Positions 1 to 40,787 of a DNA stretch of 40,787 nt are shown here, piece by piece. How positions within the stretch are numbered: position 1 is the stretch's first letter; every line of letters starts with the position of its first letter. Source of the stretch: Planctomycetota bacterium (lineage in GTDB: Bacteria; Planctomycetota; Phycisphaerae; Tepidisphaerales; Tepidisphaeraceae); the NCBI GenBank assembly GCA_039182125.1, contig JBCDCH010000033.1, forward strand, positions 1-40,787, written 5' to 3'. The notes beneath the pieces were generated by a model, which was given only the letters and a program-made list of their open reading frames with translations, was not told the origin of the DNA and made no database searches. Made by a program: the position numbers and the translations under genes.

Positions 1-1367
<1,367 letters not shown>

Positions 1368-1381
1368 GGTGTTGGGAAGTA

Positions 1382-1408
1382 GGTAGTTGGTAGAACTTAG
1401 TTGGTAGA
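1382..1408 (-). repeat. TCTACCAACTA-type repeat upstream of ahcY
   Basis: On the coding (minus) strand this reads as two direct copies of TCTACCAACTA separated by AGT. All 27 bases are identical to 4976-5002. It lies 14 nt before the ahcY start codon, in place of a Shine-Dalgarno sequence. Confidence 0.75.
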
Positions 1409-1421
1409 GGTCGGAAGGTGC

Positions 1422-1439
1422 GACGCGACTGGTCGCGTC
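1422..1439. repeat. Short inverted repeat between the small membrane gene and ahcY
   Basis: GACGCGA (1422-1428) and TCGCGTC (1433-1439) form a 7-bp perfect stem around CTGG. It is the only strong secondary structure in the intergenic gap and could be an RNA hairpin or a protein-binding site. There is no U-tract, so a terminator role is not supported. Confidence 0.4.
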
Positions 1440-1447
1440 AGCTGAGG

Positions 1448-1648
1448 TCATTGAGGAAGGTTTGCGGGAGCAGTAGTGCTGTTAATCGTTTTCTTGTTCT
1501 GAATCTTCCTCATCGCATTGCCCCAAGACCCGAGCAACAGCAGTGCAGTGACAAGAACAACGGCAACGACTATCGCGAAAGTTATCCAGCCTCTGGCGTG
1601 ACTCCGCTTTCCGTGTTTCGCCTTTTCATAGTCGAGCGGCTGGCTCAC
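1448..1648 (-). CDS. Small single-pass membrane protein in the ahcY operon
   Basis: A 66-residue protein of unknown function. A charged, Lys/Arg/His-rich N-terminus (residues 1-19) is followed by one strong hydrophobic helix (about residues 21-41, [13 protein letters not shown]...) and a short polar tail rich in Asn/Thr. The start codon overlaps the stop of the upstream regulator gene by 4 bp (ATGA), which indicates translational coupling and argues that the ORF is real despite its size. No family is recognised. The position between a SAH-type regulator and ahcY suggests a membrane-linked accessory role in methionine/SAM metabolism, but this rests on context only. Confidence 0.65.
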
Positions 1649-2613
1649 AAGCCTCCTTGGGTTGCCGTAGCGAGGAACAGGGCCGGCCCCTTTGCGTCGT
1701 CGGCCGGCGGCAAGGCGGTGTAGCTCATCGGCACGAGGCCGACGTCTTTCAAGGCTTCTCCGAGCATTTCCTCGCTGATGCCGGCGTGGACTTGGCCGAG
1801 TTGGTCGCGGATGTCGTCGCGGTCGTGGGGGAGCAGGTCGACGATGACGGCCTTGCCGCCGGGCTCAATCACGCGGGCCATCTCGGCCAACACGTCGGTC
1901 GGTTCGTCGAGGTAGCCGAGCACGAGCGAGAGGATGGCGGCGTTGGCTTCGCCGTCGGTGAGCGGGAGGTTTTCCAGGTCGCCGGTGCGGAGGTCGATGT
2001 TGTCGAAGTTCGCGGTGCGTCGGGCGGCGGCCTTGAGCATCTGGGCGTTGTTGTCGACGCCGACGGCGGTGTGGACGTTGCCGGCCAAGGCGGCGAGGGT
2101 CGAGCCGGTGCCGCAGCCGAGGTCGGCCACGACGTAATCAGCCGGCAACAGCGCGAGCAGGGCGGCGGTCTCCCAGCCGGCCCCGTAGTACTCGCTGCGG
2201 AGCCGATCCCATTCGCCGGCCTTGCCGCTGAAAAACTGCTTCGCCGCGGCGTTGCGTTCGGACAAGCGTGTCTTGAGCCGCAGGGCGTCCTGGCGGGTGG
2301 TGGCCCAGGCGTCGGTCTGGCCACGAGCGACGAGCCAGAGTTCGCGGGCGGGTTGTTCGAGTTCGTCGAGGACGGTGCGGTAGAGCCGGGTGGTGCCGCG
2401 TCGGCGTGAGCGGAGCCAGCCTTGGTCTGAGAGCACTTTCAGGTGCCGCGAGACGGTGGACTGGGGCATCTGCAGCACATCGCACAAATCGACGACGCCA
2501 AGCTCTTCACGCTCCAGCAGCCGAAGCAGCCGCAGCCGCGTCGGGTCCGAGAGCGAGCCCATCCAGCCCAGCAGGGCGTCGGGGGCGGAAGTTTTCGTCG
2601 CAAGGGCGGGCAT
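1645..2613 (-). CDS. SahR-like ArsR-family regulator fused to a SAM-dependent methyltransferase domain
   Basis: A 322-residue two-domain protein. Residues 12-85 are an ArsR-type winged helix (SLSDPTRLRLLRLLEREELGVVDL, recognition helix QSTVSRHLKVL at 51-61, wing RRRGTTRLYR). Residues 125-322 are a class I methyltransferase fold with motif I ADLGCGTG at 163-170 and an acidic post-II strand (VGVDNNAQML). Known SahR regulators of Proteobacteria have this architecture, bind S-adenosylhomocysteine and control ahcY and methionine genes; here ahcY is the third gene of the same transcription unit. The start at 2613 (MPALATK) is chosen because the homology begins there and because a promoter and palindrome lie immediately upstream; the frame is open to 2835, but that stretch contains the promoter. 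The SahR assignment is inferred from architecture and context. A plain ArsR-methyltransferase fusion with another ligand is the alternative. Confidence 0.85.
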   Translation of the reverse strand: MPALATKTSAPDALLGWMGSLSDPTRLRLLRLLEREELGVVDLCDVLQMPQSTVSRHLKVLSDQGWLRSRRRGTTRLYRTVLDELEQPARELWLVARGQTDAWATTRQDALRLKTRLSERNAAAKQFFSGKAGEWDRLRSEYYGAGWETAALLALLPADYVVADLGCGTGSTLAALAGNVHTAVGVDNNAQMLKAAARRTANFDNIDLRTGDLENLPLTDGEANAAILSLVLGYLDEPTDVLAEMARVIEPGGKAVIVDLLPHDRDDIRDQLGQVHAGISEEMLGEALKDVGLVPMSYTALPPADDAKGPALFLATATQGGL

Positions 2614-2620
2614 GTCGTCA

Positions 2621-2644
2621 ATCCGTTCATCCGGCTGAACGGAT
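2621..2644. promoter_or_regulatory. Perfect palindromic operator upstream of the SahR-like gene
   Basis: ATCCGTTCA (2621-2629), six bases, TGAACGGAT (2636-2644): a perfect 9+9 inverted repeat, typical of a dimeric winged-helix repressor site. It begins 7 nt before the regulator start and sits just downstream of the candidate -10, so binding would block initiation. No second copy is seen directly in front of ahcY, which fits control of the whole operon from this one site. Confidence 0.65.
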
Positions 2645-2654
2645 GAATGCTTGG

Positions 2655-2682
2655 AGCATAGCCGACCCAGTGGGCGCGGCAA
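2655..2682 (-). promoter_or_regulatory. Candidate sigma-70 promoter of the SahR-like/ahcY operon
   Basis: On the minus strand TTGCCG (2682-2677), a 16-bp spacer and TATGCT (2660-2655). The predicted start site would fall at the outer edge of the 2621-2644 palindrome. Confidence 0.5.
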
Positions 2683-2751
2683 GAGGTTTCTTTGAGGATT
2701 GAAACACGATTCGCCGTTGGGCGGGCGTTGGCTTTGCGGGAGGGTTTGGCG

Positions 2752-3882
2752 ATGCCCGAGTACGCCCGATCCACACCCAAAGCCGATTCCCTGCCGTTGG
2801 CCGGCGGTCGCAAGGCCGCCCTGCAGCGCCTGCACGCCATCGACCCGGTCCGTTATGCCAAGACTCGCAACGGCCTTGACGGTGACGCGACACGGTTATC
2901 GGCCTACCTCCGCCACGGCTGCCTGAGCCTCGCCGAGTGCCGCGACCACGCGTTGCAGAACCACAAACGGCATCAGGTCGAGAAGTTCATCAACGAGCTC
3001 GGCTGGCGGGATTTCTACCAGCGGGTGTGGGACCATGTGGGCGACAAGGTGTGGAAGGACCTGGAGCCGTGGAAGACCGGGCATGGGCCGGGCGATTATG
3101 CGGACGAGTTGCCCGAGGACATCCTGAACGCCGAGACCGGCGTTGATTGGGTCGACCACTTCGCCCGCGAGCTCCACGAGACGGGCTACCTGCACAATCA
3201 CGCCCGCATGTGGATCGCCGCCTACGTCGTCCACGCCCGGCGCGTGAAATGGCAAGCCGGTGCCGAATGGTTCCTCGAACACCTGCTCGACGGTGACGAG
3301 GCGAGCAACAGCCTCTCGTGGCAGTGGGTCGCGAGCACCTTCAGCCACAAGCCCTACATTGCCAACCGCGGCAACGTGGTGAAGTACAGCGGCGACCGCT
3401 TCGACACCCACGCCAAGAACGACCCCACCGACAAAAGCTACGAACAGCTCAACGACGATTACTTCACGAACGGCGAAGGCGGCGACGGGCAGAACGTGAA
3501 CTGGAAGGTCGATGTCGAGCCGAGCCAGCAGACGACCAGCGGCGACGTCGCCCTCGTCTGGGACGACGCCCTGCGCGAGACCAACCCCGCGCTCGAAGCC
3601 ACCGGCGGCAAAGGCGTCTTCATGTGGAACGCCAACGGTTGGACCGACAAGCGCAAGACCTTCGTCGATCAATGCCTGGCCGAACTGCCCGGCGTCGAGG
3701 TCGTCGACGAGTTGCCCAATGCGAAACTCGTCACCCTCCGCAGCCCCGACCCGGCCCACAAAAAGCTCGTCGAGCAGCACCACATCGCCGTCATCGACGA
3801 CGAACCCTTCGCGGCTATCGACGGCGTCGTCGACCTCAAACGATTCTCGCGCTACTGGAACAAAGCCAAGAAAGTGGTGTGA
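2752..3882 (+). CDS. Photolyase/cryptochrome-like FAD-binding protein lacking the usual N-terminal domain
   Basis: Residues 20-210 match the helical FAD-binding domain of the DNA photolyase/cryptochrome family: the FINELGWRDFYQRVW segment (79-93), the flavin-pocket segment RMWIAAYVVHARR (152-164), LLDGDEASNSLSWQWVASTF (178-197) and PYIANRGNVVKYS. The usual N-terminal alpha/beta antenna domain is absent; the protein begins almost at the FAD domain. Instead residues 264-376 form an alpha/beta-like tail whose opening, VALVWDDALRETNPAL, resembles the photolyase N-terminal opening LVWFRRDLRL-DNPAL. The likely role is light-driven DNA repair or photoreception. The start at 2752 follows GGGAGGG at 2738-2744; an ATT-type start at 2692 (20 residues longer) is possible but would run into the divergent promoter region. 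Family membership is secure, exact activity is not. Confidence 0.85.
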   Translation: MPEYARSTPKADSLPLAGGRKAALQRLHAIDPVRYAKTRNGLDGDATRLSAYLRHGCLSLAECRDHALQNHKRHQVEKFINELGWRDFYQRVWDHVGDKVWKDLEPWKTGHGPGDYADELPEDILNAETGVDWVDHFARELHETGYLHNHARMWIAAYVVHARRVKWQAGAEWFLEHLLDGDEASNSLSWQWVASTFSHKPYIANRGNVVKYSGDRFDTHAKNDPTDKSYEQLNDDYFTNGEGGDGQNVNWKVDVEPSQQTTSGDVALVWDDALRETNPALEATGGKGVFMWNANGWTDKRKTFVDQCLAELPGVEVVDELPNAKLVTLRSPDPAHKKLVEQHHIAVIDDEPFAAIDGVVDLKRFSRYWNKAKKVV

Positions 3883-3885
3883 GCA

Positions 3886-3973
3886 TGAAGCCGAGGGATG
3901 AGTCTGCGAATCCCCGGATCGAACGCGCGTCCGGCCACGATCCGGGGATTCGCAGACTCATCCCTCGGCTTCA
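3886..3973. repeat. 36-bp perfect inverted repeat between convergent genes
   Basis: The left arm 3886-3921 and right arm 3938-3973 are exact reverse complements (36 bp each) around a 16-bp spacer. The left arm starts 3 nt after the photolyase stop. The right arm includes the last codons and stop of the convergent epimerase gene (stop at 3958-3960), so the left arm is an inverted copy of that gene end. It could act as a two-way terminator, but neither side shows a clear U-tract. Confidence 0.9.
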
Positions 3974-4971
3974 GTCGTTTTCCCAAACTGCTCCGCATAC
4001 CACGCGACCGTTTTTCGCATCCCATCATCGAAGGGTACGACCGGCTCGTACCCCAGCACCGATCGGCTGTGCTCGAGGTCGGCCAGTGAGTGCATCACAT
4101 CCCCGGCACGCTCCGGGCCATGCACGGGCGTGAGTTCCGACTTGCCGATGAGCCGGGCCATGGTTTCGGCCAAGGCGTTGATCGTGTGCCGCACGCCGGT
4201 GGCGACGTTGAACAGGCCGCCGTTGAGGCGACCATCGAATCGTCCTGCCAACAGGTTCGCGTGGGCGACGTTGGCAACGAACGTGAAGTCCCGGCTCGCG
4301 GTGCCGTCGCCGTAAATCTTCGGATGCTCGCCGTTGAGCAGCGCCTTGGCGAACGCCGCGACGACACCGGCGTAGGCGCTGTCGGCCTTCTGCCGCGGGC
4401 CGAAGATGTTGAAGTAACGCAGGGCCGCGGTGTCGAGGTCGTAGCAGTGGGCGTAGCTGCGGACCAGCTCCTCGCCGGCGAGCTTCGTCGCGGCGTACGG
4501 ACTACGCGGAGCGGGCGGCATCGTCTCGACCTTGGGCAGAACTTCGCTGTCGCCGTAAGCGCTGCTGCTGGCGGAGTAGACCACGCGCTGCACCCCGCCG
4601 AGCCGGGCGGCTTCGAGGACGTTGAGCGTGCCGGTGGCGTTGACGGTGTGATACTCCGCCGGGTGCAGCACGCTCCGCGGCACGCTGACCAACGCGGCGA
4701 GATGAAACACCGTCCGCCGACCCATCGCCGCGTCTTTGACCGCGTCCGCATCCAGTAGATCGCCTTCGATGAGTTCGACCCCGTCGGGCAGGTTGTCGCG
4801 ATCGCCCTCGCTGAGATTGTCGAACACCCGCACGTCCGCCCCGAGCGCGACGAGCGCTTCGCTCAGGTGCGACCCGATGAACCCCGCACCCCCGGTGACC
4901 AAGACCGGCACGCCCGCGAACGCCTCCCCATGAAGTTCCGACCAGAAGTCCGGCTGCATGGGGAGAAGCAT
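3958..4971 (-). CDS. NAD-dependent epimerase/dehydratase (UDP-glucose 4-epimerase type)
   Basis: A 337-residue extended SDR enzyme that interconverts nucleotide sugars. The Rossmann motif TGGAGFIG is at 26-33, the acidic NAD-ribose residue follows in VRVFDNLS, the catalytic serine region VYSASSSAYGDS is near 131-142 and the YxxxK pair is Tyr159/Lys163 (SPYAATKLAGEE). RYFNIFGPRQ later in the chain is typical of UDP-sugar 4-epimerases such as GalE/WbpP. Length is normal. An alternative start at 4959 (MQPDFW) would place the TCTACCAACTA repeat 16 nt upstream, the spacing seen at the other genes. It diverges from a glycosyltransferase and is probably part of the same surface-sugar cluster. Which sugar it acts on cannot be told. 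Confidence 0.9.
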   Translation of the reverse strand: MLLPMQPDFWSELHGEAFAGVPVLVTGGAGFIGSHLSEALVALGADVRVFDNLSEGDRDNLPDGVELIEGDLLDADAVKDAAMGRRTVFHLAALVSVPRSVLHPAEYHTVNATGTLNVLEAARLGGVQRVVYSASSSAYGDSEVLPKVETMPPAPRSPYAATKLAGEELVRSYAHCYDLDTAALRYFNIFGPRQKADSAYAGVVAAFAKALLNGEHPKIYGDGTASRDFTFVANVAHANLLAGRFDGRLNGGLFNVATGVRHTINALAETMARLIGKSELTPVHGPERAGDVMHSLADLEHSRSVLGYEPVVPFDDGMRKTVAWYAEQFGKTTEAEG

Positions 4972-4975
4972 AGTC

Positions 4976-5064
4976 GGTAGTTGGTAGAACTTAGTTGGTA
5001 GACCTGCTTCGATGCGTCCTGCGGTCTCGCTAGCAGGTCTACCAACTAAGTTCTACCAACTACC
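4976..5064. repeat. 32-bp perfect inverted repeat made of TCTACCAACTA elements, between divergent genes
   Basis: Left arm 4976-5007 and right arm 5033-5064 are exact reverse complements around a 25-bp spacer (5008-5032). Each arm contains two copies of TCTACCAACTA reading towards the nearest gene start: one 4 nt (or 16 nt, if the epimerase starts at 4959) from the minus-strand epimerase, the other 11 nt from the plus-strand glycosyltransferase at 5076. The left arm shares 27 consecutive bases with 1382-1408. Confidence 0.9.
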
Positions 5065-5075
5065 AACGCTCCCCC

Positions 5076-6167
5076 ATGCACGCCCTCCACGTCACCCCGC
5101 ATGTCTCCCGTCTCGGTGGCGGTGTGTGGAGTGTCGTGCTTGATCTTGCCGGTCGGCGGGGCGACACGGTGGTCGGGATGGAGGACGGGTTCGACGACGC
5201 CGGGGAGATCGAGGCGGTGCGGCTGCGTCGGCGCGGGCCGAGGATGTTCGCGTACATGCCGGCGCTTCGGCGGACGGTGGCCGACCGTGTTGGGGATGGC
5301 GTCGTGCATCTCCACGGCGGGTTGCGGATGCTCGCCAACGTGTCGGCCCTGCGCGGGGCACGCGACGCAGGCGCCCCGGTCATTCTCAGCCCGCACGGCT
5401 CGCTCTATCCGCAAATGCTCGCCAAGCATCGCGGCCGCAAGGCGATCGCGAGTGTCCTCTACGACCGCAAGCTGCTCGAAAGCGTTGACGCGTTTCACGC
5501 GACATGCACGGCCGAGCTGGAGACGATCCGTGCCGCCGGGCTAAAGCAACCGGTAGCGGTGGTCGCGCCCGGCGTCGACGTGCCGGCGTCGGTCGAGCCG
5601 ATGACCGGCGAGCGGACGCTGCTGTACCTCGGACTATTCGATCGGAAGAAGGGACTGCTCCGATTGGCCGAGACGTGGCGGAAGCTGCGCGGTCAGTTTC
5701 CCGACTGGCGATTGGTCCTTGCAGGCCCGGATCAGGATGGCCACATGGCCGAGGTCCGCGTGGCTCTGGGCGACGCACCCGCCGAGATGCCCGGCGCGGT
5801 CTACGGCGACGCAAAGGCCGCGCTGTTCAATGCCGCCGACGTGTTCGTCCTGCCCAGCGATTGGGAAAACTTCGGCGTCGTCGTCGGCGAAGCCCTCGCC
5901 CACGCCCGCCCCGTCATCGCCCCGGCCAACAGCCCGTGGGACTGGCTCGGCAAGGAAAACGCCGGCTGGCAGGTCGACGCGACGAACTTGGAGCCCGTCC
6001 TCCGCGAAGCCCTCGGTGCTGGACGCGAGACGTTATCGGCCATGAGTGAGCGCGGCCGGACCGTCGTGGAAAGGGAATATGCCTGGCCCGTGGCACTGGA
6101 TCGTTTTGCGGAAACCTACGCCTGGCTGCGTGGCGGGCCTCGGCCGTCGTTCGTTGATCACGTATAG
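5076..6167 (+). CDS. Glycosyltransferase, GT4-like (glycosyl transferase group 1)
   Basis: A 363-residue GT-B fold enzyme that transfers sugar from a nucleotide-sugar donor, probably onto a lipid-linked surface polysaccharide at the inner face of the membrane. The N-terminal half opens MHALHVTPHVSRLGGGVWSV, the glycine-rich acceptor-side loop of the family, and continues with LSPHGSLYPQML. The C-terminal half has TLLYLGLFDRKKGLLRLAETW and VFVLPSDWENFGVVVGEALAHARPVIA, the E-x7-E donor-binding block. Length is typical. The start at 5076 fits the glycine-rich loop near residue 13 and lies 11 nt after a TCTACCAACTA element. The neighbouring epimerase and the two genes downstream support a polysaccharide role; donor and acceptor are unknown. 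Confidence 0.9.
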   Translation: MHALHVTPHVSRLGGGVWSVVLDLAGRRGDTVVGMEDGFDDAGEIEAVRLRRRGPRMFAYMPALRRTVADRVGDGVVHLHGGLRMLANVSALRGARDAGAPVILSPHGSLYPQMLAKHRGRKAIASVLYDRKLLESVDAFHATCTAELETIRAAGLKQPVAVVAPGVDVPASVEPMTGERTLLYLGLFDRKKGLLRLAETWRKLRGQFPDWRLVLAGPDQDGHMAEVRVALGDAPAEMPGAVYGDAKAALFNAADVFVLPSDWENFGVVVGEALAHARPVIAPANSPWDWLGKENAGWQVDATNLEPVLREALGAGRETLSAMSERGRTVVEREYAWPVALDRFAETYAWLRGGPRPSFVDHV

Positions 6168-6276
6168 CGCAGCTCCCTGCCCTTCCACCCAAGTTCGCCA
6201 CGCTAACCGCCGACGAACGTGGTAGGGTGTGTGCGTGCATGCGGGGGACCCCAACGTTGATGACCAGCCCAAGCCG

Positions 6277-7932
6277 ATGTCTCTGAGCGTCCTGATCCAA
6301 ACGTTCAACGAGGAGTTGAACCTGCCCCACACGCTGGCGTCGCTGGCGGGGTGGTGCGATGAGGTGTTCGTGGTCGACTCCGGCAGCACCGACCGCACCC
6401 GCGAGATCGCCGAGTCGTTCGATGCCAAGTTCGTGCATCACGACTGGGAGGGCTACGCCGGGCAGAAGAACTGGGCGCTCAAGAACCTGCCGATGACCGG
6501 CGACTGGGTGTTGATCATCGACGCCGACGAGGCGGTGACGCCGGAGCTGCGGGACCTGATCGTCGAGATCGCATCGGGCAACGCCGAGAAGCCCGAGGTT
6601 GCCGGGTACTACATCAACCGCCTGTTCATCTTCAACGGGGCGAGCATCCGCCACTGCGGGTACTACCCGAGTTGGAACCTGCGCCTCTTCAAGCGCGGCA
6701 CCGCCGAGTACGAGGACCGCCTCGTCCACGAGCACATGGTCGTCGACGGCCCGGTCGACTACCTGCCCCGCGCCAAGCACCTGCTCCACGAGGACCGCCG
6801 CGGGCTCGAGCACTTCTACGCAAAGCACAATCGCTACTCGACGCTCGAAGCGCGGCAGATGTACGACGAGCCGGAGGATTGGCCCGGCGGCAACTTCTTC
6901 AAGAACCGCATTGTGCGTTTGCGGTTCATCAAGAGCCGGGTGATGCCGTGGGTGCCGTTGCCGTGGCTTTGGCGATTTCTTTACATGTACATCATCCGCC
7001 TGGGCATCCTTGACGGCCGCGCGGGCCTGGGCTTGAGCAGTGCGATCGCGGTGTACGAGCACATGGTCCACGCCAAGTTCCGCGAACTCAAACGCCTCAA
7101 GGACAGCGGCATCTGGACCGAGCAGGGCCTGGCTACCGGCGAGGGCGGCGTCGCGGTGCAGCGCATCTCCGAAGCCGACCGGCGTTTCGCGCTCGACGAC
7201 AACGTCCCCGACGAACTCCCTGAAGTTGCTGTCCACGGCAACGGGGCCGCCACCAACGGCACCACGTCGCGCGGCGCTAAGCAACTGCAGACCCGGCCGT
7301 ATCGCCCGCAGGTCCGCCGTGTTCCGCAGCTGGGCAACGACGACGTCGCCGCCAAGAGCCCGTGGACCTTCGGCCAGAACGTCAAACGCGTTCTCTGGAT
7401 GGCGACCCAAGGCACCGCGTTTCGCCTGAGCTTTCACAACTGGTACGGCTGGCGGCGTTTTCTCCTGCGGCTCTTCGGCGCCGAGATCGGCAAGCACGTC
7501 CGCGTGCGCCCCTCGGCCCACATCGAGATCCCCTGGAACGTCGAGATCGACGACCACGCCATGGTCGGCGACTCGGCCATCCTCTACTCGCTCGGCAAGA
7601 TCACCATCGGCAAGCGCGTGGTCATCAGCCAATACGCGCACCTGTGTGCCGGAACGCACGATTTCAACGATCCGGAGTTCCCGCTGTTGCGTCCGCCGAT
7701 CACGGTCGGGGACGAGGCGTGGGTCGCGGCCGACGCGTTCGTCGGGCCCAACGTCACGATCGGTGACCGCGCGATCGTCGGTGCGCGTTCGAGCGTGTTC
7801 AAGAACGTCCCCGACGGCAAGATCGCCGGCGGCAACCCCGCGAAGATTCTCCGTGACCGCGAACCGGCGAAAGAGATCGAAGACGAGGAAGAGACCGACA
7901 AGGTCGCCGAACCCGAAGCAGTGCATGCCTGA
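6277..7932 (+). CDS. Fusion of a family 2 glycosyltransferase with a WcaF-type left-handed beta-helix acetyltransferase
   Basis: About 551 residues. The N-terminal 260 residues are a GT2 enzyme of the WaaE/KdtX type (SVLIQTFNEELNLPHTLASL, VVDSGSTDRT, the DxD-type segment IDADEAV, GYYPSWNLRLFKRG, LVHEHMVVDG). A linker of about 110 residues, rich in polar residues, leads to a C-terminal hexapeptide-repeat acetyltransferase of the colanic-acid WcaF type: FHNWYGWRRFLLRLFGAEIG, repeats such as VRPSAHIEIPWNVEIDDHAMVG, the catalytic-histidine region SQYAHLCAGTHDF, and AGNPAK-like GGNPAKILRD. One protein could therefore add a sugar and O-acetylate it. ATG 6277 is preferred because family homology starts at once; a GTG at 6229 would add 16 residues. 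The 3' end overlaps the FkbM gene by 8 bp, indicating an operon. Confidence 0.88.
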   Translation: MSLSVLIQTFNEELNLPHTLASLAGWCDEVFVVDSGSTDRTREIAESFDAKFVHHDWEGYAGQKNWALKNLPMTGDWVLIIDADEAVTPELRDLIVEIASGNAEKPEVAGYYINRLFIFNGASIRHCGYYPSWNLRLFKRGTAEYEDRLVHEHMVVDGPVDYLPRAKHLLHEDRRGLEHFYAKHNRYSTLEARQMYDEPEDWPGGNFFKNRIVRLRFIKSRVMPWVPLPWLWRFLYMYIIRLGILDGRAGLGLSSAIAVYEHMVHAKFRELKRLKDSGIWTEQGLATGEGGVAVQRISEADRRFALDDNVPDELPEVAVHGNGAATNGTTSRGAKQLQTRPYRPQVRRVPQLGNDDVAAKSPWTFGQNVKRVLWMATQGTAFRLSFHNWYGWRRFLLRLFGAEIGKHVRVRPSAHIEIPWNVEIDDHAMVGDSAILYSLGKITIGKRVVISQYAHLCAGTHDFNDPEFPLLRPPITVGDEAWVAADAFVGPNVTIGDRAIVGARSSVFKNVPDGKIAGGNPAKILRDREPAKEIEDEEETDKVAEPEAVHA

Positions 7933-8788
7933 CCTGTACGTCAAACTCCGCAACACGCTCCGTGGCCTTGGGATCAACCGCATCGCCGCACGCATGGCTC
8001 CCGACTTGCCGGTCACACGCGATGTCGCGCACATCGGGAAGTTCACGTTTTCCGTGCGGCGTCACCGCTGGCTGCTGGGCAAAACGCCCTTCCGCGGCCA
8101 CGCCCCGGTGCTCGGGCTGTTCCATCACATGACTCGGCCCGGCGACACGTTTTACGACGTCGGCGCGAACATCGGCTACTACGCCCGGTACACGCTGGCG
8201 AAGCTTGACGTGGCGAAGCTGATCGCGTTCGAGCCGTTCACGCCCAACCGACAGTTGTTGGAGAAGAACCTCGCCGACGAGCCGCGTGCCCGGGTCATCG
8301 CCGATGCCGTGGGGGACGTGACCGAGGAGGGCGTGGAGCTGCAAGTCGATGACATGGCCGGCGGCAGCGCGGTGCTCACGAAAGTCAGTGGCGGGGAGGC
8401 GTCGATCGGTCGGGCGAATCTCGGGCTCGGTGCCAAGGCCGACACCGTTCGGCTGGTGACGCTCGACGATCTGCGGCGCGAGGACCCGACGCTCCCGCCG
8501 CCGAACGTGATCAAGATCGACACCGAGGGGGCCGAGCATCTGGTCCTCGCCGGCGCGGAGCAGACACTGGCCGAGCACAAGCCGCGGCTGATCCTCGCCA
8601 GCCACGGGGCCGGCCGGGCGGCGTTGATGCTTGCGCAACTGCAACGCCTCGGCTACCACCTGGCCGGCTGGGATGACCACGGCACTTGGCGGCTCATGGA
8701 AACCGCCGAGCAGATGGGCAACAACAACTGCATCGCGAGCGTGGAGCGGGCCGACATCGAGACCGAGCCGGCTCACGCGAACGTTTGA
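7925..8788 (+). CDS. FkbM family methyltransferase
   Basis: A 287-residue SAM-dependent methyltransferase. Motif I is TFYDVGANIGYYARYT (about 75-90), followed by IAFEPFTPNRQLLEKNL and, later, the FkbM signature VIKIDTEGAEHLVLAGAEQTL. FkbM enzymes O-methylate natural products, sugars and other small molecules; in polysaccharide clusters they probably methylate sugar hydroxyls. The start at 7925 is chosen because it overlaps the glycosyltransferase/acyltransferase fusion by only 8 bp and gives a normal family N-terminus; the same frame is open further upstream, but that part is an out-of-frame reading of the fusion gene. Confidence 0.88.
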   Translation: MPDLYVKLRNTLRGLGINRIAARMAPDLPVTRDVAHIGKFTFSVRRHRWLLGKTPFRGHAPVLGLFHHMTRPGDTFYDVGANIGYYARYTLAKLDVAKLIAFEPFTPNRQLLEKNLADEPRARVIADAVGDVTEEGVELQVDDMAGGSAVLTKVSGGEASIGRANLGLGAKADTVRLVTLDDLRREDPTLPPPNVIKIDTEGAEHLVLAGAEQTLAEHKPRLILASHGAGRAALMLAQLQRLGYHLAGWDDHGTWRLMETAEQMGNNNCIASVERADIETEPAHANV

Positions 8789-8818
8789 GCGAAAACTTTC
8801 ATTTTGGGTAACCCGAAC

Positions 8819-8852
8819 TTACGCCGTACGGTTTCGCCACGCTATCGTACGG
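8819..8852 (+). promoter_or_regulatory. Candidate uvrA promoter with two CGTACGG sites
   Basis: TTACGC (8819-8824), 18 bp, TATCGT (8843-8848) resembles a sigma-70 promoter just before uvrA. CCGTACGG (8824-8831) and CGTACGG (8846-8852) overlap the two boxes and could be a regulator site. No canonical LexA box (GAAC-N4-GTTC or CTG-N10-CAG) is seen here. Confidence 0.35.
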
Positions 8853-8856
8853 GCCG

Positions 8857-11766
8857 ATGGCAACGAGCGCGCCCGATCCGACCAAATCCATCCGCGTCCG
8901 TGGGGCGGCCGAGCACAATCTCAAATCGATCGACCTCGACATCCCCCGCGACAAGCTCACCGTCGTGACCGGGCTCTCGGGCAGTGGCAAGTCGACGCTC
9001 GCGTTCGACACGGTCTACGCCGAGGGGCAACGCAAGTACATGGAGTCGCTGAGCGCATACGCCCGGCAGTTCCTGGATCAGCTGCAGAAGCCGGACATCG
9101 AGAGCATCGACGGCCTGCCGCCGACGATCGCCATCGAGCAGCGCGGCTCCTCGCACAACCCGCGCTCCACCGTCGCGACCACGACGGAGATCTACGACTA
9201 CCTGCGCGTGCTCTTCGCGCGGGCGGGGACTCCGCACTGCTGGGAATGTGGGCGGGTGATCTCTTCGCAGTCGCCGAGCCAGATCGTCGATGACGTGATG
9301 AAACGACCCGCCAAGACCAAGCTCATGGTCATGGCCCCTCTGGTTTCGCAGCAGAAGGGCGAGCATAAGGAAACCTTCGGCGCGATCGTCAAGCAGGGCT
9401 TCGTCCGCGCCCGCGTCGACGGCGAGATCATCGACATCAAGGACGGCGACTTCCCCAAGCTCGCCAAGACCTACAAGCACGACATCGCCGCCGTGGTGGA
9501 TCGCATCGTGCTGAAGGACGAGATCCGCTCCCGCCTGGCCGACAGCGTCGAGACGGCCCTGCAACTCACGCGCGGCAACGTGATCATCACCGTCGAGGAA
9601 GATGGCGAGTGGGTCGACCACCTCTACTCCGAGCACTTCGCTTGCCCGGACCATCCGCATGTGAGTTTGCCCGAGCTCGAGCCGCGGCTGTTTTCGTTCA
9701 ACTCACCGCAGGGCGCTTGCGAGTCTTGCCACGGTTTGGGCACGACGTTCAAGTTCGACCCGGACATGGTCGTGCCCGACCCGGACCTGTCGCTGGAGAA
9801 CGGCGCGGTCGAAGGCTGGCGGCGTAACGGCAAGCGGATGAACATCTACTACGCCCGGGTGCTGCGGACCTTCTGCCGGGAGTTCGGCGTGGACTACCAC
9901 GCGCCGTTCAAGGACATGACCAAGGCACAGAAGGACGCCTTGCTCTTCGGCACCAACAAGAAGGGCATGCGGTTCGAGGGCGTCATCCCGAACTTGCAAC
10001 GCCGCTTCGAGTCGACGGATTCCGACTACGTCAAGCAACGGCTCAACAGCTACATGTCCGAGCAGCCGTGTCCGCAGTGCAATGGCAAGCGGCTGAAGAC
10101 CGACGCGCTCTCGGTCCGGCTCAACAGCACCGGCGAGAAGCCCGCCAAAGCCCCCAAGGGCGACACGACCAAACTGCCGGGCCATTCCATCGATGACCTG
10201 ACCCGCATGAACGTCGTCGATGCGCTCGAGTTCTTCGACAACCTCCGTCTCAGCGAGGAGGGCGAACTGATCGCCGCGCCGATCCGCAAGGAAGTCGCCT
10301 CACGCCTCGGCTTTCTCAACGACGTCGGACTCGGCTACCTCAATCTCGCCCGAAAGACCGGCTCCCTCTCCGGCGGGGAAGCCCAGCGCATCCGCCTTGC
10401 CACCCAGGTCGGCTCCAAACTCGTCGGCGTCTGCTACGTCCTCGACGAACCGACCATCGGCCTGCACCAGCGTGACAACGACCGACTGATCAACACGCTG
10501 CTCGCCCTGCGCGACATCGGCAACACCGTGCTCATGGTCGAGCACGACGAGGACTGCATCCGCGCCGCCGACCACCTCATCGACATCGGCCCCGCCGCCG
10601 GTGCCCACGGCGGCAACGTCGTCGCCCAGGGCGACATGCCGGGCGTGCTCACGCAGAACCACTCGGTCACCGTTCAATACCTCACCGGCGAGAAGTTCAT
10701 CGCCACCCCCGAGCAACGCCGTAAGCTCGACAGGAAGAAGTGCATCGAGGTTAAAGGCGCGAAAGCCAACAACCTCAAGGACGTCTCGGCCAAGTTCCCC
10801 CTCGGTGGCTTCGTCTGCGTCACCGGCGTCTCGGGCTCCGGTAAATCCACGCTCGTCAACCAGACGCTGCTCCCCGCGCTCAAGCGCAAGGTCTACGGCT
10901 CCCGCGTCAAACCCGGCCAACACAAGTCGCTCACCGGCGCCGGTCAGGTCGACAAGGTCATCGAGATCGACCAGTCGCCCATCGGCCGCACCCCGCGCTC
11001 CAACCCCGCGACCTACACCGGCAGCTTCGACGAAATCCGCAAGGTGTTTTCGCAAACCCGCGAGTCCAAGCTCCGCGGCTACAAGCCCGGCCGGTTCTCG
11101 TTCAACGTCAAGGGCGGCCGGTGCGAGGCGTGCCAGGGGCAGGGCCAGAAGCTCATCGAGATGCACTTCCTGCCCGACGTGTACGTCGAGTGCGAAGCTT
11201 GCCACGGGGCCCGCTACAACCCCGAGACGCTGGAGGTGAAGTACCGCGGCAAGTCCATCGCCGACATCCTCGCGATGACCATCGAGGAGGCCTGCGAGTT
11301 CTTCGAGAACTTCCCCGCGATCCATCGCATGCTCAAAGCGCTCAACGACGTCGGCCTCGGCTACGTCCGCCTCGGCCAGCCCTCCACCCAGCTCTCCGGC
11401 GGCGAGGCCCAGCGCGTCAAGCTCGCCAGCGAGCTCGGCAAGAACCCGACGGGCCACACGTTCTACGTCCTCGACGAACCCACCACCGGCCTGCACTTCG
11501 AGGACATCCGAAAGCTCCTCGACGTGCTCGATCGCCTGGCCGATCTGGGCAACACGGTCCTGGTCATCGAGCACAACCTCGACGTGATCAAGTGTGCCGA
11601 CTGGATCATCGACCTCGGCCCCGAGGGCGGCGACGGCGGCGGGACGATCATCGCCGAAGGCACTCCCGAGGACGTGGCCAAGCTGACCAAGGCGAGCTTC
11701 ACGGCCAAGTACCTGGCCCCGATGCTGGCCAAGCGATCCAAGCCCAAACACAAAGCATCGGCGTAA
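8857..11766 (+). CDS. uvrA: Excinuclease ABC subunit A
   Basis: The damage-recognition ATPase of nucleotide excision repair; a dimer that loads UvrB onto lesions. At 969 residues it is slightly longer than the usual 940. The first Walker A is GLSGSGKS (39-46), followed by [19 protein letters not shown]; the first ABC signature is [15 protein letters not shown] with [12 protein letters not shown]. The second Walker A is [13 protein letters not shown] and the second signature [15 protein letters not shown] with [13 protein letters not shown]. Zinc-binding cysteine pairs are visible at CESCHG, CPQCNG and CEACQG...CEACHG. The product is complete with all catalytic motifs. It stands after the polysaccharide cluster with its own probable promoter, and a second epimerase follows 9 bp downstream. 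Very secure. Confidence 0.98.
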
Positions 11767-11775
11767 GGTGAACTC

Positions 11776-12639
11776 ATGCGCATCGTCGTGACAGGTGGAA
11801 GCGGGCGGATCGGGTCGGCCCTGGTCGAGCGTTTGCATGCCGACGGCCATGACGTGTTGAACCTCGATGTGCGCAAGCCGCCGGCCGACGCGCCGAGCCC
11901 TTGGCGATACGTGGAACTTGCCGACCGTGCCGCGCTTCAGCCGCTGCTCGAAGGCGCGGACGCGGTGGCTCACCTGGGCGAGTTGCCCGATGCGTATCGC
12001 GACACGCCGACCGGTGTGTTCACCCGCAACACCGCCGCCGGCTCGACCGTGTTGCAAACAGCGTCCGATCTCGGCATCGGGCGTGTCGTTTACACCAGCA
12101 GTTGCCAGGTGTACCGCTACTTCGGTGCTGATGAGAAGAAGCCCGCGCCGGCGGTGATTCCGTTCGACGAGACCCACCCGGTCGAGCCACCCAACCCTTA
12201 CGGCGCGTCGAAGGTCGCCAACGAAACTTACGCCCGTTACCTCGCGCAGAACGCTGGTCTGTCGGTCGCGGCGTTGCGGTTGCCGGGCGTCGTGCGTAAT
12301 GACAGTTGGTGGTTCCGCCAGCGTCGTAACCTTGATCGGCCGATCGAAGATTTCGCCGAGTACGGCACCTACATCATGATCGACGATGTGACCGACGTGT
12401 TCGCCCGTCTGCTCGAAACGCCGCGACCCGGCTTCGAGGCCTACCACGCCGCCGCGGTCGACAACGTCAGCCCGTTCACGCTGGCCCAACTCGCGGCGCA
12501 CAACGGTTACGCCGGGCCGGCCGTTCCGGATGACGCGGCCAGCCTCTTCGATTGCTCCAAGCTCCGGGAGCACGTCGGCTGGGTGGCGCGGAAGACGGCC
12601 GACGAGGTGTTCGGTCCGCGTGGTGCGAAATCCGAATGA
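11776..12639 (+). CDS. NAD(P)-dependent epimerase/reductase (extended SDR)
   Basis: A 287-residue Rossmann enzyme with TGGSGRIGSALVERL (6-20), an acidic NAD-selective residue in LNLDVRKP, the VVYTSSCQVYRYFG serine region and YGASK for the catalytic Tyr/Lys pair. It is shorter than the sugar epimerase at 3958-4971 and lacks the GalE-type RYFNVFG segment, so the substrate is open; such proteins are often annotated as NAD-dependent epimerase/dehydratase. The start lies 9 bp after the uvrA stop with AAGGTGA just upstream, so it is probably co-transcribed with uvrA. Confidence 0.85.
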   Translation: MRIVVTGGSGRIGSALVERLHADGHDVLNLDVRKPPADAPSPWRYVELADRAALQPLLEGADAVAHLGELPDAYRDTPTGVFTRNTAAGSTVLQTASDLGIGRVVYTSSCQVYRYFGADEKKPAPAVIPFDETHPVEPPNPYGASKVANETYARYLAQNAGLSVAALRLPGVVRNDSWWFRQRRNLDRPIEDFAEYGTYIMIDDVTDVFARLLETPRPGFEAYHAAAVDNVSPFTLAQLAAHNGYAGPAVPDDAASLFDCSKLREHVGWVARKTADEVFGPRGAKSE

Positions 12640-12730
12640 GCGTTGGTTTGACGAAGCATTGATGTTTGTGCATGGTTTCGGCGACCGGGTCGCGCAGGCC
12701 CGGCACGTTGGGGAAGGAACCGAAGTACCT

Positions 12731-13429
12731 ATGCCGATGATGCTCCATCACGGGATCGAAGAACTGCAAGAGCGGATGGCCCGCATGGCCGCCCGTGTGA
12801 CGCAGTCGGTCGAGCGCGCGGTACGAGCGGTGATCGACGGCGACCCGGGGCTGGTGAAGAAGATTCATAAAGCCGATGCCCGCATCGACGTCGAAGAGGT
12901 CGCAGTCGAAAAGCAGGCGATCAACCTGCTGGCCTTGTTCCAGCCGGCCGCGACGGACCTGCGCTTGCTCACGACGATCATCAAGGCCAACGCCGATTTC
13001 GAGCGGATCGGTGACTGCGCGGTCAACATCGCCCGCAACGGCCGGCCATTGATCAAGGCCCGAGACAACGGTGAGGACGTCGACCTCCCGCCGTCGCTAC
13101 GTGAACTCGCGGCCGGCGCGGAGAAGTTGCTCGGCGACGCAGTTCGGGCGTTTAATCTGCAAGATGAGATGGCTGCTCAGGACGTCATCGACGGCGATGA
13201 GCGGCTCGACGCGCTCTACCACGACACCGTCCAGAGCATGCTCGCTCGCATGCCCACCGACACCGAAGGCCTCGATCAGGCGGGCAAGGATCGCCGGATG
13301 AGCCAGGACTTTTCGATCATTCTGATCGCCAAGAGTCTCGAACGGATCGGCGACCACTGCACCAATATCGCCGAGGACGTGATCTACATCGCCAGCGGTG
13401 AGATCGTCCGCCATCGCCGCGGTGGATGA
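12731..13429 (+). CDS. phoU: PhoU-like phosphate-signalling regulator
   Basis: A 232-residue all-helical protein with two PhoU repeats, each ending in the metal-binding signature: ERIGDCAVNIARNG (about 91-104) and ERIGDHCTNIAEDVIYI near the C-terminus. PhoU links the Pst phosphate transporter to the PhoR/PhoB signalling system and restrains phosphate uptake. No pst or phoBR gene is in the window, so here it stands alone. The start at 12731 is preferred because GGAAGGA (12712-12718) lies just upstream and the first PhoU helix begins at once; an in-frame ATG at 12662 would add 23 residues without family similarity. Confidence 0.92.
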   Translation: MPMMLHHGIEELQERMARMAARVTQSVERAVRAVIDGDPGLVKKIHKADARIDVEEVAVEKQAINLLALFQPAATDLRLLTTIIKANADFERIGDCAVNIARNGRPLIKARDNGEDVDLPPSLRELAAGAEKLLGDAVRAFNLQDEMAAQDVIDGDERLDALYHDTVQSMLARMPTDTEGLDQAGKDRRMSQDFSIILIAKSLERIGDHCTNIAEDVIYIASGEIVRHRRGG

Positions 13430-13489
13430 GGCACGCTTGTCCGTTGCCGTGGCTGCGCCTAACGTCGCCGTCCCCGAAAGCGAGCCACC

Positions 13490-13756
13490 ATGAAGAAGGA
13501 AATCCACCCCAACTACCGCGAAGTCGTGTTCCAGGACCCCGGTGCCGGCTACAAGTTCGTTAGCCGTTCCTGTGCCCCGTCCAACGACACGATCGAGCAC
13601 GAAGGCAAGGAGTATCCGCTGATCAAGGTGGACATCTCCAGCGCCAGCCACCCCTTCTTCACCGGCAAGCAGACCTTCGTTGACACCGCCGGTCGCGTGG
13701 ACCGCTTCCAGAAGAAGTTCGGCAACTACAAGAGCAAGTTCGGGAAGAAGTCCTAG
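13490..13756 (+). CDS. rpmE2: 50S ribosomal protein L31, type B
   Basis: An 88-residue protein beginning [20 protein letters not shown], with HPFFTGKQ and VDRFQKKFG near the end, matching type B L31 (RpmE2). The CxxC zinc-binding cysteines of type A L31 are absent, as expected for the zinc-independent form that can replace L31 during zinc shortage. A single gene with short flanks; a hairpin follows directly. Confidence 0.95.
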
Positions 13757-13758
13757 CA

Positions 13759-13788
13759 CTTCGGCCGAGACCTAAGCCTTGGCCGAGG
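13759..13788 (+). terminator. Hairpin after rpmE2
   Basis: CTTCGGCCGAG (13759-13769) can pair with CTTGGCCGAGG (13778-13788) over 11 positions, two of them G-U. It begins just after the L31 stop. There is no following U-tract, so termination is likely but not certain. Confidence 0.45.
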
Positions 13789-13801
13789 AGCGCGTACCCA
13801 C

Positions 13802-14398
13802 ATGACATCTCAACGTCCCTGCCGCAAGCCCCCGTCAATCCGCGGCGGGGGCGTTGTGCTTTTGCTCCTACTGGTCATCGGCTGTTCCAAGCAGGCTCCG
13901 CCCCTGACCGCACAGCAGCAAGCCGCCACCCGGGCGGCGACCCAGACCGCGGCGGGGCAGTACATCGACAATCTCGAAGCCGTCGCGACTCCGCCCGTCG
14001 GCTGGGCACTCGACGACGTCAAAACCGGCGACAACTACATTCACTACGTCTGGCTCAGCCCCACCGGTAAGACTGCTTATGGCATCGTCCGCTTCACCCC
14101 GCCGATCTACGTCTGGGCCAACGAGTTCGGCCACAACGCGGCGTTCAACTTCGGCTTCAAGCCGGCGATGAAAGACGATCAGGGATACGTCAAGGTGCTC
14201 GATAAATCCTGGGACGGCGAGGCGCGCATGCTCGTGTTCGAGGTCGAGGGCGGGACGTACACGACCCGCAACCATTTTCGCGTTCGTGGCCGGCGGGGTT
14301 GGACGGTCTACGCCGGGACGTTCACGGGTGAGACGCCGATCGCCGAGGAACTGGCGTTGGCGATCGAAGCTCGCAATGCGACGACCGTGGCGGAGTAA
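13802..14398 (+). CDS. Lipoprotein of unknown function
   Basis: A 198-residue protein with a basic N-terminus, a hydrophobic stretch and a lipobox at LLVIGCSK, so probably exported and lipid-anchored. The mature part starts with a Gln/Ala/Thr-rich helix, then a mixed alpha/beta region with aromatic strands (YIHYVWLSPTGKTAYGIVRF, IYVWANEFGHNAAFNFGF). No family is recognised. It stands between rpmE2 and the convergent waaA gene. Confidence 0.75.
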   Translation: MTSQRPCRKPPSIRGGGVVLLLLLVIGCSKQAPPLTAQQQAATRAATQTAAGQYIDNLEAVATPPVGWALDDVKTGDNYIHYVWLSPTGKTAYGIVRFTPPIYVWANEFGHNAAFNFGFKPAMKDDQGYVKVLDKSWDGEARMLVFEVEGGTYTTRNHFRVRGRRGWTVYAGTFTGETPIAEELALAIEARNATTVAE

Positions 14399-14408
14399 AC
14401 CGTGCAGC

Positions 14409-14456
14409 GGAGCAACGCGGCTATGCATTCTCGTTACATCGTAGCTGCGCTGCTCC
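14409..14456. terminator. Hairpin between the lipoprotein gene and convergent waaA
   Basis: 14409-14423 pairs with 14442-14456 over 15 positions with one mismatch and one G-U. The right arm overlaps the last codons of waaA (stop at 14434-14436). Its position between converging genes suggests a shared terminator. Confidence 0.45.
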
Positions 14457-15717
14457 CCAACGCGGCTTGTAGGGCTTCGACGTGCTTCGCCGTCGCCCCG
14501 CGTTGTTCGAGGACCACCTGTCGGGCACGCAGGGCAAAGTCGTCGTCGTGACTCAGCGGCCAATCCACGGCGGCCATGATCGCAATGGCCGACGGCGTGC
14601 CACCGTCTTTGCCGACAACGGTACGGATCGCGCGCGATTCCTTGAACGCCGTCATCGCTGCCGCAAAGTTCTGGGTCCACGGGCCGACGACGACATGCCT
14701 GCCCAGCGCCGCTGGCTCGATCATATCGCTGCCACGCTGACTCACCCCAAGGTCCACCAGCGTCCGACCAACCAGTACCACGTCCGCCAGCGCGTACCAC
14801 TTGCGCAACTCGCCCATCGTGTCGCCGAGAATGACCGCTTGCGGATTGTCGACAGGTGTCGTTCGCCGGCTCAGCGAGAAACCGGTCTTCTCGATAATCC
14901 CTGCCACCTCTTCAAAACGCTGCGGATGCCTCGGAACGATCACCAGTCGCAACGCCGGTCGTTGTTCGAGCAGTTTTCGGTAGGCATCGAGCACGATCGT
15001 TTCCTCCCCCGGCCCCGTGCTCCCGCACACCCACACGGGACCGTCGCCCAAGCCCATCACCTCGAGCAACTCATCGACACCTTCGGGTGCTTCGGTGCTC
15101 GCGGTGTCGAACTTCATCGAGCCGACCACCTCGACATTCGGGCAACCGACCGCCGTGAACCGCTCGGCGTAGGTCGCCTCCTGGGCGAGCACCCTGTCGA
15201 TCTTGCGGAACATCGGCTTCGCCAGCGGCCCGAGTCGGCGGTAGCCCTTGTAGCTCTTGGTCGTCATGCGCCCGTTGCCCACGAGGACGGGGATGCCTCG
15301 GCGGTGGCATTCGCCGATGAAGTTGGGCCAGACCTCAAGCTCCATCAGCATCACCACCGACGGCCGCAGCCGATCGAGGAATCGCCGGACGTACTTCGAC
15401 AGGTCCAGCGGAAAGCGCACGCACCGCACCCGTGGCTCTTCGCCGAAGAGCCGTTGCACATGGGCAAAGCCCGTCGTGGTCGTCGTCGAGACCACGACGT
15501 TGAGTTCGTCTTGCTCGGCGAGTAGCCGCCGTATCAGTTCCGCCGTCGCCGCGGCTTCCCCGACGCTGACGGCGTGGATCAACACGCAAGGGCCGTTGAT
15601 CGGCGCGACATCACCATTCCGCTCCGCCAACGCTTCGGCCGCCTTGGCCCGCCACGTCGGATGTAGCTTCGCCCCGAGAAGCAGCGGGGCGTAGACCATG
15701 TCGGCAAACGTCGGCAC
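14434..15717 (-). CDS. waaA: 3-deoxy-D-manno-octulosonic acid transferase (Kdo transferase)
   Basis: Transfers Kdo from CMP-Kdo to lipid A precursor on the inner membrane, so it implies lipopolysaccharide. The N-terminal domain carries LIHAVSVGEAAATAELIRRLL with the conserved catalytic-site VSVGE, then VVSTTTTTGF and MELEVWPNFI. The C-terminal GT-B half has VWVCGSTGPGEETIVLDAY and VIVPRHPQRFEEV, then LGDTMGELRKWYALADVVLVGRTL and MIEPAALGRHVVVGP. Length with the chosen GTG start (15717) is 427, normal for the family; ATG 15699 is possible, and the frame is open to 15792 but would then abut the divergent gene. Very secure family call. Confidence 0.93.
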   Translation of the reverse strand: MPTFADMVYAPLLLGAKLHPTWRAKAAEALAERNGDVAPINGPCVLIHAVSVGEAAATAELIRRLLAEQDELNVVVSTTTTTGFAHVQRLFGEEPRVRCVRFPLDLSKYVRRFLDRLRPSVVMLMELEVWPNFIGECHRRGIPVLVGNGRMTTKSYKGYRRLGPLAKPMFRKIDRVLAQEATYAERFTAVGCPNVEVVGSMKFDTASTEAPEGVDELLEVMGLGDGPVWVCGSTGPGEETIVLDAYRKLLEQRPALRLVIVPRHPQRFEEVAGIIEKTGFSLSRRTTPVDNPQAVILGDTMGELRKWYALADVVLVGRTLVDLGVSQRGSDMIEPAALGRHVVVGPWTQNFAAAMTAFKESRAIRTVVGKDGGTPSAIAIMAAVDWPLSHDDDFALRARQVVLEQRGATAKHVEALQAALGSSAATM

Positions 15718-15793
15718 GGCAAGAGGGTAGCGAGGTGTAGAAACGTCTTGACATTCCTGCCAACTTTCGCGCCGATGGCACGTCAGAGCCACT

Positions 15794-16219
15794 ATGCCGA
15801 GAGCCCTCTGCTACGCGCGGACACCACGGCCTAATCGTCTCATCCAGCGGGTGGCAGTTGTCTTGCTACTGCTTGTAACAGGCCAACTCATTTGGTGGTT
15901 CGGCTGGTCCCAGGTTCGCCCGGCATTTACGCAGTGGCAGGAGCGACGTCAGATCGTCGGGAATGCCCGCAGTAATGCCAATGCGGATTGGGATCGTGGC
16001 GAAGCCGCCGCGCTCTGGACGGAAGTGTCGAGGTCGATCGTCGAGTTCGATACGACTGTCTACCTCGATGCCGAAACAGGCTTACCGACGCTCGCGCCGG
16101 TCGACTGGGCTCCGAGTTGCATGGGCTCGTGGCGTGATCCGCTCTATGTCGAAACTTACCAAGCGACAATCAAAGAGAGATCGGCCGATAGGGCTCCGCC
16201 CAACGCTCGGCTTGAGTGA
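15794..16219 (+). CDS. Hypothetical protein with one membrane helix
   Basis: A 141-residue protein of unknown function: basic N-terminus, one helix at about 21-37 (VAVVLLLLVTGQLIWWFGW), then a soluble domain with acidic and aromatic residues. The TGA stop at 16217-16219 is followed directly, in the same frame, by the next ORF with no intervening base. The two ORFs may therefore be halves of one gene split by a nonsense mutation, or two coupled genes. Confidence 0.55.
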   Translation: MPRALCYARTPRPNRLIQRVAVVLLLLVTGQLIWWFGWSQVRPAFTQWQERRQIVGNARSNANADWDRGEAAALWTEVSRSIVEFDTTVYLDAETGLPTLAPVDWAPSCMGSWRDPLYVETYQATIKERSADRAPPNARLE

Positions 16220-16516
16220 GTGCATCGGTTCGGGGACCTATTCGCGGAGTTATCCGAAAGTGACGCAGTGCCGATTGCCGAAAACAACGTGCCGTTGATC
16301 TGCCAGTTTCAAGCGTGGAGTCATCCCGACCATGTTTGGTTTGCCGTGCGGCCGCTGGATGAGCCGGAAGCGACGATTTACGTCGTTGCGCTGATGGATG
16401 AGGATGCCCCGGCTTTTGTCGAGTGCTTCCTTTTCGACGCGGTCCACGAGAACATCCTTGCGGTGGCAGAAGGTCGGTTGGATGAACGCACGGTTTCGGA
16501 GTTTGGGCTGCGTTAG
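16220..16516 (+). CDS. Hypothetical soluble protein, possibly the 3' half of the gene before it
   Basis: A 98-residue acidic protein (GDLFAELSESDAVPIAENN, FVECFLFDAVHENILAVAEG) with no recognised family. The start codon would be GTG at 16220, immediately after the TGA of the previous ORF and in the same frame, with no separate ribosome-binding site visible. Its sequence reads on naturally from the upstream product. It is either a coupled small gene or the remains of a longer gene interrupted by TGA. Confidence 0.5.
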   Translation: MHRFGDLFAELSESDAVPIAENNVPLICQFQAWSHPDHVWFAVRPLDEPEATIYVVALMDEDAPAFVECFLFDAVHENILAVAEGRLDERTVSEFGLR

Positions 16517-16522
16517 CTCATC

Positions 16523-17254
16523 TCACACCACGTACAGCCGGTGTTCCTTGATGTAGTCGTTCACGGCACCGGGGACGAGGTAGCGGATGCTCATGCCGGT
16601 GCGAAGGCGTTCGCGAACGGTCGTGGCGCTGATCTCGATGCGTGGGGTCAGGGCGGCACGCTGCTTGAACTCGTCCCACGGGGCAGGGATGCTCGACCAG
16701 TCGATCGCGTGTTCGGGGCGGCGCATGACGTGAAAGCGGACGCGGTCGGGCAGGCGCTCGGCGTTGTTCCACTTCGGTAGCGTCGGGAGCTGATCAGCCC
16801 CGATGAGCCAGTCGATCGGCAGGCCCAGCGTCTCGCCGAGGACCCCGGCGGTGGCGTAGGTGTAACTGGGACCGTCGCGGCGGAGTTCGACGTCACTGAC
16901 CTCGAACATGCGATCGACGGCGACGGCGGCCTTGCACATGGCCAGGCGGTGTTCGGCGAGGGCGAGGTCCGGGTCGTCGCGGTGGGGTGGCCGGCCTGAA
17001 GGGATGAGCACCACCCTGTCAAAGCCGAGCGCCTCGGCGGCAGCCCGGGCACAGATCAAATGTCCCAGATGGATGGGATTGAACGTACCGCCAAAGTGCA
17101 AGCGGCGCGGGTTGGCATGCTTGCGATGGGTGCCGGCTCCGGGGGCCGTGGCCGGCACAGGCGTTGCCCCCGTCGGAGTCGGTGCGACTGCACTGGGCTC
17201 GCCGACTTTCGCGGACCTCGGGCCGGTAGAAGGATTGGAGTTCGCGGGGGGCAC
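16523..17254 (-). CDS. nadD: Nicotinate-nucleotide adenylyltransferase
   Basis: Adenylates nicotinate mononucleotide in NAD biosynthesis. The nucleotidyltransferase signature GGTFNPIHLGHL is at 55-66, SGRPPHR follows, and near the end EISATTVRERLRTGMSIRYLVP matches the ISSTxIR block. The core of about 190 residues is normal, but a 48-residue N-terminal extension rich in Pro, Ala, Thr and Gly precedes it. A start inside the extension is possible; no clear ribosome-binding site decides the question. The stop almost meets the convergent gene ending at 16516. Confidence 0.93.
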   Translation of the reverse strand: MPPANSNPSTGPRSAKVGEPSAVAPTPTGATPVPATAPGAGTHRKHANPRRLHFGGTFNPIHLGHLICARAAAEALGFDRVVLIPSGRPPHRDDPDLALAEHRLAMCKAAVAVDRMFEVSDVELRRDGPSYTYATAGVLGETLGLPIDWLIGADQLPTLPKWNNAERLPDRVRFHVMRRPEHAIDWSSIPAPWDEFKQRAALTPRIEISATTVRERLRTGMSIRYLVPGAVNDYIKEHRLYVV

Positions 17255-17314
17255 TATCCGATTCTACAGGCTCACGGAAAATTAGAAGAAATCTGGCGGT
17301 GACGTGAATAGTCC

Positions 17315-17342
17315 TTGACGCGCCCGCACCGCCCTGTATGTT
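17315..17342 (+). promoter_or_regulatory. Candidate sigma-70 promoter
   Basis: TTGACG (17315-17320), 16 bp, TATGTT (17337-17342). It is the best promoter match in the gap before the sigma-factor gene and would produce a leader of about 730 nt. Confidence 0.5.
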
Positions 17343-17356
17343 GCTCAACCGCTTCC

Positions 17357-17399
17357 CGCCAATCGGCAGGCCCGTATTTTCTCGGACGGCCGATTGGCG
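17357..17399 (+). repeat. 11-bp perfect hairpin near the start of the predicted leader RNA
   Basis: CGCCAATCGGC (17357-17367) and GCCGATTGGCG (17389-17399) pair perfectly around a 21-nt loop, about 10 nt after the expected transcription start. A stable 5' hairpin is common in structured RNAs. Confidence 0.6.
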
Positions 17400-18081
17400 A
17401 CACAAGGAAGCACTGCCCAACGGTCCAGCTGGCGTTATCAACCTCGATGTTGCTAACGGTGGTCGGCTCGGGGGGTCTGACTGTGTGCGGCGAGGTGTGC
17501 TGGCGACTGCCGGCTCCGTCGTTGCCCCGGCCAGAACGACAGTCCGACGGGCGGCATGTCCGCCAGTTCGCGACGCGTTGTCAGCGCTGCTCGGCACATC
17601 TGAAACGCCCGATCGCCCCGGCGGCCCCGTTTTTAGCGGCCCAGGCACCTATTGGGACAAAAAGATGTGAGAACGATGGATTCGGCTTCGGGCCGGCGTG
17701 TCGTTTGCACCACGCGGCGAAAACACAGTTTGGCCCCCACCGGTCATGCAACCCGCGACCGAACAGGGTGTATGAAGTAGGTGAACGCTTGCCGATGCCG
17801 ATGGCCGAACTTGGCCGTGCTCAAGCGTTGTCGCTTTCCATCCCGGCGGCCCGAGATCGAGACCCGATCGGCGGAGCCATTACATCCTCGAGCAGTCGAC
17901 GACCCGTTCCATGTGTTCGGCGGGGCGACGCCGCTCAACCTCGCAGACGCCGGCCCGGCCGACGTTTCCAAGTGAGGCACGAATGGTCCTCGCCAGCCCG
18001 GCGGGAACGTTCGGCATCACCCGCGATTGTGAAAAACCGACCGCACGACGCGGTCGTATGACGATGAGAAGGAGCCTCCCC

Positions 18082-19092
18082 ATGGCAACTGAAACGAAAG
18101 AACAGGCCGAGACTATGGCCACTGAAAACAAAGATAAGAAGTCCCATCCTGTGCCGCGTCTGCTGCGCGCAAACGCGGAGCGTGTCCTTGAGATCGAGTA
18201 CGATTTCATGGACTCCGAAGTATTCGCTCAGCGTGGCGTGGAAAAGGCGCTCTTCGAGGTCGAGGACTCCGAGAAGGCGCTGCCGTTTACCCGGTGGTAC
18301 CAGCCGACCCGCGACGAGGCGTTCGAGGGCGAGAAGGACCTGGGCCAGCCGCAGCTCATGAAGCCCGCGGAAGAGAAGCTCATGTTCCTCCGCTTCAACT
18401 ACGCCAAGAAGAAGCTGGGCATCCTCCAGCGTCGCGTGAAACGTAAGGGCTTGGACAAGAAGACCGCCTCCGAGTTGGTCGAATGGGACCGCAAGTTCGA
18501 GCACTACCGCGAGTACCTGGTCCGCACCAACCTCGCGCTGGTGCTGGCGATGGCCAAGCGGACGCGTCTTGGCGATGTCGACTTCGCCGAGATCGTCTCC
18601 GAGGGCAACATGGCGCTGATCCGGGCCGTCGATAAGTTCAACGTCGACAAGGGTTTCAAGTTCAGCACCTACGCCTGCCGGGCGATCCTCAAGGCGTTCA
18701 GTCGGACCGCCATGAAGCACTCGCGTCACCGCCAGCGCTTCCCGGTCGAGTTCGAGCCGGACCTCGAGAAGTCCAACTGGGACGAGGTTCGTCGCGAGCT
18801 GGTCGAGGACGACTGCGTCGATGAGCTCAAGACCATCGTGGATGAGAACCTGGCCGATCTTTCCGACGTCGAGCGGACCGTGCTCAAGCGCCGGTTCAAC
18901 TGGGCCCAGGAAGAGGATGCCCCGCTCACCCTCGAGCAGGTCGGCCGCATCATCGGTGTGACCAAGGAGCGTGTCCGTCAGATCCAGAACAAGGCACTGG
19001 TGAAGATCCGTGCCCGCATGGAAGACGGCGTGCTCCGTAACCGCCCCGAGCCGCAGGCGGCGACCAAGACCGAAGAGCCGGTGTTGGTCTAA
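18082..19092 (+). CDS. RNA polymerase sigma-70 family factor (RpoD/RpoS-like, non-ECF)
   Basis: A 336-residue sigma factor. Region 2 lies at about 97-217: VRTNLALVLAMAKRTR, FAEIVSEGNMALIRAVDKFNVDKGFKFSTYACRAI (core binding and -10 recognition) and SRTAMKHSRHRQRFP. Region 4 lies at 256-312: LSDVERTVLKRRF, LTLEQVGRIIGVTKERVRQIQNKALVKI (-35 recognition helix). It lacks the long N-terminal region 1.1 and the large insertion of primary RpoD, so it is probably an alternative group 2 or 3 factor. The N-terminus (1-95) is unlike standard sigma factors. ATG 18082 follows GAGAAGGAG at 18066-18074, an excellent ribosome-binding site. It has its own long upstream region and a strong terminator. Confidence 0.93.
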   Translation: MATETKEQAETMATENKDKKSHPVPRLLRANAERVLEIEYDFMDSEVFAQRGVEKALFEVEDSEKALPFTRWYQPTRDEAFEGEKDLGQPQLMKPAEEKLMFLRFNYAKKKLGILQRRVKRKGLDKKTASELVEWDRKFEHYREYLVRTNLALVLAMAKRTRLGDVDFAEIVSEGNMALIRAVDKFNVDKGFKFSTYACRAILKAFSRTAMKHSRHRQRFPVEFEPDLEKSNWDEVRRELVEDDCVDELKTIVDENLADLSDVERTVLKRRFNWAQEEDAPLTLEQVGRIIGVTKERVRQIQNKALVKIRARMEDGVLRNRPEPQAATKTEEPVLV

Positions 19093-19115
19093 CCGACGGT
19101 CATCTCAATCAAGTA

Positions 19116-19151
19116 GGAAAAGCCCTGCGTCCTGTGACGCGGGGCTTTTCC
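19116..19151. terminator. Strong hairpin terminator after the sigma-factor gene
   Basis: GGAAAAGCCCTGCGTC (19116-19131) pairs with GACGCGGGGCTTTTCC (19136-19151) around CTGT, with one T-G wobble; the distal arm carries CTTTTCC. It lies between the sigma gene and convergent tam, and is symmetrical enough to serve both. Confidence 0.8.
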
Positions 19152-19158
19152 GTTGCGG

Positions 19159-19938
19159 TCATCCGGCGCGGGTGGCGATGAAAAACAGCCGACGGAAGGG
19201 GAACAGCACCGATCCGTCGGCTTGCTGCGGGTAAGCGGCATGGATGCGCTGCGTGTAGGCGTTCAGGAAGTCGTCTTGTTGACCGTCACGCAAGGCTTGC
19301 AGAAACGGCCGTAGGCCGCTGCCGCGAATCCAGCGGACGATGTCGTCGGGGCCGTCGAGGACGTGGATGTACTCCGTCACCCACAACTCGACGTCGGCGT
19401 GCGGCGTGAGGATGTCGAAGTAGTCACTCGGCTCGCGAATCTCGAACGTGTCGGCGAGGTGCTGCAAGTCGTCCGCCCACGGTCCGTCGGCGATCGTTTG
19501 GTGGATCGCTTGATGGACCGCGGTGTGCGTGTGCGTCGGAATCTGGGCCGCGAGTTGCCCGCCGGGGACGAGGCATTCGACCAGCCGGGGCAGCAGGGCG
19601 TCCTGCCCGTGCACCCATTGGAGCGCGGCGTTGGAAAAGATCAGGTCGAACGGCTCCGTCGGTGCCCAGTCGTTGATGCTCTGGTGTACCCACTTGGCAT
19701 CGACGTCCGACGCCCGGGCCGACTCGATCATCGCCGCGTCCACATCCACGCCTACGAGCCGCGCGTCGGCACCGAGGTGTCGTCGCAGGTGTCGCGTGGA
19801 GTTGCCCGGTCCACAGCCCAGATCCGCCCCCCGTCGCACCGGGCGGTCCGCGAGCCGGTGCAGCAGATCAAGCACGGGCAACTCACGTTCGCGCTCGAAT
19901 CGCAGGTACAGGTCGGGATTCCAGTCGGGGTTCGCCAT
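19159..19938 (-). CDS. tam: Trans-aconitate 2-methyltransferase-like protein
   Basis: A 259-residue SAM-dependent methyltransferase. The opening NPDLYLRFERERELPVLDLLHRL, motif I ADLGCGPGNSTRHL (about 38-51), SARASDVDAKWVHQSINDW, FDLIFSNAALQWVHGQDALLPRL and the C-terminal WIRGSGLRPFLQAL match Tam closely. Tam methylates trans-aconitate, removing an inhibitor of aconitase that forms spontaneously from cis-aconitate. It is the last gene of a minus-strand run that starts with pyrH. Confidence 0.92.
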   Translation of the reverse strand: MANPDWNPDLYLRFERERELPVLDLLHRLADRPVRRGADLGCGPGNSTRHLRRHLGADARLVGVDVDAAMIESARASDVDAKWVHQSINDWAPTEPFDLIFSNAALQWVHGQDALLPRLVECLVPGGQLAAQIPTHTHTAVHQAIHQTIADGPWADDLQHLADTFEIREPSDYFDILTPHADVELWVTEYIHVLDGPDDIVRWIRGSGLRPFLQALRDGQQDDFLNAYTQRIHAAYPQQADGSVLFPFRRLFFIATRAG

Positions 19939-19983
19939 GTGCGATTCGCCAACGGTCGGCGCGCAGGGGTGATCTGGAACGGG

Positions 19984-20442
19984 TTACTGCCCAGTCGGAG
20001 GCCCAAAGAACGACGCCTGGTACTCGTACCAGTGGCGGGTCGTGTCGTCGGTCTGTTCGCTGACGTCCACGTTGCCTTTTCGATCGCGGGAGTGTTCAAA
20101 CGATGTCGACCGCTCGATCGTGCTGGTGACGTACTCGTAGGTGTAGAAAACCGCATCGGCACCGAGCTGACGGGCGGCGTCGGCGGCGGTCTTGTCCCGC
20201 AGCGGACGCGCCGCCACCGCGGTGGACGTCCCGAGCAGGCTGCGATCACCACGCGCACGATCCATCGCGTCGACGAACTTCGCCATCGCGACCGGGTTAC
20301 GAACATCCGCCCCGACGACCAACACCGGTGCGTCTTCCGCGAGGGCAGGCATCGACTGCCCGGTGTAGCCAGTGACGAGGGGGTTGGCGCAACCGCCCGA
20401 AAAGATCAACGCCAACAAAGCCAAGACGAATGAAACTCGCAT
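19984..20442 (-). CDS. Probable lipoprotein of unknown function
   Basis: A 152-residue protein with a signal peptide (MRVSFVLALLALIF) ending in a lipobox-like SGGC at residues 15-18. The mature part has an alpha/beta opening (APVLVVGADVRNPVAMAKFVDAMDRARG), an Ala-rich helix (KTAADAARQLGADAVFYTYEYV) and a polar tail ending in an aromatic HWYEYQASFFG. No family is recognised. It lies in the same direction as tam and the VOC gene, with short gaps. Confidence 0.7.
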   Translation of the reverse strand: MRVSFVLALLALIFSGGCANPLVTGYTGQSMPALAEDAPVLVVGADVRNPVAMAKFVDAMDRARGDRSLLGTSTAVAARPLRDKTAADAARQLGADAVFYTYEYVTSTIERSTSFEHSRDRKGNVDVSEQTDDTTRHWYEYQASFFGPPTGQ

Positions 20443-20485
20443 CGCCGAATGCTACCAAACGAATCAACCGTCCGACATCCGCGGC

Positions 20486-20890
20486 TCACCACGGCTTCTG
20501 CGTAAACCCATCGCCTTCGCCGAGGAACTCGATGCGGTTGCCGAACGGATCGTCGGTGTGAAAGCGGCGGCGTTCGGGCGTGAGCGTGTCCCAGTCGACG
20601 CGGTGCCCGGCGTCGGCGAGCGTGTCGGCCATCGCGTCGAGGTCGGGCACGATCAGGGCGGGGTGGGCTTTGCGTTGCGGGGTGAAGTCGTCTTCGACGC
20701 CGACGTGGATGTGCACAGGGCCGGAGACGAACCAGCAACCGCCGCGGTCGGCCATGAGCTTGGGCTTGGGTACTTCCTCCATGCCGAGCACACCGGCGAA
20801 GAACGCACGGGCCTTGTCTTCCTCGCCCTGCGGCATCGTCAGCTGCACGTGGTCAATCGCGATCATGGTCTGGCTCGGGGGTGGGCTCAT
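20486..20890 (-). CDS. VOC (glyoxalase/bleomycin-resistance) family protein
   Basis: A 134-residue vicinal-oxygen-chelate fold protein. IDHVQLTMPQGEEDKARAFFAGVLGMEEV is the first betaalpha-beta unit; HIHVGVEDDFTP and the closing DPFGNRIEFLGEGDGF form the second. His14 and the terminal Glu are the usual metal ligands. VOC proteins include glyoxalase I, dioxygenases and antibiotic-binding proteins, so the reaction cannot be assigned. Its start overlaps the stop of the GNAT gene by 4 bp. Confidence 0.85.
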   Translation of the reverse strand: MSPPPSQTMIAIDHVQLTMPQGEEDKARAFFAGVLGMEEVPKPKLMADRGGCWFVSGPVHIHVGVEDDFTPQRKAHPALIVPDLDAMADTLADAGHRVDWDTLTPERRRFHTDDPFGNRIEFLGEGDGFTQKPW

Positions 20891-21435
20891 GGCGAGAACT
20901 CCTCGGCGAGCATCGCAAACATCACATGATCCTGCCAGTGGCCGGCGATCTGGAGGTACTTTTTTGCCAGCCCTTCGCGGCGGAAGCCCAGTCGTTCGGC
21001 GAGGCGCATGCTCGGTTTGTTCGAGGGGATGACGTTGGCCTGGATGCGGTGCAATCCACTCGCAAAGCCATGGCGGAGCAGGGCGGTCGTCGCCTCGACG
21101 GCGATGCCCCGGCCGATCGCGTCGGCGGCGACGTTCCAGCTCGCATATCCGCTACGCAGCGGGCCCATGACAATGTTGGCGATGTGGAAAAACCCGACAA
21201 GCCCACCATTCTCGAACGCGGCGTAGCGCAGCCCGTTGCGGTCGCGCTTCGTAGCGGCGAGGCGGTTCAGCCAATCGTCAAAGAGCCGGTCGGGTCGCAT
21301 GGAAAGATGCTCGGCCGGAAACCACGGCCGGAAGTGTTCGCGGCCATCGGTCCAGACCCGTACGAACTCCGCCCGGTCCGACACGCCCAGCGGCCGGAGT
21401 GTCAGCCGGTCGGTCGTGAGCGTCGGATGCTTCAC
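20887..21435 (-). CDS. GNAT family N-acetyltransferase (RimJ/RimL type)
   Basis: A 182-residue acetyl-CoA-dependent acetyltransferase. The opening LTTDRLTLRPLGVSDRAEFVRV, the middle GYASWNVAADAIGRGIAVEATTALLRHGFA (acetyl-CoA-binding motif A, with GRGIA) and VIPSNKPSMRLAERLGFRREGLAKKYLQIAGHWQDHVMFAMLAEEF are typical of RimJ/RimL enzymes that acetylate protein N-termini or small amines. The start overlaps the PilZ gene stop by 4 bp and the stop overlaps the VOC gene, so the three are translationally coupled. Confidence 0.9.
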   Translation of the reverse strand: MKHPTLTTDRLTLRPLGVSDRAEFVRVWTDGREHFRPWFPAEHLSMRPDRLFDDWLNRLAATKRDRNGLRYAAFENGGLVGFFHIANIVMGPLRSGYASWNVAADAIGRGIAVEATTALLRHGFASGLHRIQANVIPSNKPSMRLAERLGFRREGLAKKYLQIAGHWQDHVMFAMLAEEFSP

Positions 21436-21896
21436 GGATCGACCACCCGGCTTCGGACGTGCCGCGCGACGGGCGCGTCCTTGCCGCGCTTGCCGCTCGC
21501 GAGTGGTGGCGGTTGCATCATCGCCGCCATGCTCGTGAACCAGCTCGCGCCGAACACCGCGCCCGTGAGGTAGCGGCCGTCGGTGTGCGGGCGGACATGA
21601 CGCACTTCGCAGAGCATCTCCAGATCACGCTTGCCGTCACGCGGCACCTTGATGTCGAAGCTCGAACCTTTTGTCAGCTCCATGTCCAACAGCACCGCGA
21701 TGCCCTCGCGGCTCAGGTCCCAGACCTCGGCGACTAGCGAACGCTTCGCCCCCGAGTTGTCGAAGGGCAAGACAAGAACTGATTCCGATGTCCGTACTCG
21801 CGGGCTGCGGCGTTGGCCGTCGTCGGGGTCCTTGCCGTAAATCGCCTCGACAAGTTCGTCGAGGCGTCGCTCCGAAAGTTCGACGCCTTTGGACAC
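21432..21896 (-). CDS. PilZ domain protein
   Basis: A 154-residue protein. After an N-terminal helix (LSERRLDELVEAIYG) comes RRSPRVRTSESVLVLPF and then VWDLSREGIAVLLD, the two halves of the PilZ c-di-GMP-binding signature (RxxxR and D/NxSxxG). It probably responds to cyclic di-GMP and affects surface or motility functions; the output partner is unknown. The start at 21896 (GTG) is chosen because the domain begins there and because longer readings cross the O-methyltransferase gene in another frame. The stop overlaps the GNAT start by 4 bp. Confidence 0.85.
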   Translation of the reverse strand: MSKGVELSERRLDELVEAIYGKDPDDGQRRSPRVRTSESVLVLPFDNSGAKRSLVAEVWDLSREGIAVLLDMELTKGSSFDIKVPRDGKRDLEMLCEVRHVRPHTDGRYLTGAVFGASWFTSMAAMMQPPPLASGKRGKDAPVARHVRSRVVDP

Positions 21897-21942
21897 GGTC
21901 GGATGATACGCGGGCCGGTCGGGCCGTCGCAGGCAAGGCAGG

Positions 21943-22602
21943 TCAACGGACGCGAGCCAGGATAAAGCCGTCGAGGCCTTTGGCACCGGCGGTTTGCAAG
22001 GCGGTGGCGTCGAGCTGCGGGTTGGCCGCGATTGCATCGAAGAGTTGTTGCATCCCGATCACGTCGGGCGTGTCGCCGTCGATGATCCGGCCTTGGCGAA
22101 AGGCGTTGTCGACCACGATCACGCTGCCGCTGCGGGACAAACGCAGGGCGTGTTCGAGGTACACGACGCAGTTCTCTTTGTCGGCGTCGATGAACGTGAG
22201 GTCGATCGGCCCATCGGTGACCGGATCGAGCTTGGCGAGTGTGTCGATGGCTTGGCCGATATGAACTTCGACTTGATCCAAGACGCCAGCGTCTTGGAGG
22301 TTGTCGCATGCGACTTCGGCGTGGGTCGGGTCGATCTCGAGAGTGATCAACTTGCCGTCGGGTGGCAGGGCGCGGGCGAGGCAGATGGTCGAGAAGCCGG
22401 CCAAGGTACCGACTTCGAGGATTCGCTTAGCACCGACAATCTTGGCCAGAACGGTCAGGCCGTGCCCCTGCAGCGACGAGACGGCGATGTCCGGCAAACC
22501 GGCGTCGGCGGCACGCTGTGCCGCTCGATCCAGTACTTTGTCGCCCAGCCCGAGCCGGTCGACTGCCCAGGCGTCGAGTGTCCGTTGCTCGTCGTCGCTC
22601 AT
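21943..22602 (-). CDS. O-methyltransferase, family 3 (catechol/caffeoyl-CoA type)
   Basis: A 219-residue SAM- and metal-dependent O-methyltransferase. RILEVGTLAGFSTICLARALP is motif I, LITLEIDPTHAEVA follows, LTFIDADKENCVVYLEHAL is the metal-binding acidic block and VIVVDNAFRQGRI closes the core. Bacterial members methylate catechol-like substrates; the natural substrate is unknown. It follows frr after 24 bp and precedes the PilZ gene by about 46 bp, in one direction. Confidence 0.92.
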   Translation of the reverse strand: MSDDEQRTLDAWAVDRLGLGDKVLDRAAQRAADAGLPDIAVSSLQGHGLTVLAKIVGAKRILEVGTLAGFSTICLARALPPDGKLITLEIDPTHAEVACDNLQDAGVLDQVEVHIGQAIDTLAKLDPVTDGPIDLTFIDADKENCVVYLEHALRLSRSGSVIVVDNAFRQGRIIDGDTPDVIGMQQLFDAIAANPQLDATALQTAGAKGLDGFILARVR

Positions 22603-22626
22603 GGCACCCTCCGTTGAGTGACGTTG

Positions 22627-23187
22627 TCAGACTTCCATCACCTCGTCGGTCTTGTGCTTGACGTTCTCGGTGACCTTAGCCTCGCGCTCGTCGATGAGCT
22701 TTTGCACTTCTTCCTTCCCGTGCTTGGCGTCGTCCTCGGTCAGGAGGCTTTCCTTTTCCTCGGCGTCGATGTGCTTGTTGGCGTCGCGGCGGGTGTTGCG
22801 CAGGCTGACCTTGGTGCGCTCGCCGAGGTCCTTGACCTGGGCGGCCATTTGCTTGCGGCGCTCGGTGCTCATCGGGGGCAGGTTCAGGCGGACCTGCTTG
22901 TCCTCGATCATCGGGTTGAGGCCGAGGTTCGATTCGTCGATGGCTTTCTTGATCGCCGCGGCGTCCTGCGGGCTGAACGGGCGGATCAGGATCTGCGTCG
23001 GTTCGGGAATGGTGATCGCCGCGATGGATTTCAGGTCTGTCGGGCTGCCGTAGTAGTCGACGCGCACGTTTTCGACCAGCGCGGGCGAAGCGCGGCCGGT
23101 GCGAATGCCGCGCAGTTCCTGGTGGAGGTGGTCCACCGCTTTGTCCATCGCTTCTTCAGCTTCCAGCAGGATGTCGTCGAGGGGCAT
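22627..23187 (-). CDS. frr: Ribosome recycling factor
   Basis: A 186-residue protein that, with EF-G, splits post-termination ribosomes. It shows the family pattern throughout: MDKAVDHLHQELRGIRTGRASPALVENVRVDYYGSPTDLKSIAAI, IRPFSPQDAAAIKKAIDESNLGLNP, VRLNLPPMSTERRKQM and the C-terminal DANKHIDAEEKESLLTEDDAKHGKEEVQKLID. The length is standard. It lies 106 bp downstream of pyrH, the usual order. A copy of the TCTACCAACTA repeat lies 12 nt before the start codon. Confidence 0.98.
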   Translation of the reverse strand: MPLDDILLEAEEAMDKAVDHLHQELRGIRTGRASPALVENVRVDYYGSPTDLKSIAAITIPEPTQILIRPFSPQDAAAIKKAIDESNLGLNPMIEDKQVRLNLPPMSTERRKQMAAQVKDLGERTKVSLRNTRRDANKHIDAEEKESLLTEDDAKHGKEEVQKLIDEREAKVTENVKHKTDEVMEV

Positions 23188-23199
23188 GTTGGGAAAGTC

Positions 23200-23230
23200 C
23201 TTAGTTGGTAGAGCCTAGAGCTTAGTTACT
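23200..23230 (-). repeat. Diverged TCTACCAACTA-type repeat upstream of frr
   Basis: Plus-strand bases 23200-23212 equal 13 bases of the repeat at 1396-1408; a looser copy (TAGAGCTTAGTTACT) follows to 23230. A further diverged, oppositely oriented block (CCACCTCCAAGTTCCAAGCACTACC) is seen at about 23260-23290, so the arrangement recalls a decayed form of the inverted pair at 4976-5064. Confidence 0.5.
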
Positions 23231-23293
23231 TGCTTGGTTGCTCGTGGCGGTGAACGTACCACCTCCAAGTTCCAAGCACTACCTCCTACCAGC

Positions 23294-24028
23294 TCAGACC
23301 CCCACCGTCGTCCCGATCGTCTCGCCCTTGACGACCTTGAGAATGTTCCCGGGAACGCCCATGTCGAAGACGATGACCGGCATCTCGCGTTCCTCGCACA
23401 TGGTGAACGCGGCCATGTCCATGACCTTGAGCCGCTTGTCGATCGCTTCGGTGTAGGTGAGGTTGTCGAACCGCTTGGCGTCGGGGTTGGTCTTGGGGTC
23501 GCAGTCATAAATGCCATCGACCTTGGTCGCTTTGAGCAGGGCGTCCGCTTCGATCTCGGCGGCGCGGAGTGCGGCGCAGGTGTCGGTGGTAAAGAACGGG
23601 TTGCCCGTGCCGGCCGCGAGGATGATCGCCCGGCCCTTTTCCAGGTGCCGGATCGCCTTGCGACGGATGAACGGCTCGCACACTCGGCTGATGCTGATTG
23701 CCGACATCACCCGGACACTCATCTCGTCGCCGGGGTACAACGTCTCCATCGTCTCCTGCAGGGCCAGTGCGTTGATGACCGTCCCGAGCATGCCCATGTA
23801 GTCGGCGGTGGTACGGGGGAAGGTGCCGTCCTGGGTGAATTGGGCACCGCGGATGAAGTTGCCGCCGCCACAGACGATCGCGAGCTCCGCGCCGGCCTTC
23901 TGCACGTCGACGCACTGCTGGGCGATCTTGTGGAGCTGGTCCCGATCAATACCGAAGCCGCCTTCGCCCGAGAGGGATTCGCCGGAGATTTTCAGCAACA
24001 CGCGGTTGTACTTGATCGGATGGTCCAT
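23294..24028 (-). CDS. pyrH: UMP kinase
   Basis: A 244-residue kinase of the amino acid kinase fold that phosphorylates UMP to UDP. YNRVLLKISGESLSGEGGFGID is the ATP-site opening, AIVCGGGNFIRGAQF the phosphate loop, MGMLGTVINALALQETME the UMP-binding helix, and AGTGNPFFTTDTCAALRAAEIEADALLKATKVDGIYDCDPKTNPDAKRFD is very characteristic. Length is normal. It heads a minus-strand series with frr and diverges from aroK. Confidence 0.98.
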   Translation of the reverse strand: MDHPIKYNRVLLKISGESLSGEGGFGIDRDQLHKIAQQCVDVQKAGAELAIVCGGGNFIRGAQFTQDGTFPRTTADYMGMLGTVINALALQETMETLYPGDEMSVRVMSAISISRVCEPFIRRKAIRHLEKGRAIILAAGTGNPFFTTDTCAALRAAEIEADALLKATKVDGIYDCDPKTNPDAKRFDNLTYTEAIDKRLKVMDMAAFTMCEEREMPVIVFDMGVPGNILKVVKGETIGTTVGV

Positions 24029-24102
24029 GGCCGAATGGTAGCGAAAGGGACGATGGCGGGAACCAAGCCCGTTTCGGCAGACGGCGACCGCTACTGTGGT
24101 GC

Positions 24103-24612
24103 ATGCGACCCATTCTCATCGGATATCGCGGTAGCGGAAAGACGACCGTCGGCCGACTGTTGGCCGAGCGGTTGGGCTGCGGCTGGGTCGACACCGACGC
24201 GATCATCGAGCAGGACGCCGGCCGAACCGTCGTCGAACTGTTCGAGGACGAGGGCGAAGCACTGTTCCGAGACCGCGAAGGCGACGCACTGCGTGAGGCG
24301 TTGCAGATGCCCGAGACCATCATCAGCCTCGGCGGCGGGGCGGTGACGTTCGAGCCGAGCCGTGAGATGCTCAAGCTCTCCGATCGGCCGCGGGTGTATC
24401 TGCAATGTACGGTCGAAGAACTCGCCCGCCGGATCGAGACCGACACGTTCAAACGCCCCGCGCTACACGGCACCGACGCCGCGAGTGAAGTCGCAACCGT
24501 GCTCGAGCAACGCCTTCACCTTTACGATGCCGTCGCGACCCACACGATCGACGTGACCCACCACACCCCCGAGCACATCGTGACACAGATCGAGCGGTTG
24601 CTGCGACAGTGA
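24103..24612 (+). CDS. aroK: Shikimate kinase
   Basis: A 169-residue enzyme that phosphorylates shikimate in the aromatic amino acid pathway. PILIGYRGSGKTTVGRLLAERLGCGWVDTDAIIE carries Walker A (GYRGSGKTT) and the DxD substrate motif, ISLGGGAVTFEPSREML is the shikimate-binding GGG motif, and VYLQCTVEELARRI precedes the lid. Length is standard. The REP-type palindrome begins 12 nt after its stop. Confidence 0.96.
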   Translation: MRPILIGYRGSGKTTVGRLLAERLGCGWVDTDAIIEQDAGRTVVELFEDEGEALFRDREGDALREALQMPETIISLGGGAVTFEPSREMLKLSDRPRVYLQCTVEELARRIETDTFKRPALHGTDAASEVATVLEQRLHLYDAVATHTIDVTHHTPEHIVTQIERLLRQ

Positions 24613-24623
24613 GAATGCACCAA

Positions 24624-24647
24624 GCAGCCGGGCGATTACATCGCCCT
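24624..24647 (+). repeat. REP-like palindrome, left copy
   Basis: Contains the perfect hairpin GGGCGAT-TAC-ATCGCCC (24630-24646). All 24 bases recur as the exact reverse complement at 25197-25220, on the other side of the Y1-transposase-like gene. Confidence 0.85.
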
Positions 24648-24699
24648 GGCCACGACGGCTCCGTTTGACACGGAAACGACCGAACCGAGACTGAGCTCG

Positions 24700-25185
24700 A
24701 TGCGTCGCCGCATGATCACGCTCCACGCTTACGGCACATGGATGCCCGATAAGCCGAAGGGTTTTGCCCATCGGCAACACGGACTTCTTCCGACAAACCG
24801 AGGTCTCGCCGGTGCCTACCGCAAGAATCAAGCCGAAGCGACCGTCTACCTCAACGGCGACATGCAGCGAATGTTGATCGAATCGAGCTTGGACTCGATG
24901 GGTTTTCTCGACACGACCCCACTCGTCATCGCAACCGAGCCGACGCATCTTCACATCGTTTTCGCATGGGGTCATGAACGCGATGGTGCTGCTCTCGCGC
25001 GGTCGATTCGCTTACGATTGACGCGAGACTTGAATTTGGCGTGGGGACGACGGGCAGCTTGGTGGACGGCGAAGGGTCGGCTCTCGCCGGTGAAGGATGA
25101 TGCGCACCTCGCGTACCTTCGGTCGGAGTACCTGCCGAGCCACCGTGGGTGGAAGTGGGACGGCGAGCGTGGGCTGTATCGGTAG
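24700..25185 (+). mobile_element. Y1 (RAYT/IS200-like) transposase-type gene
   Basis: A 161-residue protein. It has an HUH motif in EPTHLHIVFAWGHE (His-Leu-His near residues 87-89) and a C-terminal catalytic-type tyrosine in YLRSEYLPSHRGWKW; the opening MITLHAYGTWMPDKPKGFAHRQHG is typical of planctomycete Y1-transposase-like proteins. Such enzymes nick single-stranded DNA at hairpins. The gene is bracketed by two inverted copies of a small palindrome, the layout of REP-associated transposases (RAYTs). It is intact and single-copy here. Activity is unproven; the alternative is a domesticated member with a housekeeping role. Confidence 0.8.
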
Positions 25186-25196
25186 TCGTCGCGGCG

Positions 25197-25220
25197 AGGG
25201 CGATGTAATCGCCCGGCTGC
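25197..25220 (-). repeat. REP-like palindrome, right copy
   Basis: Exact reverse complement of 24624-24647, with the perfect hairpin GGGCGAT-GTA-ATCGCCC at 25198-25214, 12 nt after the transposase-like gene. Confidence 0.85.
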
Positions 25221-25266
25221 TGGGCTGCGATCGCCAAGTGGCGGAGATTGGCTACGCTGTTCCCCC

Positions 25267-26418
25267 TTGCCCGCGTTCGACCTCATCCTCGCTGCTTTCG
25301 TCTTCGCCTTCGGGGCGTGCATTGGGTCGTTTTTGAATGTCGTCGTTTACCGGCTGCCGGTGGGGAAGTCGCTCGGTGGGTTTTCGCATTGTCCGAGTTG
25401 TGATCATCGGCTCGGGCCGCTCGATAACATCCCGATCCTCGGTTGGCCGTCGCTCGGTGGGAAGTGCCGGTATTGCAAGACGCCGTTCAGTGTGCGGTAT
25501 CCGTTGGTCGAGCTCATCACGGCGCTGCTGTTTCTCGGGTACTGGCTGGCGTTGACGCGGTTCGGACTGGGGCCGGCGTTGTGCGAGGTGGTGGTTGATC
25601 CGATCCGTGGGAACACGACAGCTTTCACGACGCTCGGCGATGTGCCGCTCGAAGCCGCCTGGCCGATCCTCGTGATGGTGCTGTTGCTCGTCGCGGTGCT
25701 GCTCGCGGCGTCGTTGATTGACGCGGAGCACTTCATCATCCCGCTGGAGCTGCCGTACTTCGTCGGTGTCGTCGGGCTGCTGGTGCATGTGTTGGCCGAC
25801 TCGGCGGACCTGCCGGGGAATCTGCTGATCGACGGCGTTTGGGCCAACGCCGCGTTCGGCGGGACGGTCGGGCTGCTGGTGTCGATCGCCTTGCTGAAAG
25901 CGGGTGTGTTCAAGGTGAGTTTCGCGGACGATGCTCCGCCGATCGAGGTGGGCGGTGACGACGCGCCCGAGCCGTGGCCGGCGTCGAAGGTGCGTGCGGA
26001 GATCCGCCACGAGATCGTGTTCCTGCTGCCGCCGATCCTCGCGGCGACGGTCGGCTACTTCCTGCCAAGCTTCGATCTGCCGACGTGGGCCCAAGCATTC
26101 GCCGGCGTCCTGCTCGGCGCCCTCGCCGGCGGCGGGGTCGTCTGGGTCATCCGCATCCTCGGCAGCTACGGCTTCGGCAAGGAGGCGATGGGCTTGGGCG
26201 ACGTGCATCTGATGGTCGGCGTGGGGGCGTGTTTGGGCTGGTGGCCGACGGTTGTGGCGTTTTTCCTCGCGCCGTTCTTCGCGCTCCCGTTGACCGGGGC
26301 GGTCTGGCTTTTCACGGGCAAACGCCATCTGCCGTTCGGCCCGTACCTCGCGGCCGGCACGGCGGCGGTGATCCTGCTTTGGCAGCCGATCGGGCAATAT
26401 CTGATGGTGCTCTGCTAG
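25267..26418 (+). CDS. pilD: Prepilin peptidase (type IV leader peptidase/N-methyltransferase)
   Basis: A 383-residue membrane aspartyl protease that cleaves and methylates type IV pilin-like or type II secretion pseudopilin precursors. The N-terminal domain has GSFLNVVVYRLP and four zinc-type cysteines (42, 45, 67, 70; CPSC and CRYC). The catalytic aspartates are Asp152 in SLIDAEHFIIP and Asp312 in GLGDVHLM. Several membrane helices follow, as usual. It is about 100 residues longer than typical members because of an insertion at about 205-270 carrying an acidic loop (SFADDAPPIEVGGDDAPEPWP) and an extra helix. The start is TTG at 25267. Confidence 0.93.
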   Translation: MPAFDLILAAFVFAFGACIGSFLNVVVYRLPVGKSLGGFSHCPSCDHRLGPLDNIPILGWPSLGGKCRYCKTPFSVRYPLVELITALLFLGYWLALTRFGLGPALCEVVVDPIRGNTTAFTTLGDVPLEAAWPILVMVLLLVAVLLAASLIDAEHFIIPLELPYFVGVVGLLVHVLADSADLPGNLLIDGVWANAAFGGTVGLLVSIALLKAGVFKVSFADDAPPIEVGGDDAPEPWPASKVRAEIRHEIVFLLPPILAATVGYFLPSFDLPTWAQAFAGVLLGALAGGGVVWVIRILGSYGFGKEAMGLGDVHLMVGVGACLGWWPTVVAFFLAPFFALPLTGAVWLFTGKRHLPFGPYLAAGTAAVILLWQPIGQYLMVLC

Positions 26419-26440
26419 GCATGGTCGTTACGATTCGCCC

Positions 26441-28894
26441 GTGCTGATCGTTTTGCTGCTCACGGGTCTGTTCGGAACGACGCCGCTCGACGGCCTGGGC
26501 CATCCGCAGCCGTCGGTGCGGGAGTCGGCGACGCAAGCGTTGTGGGCTGCCGGCCCCGAAGCCGAGGTGTGGCTGGAGCGGGGGCTCGATGACCCGCGTC
26601 CGGAAGTTCGTCGCCGGGCGCGTCACATCCGTTTCATGTTAGATCATGGCCTGACGCCCGACATGCCCCCGCCGCTGCTGGAGTCGGCGAGTGCGTTCTT
26701 CGCAATTCCACCGGGCATGATCAACGAGCGCCAGCGGGCCGCCCGCCGCCTCGTGGACGTGCCCGGCGGTGCGACGGTGCTTGCCGCGTCGGTGGTCGAG
26801 GGCCAAGACCTCGCGCTCGCAATGTTGTTGGAAGACGACATTCCGAACGCCACGCTACGGATGCTCAAGCGGGGAGATCACGATTCGGCCTTCGCGTTGC
26901 TCGAACTTATCAGTGAGGTCAAACCGGCAAAGGCCTCGTCCGCCATGGCGGTGCTCTGCACGGAGACGGGCAAACCCGTCCCGCCGCGATTCGTGTCGGC
27001 CGTTGCCAAGCAGCACCTGCTCACGTTCGAGGCCGGCGATGATCCGGAACCGCTCCGCCGCACCGCTCGCAAACTCGCCACCGATCCCGAGAAGTTCCCG
27101 CTGACGTTCATGCTGCGCTACCGGGTCGGTGACGCGGCTCTGGCGTTGGACGTGTTGCCGTTCCCGTACAACCGACTGCTGGCGGTGCACGATGCCGATC
27201 GGCGGGGCGACGCGGACGACTTCGATCGGGCGGTGGCCGACATGGTCGCCGGGCTGAACCGCGGTCTCCGAGCGAACGATGCGGCCGACGCGCTGTTTCT
27301 CGGGGGCCGGATTGAAGAAGCCTTCGCGATGCAGGAGCCGAACATCGCGTACGAGCTTGGCTTGTTGCGACAACGTGGCGATGTGCGGGGCTTACGCGAA
27401 GCGCTGGTTCGCGCACGGAACCAGGTCGGCCTCACGGCACGCGGTGGGGACGAGTTGCAACTCGCCTGGGCGGCGTTGAGGACGTCCGACGCGCTCGATG
27501 ACACGGACCAGGCCCGACGATGGCTTGCCGCGATCGGCAACGGCGGTGCGCGTCCTCGGCCGAACGCAACGTTCCTCGGCGACATGAGCGAGGACACCGA
27601 GCGATTCCTGTTTTGGTTGTACGAGATCCAGCCGGAACGGGCCGTCGAACTGCTCGAGTCGTTGCATGTTCCTGAATCACGCATGGCTGCCGCAGCCGAA
27701 ATGATGAGTCGACTTTCGCCGTTGGCGGTTCATGGGGCGGCGTACTGGATGGCGTTCGAGGACGACATGCCGATCTCGACGCGGCTCGAACTGCTCGAGG
27801 CCGTGGTGTTGGGGACCGCGCCGCCTGATGTTGTCTCGGCGGTGGCGGACGCGCTGGCGCCGGGCATTGCGAAGCTCGCGTTGCTGGATGCGTACGAACG
27901 TCACGATCAAGCGTTGGCGTCGGCCGAGCAGTGGGCCGAGGCGGAGCCGGGGAACGCCGAGGCGTTGCTCGCGCTGTCCGGCCACCAAGATGGCGCTGCA
28001 GCAGTCGGCACGTTGGAGCGTGCGTTTGTCGCGGCGCAGGATGCCGACCTCGCGGCGGCGATCGCTTTTGAGTTGGCCCGGCGGAGCGCCGAGCCGGAGA
28101 AGTGGGAGGCGTTCGTGCGGCTGCTCCCGCTCGGTGAGCCGGGGCCGGCGCTAAGGGCGGCGGCCGGCGATGTCGGCCCCGAAGCGTTGCTGGAACTGCT
28201 CGGTCCGGCGCGACGCATGGCAGTGCCGTTCGAGTACGCGTCCTATGACATTCTCAACGCCTACGCCGACGCGGCGGACGAAGCTGGGGCACACGCCGAG
28301 GCGGCCGCGACCTACGACGACATGGCGATTTACCTGCATGTCCCGACCGTCCGGTTTACCCGTATCGAAGGGTTCATCAGCCTCTACCAGGAGCGCCGAA
28401 CACAGGCGGCACTGGCCAAGTGGGAAGCCGGCGACATCGACGCCGCATTGCCGTTGGCAGTCGAGGCGGTTCGTGTGCCCGGTGGTGCCGTGGACGTGAC
28501 GATTTTCTGGTTACGCAAGTTCGACGAGGCCGGGCTGGGTGATTTGGCCGACGAGGTTTACGCCGAGCAGATGGGGCCGATGCGTGGCTGGTTGGAGCAG
28601 ATGCCCGACGAGCCATTAATCGGCAACCGCGCCGCATGGTTGTCGGGATCGGTCGATCGTAGCCTCGACGACGCGCTCGACTGGGCCATGGCGGCCCATC
28701 GTGCGTCCCCAGACTCGACGAGCATCCGCGACACGGTCGCCGAGGTGTTGGTCCGCCGCGGGGAATGGCGTGCGGGGTTGGACATCTTCGAGCAAATCGT
28801 CGCCGAGGAGCCGTTCGTTGGGCAACATCGGGTTCGGCTCGACGAGGCGCGGGCGGTGGTGGTGACACGGATCATGCGGATGCTGCCGGGCTGA
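26441..28894 (+). CDS. Large exported alpha-helical (HEAT/TPR-like) protein
   Basis: An 817-residue protein with a short hydrophobic N-terminus (LIVLLLTGLFG) that should direct export. Residues 20-65 look like HEAT-type helical pairs (HPQPSVRESATQALWAAG, DDPRPEVRRRARHIRFML); the rest is Ala/Leu/Glu-rich helix pairs, some TPR-like (AGAHAEAAATYDDMAIYLHV, GEWRAGLDIFEQIVAEEPF). No catalytic motif is seen. The start is GTG at 26441. It is followed 17 bp later by a permease gene and then an NHL lipoprotein in one direction, so it is probably part of an envelope system. Function unknown. Confidence 0.8.
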   Translation: MLIVLLLTGLFGTTPLDGLGHPQPSVRESATQALWAAGPEAEVWLERGLDDPRPEVRRRARHIRFMLDHGLTPDMPPPLLESASAFFAIPPGMINERQRAARRLVDVPGGATVLAASVVEGQDLALAMLLEDDIPNATLRMLKRGDHDSAFALLELISEVKPAKASSAMAVLCTETGKPVPPRFVSAVAKQHLLTFEAGDDPEPLRRTARKLATDPEKFPLTFMLRYRVGDAALALDVLPFPYNRLLAVHDADRRGDADDFDRAVADMVAGLNRGLRANDAADALFLGGRIEEAFAMQEPNIAYELGLLRQRGDVRGLREALVRARNQVGLTARGGDELQLAWAALRTSDALDDTDQARRWLAAIGNGGARPRPNATFLGDMSEDTERFLFWLYEIQPERAVELLESLHVPESRMAAAAEMMSRLSPLAVHGAAYWMAFEDDMPISTRLELLEAVVLGTAPPDVVSAVADALAPGIAKLALLDAYERHDQALASAEQWAEAEPGNAEALLALSGHQDGAAAVGTLERAFVAAQDADLAAAIAFELARRSAEPEKWEAFVRLLPLGEPGPALRAAAGDVGPEALLELLGPARRMAVPFEYASYDILNAYADAADEAGAHAEAAATYDDMAIYLHVPTVRFTRIEGFISLYQERRTQAALAKWEAGDIDAALPLAVEAVRVPGGAVDVTIFWLRKFDEAGLGDLADEVYAEQMGPMRGWLEQMPDEPLIGNRAAWLSGSVDRSLDDALDWAMAAHRASPDSTSIRDTVAEVLVRRGEWRAGLDIFEQIVAEEPFVGQHRVRLDEARAVVVTRIMRMLPG

Positions 28895-28911
28895 CGCGAT
28901 AGGCTGCGGGC

Positions 28912-30405
28912 GTGTTCGTGCGTGGGATGCTGGCGCTGCGGTGGTTGATCGTCGGTCTGTGCTGCGCGGTGCCGATTGGTTGGGCGCTGGCGTTGTTGAT
29001 AATGGAGCCGGCGACACTGTGCGAGGCATGGCCGACGGGCGGGCGGGGAGAGGTGTTGTTACGGACGCTCGGTGTCAACGGGACGGCGGCGTTGATCGCG
29101 GTCGGGATTGCGACGTTGGTTTTTCCGACGATGCATCGGCGTGTCGGGATCGTCGCGGCCGCGGTGGCGCTGGCCATGCCCGGCCTGGCCTGGGCGTATG
29201 CCGGAGCGGAGTTTTTGCGTTGGGTCGGGCCGTTCGCGCCGCAGTCTTGGCCGGACGTGGCTCGGGGGATCGTGTCGTTAGGTCTGTGGTTGTGGCCCGT
29301 GCCGGCGGTGCTGATGTCGGTGGCGCACGCGCGGACCGACCGTGCGGTGTTGGACGCGGCGGCGCTCGATGGCGGGCGGTGGCGTGTGTCGGCGCGGCTG
29401 CTCCTGCCTGCCGCGATCGCGGGCGGAGCGGCTGCGTTCGCACTAGCCACCGGCACCTTCGCCGTTTGGGACGCCTCGGGCATTCGCGTGACGTCCACCG
29501 TCGTCCGCACCGTCTTTGACACCGGCACGTTCGTCGAAGGCGTCGCGGTGGGGCAGAGCAGCGGCAACGCACGGGCGGCCTCGGCGATCGCAACGCTGCT
29601 ACCGACGGTGTTGGCGACTTTGATCGCCGCCGGCTTGGCGGTGCTTTGGGGGCGTGTGACGAGCACCGAAGTCACCGAACCCGAGCCAGGACGAGGACGC
29701 TGGCGGTGGCCGATCGTTGTCGGGCTCGCGTTGTTTCCCGTCACGGTGTTGATGTGCAACTTGCCGACGCTGGTGTTTGATCCGCGGCCGTACCTTGCGG
29801 CACTTTTTCACGGCGTCGGCGTCGCCGTTGTCGTCGGGTTGGTTTCCGCGTGTCTCGGTGTCACCGCGCTCGTTTCGCGTGGCACGGGCGCGCTGGTGTT
29901 GGCCGTCGGGGCGTTTCTGCTTGGCGGGCAATGGCTGGCAATCGCTTGGATTCGCCTGCTGAACCAGCCGATACCCGGGCCGTTGCTGGCGTTGACCGAC
30001 TGGATCTACGGCGGCGACGCGGTGGTGGTCTTGGCGCATTCGGGACGGTTCGCATGGATCGGTCTGGCCGCGGCGTGGCTGGCATGGACGCCGGGGATGC
30101 GGGCGTTGCAGGCGCAGGCGGGTGTCGATGGCGCGACACCGTGGCAGACCCTGCGACACGTCACCCTGCCGCTCCACGCCACGACCCTGATTGCCGCTGC
30201 CGCGGGCGCGGCGGCGTTGTCGCTCGGCGAGATTCAGGCGACGGTGCTGCTCGTGCCCGATACGCTTCCGCCGCGGATGGCGACCTGGCTGCATATCGCT
30301 GACGACCGTGCGATGACCGAGGCGTCGGTCGTGCTCGCGGTGTCGGTGGGAATGCTCGCCCTGATTGCCGGCGGGATTCATTCGCTACCTCGGCGCCGGA
30401 CGTGA
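28912..30405 (+). CDS. Fused ABC transporter permease (two-module, iron(III)-type)
   Basis: A 497-residue protein with about 11-12 hydrophobic helices and two permease halves. Each half carries an EAA-loop-like segment: DAAALDGGRWRVSARLLLPAAIAGG in the first and AGVDGATPWQTLRHVTLPLHATT in the second, where the ATPase coupling helix docks. Duplicated permeases of this type occur in FbpB/iron(III) and related importers. No ATPase or substrate-binding protein is present in the window, so the substrate is unknown. The start is GTG at 28912; the stop abuts the ATG of the NHL lipoprotein. Confidence 0.82.
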   Translation: MFVRGMLALRWLIVGLCCAVPIGWALALLIMEPATLCEAWPTGGRGEVLLRTLGVNGTAALIAVGIATLVFPTMHRRVGIVAAAVALAMPGLAWAYAGAEFLRWVGPFAPQSWPDVARGIVSLGLWLWPVPAVLMSVAHARTDRAVLDAAALDGGRWRVSARLLLPAAIAGGAAAFALATGTFAVWDASGIRVTSTVVRTVFDTGTFVEGVAVGQSSGNARAASAIATLLPTVLATLIAAGLAVLWGRVTSTEVTEPEPGRGRWRWPIVVGLALFPVTVLMCNLPTLVFDPRPYLAALFHGVGVAVVVGLVSACLGVTALVSRGTGALVLAVGAFLLGGQWLAIAWIRLLNQPIPGPLLALTDWIYGGDAVVVLAHSGRFAWIGLAAAWLAWTPGMRALQAQAGVDGATPWQTLRHVTLPLHATTLIAAAAGAAALSLGEIQATVLLVPDTLPPRMATWLHIADDRAMTEASVVLAVSVGMLALIAGGIHSLPRRRT

Positions 30406-31311
30406 ATGATGGGGAACGTGCATCGATGGTTGTTCATCCTGGTTTTGCTTGTCGCGCTCGGCTGTGACGGCGATAAACCCGAGGCGGTCTGGCTCGAACG
30501 CGGCCGAGGGCTCGGGCAGGTGGTGTATCCGCGGGCCATCACGTTCGACCCGGTGACCGGCGGCTTTTACGTCGTCGATCGCACCGCCCACATCCAGCGG
30601 CTCGACGCCGACGGCAACGCCGTGGTCGATTGGCAGATGCCCGAATGGAACGCCGGTAAGCCCGTGGGTCTGAGCGTCGGGCCGGACGGAAATCTCTGGG
30701 TGCCGGACACGCACTACAGCCGGGTGGTGATTTACAGCCCCGAGGGCGAGGAGTTGCGTCGGTTCGGCGCGAACGGCTACGAGCCCGGTCAGTACCTGTT
30801 GCCGACGGACATCGCGTTCGACGAGGCGGGCAACGCATACGTCGCCGAGTATGGCGGCAATGACCGCATCACCGTTCTCGATCCTGATGGCAACGTGCTT
30901 CGGATCATCGGTTCGCGCGGCACAGACGATGGTCAGTTCCTTCGGCCGCAGTCGATCCTGATTGTCGGTGATGAGTTGTTCGTTGCTGATGCGATCAACC
31001 ACCGCATCGCGGTGTTCGACCTGGCGGGCAACTTTCGCCGCAACCTTGGCAGCCAGGGCACCGGGCTTGGCGAACTGAACTTCCCTTACGGGCTCGACAT
31101 CCATCCGGACGGCGACCTGGTCGTGACCGAGTTCGGCAACAATCGTGTTCAGAAACTCGACCGCGTCACCGGCGCGAGCCGCGGCGTGTGGGGCAGTGCC
31201 GGCCGGGGTCTGGGACAACTCGCCTACCCGTGGGCCAGCGCTGTCGATGAGCAGGGTCGCGTGGTCGTCATCGACGCGGGGAACAACCGGTTGCAGGTGA
31301 TTCGGTTCTAG
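30406..31311 (+). CDS. NHL-repeat lipoprotein
   Basis: A 301-residue protein with a signal peptide and lipobox (LLVALGCDGD), then about six NHL-type beta-propeller blades: YPRAITFDPVTGGFYVVDR, PVGLSVGPDGNLWVPDTHYSRVVIYS, LPTDIAFDEAGNAYVAEYGGNDRITVLD, and so on to SAVDEQGRVVVIDAGNNRLQVI. Such propellers bind ligands or partners at the cell surface or in the periplasm. Its ATG directly follows the permease stop, so the two are translationally coupled and may act together. Confidence 0.9.
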   Translation: MMGNVHRWLFILVLLVALGCDGDKPEAVWLERGRGLGQVVYPRAITFDPVTGGFYVVDRTAHIQRLDADGNAVVDWQMPEWNAGKPVGLSVGPDGNLWVPDTHYSRVVIYSPEGEELRRFGANGYEPGQYLLPTDIAFDEAGNAYVAEYGGNDRITVLDPDGNVLRIIGSRGTDDGQFLRPQSILIVGDELFVADAINHRIAVFDLAGNFRRNLGSQGTGLGELNFPYGLDIHPDGDLVVTEFGNNRVQKLDRVTGASRGVWGSAGRGLGQLAYPWASAVDEQGRVVVIDAGNNRLQVIRF

Positions 31312-31321
31312 CAGCCCTTGC

Positions 31322-31338
31322 GTGAAACAACGTTTCAC
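31322..31338. promoter_or_regulatory. Operator-like palindrome upstream of xylA
   Basis: GTGAAAC-AAC-GTTTCAC is a perfect 7+7 inverted repeat, 14 nt before the xylA start codon and 10 nt after the NHL gene stop. The AAAC...GTTT core is like LacI-family operator half-sites, which would suit sugar-responsive repression. No regulator gene is adjacent. Confidence 0.5.
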
Positions 31339-31352
31339 CCAAACTGGCCCGC

Positions 31353-32537
31353 ATGGCCAAGACCAACCAAGACGCGCTCGCTCCGACGAAAGACCAAAAG
31401 TTCACCTTCGGCCTCTGGACCGTCGGCAACCCCGGGGCCGACCCGTTCGGCGGACCGACGCGTGAGAAGCTCGAGCCGTGGCAGATCGTCAATCTGCTCG
31501 GCGAATGCGAAGGCGTCTTCGGCGTCAACTTCCACGACAACGATCTCATCCCCATCGACGCCACGCCGGAGCAAGCCAAGGCGATTAAGAAGGACTTCAA
31601 GAAGGCGTTGCGTGACAATGGCCTGAAGGTGCCGATGGCGACGACGAACCTGTTCAGCGATCCGGTGTTCAAGGACGGCGCGTTCACCAGCAACAACGCC
31701 AGGATTCGTGCGTATGCCGTGCAGAAGACGATGGCGGCGATGGACTTGGGCAAGGAGTTCGGTGCAAAGACGTACGTCTTCTGGGGCGGCCGCGAGGGCG
31801 CGGAGACGGACAGTGCCAAGAACCCGGTCGACGCGATCAAGCGATTCCGCGAGTGCATCGACTACCTGTGTGATTACTCGAAGGACCAGCGATACGGCTA
31901 CAAGTTCGCGTTCGAAGCCAAGCCGAATGAGCCGCGTGGCCACATCTACTTCGCCGTCACCGGCAGCTACCTCGCGCTGATCCCCACGCTCAAGCATCCC
32001 GAGATGTGCGGCGTCAACCCCGAGGTCGCCCACGAGCACATGGCCGGGCTCAACTTCGTCCACCACGTCGCCCAGGCCATCGAGCAGAAGAAGCTCTTCC
32101 ACATCGACCTCAACGACCAGGAGTTCGGCCGCTACGACCAGGACTTCCGCTTCGGCAGCGTCAACTACAAGCACGCCTTCCACCTGGTCAAACTCCTCGA
32201 AGACCACGGCTACGACAACCCGCGCCACTTCGACAGCCACGCCTTCCGCCAGAGCGACTACGAAGATGTGAAAGCCTTCGCCAACGGCAGCATGCGGACG
32301 TACATGATCCTCAAGCAGAAAGCCGAGCGTTGGAACGCGGACAAAGAAATCCAGGGCCTGCTCAAGAAGATCAATCAGGACGACGCGGCTCTGACCAAGA
32401 TCAGCACGAAGTTCAGCAAGACCAACATGAAGAAGCTGCGCGAAGCCGACCTCGACCGTACCAAGCTTGCCAAGGCCCGGCTGCCGTATGAGCAACTCGA
32501 CCAACTCACCGCCGAGATCATCATGGGCGTGCGGTAA
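31353..32537 (+). CDS. xylA: Xylose isomerase
   Basis: A 394-residue TIM-barrel enzyme interconverting xylose and xylulose (and glucose and fructose), with two divalent metals. GLWTVGNPGADPFG is the N-terminal block, NFHDNDLIPID holds the catalytic His, KTYVFWGGREGAE, FAFEAKPNEPRGHIYF (metal Glu and Lys) and HIDLNDQEFGRYDQD (metal ligands) are all present. The features match the shorter actinobacterial-type enzymes. No xylulokinase or transporter is adjacent. It may be controlled by the palindrome just upstream. Confidence 0.97.
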   Translation: MAKTNQDALAPTKDQKFTFGLWTVGNPGADPFGGPTREKLEPWQIVNLLGECEGVFGVNFHDNDLIPIDATPEQAKAIKKDFKKALRDNGLKVPMATTNLFSDPVFKDGAFTSNNARIRAYAVQKTMAAMDLGKEFGAKTYVFWGGREGAETDSAKNPVDAIKRFRECIDYLCDYSKDQRYGYKFAFEAKPNEPRGHIYFAVTGSYLALIPTLKHPEMCGVNPEVAHEHMAGLNFVHHVAQAIEQKKLFHIDLNDQEFGRYDQDFRFGSVNYKHAFHLVKLLEDHGYDNPRHFDSHAFRQSDYEDVKAFANGSMRTYMILKQKAERWNADKEIQGLLKKINQDDAALTKISTKFSKTNMKKLREADLDRTKLAKARLPYEQLDQLTAEIIMGVR

Positions 32538-32570
32538 CGGCAACGTATCGGCGGCGTCGATACGGTTGCT

Positions 32571-34103
32571 ATGGCCACTTACCATGAAGTACTTGAAACA
32601 CGCCGCTTGCTCGCAGTGGACGCGGTGGTCGATGGGGCAACGTTTGGCATCCGCGGCACCGCAGACGCCGACATTCTCGCCCTCGTCATCACTGACAACT
32701 CCGCGACACTCAGCGAAGCCGGAGAGGTTGATCGTGTCTTCGATCTCACGGGCGTCCGACGCTATCGATTTTTCCTCGGAGATGGTGATGACCAGTTCGA
32801 CTTGCAGTTCGAGTTGACGACGCTCAAGTTAGGAGAACGGCTTACGCTTTACGGTGGGGCCGGCAACGACAACGTTTCCATTGCGAACACCGGAGGCGCT
32901 CTGGGCGGGTATCGCTTGTACGGCGAAGCTGGAGACGACAACTTCGGCGTTGCTTCAACCTTCCCGTCGTTCAATGTCGGCGCGACAATCTACGGTGGCG
33001 ACGGCGATGACTTTATCGTTGGCGGCAGTGGTCGCGATCTGCTTTCTGGTGACGATGGTAACGATGAGCTCTACGGCTTTTCCGCCCGTGATGTCCTGCT
33101 GGGCGGTGCCGGCGAAGACGAACTCTACGGTGGTTCGTTCGATTCCGACGTCCTCGATGGTGGCCCGGGGGCTGACAAACTTCGCGGCGGCAAAGGCCCA
33201 TTGAATGTCTTCAGCCCGATCGATTTACAGGATGCAATCGATAGCGACTTCGATCCACAGTTTGACCGCTTGTTCGCCGACCCCGACGCCGACGATGTCA
33301 ATAGCGACGAGCCGCGTGAATCGGTCATGCTGATACGCGATGGCATTGTGACGGTGGTTGGATCGGACGGTTCCCGCTTGAATCCTGCAAGCGCGAGCGA
33401 CCAGCTGACCATTCTTGCTTCTGGCAACACGCTCAAGATCAGCACTGCGAATCGAGTGCTCGGGGAACCGCTACTGGGGGACCTAACGGGTTTGCGCGTT
33501 TTCCTCAACGAAGGTGACGACGTACTGGGCTTACGAAATCTCCCGCCGGGCTTGCCGACTACGGTTTACGGCGGCGGAGGCAACGACGCTATCTCCTCCT
33601 TCAACGACGCGAGCACGCCCGGTGGGATTATCGGTGGGCCGGTTGTCCGGTTCTACGGCGAGTCCGGGGATGACACCTTCACCAGCAGTGATCGCTCGGG
33701 TAGGAAGTACCTCTACGGTGGTTCCGGTGACGACACGCTCTCGGGTGGGAGCGATGACGACTACATCAGCGGCGGCAACGGGAAAGATGATCTGGCCGGT
33801 CGGGATGGGGCAGATGTGCTACTCGGTGGGAACGACCTGGATCGCATCGACGGTGGCAAGGGTGCTGAGTTTTCTCCCTCGACCGGAAGACCAGATACAC
33901 TCCGTGGTGGTGGGGGCGCGGATGTGCTCAACGGTTGGGGCGGCGTTGACGTCATCTTTGGCGATAGTGGCCCAGACCTCTTCGCGGGATACGAGGTCAA
34001 TGGCAACATCGGCGCACCATCGGAGGTGCCGCAGGTTGACCCGACAGGCGAAGTCCCCGGACAGGTTCAGGACTACGACCCGCGCGAAGACCTGCTTTCG
34101 TGA
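32571..34103 (+). CDS. RTX-repeat calcium-binding surface protein with LEPR-like N-terminal motif
   Basis: A 510-residue protein. The start EVLETRRLLAVDAVVDG resembles the LEPR-XLL-type N-terminal motif of large planctomycete secreted proteins. Two blocks of RTX nonapeptides (GGxGxDxLx) follow: about 95-215 (GGAGNDNVS, GGDGDDFIVGGSGRDLLSGDDGNDELYG) and about 335-480 (GGSGDDTLSGGSDDDYISGGNGKDDLAG, GGGGADVLNGWGGVDVIFGDSG), separated by a non-repeat segment. RTX repeats fold on binding calcium outside the cell. No type I secretion genes are nearby. It ends 1 bp from a convergent RTX fragment. Confidence 0.85.
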   Translation: MATYHEVLETRRLLAVDAVVDGATFGIRGTADADILALVITDNSATLSEAGEVDRVFDLTGVRRYRFFLGDGDDQFDLQFELTTLKLGERLTLYGGAGNDNVSIANTGGALGGYRLYGEAGDDNFGVASTFPSFNVGATIYGGDGDDFIVGGSGRDLLSGDDGNDELYGFSARDVLLGGAGEDELYGGSFDSDVLDGGPGADKLRGGKGPLNVFSPIDLQDAIDSDFDPQFDRLFADPDADDVNSDEPRESVMLIRDGIVTVVGSDGSRLNPASASDQLTILASGNTLKISTANRVLGEPLLGDLTGLRVFLNEGDDVLGLRNLPPGLPTTVYGGGGNDAISSFNDASTPGGIIGGPVVRFYGESGDDTFTSSDRSGRKYLYGGSGDDTLSGGSDDDYISGGNGKDDLAGRDGADVLLGGNDLDRIDGGKGAEFSPSTGRPDTLRGGGGADVLNGWGGVDVIFGDSGPDLFAGYEVNGNIGAPSEVPQVDPTGEVPGQVQDYDPREDLLS

Positions 34104-34104
34104 T

Positions 34105-34359
34105 TCACACCAACTCCTCGATGTCCGACACCACCGCGTCGTCGTCGGTGCCGGTCCAGCCGCAGAGGTAGTCTCGGCTGTTGCCACCGAGGAGGGTGTC
34201 GTCGTCCTCGTCGCCGCAGAGTTTGTCATTGGGGTTGCCGCCGATGAGCAGGTCGTTGCCTGTGTGGCCGCGGACGTCGTCGAGGTTGGAAACGACACCC
34301 TCAGCGTCGGCGCTGGCCGAGAACAACTTACCAACGGCACCGACACGGCCGATGCCCAT
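34105..34359 (-). pseudogene. Fragment of an RTX-repeat protein
   Basis: 84 residues on the minus strand with clear RTX repeats (GHTGNDLLIGGNPNDKLCGDEDDDTLLGGNSRDYLCGWTG) and an acidic C-terminus like those that close RTX proteins. There is no LEPR-like N-terminus or further repeats upstream of 34359, so it looks like the C-terminal remnant of a longer gene. Cysteines within the repeats are unusual. It faces the intact RTX gene with 1 bp between the stops, and mqnC begins 174 bp behind it. A short functional ORF cannot be excluded. Confidence 0.65.
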
Positions 34360-34533
34360 GATTTGTCACGAACGCTGCAAAGCGCGTCGAGGTTTCGCCA
34401 TCACCGAAGCTTCCCGCAACCAGTTGGTTTGACCGGGCACATGGCGAGGCGACTCCCGGCCATCTGTCACATCCGGCGAAACTTGATACCCCGCGCGGAT
34501 TCTGGCGCGAGTGAAACGTACACTTCAGGTCCG

Positions 34534-35991
34534 ATGGCCAAGCTCTCGTTCGACATCGATCCGCTCCTCGCCGGCAACGCCCGTCTTACCGAGGCCCAGG
34601 CATACGAACTGTACAAGCACGCCTCGCTGCAGGACCTGGGGGAGTGGGCGACGGTCGTGGCCGAGCGGATGCACCCCGAGGACTACCGCACCTACATCAT
34701 CGATCGCAACATCAACTACACGAACGTCTGCACCAGCAAATGCACGTTCTGCGGCTTCCGCCGTGATCACGACGATCACGACTCGTACACGCTCACCCAC
34801 GAGCAGATCGGCCAGAAGATTGAGGAACTCGTCGCGATCGGCGGCACGCAGATCCTCATGCAAGGTGGCATGAACGACCGCCTGCCCATCGAGTACTACC
34901 TCGACCTGCTCAAGTACATTCGCACCGAGTTTCCGACGGTGCATATCCATGCGTTCAGCCCGCCGGAGTTCATCGAGTTCGAGCGGTTCTGGGGGATGGA
35001 CGTGCGGGAGATCATCCGCAAGTTCAAGGACGCCGGCCTGGCGACGATCCCCGGCGGCGGCGGCGAGATCTTCGCCGAGCGGGCTCGTGACAAGATCGGT
35101 CACATCAAGGCCAGCGCCGACGATTGGCTGCGTGTCATGCGCGTCGCCCACGAGGAAGGGCTTTCGAGCAGTTGCACGATGATGATCGGGCACATCGAAA
35201 CCGTCCCCGAACGCATCGACCACATGGCTCGCTTACGGATCATGCAGGACTACGCCCTCGCCTTGCAGGGACGCAAGGAACTCACCGGCATCACCCGCCA
35301 GGCCATCACGCGCCTGCCCGGCGTCTTCGAGAAGTCGCAGGTCCGCCCCGAAGAGATCCACACCGCGCCGGGCAACTACATCGCGTTCATCCACTGGCCG
35401 TTCCAGCGCGAGAACGTACCGCTGGGCCGGGCCAAGGAGTACGACCCCGACGTGCATGGCGACTTCGACACGCTCGAACACCCCGACGTCGCGAAGGGTC
35501 GCGTCGTCCGCAGTGCGGCGGCGAGCGAGTACCTACGCATGCTCGGTATCGCCCGGCTGTTCTTCGACAACATCCCGTCGCTGCAAAGCAGTTGGGTCAC
35601 GATGGGCCCGAAGATCGGGCAGCTCGCGCTCTTCTACGGCGCCAACGACATGGGCGGGGCGATGATGGAGGAGAACGTCGTCAGCGCCGCCGGCACGACG
35701 TACAAGCTGCAGGTCCGTGAGATCTGCCGACTCATCCGCGACGCCGGCTTCGTCCCGGCACAACGCGATCAGTACTACAACGTCCTGCAACGCCACGACG
35801 GCCCCGACAGCCCCGACCTTCAGCCCGTCCCCGAGCCGGCCCTGCGGAAGGTCGACAAGCTCGACGACAAGACGTGGATCGGCTCCGCCCCGGGCCTCGA
35901 AGACGTGAGCTACACCCGCATCACCGGCGACGACGACGGTGCCGACAAGAGCACCAAACTCCAACTACATGTCCTCGGCGGCGACAGGTAG
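34534..35991 (+). CDS. mqnC: Cyclic dehypoxanthine futalosine synthase
   Basis: A radical SAM enzyme of the futalosine pathway of menaquinone synthesis. The [4Fe-4S] motif is C66-x3-C70-x2-C73 (NVCTSKCTFCGF), after YIIDRNINYTN. GGTQILMQGGMNDRLPIEYYLDLLKYIRTEFPTVHIHAFSPPE, GLATIPGGGGEIF, SSCTMMIGHIETVPERIDHMARLR and GNYIAFIHWPFQRENVPL match MqnC. At 485 residues it is about 100 longer than usual, with an extra polar segment (LGRAKEYDPDVHGDFDTLEHPDVAKG) and a C-terminal tail beyond about 430. The start at 34534 is where homology begins; the upstream open frame is the reading of the RTX gene in another frame. Confidence 0.95.
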   Translation: MAKLSFDIDPLLAGNARLTEAQAYELYKHASLQDLGEWATVVAERMHPEDYRTYIIDRNINYTNVCTSKCTFCGFRRDHDDHDSYTLTHEQIGQKIEELVAIGGTQILMQGGMNDRLPIEYYLDLLKYIRTEFPTVHIHAFSPPEFIEFERFWGMDVREIIRKFKDAGLATIPGGGGEIFAERARDKIGHIKASADDWLRVMRVAHEEGLSSSCTMMIGHIETVPERIDHMARLRIMQDYALALQGRKELTGITRQAITRLPGVFEKSQVRPEEIHTAPGNYIAFIHWPFQRENVPLGRAKEYDPDVHGDFDTLEHPDVAKGRVVRSAAASEYLRMLGIARLFFDNIPSLQSSWVTMGPKIGQLALFYGANDMGGAMMEENVVSAAGTTYKLQVREICRLIRDAGFVPAQRDQYYNVLQRHDGPDSPDLQPVPEPALRKVDKLDDKTWIGSAPGLEDVSYTRITGDDDGADKSTKLQLHVLGGDR

Positions 35992-36024
35992 GACGAGAAA
36001 TCAGGGCGTCCATTTAACGCAAAC

Positions 36025-36054
36025 GAGCCCGACGTCGGTGTTGACGCCGGGCTC
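36025..36054. terminator. Hairpin terminator between mqnC and the PEP-CTERM gene
   Basis: GAGCCCGACGTC pairs with GACGCCGGGCTC around GGTGTT (36025-36054) with one A-C mismatch. It lies between converging genes; on the minus strand it is followed by GTTTGCGTTAAAT, a weak U-rich tail. Confidence 0.65.
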
Positions 36055-36077
36055 GCGTTGCGAAGAGAGATCGTGAT

Positions 36078-36983
36078 CTATCGGCGACGACGCAGCGCGA
36101 GGCCACCGAGCGCGAGCAGGCCGACGCTCGCCGGCTCGGGGATCGGTACAACGGTCAGGTCGCGGATCAGGTCGCCGGAGGCGAACTCGCCAACGAGCGT
36201 GAACGAGCCATCGCCGAGGTCGACGGTGAAGAGGTTGGAGTTGGGCCCGGTCTGCAGCACGGCGTAGGCGATGCCGCTGGCACCGGAGATGTCGAGGCCG
36301 GCTTCGTTGGTGGTCGGCACCGGCAGGACACCGTCGCCGATGGTCACGAGCGTGCCGGCGTTGTTGGCCACCGTGACCACCGAGCCCGTCGCGCGGTCGA
36401 TGCCGTACTGCTGGGTGCTAGACGCGCCGGGTACGCTGTTGGTGTAGGCAATGCCGACGATGTTCGGGTCCGCGCCTTCGTTGACGTCGCCAGCCGCGTA
36501 AAAGACCGGGGTCTTCTCGACGCTGCCGAGGTACATGCCGGTGTTGCCGTCGATGACGCGGTTGTTGTCGGTGTCGCTGATGATGCGGGCGAACCGGCCG
36601 ATGTCGGTCGGGTCACCGCTGCCGCCGTCGAAGGCGGGGTTGAAGTCGAACGCGAAGCTGGTCCCGGCCAGCGGCGTCGAGAGCGTGGAGCCGACCTGCG
36701 TTGCGACGAACGTGCCCGGGTCGACGGTGTAGATGTTGGACTGGTTGCCGATGACGTAAATCTCGCCGGTGGCGGCGCGGTAGTCGATCATCTGCAGAAT
36801 CTCGTTCTGCGCCAGGCCGGTGATGGTGCCGCCCGACACGGAGTTCGACGGCGCGGTGCTGTCGATGATCGCGATGCTGTTTTGAGTCGTGAGGCCGTAG
36901 ATCACTTCGGCGTTCGCAGTGCCGGCCGTGGCAAAGGAACCGAGTGCGGCGACAGCAAGTGCCTTCATGGAATGCATTTTCAT
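36078..36983 (-). CDS. PEP-CTERM surface protein with a DUF4394-like domain
   Basis: A 301-residue protein. Signal peptide (MKALAVAALGSFATAGTANA); a beta-rich body with IYGLTTQNSIAIIDSTAPS, LQMIDYRAATGEIYVIGNQSNIYTVDP and GTSFAFDFNPAFD, the pattern of DUF4394; and a PEP-CTERM tail: PIPEPASVGLLALGGLALRRRR. PEP-CTERM proteins are sorted by an exosortase, often together with extracellular polysaccharide; none of that machinery is in the window. The start at 36983 follows GAAAGAGAG; a longer reading from 37028 would put 15 residues before the signal peptide. It diverges from an ECF sigma gene. Confidence 0.9.
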   Translation of the reverse strand: MKMHSMKALAVAALGSFATAGTANAEVIYGLTTQNSIAIIDSTAPSNSVSGGTITGLAQNEILQMIDYRAATGEIYVIGNQSNIYTVDPGTFVATQVGSTLSTPLAGTSFAFDFNPAFDGGSGDPTDIGRFARIISDTDNNRVIDGNTGMYLGSVEKTPVFYAAGDVNEGADPNIVGIAYTNSVPGASSTQQYGIDRATGSVVTVANNAGTLVTIGDGVLPVPTTNEAGLDISGASGIAYAVLQTGPNSNLFTVDLGDGSFTLVGEFASGDLIRDLTVVPIPEPASVGLLALGGLALRRRR

Positions 36984-37105
36984 GTTCTCTCTTTCTTGGG
37001 TGTTGAGGGTTCCGTTGGGGTACGACAATGCGTTCGGAGCAGATGCGCACGCCGTGGATTTTCGCTCGTTCTTCGATCAACCTCGGTCGGGTCGATTTCA
37101 TCCCG

Positions 37106-37134
37106 TTCACACAAATGTCGACCTGTGTTAGCGT
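37106..37134 (+). promoter_or_regulatory. Candidate promoter of the ECF sigma gene
   Basis: TTCACA (37106-37111), 17 bp, TAGCGT (37129-37134), upstream of the TTG start at 37180. The match to sigma-70 is modest; an autoregulated ECF-type promoter cannot be recognised without a second copy. Confidence 0.3.
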
Positions 37135-37179
37135 CGGCCCACCGCGCGACCGTTCAACCGCGTTTGCCGGTCAGCTATT

Positions 37180-37833
37180 TTGTCGCACGTTCCGTCTGAC
37201 AATCAGCTCATGAAGCGGGTCGCCGACGGTGATGCGAACGCAATGCGTGCGCTCTTTGAACGCCACGCCCCTTCGATGCTCGGCATTGCCGCCCGGCTCT
37301 TGCATGACCGCCACGACGCCGAGGAACTGGTCAACGAGGTCTTCCTCGAGCTCTGGCAGAAGGCGGATCAGTTCACCCAGGACCGCGGTTCGGTGCAGAC
37401 GTACCTGTTGCTGCTGACGCGCAGTCGGTCGATCGACCGGATCCGGTCGATGAACCGCAAATCCGCCGGAGGCGACCACATCGTCCAGCGGTTGCCTGAT
37501 GCCTCCGTCGTCGACGTGGGCGATTCGCCGCATGCGTCGGCCGAGCGAACGGAGTTACGATCCATAGTGAAGTCCGAGTTGGCCGACCTGCCCGAACAGC
37601 AGCGACATTTGCTCGACCTGGCGTTCTTCGGCGGGATGACCCACAAGCAGATCGCCGAGCGCGTCAACGAGCCGCTCGGAACGATCAAGGGCCGACTTCG
37701 TCGGGCGATGCTGCACCTGCGTGATCGGCTTCACGCGCGTCTCAATCCCGGCGAAACCCGTAGTTCAGACGGGGATTCAGATACGGACGGCGCCGCCGCC
37801 GGTCCGACCAAAGAAAAGGGGGGCGGCGAATGA
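37180..37833 (+). CDS. ECF RNA polymerase sigma factor (SigK-like)
   Basis: A 217-residue extracytoplasmic-function sigma factor. Region 2 at about 10-90 (LMKRVADGDANAMRALFERHAPSMLGIAARLLHDRHDAEELVNEVFLELWQKA) and region 4 at about 135-190 (LADLPEQQRHLLDLAFFGGMTHKQIAERVNEPLGTIKGRLRRAMLHLRD) are clear. A polar Gly/Asp/Ser tail follows. It overlaps the next gene by 4 bp (ATGA), and that gene encodes its probable anti-sigma factor. The start codon is taken as TTG 37180; ATG 37210 would cut into region 2. Confidence 0.93.
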   Translation: MSHVPSDNQLMKRVADGDANAMRALFERHAPSMLGIAARLLHDRHDAEELVNEVFLELWQKADQFTQDRGSVQTYLLLLTRSRSIDRIRSMNRKSAGGDHIVQRLPDASVVDVGDSPHASAERTELRSIVKSELADLPEQQRHLLDLAFFGGMTHKQIAERVNEPLGTIKGRLRRAMLHLRDRLHARLNPGETRSSDGDSDTDGAAAGPTKEKGGGE

Positions 37834-38786
37834 CGCGCGACGACCTCCACAATCTGATGCTGCTCTACGCCGCCGATCTCGCCGAGCCGGAGGAGCGCGC
37901 CGCCGCCGAGAAGTGGCTCGCGTCGGGGCATCCTGCGGCCGCCGGTGCGCTGGCCGAAGCCCGCGCGACTCTCGCCGCTATGACCACCGCCGTCGATCCG
38001 ATCGCGCCGTCGTCCACGCAATGGGCCGCGCTGGAAGCCAAGCTCGGCACCGCCGAGTCGACGCCGATAGTCGAGGTGATCGAGGCCGCGACCGACGCAC
38101 TGGATGCCCGCCGCGCCGCCGACGTGCCACGCCGTTTCGTGAACTGGCGGAATGTCGTCGGAACCGCCGCCGCGGCGGCCATCGCCGCGCTGGCCGTCTG
38201 GCTCTGGCAAGCCCCGCACATCCGCACGCTCGAGGCCGAGGTCGCCGAGAAGAAAGGAAAGATCGAAGAACTCGCGCCCATGGCCCGCGGCAACGACCAA
38301 CGGCTCGTCGAACAACGCCAAGCCCTCGCCGACGCACGCTCTCAGGTTCAAGACCTGATCGACGCGAACCAGGCAAGCGCCGAGCAGATCGCGCGGTTGC
38401 AGGAACAACTGGACGCGATGACCGACCAGTTCCGCATGGCCATGTCGCCGACGGTGCGGACGGCCGAACTGGCCAGCACCAGTTCGCTCTCGCCCGACGC
38501 CGTGGCACGAGCGCATGTCGACGAAGACGCCGAGCGCGTGCAGGTGTCGTTGGCCCGATTCGCGCCGACCGATCCGAGCGAAACGTACCAGTTGTGGATC
38601 CTCACCGAAGGCCAGCCCCCGACGTCCCTGGGCATGGTGAGTATGGGTGCCAGTGGTGATGCGATCTTCAGCGGCCCGCTGCCGCAAACGCAGGGCGCCA
38701 AGCTCGCCGTCGCGGTCAGCCTCGAAGAAGCCGGCGGCAAACCGTTGCCCGAAGGCAAGATCATCGCCTACGGCGTGCTCAACTAA
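37830..38786 (+). CDS. RskA-type anti-sigma factor
   Basis: A 318-residue membrane protein that should bind and hold the ECF sigma factor. The N-terminal cytoplasmic part (LHNLMLLYAADLAEPEERAAAEKWLASG) is a typical anti-sigma domain but has no HxxxCxxC zinc motif. One membrane helix lies at about 107-127, a coiled coil at about 131-205, and the outer part (232-318: VQVSLARFAPTDPSETYQLWILTEGQPPTSLGMVS...) matches the RskA C-terminal domain. The start overlaps the sigma gene by 4 bp. It probably senses an envelope signal; release would be by regulated proteolysis in known systems. Confidence 0.93.
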   Translation: MTRDDLHNLMLLYAADLAEPEERAAAEKWLASGHPAAAGALAEARATLAAMTTAVDPIAPSSTQWAALEAKLGTAESTPIVEVIEAATDALDARRAADVPRRFVNWRNVVGTAAAAAIAALAVWLWQAPHIRTLEAEVAEKKGKIEELAPMARGNDQRLVEQRQALADARSQVQDLIDANQASAEQIARLQEQLDAMTDQFRMAMSPTVRTAELASTSSLSPDAVARAHVDEDAERVQVSLARFAPTDPSETYQLWILTEGQPPTSLGMVSMGASGDAIFSGPLPQTQGAKLAVAVSLEEAGGKPLPEGKIIAYGVLN

Positions 38787-39075
38787 CGGCCAGCCGAAGC
38801 CGCTGCGGCTTCGACCCGGGGACGCGTTCGATCTCGCCGCGGACTTCGAGTTCCAGCTTCACCGTCGTTGTGTACCACCCGACGCTGCCGATGTCCTCGG
38901 TCAGGCGAGCCCCCACCGCGTCCGGTAGGTCCGCCATGAACGCCACCCCGTCGTCGCCGGCCTCCCGTAGCACATCGAGGATCGCGTCACGCACCAAGTT
39001 GAACTTGTGCGCATCAACATTCGTCGGCGTCTTCCCCGGCGTCGGCGTGCGGCAGGCAACTTTGGCGGCAGGCAT
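38779..39075 (-). CDS. Small conserved-type protein, possible winged helix (DUF6958-like)
   Basis: A 98-residue protein: KTPTNVDAHKFNLVRDAILDVLREAGDDGVAFMADLPDAVGARLTEDIGSVGWYTTTVKLELEVRGEIERVPGSKPQRLRL. The order helix-helix-strand ending in a basic GSKPQRLRL turn suggests a winged-helix fold, and it recalls DUF6958 proteins; this is from memory and uncertain. The start at 39075 (MPAAKVACRTP) is preferred over 39198, whose extra residues are Arg-rich and non-homologous. The stop overlaps the RskA gene stop by 8 bp in the opposite direction. Confidence 0.7.
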   Translation of the reverse strand: MPAAKVACRTPTPGKTPTNVDAHKFNLVRDAILDVLREAGDDGVAFMADLPDAVGARLTEDIGSVGWYTTTVKLELEVRGEIERVPGSKPQRLRLAVS

Positions 39076-39137
39076 GCCGGCAGGATAACGGTACCGACTT
39101 CTTCGAGGCGAACTGAAGCGGCAATGCCTGCGTTGAA

Positions 39138-39434
39138 TCAAACAGCGTTCGAGAGCTTCAGCCCGGCCCAGCCGGCGATGGTGGCGACCGCGACGCAACC
39201 GCCGACGATGCTCAACGTGATCCAGCTGACCGGCACCCCCGCGAGCATCGAGATCGGCAACCCCACCGCGACCGCACCCGCAAGAGCCGCAATGAGAAAC
39301 AGCAATCCGACGACGCGTTCGCCGAGCGTCGCCCAGAGCACCGCGCCGAAGCCGATCAGAAATCGACCAAAGCGACTCGTCCTGCTCGGTTCCGTCGACA
39401 CAAGTGCAATGGTAACAAGTCGCCGCTTAATCAC
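39138..39434 (-). CDS. Small membrane protein
   Basis: A 98-residue protein with two or three hydrophobic helices (about 25-52, 55-73 and 76-92) and a short basic N-terminus; no family recognised. The start overlaps the end of the zinc-ribbon membrane protein gene by 8 bp, so the two are probably translated together. Confidence 0.65.
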   Translation of the reverse strand: MIKRRLVTIALVSTEPSRTSRFGRFLIGFGAVLWATLGERVVGLLFLIAALAGAVAVGLPISMLAGVPVSWITLSIVGGCVAVATIAGWAGLKLSNAV

Positions 39435-40749
39435 CCGATGACCGGGTTTTCCGATCGAACGCGCGAAGCCGTCGACGAAGCTTGCGGTGCTCGGTACGGG
39501 AGAGCGGTATGGCGATGTCGACCGGTCGACGAACGAACCATGACCAAAGCGGTACGCGTCGCTGCATCCGACGCAGCCAGCGACCTACGGGCGAAGGTGT
39601 GGGTCGATCGACGCACAAGCGCGTCATCCCGTTGGGATAGCGGACAGGCCGCGCATGCCAGCCGGGCCATCGGATTCGGCTGACGCGTTCATCGTTTTGG
39701 GGCCAGCTTGGTCGGCGACGAAACTGCCGAAAACCTTCGGGCGTGAGCACCACACCATCGGATCCGACCGGCCTGTCGGCGGAAGCGACTTTTCGATCCC
39801 GCTTCTCGTTGGCCGTTTCTCCCTTGCGGAGTGCCACGACCAGCGCCCAGAGCATCACCAAGACAAAGCCAACGACTACAAACGCGAAGCAGGTCTGCCG
39901 GATGAGCGGGTGTAGGCCGTCAACCGTTCGCCCGACCTGACCCAACAGCCAGGCGAGCAAAACCATTCCTCCCAAAAGTGCAATCGCAGACAGCGCGAGC
40001 AGACCCCGGTCGACGAGCCGGCTGCGTGTTTTGACGCCAATGCGCCTGCTGTAGGTTCGACCGGCGAACCCGCGCAGAACGATCGTGTCCGTGGTGAATG
40101 TCCAGCCGCATTCGGGGCAGCGGCCCGGACGTGACAGCCGGCGGGGGACGTCCAGGCGATACCCGCATGCCGGGCAGTGCTTGATGGCGGTTAGACTCGG
40201 TGGATGAGCATCGCCAGATTGGGCGATCCAAATGCCGATCTGCGATCGCACGGCCGAGAGGGTTAGGCCCTTCGGCGGCACAAACTCGACCCAGTATTGC
40301 CGCCCGTTCGTGCCATACGAACCTGTCCCCTCGATGCTCAGTCGAATGCGATCGGCGGAGCCTTTCCGGTGGATGCTGACCCGTGTATGCGGCCACCAAT
40401 CCATTTGCTCAGCTTCAGCATCGCCGCGTAGGTATCGCCATCCGTTCGCGTCGAAGGTAATGGTCGCTCTGCGCGCTGGTTTGTCGGTGCGCTCGGACCA
40501 CCAGATGTACGCGTTGATGCCGAGTCCGATGACGGCGAAGATGGTGCACAGGAGCAGAACCCCCACAGCGAAGCCGGCTGCCGTTGCGGGTTCATCAGGA
40601 GGAGACACGACGCGGGTCAGCGACGCAAAGCCAAAAGCAGACGCGCCCGCTCCGATAAAGCCGATCGTCCAAATGAAGCGCTTCCACCGAAGTTGGCTCG
40701 GCGGGATCAGGCGTTGCTGAAAGGTGATCGACTCCATGGACGTAATCAA
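39427..40749 (-). CDS. Membrane protein with a zinc-ribbon domain
   Basis: A 440-residue protein of unknown function. Two N-terminal helices (about 27-47, 61-82), a soluble domain, then a zinc ribbon KHCPACGYRLDVPRRLSRPGRCPECGW (two CxxC pairs), two more helices (about 258-278, 290-312), and a long Arg/Trp-rich C-terminus. The CPACGYxL...CPECGW ribbon next to membrane helices is common among uncharacterised planctomycete proteins. The gene start lies 38 bp from the window end. Confidence 0.75.
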   Translation of the reverse strand: MITSMESITFQQRLIPPSQLRWKRFIWTIGFIGAGASAFGFASLTRVVSPPDEPATAAGFAVGVLLLCTIFAVIGLGINAYIWWSERTDKPARRATITFDANGWRYLRGDAEAEQMDWWPHTRVSIHRKGSADRIRLSIEGTGSYGTNGRQYWVEFVPPKGLTLSAVRSQIGIWIAQSGDAHPPSLTAIKHCPACGYRLDVPRRLSRPGRCPECGWTFTTDTIVLRGFAGRTYSRRIGVKTRSRLVDRGLLALSAIALLGGMVLLAWLLGQVGRTVDGLHPLIRQTCFAFVVVGFVLVMLWALVVALRKGETANEKRDRKVASADRPVGSDGVVLTPEGFRQFRRRPSWPQNDERVSRIRWPGWHARPVRYPNGMTRLCVDRPTPSPVGRWLRRMQRRVPLWSWFVRRPVDIAIPLSRTEHRKLRRRLRAFDRKTRSSGD

Positions 40750-40787
40750 TCAGTAGCCGGGGTGCCCCGCAACCGGAGGCCACTCGC

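Follow-up and report, generated by a model that had tools for sequence, protein, structure and literature searches.

The 40,787-nt stretch of DNA that we analyzed (the window), which is contig C33 of a planctomycete source genome of 4.13 Mb in 131 contigs, very likely carries a REPtron: a single-copy gene for a RAYT-like HUH/Y1 single-strand DNA transposase lying between two inverted REPIN arms. The gene encodes 161 aa (24700–25185, + strand, with its ATG at 24700 and its stop at 25183–25185) and is flanked by a left arm at 24620–24660 (+) and a right arm at 25184–25224 (−). A preliminary description of this DNA had proposed a REP/RAYT-type element, an interpretation now supported by dispersed palindromes, a modelled Y1 fold and gene-specific palindromes in relatives (30/41 loci). 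It needs refining in three respects: the tyrosine signature differs from those of the known RAYT groups, strict GTRG is replaced by a GYAG foot here and an NYAG foot in the clade, and the source genome has a low copy number (9).

The two arms are 41-nt inverted repeats that are 90% complementary. They contain the exact inverted 24-bp copies, each with a hairpin, that had been described earlier, within a core identical in both arms (GCAGCCGGGCGATTACATCGCCCT); the repeats are therefore longer than had been stated. The left arm has a GCAG foot at 24624–24627, followed by a hairpin at 24628–24649 (CC-GGGCGAT-TAC-ATCGCCC-(bulged T)-GG) and a tail. In the right arm, its inverted copy, the foot is at 25217–25220 on the − strand and the hairpin at 25195–25216, with the inner of the two outer pairs broken. 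In the fold predicted for the left arm as single-stranded DNA (−10.9 kcal/mol, z −3.5), GCAG is left unpaired ahead of a hairpin whose stem has a T bulge; the predicted fold of the right arm is weaker (−8.8, z −2.8) with one pair lost, which counts against the REPtron reading.

Within the window there are exactly two exact occurrences of GGGCGATNNNATCGCCC, both at the arms, and when 2 mismatches are allowed there are 3 matches, a number reached in 0/100 shuffles (mean 0.41). The best inverted match between the upstream and downstream flanks scores 29, compared with a median of 9, a 95% level of 12 and a maximum of 20 among 159 mismatched flank pairs. A chance origin of the inverted arms is excluded, because the flank score exceeds that maximum and a 23-base pattern occurs at 8 places genome-wide at ≤3 mismatches while its reversed control occurs at 0. 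The idea that the arms are terminators was rejected, as a terminator scan gave no terminator-like match at either arm, and a search of Rfam gave nothing at the gathering threshold in 24000–25900.

Between the palindromes the preliminary description had placed a HUH-motif protein, and the open 161-aa frame found there does contain T-H-L-H at residues 82–85, with Y144 downstream at a spacing of 59 residues from H85. Residues H83, H85, W90, Y144, H148 and G150 are invariant in 15/15 rows of the alignment that we call A4. The HUH codons (H83-L84-H85) are at 24946–24954 (+), and Y144-L-P-S-H148, comprising the putative catalytic Tyr and a His at Y+4, is encoded at 25129–25143 (+); the latter two residues are present in 24/24 rows of the clade described below. 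When the window protein was scanned alone, no model of Pfam, PHROGs or NCBIfam matched it at E ≤1, which counts against the REPtron reading. At the same threshold, however, 11/15 A4 members match Pfam Y1_Tnp (PF01797; best E 1.1e-4), and in NCBIfam the IS200 model is matched by 10 A4 members and REP_Tyr_transpos by 3.

An AlphaFold model of the window protein made from the 15-row alignment has a pLDDT of 86.8 and a pTM of 0.80, and is weaker at residues 11–50, where 16–21 and 23–25 fall below 50. With this predicted model as the query against the PDB, Foldseek returned 27 chains at E ≤0.001, every one an IS200-type transposase or TnpA-REP; IS608 TnpA scored 3.1e-5 and TnpA-REP of E. coli (4er8) 5.0e-5. 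The best 12 rows from VIA (Z 13.1–14.0, 1.6–2.1 Å over 98–102 residues) are all TnpA of IS608, ISDra2, Sulfolobus or IS200, and 4er8 scores Z 10.7 (2.5 Å over 118 residues), a value also reached by the Thg1 fold at its highest. Thg1 and the parvovirus nuclease folds likewise listed (Z 8.2–8.6) were rejected, since the better Foldseek ranks and the HUH and Tyr motifs favour Y1 transposases. Since PDB sequences searched with a profile gave no match at E ≤10, the fold evidence comes from the predicted model, according to which the window protein has a Y1-transposase fold. Plasmid and phage collections gave no match at E ≤0.01.

It had also been suggested that the palindromes may be dispersed in the genome, and copies beyond the gene pair were indeed found. 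An extended pattern gives 10 matches genome-wide at ≤3 mismatches, 9 of them at 0–1, with 0 for the reversed control; C112:6717, at 3 mismatches, was taken as a chance match. The 9 copies at ≤1 mismatch (family A) are the gene pair, three gene-less inverted pairs (C5:50772/50852, C31:35505/35544 and C53:12602/12677) and one singleton (C76:11058), and the palindrome is thus neither limited to two copies nor beside a gene unrelated to palindromes in relatives, many of which have gene-specific ones. Measuring 111 (C5), 70 (C31) and 106 bp (C53) from foot to foot, the gene-less pairs sit between likely genes as judged by open frames and GC3, although weaker open frames overlap them, and their predicted folds are long hairpins (z −7.1, −10.0 and −9.6, respectively). 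A look for solitary palindromes between genes, as had been recommended, gave these pairs between likely genes and the one single copy. By their architecture the three gene-less pairs are REPINs, and it follows that the gene occupies a REPIN interior.

The foot is GYAG in 9/9 copies (GCAG in 6, including both gene arms, and GTAG in 3), preceded by A in 8/8 paired arms and by G in the singleton. Pairing holds in 98.8% of the cells across the 9 copies, 5 of which close the stem with T-A and 4 with C-G. Four cells are changed on both sides, which was reached by 2/500 shuffles, and two-sided changes were seen in none of six slid controls; only 1 pair is changed on both sides, and this was reached by 315/500 shuffles, which counts against the reading. 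So does the low copy number of 9 in the source genome, as REPs are described as usually having >100 copies per genome (PMC2817692). Across 25 other family genomes there are zero copies at ≤2 mismatches, and at 3 mismatches there are 14 places in 9 genomes, compared with 3 places for the reversed control. One further palindrome, GCAGCCGGGCGATTCGATCGCCCGGCTGT at C5:54348 (L006 1501–1530), lacks the TGGCC tail and was left out of the count; it could be a terminator, or a REP with two feet left by the collapse of a pair.

The gene is single-copy, and the search for paralogues called for in the preliminary description gave one at E ≤1 (C77:9899, 36% identity), which has a different palindrome on both sides with the core CCCCGCACAACGTGCGGAAGGC. 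All 3 genome matches of this palindrome at ≤3 mismatches are beside that gene; it is not dispersed, which counts against the REPtron reading. A third palindrome, GTAGCGGTGCGACGAAGTCGCC, has 11 genome matches at ≤3 mismatches, one of which is the family-A singleton. Contig C28 carries a third HUH gene, with a Y---NP motif, which has this palindrome upstream and an altered copy of it downstream; the palindrome is also present as an inverted pair at C13:17749/17789 and at other places. As the three HUH genes of this genome go with three different palindrome families, each enzyme has its own hairpin family. At the C77 locus (L010 1421–2038) an inverted pair of the gene's own palindrome is seen on each side, and the C28 gene (L097 1091–1690, about 9090–9690 on the contig) carries PDHVHLL and YIESNP and has GTAG-footed palindromes.

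The element lies between an upstream neighbour at 24103–24612 (+), which we take to be an aroK-like shikimate kinase gene, and a downstream neighbour at 25267–26418 (+), presumably a pilD-like prepilin peptidase gene; these form the left and right insertion flanks. Searching 40 relatives gave 29 pilD loci, of which the 17 with both genes were used and the 12 without an aroK match were left unused. In these 17 relatives the gap from aroK to the projected start of pilD is −3 to 228 bp (median 59) and the HUH gene is absent between them, whereas here the gap is 654 bp, 605 of which are the element. Because aroK and pilD adjoin without a HUH gene in 17 relatives, we conclude that the unit was inserted. 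The relatives are distant (about 37–48% peptidase identity), and for that reason the comparison does not place the exact insertion boundaries. On this comparison of loci, the aroK–pilD case shows at least one arrival as a whole unit, by transposition or transfer.

A mechanism can be proposed for such a unit. In single-stranded DNA, for example the lagging-strand template, each arm would fold into a hairpin, and the enzyme would bind the hairpin together with its GYAG foot. Y144 would then cut beside the foot to leave a 5′-phosphotyrosine, and the enzyme would rejoin the ends elsewhere. The short REPINs, being two arms without the gene, may be mobilised products, and the gene-bearing unit would have arrived once between aroK and pilD.

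Relatives carry comparable arrangements. An inverted flank match above the 95% control level was found at 30/41 of their loci, each with its own sequence, while 11/41 loci, including clade member L089, are at or below that level, which counts against the reading. Around 21 clade genes (±250 bp) we counted 61 hairpins with a stem ≥7, some of which may be other than REPs; 20 mononucleotide shuffles gave 3.2 on average and at most 6. In ±300 bp, such hairpins are preceded by the word [CT]AGC in 50 cases, as opposed to 2–12 for nine permuted words and 3 for C[CT]GA; the tenth permuted word, AG[CT]C (41), is the same signal, shifted. A foot-hairpin is present in 18/21 clade genes and was not found by the scan in L094, L103 and L112, which counts against the reading, though L094 and L103 do have flanking palindromes. 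Among 53 cases [CT]AGC follows A in 27, T in 17 and G in 9, and therefore the clade has an NYAGC foot as opposed to strict GTRG. The CA(A) that often precedes this foot resembles the CA or CT cleavage sites described for TnpA-REP enzymes (PMC8266576), and we take this as a lead only.

Two relatives illustrate how these REPs are arranged. In G198 the REP of its own gene is found at 16 places (reversed control 5), which include three closely spaced inverted pairs; two of these are at the gene itself. The complete genome of ZRK32 (CP066225; L114) has 46 REP-like places at ≤3 mismatches, 22 of them exact (control 0), and many of the 30/46 copies read share a leader like CTCAA(A/G). None of those 30 has an inverted partner within 260 bp, and the two REPs next to the gene point the same way, in contrast to the source genome with its inverted pairs; both observations count against the REPtron reading. 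The same applies to the inverted flank scores of 7–12 in 5/14 clade loci of the collection scan (L102, L109, L111, L112 and L114), which we attribute to direct-orientation or solitary REPs as in ZRK32. That scan used a 4-row alignment, the 9-row one being too divergent.

Against the REPtron, three other explanations were weighed. The element could be an ordinary IS200/IS605-type insertion sequence whose palindromes are its ends and which transposes autonomously, in which case the gene-less pairs would be internal-deletion MITEs. IS608 ends are in direct orientation, as are the hairpins flanking the ZRK32 gene, and it also speaks for an insertion sequence that the best fold matches of the predicted model are IS608/ISDra2 TnpA, that the unit was inserted between aroK and pilD, and that both arms are common to the gene-less pairs. 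An active insertion sequence would leave near-identical copies, however, and here there is one gene copy, whose sole paralogue at E ≤1 is 36% identical and has other palindromes. The arms, moreover, are inverted, carry a foot, and are also found as pairs lacking the gene and as one lone copy, and three palindrome families accompany three HUH genes in the genome. We consider this explanation improbable.

A domesticated host protein, that is, a HUH enzyme with a cellular role such as ssDNA processing and with the REPs as passive relics, we regard as unlikely too, if slightly less so. The distribution is patchy, with any match in 15/26 family genomes and clade proteins in only five (the source genome, G307, G312, G313 and G303), and the G313 copy is broken by a stop codon. 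The gene is also absent at the same site in 17 relatives, and its GC3 is 0.69 compared with 0.80 and 0.86 for the neighbours. It is highly improbable that the gene fell by chance between hairpins that have nothing to do with it, such as terminators or protein-binding sites in intergenic DNA. In favour of this explanation, the gene-less pairs are intergenic by ORF reading and 11/41 loci lack an inverted flank match above the 95% control level; against it, the other 30 loci exceed that level, each with its own sequence, and the 61 hairpins near clade genes far exceed the 3.2 in shuffles. The arms have no terminator-like match, 24000–25900 has no Rfam match at the gathering threshold, and REP family A is absent from the 25 family genomes at ≤2 mismatches. 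A REPtron remains our preferred reading. Of the broken copies, L159 (G313:C194), which is clade-like, has one internal stop and L163 (G301:C19), which is class-3-like, has four; both appear to be decaying.

In a 67-row tree of the relatives found in our searches, the 24 Y-x-x-x-H rows form one group with support of 100/99; the clade label was taken from the motif itself and the tree used 168 columns. Twelve of these 24 rows are named as Planctomycetota and the others come from the source genome, its class or its family, and His at Y+4 and (T/S)-H-x-H are present in 24/24. One further row with His at Y+4, L115 (Myxococcales), lies outside the group. Most other rows show NHxH, with Gln at Y+4 or Y+5, and a further six-row group has Y---NP in all five rows long enough to show the motif. 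Rows with class-3-like motifs lie outside the 24-row group in this tree of relatives. Left out of the signature rows were duplicates (L054–L057, L156, L171 and L174, and L107 and L108, which repeat L084 and L088) and matches with E >1e-5 or a span under about 110 residues; the tree additionally dropped the broken L159.

In IS608 TnpA and TnpA-REP the residue at this position (Q131 and N119, respectively) is a metal ligand, and relaxase/Rep HUH enzymes use a third His. We propose that H148 may be the third metal ligand here. It is possible, and we suggest it tentatively, that the Y-x-x-x-H clade is a separate Planctomycetota class of REP transposases, in which the Asn/Gln after the catalytic Tyr has become His, the metal site (H83, H85 and H148) would be all-His as in Rep and relaxase enzymes, the foot is NYAGC, and whole REP-gene-REP units would insert at new sites, unlike REPtrons described before. 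In the open-access literature searched we found neither the Y-x-x-x-H type nor RAYTs from Phycisphaerae described. The system itself is of a known kind (REP/RAYT), and its novelty lies in the protein branch, together with the foot and the active-site signature of that branch.

Among known systems, RAYT/TnpA-REP class 2 (e.g., E. coli 4er8) shares with this element the HUH/Y1 fold as modelled, a single gene between inverted footed hairpins, a bulged stem and its own REP family dispersed as inverted pairs. Class 2 is described as having the signature Y---NP and the foot GT(A/G)G (PMC6006769), whereas we find YLPSH here, with His at Y+4 in all clade rows, and only 9 copies. Set beside GT(A/G)G, the foot here is GYAG, with GTAG in 3/9 copies, and that of the clade NYAG; T-H-L-H also differs from the NHxH or DHxH of most listed class 2 motifs. 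The class 3 HuH-Y enzymes, described mainly from Planctomycetes, Acidobacteria and Proteobacteria with NHVH, W[TA], Y----Q and a CnGA foot (PMC6006769, Quentin 2018), are similar in phylum, an extended conserved N-terminal region, non-canonical flanking hairpins and REPtron-like behaviour. By those described signatures the clade is set apart from class 3, with T/SHxH, Y---H and NYAGC in place of NHVH, Y----Q and CnGA, and it forms its own strongly supported group.

IS200/IS605 TnpA (IS608, ISDra2) gives the best fold matches to the predicted model and also has hairpin ends, but here the gene is not multicopy, the arms are inverted and footed, and His stands at Y+4 in place of Gln131 of IS608 (PMC6006769). 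TIRtrons likewise have a RAYT-like gene between inverted repeats, some of them dispersed, as described by Di Nocera 2013 (PMC3733652); most of their TIRs are described there as unrelated to GTAG REPs, whereas the arms here are footed REPs. The same source describes GTAG repeats in Planctomycetes, lists R. baltica as one host of several REP families, and notes that some GTAG families have GYAG variants. RAYTs flanked by two inverted REPs were, by the criteria of another study, found only in gammaproteobacteria (PMC2817692).

These results extend REPIN/RAYT systems, for which Gammaproteobacteria have been the main object of study, to a branch of planctomycete proteins that went unrecognized when the window protein alone was scanned against three standard libraries. 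The branch has a natural substitution at a residue whose counterparts, Q131 in IS608 and N119 in TnpA-REP, are reported as essential for transposition (PMC6006769). The aroK–pilD locus provides an empty-site example of a REPtron arriving as a whole, and the three enzyme-palindrome pairs of a single genome offer a test case for enzyme-hairpin co-evolution. Two loci with unusual surroundings were also noted. In the Myxococcales MAG, the distant Y1-like gene of L115 (around 2780–3680), with YVHRH, lies between long GC-rich repeat arrays that are inverted relative to each other (134 nt, score 107). In L089 (G185:C2, reverse strand 1539–3353) the clade gene is in one frame of 605 residues with a downstream protein, presumably aminotransferase-like, which could reflect a fusion or read-through.
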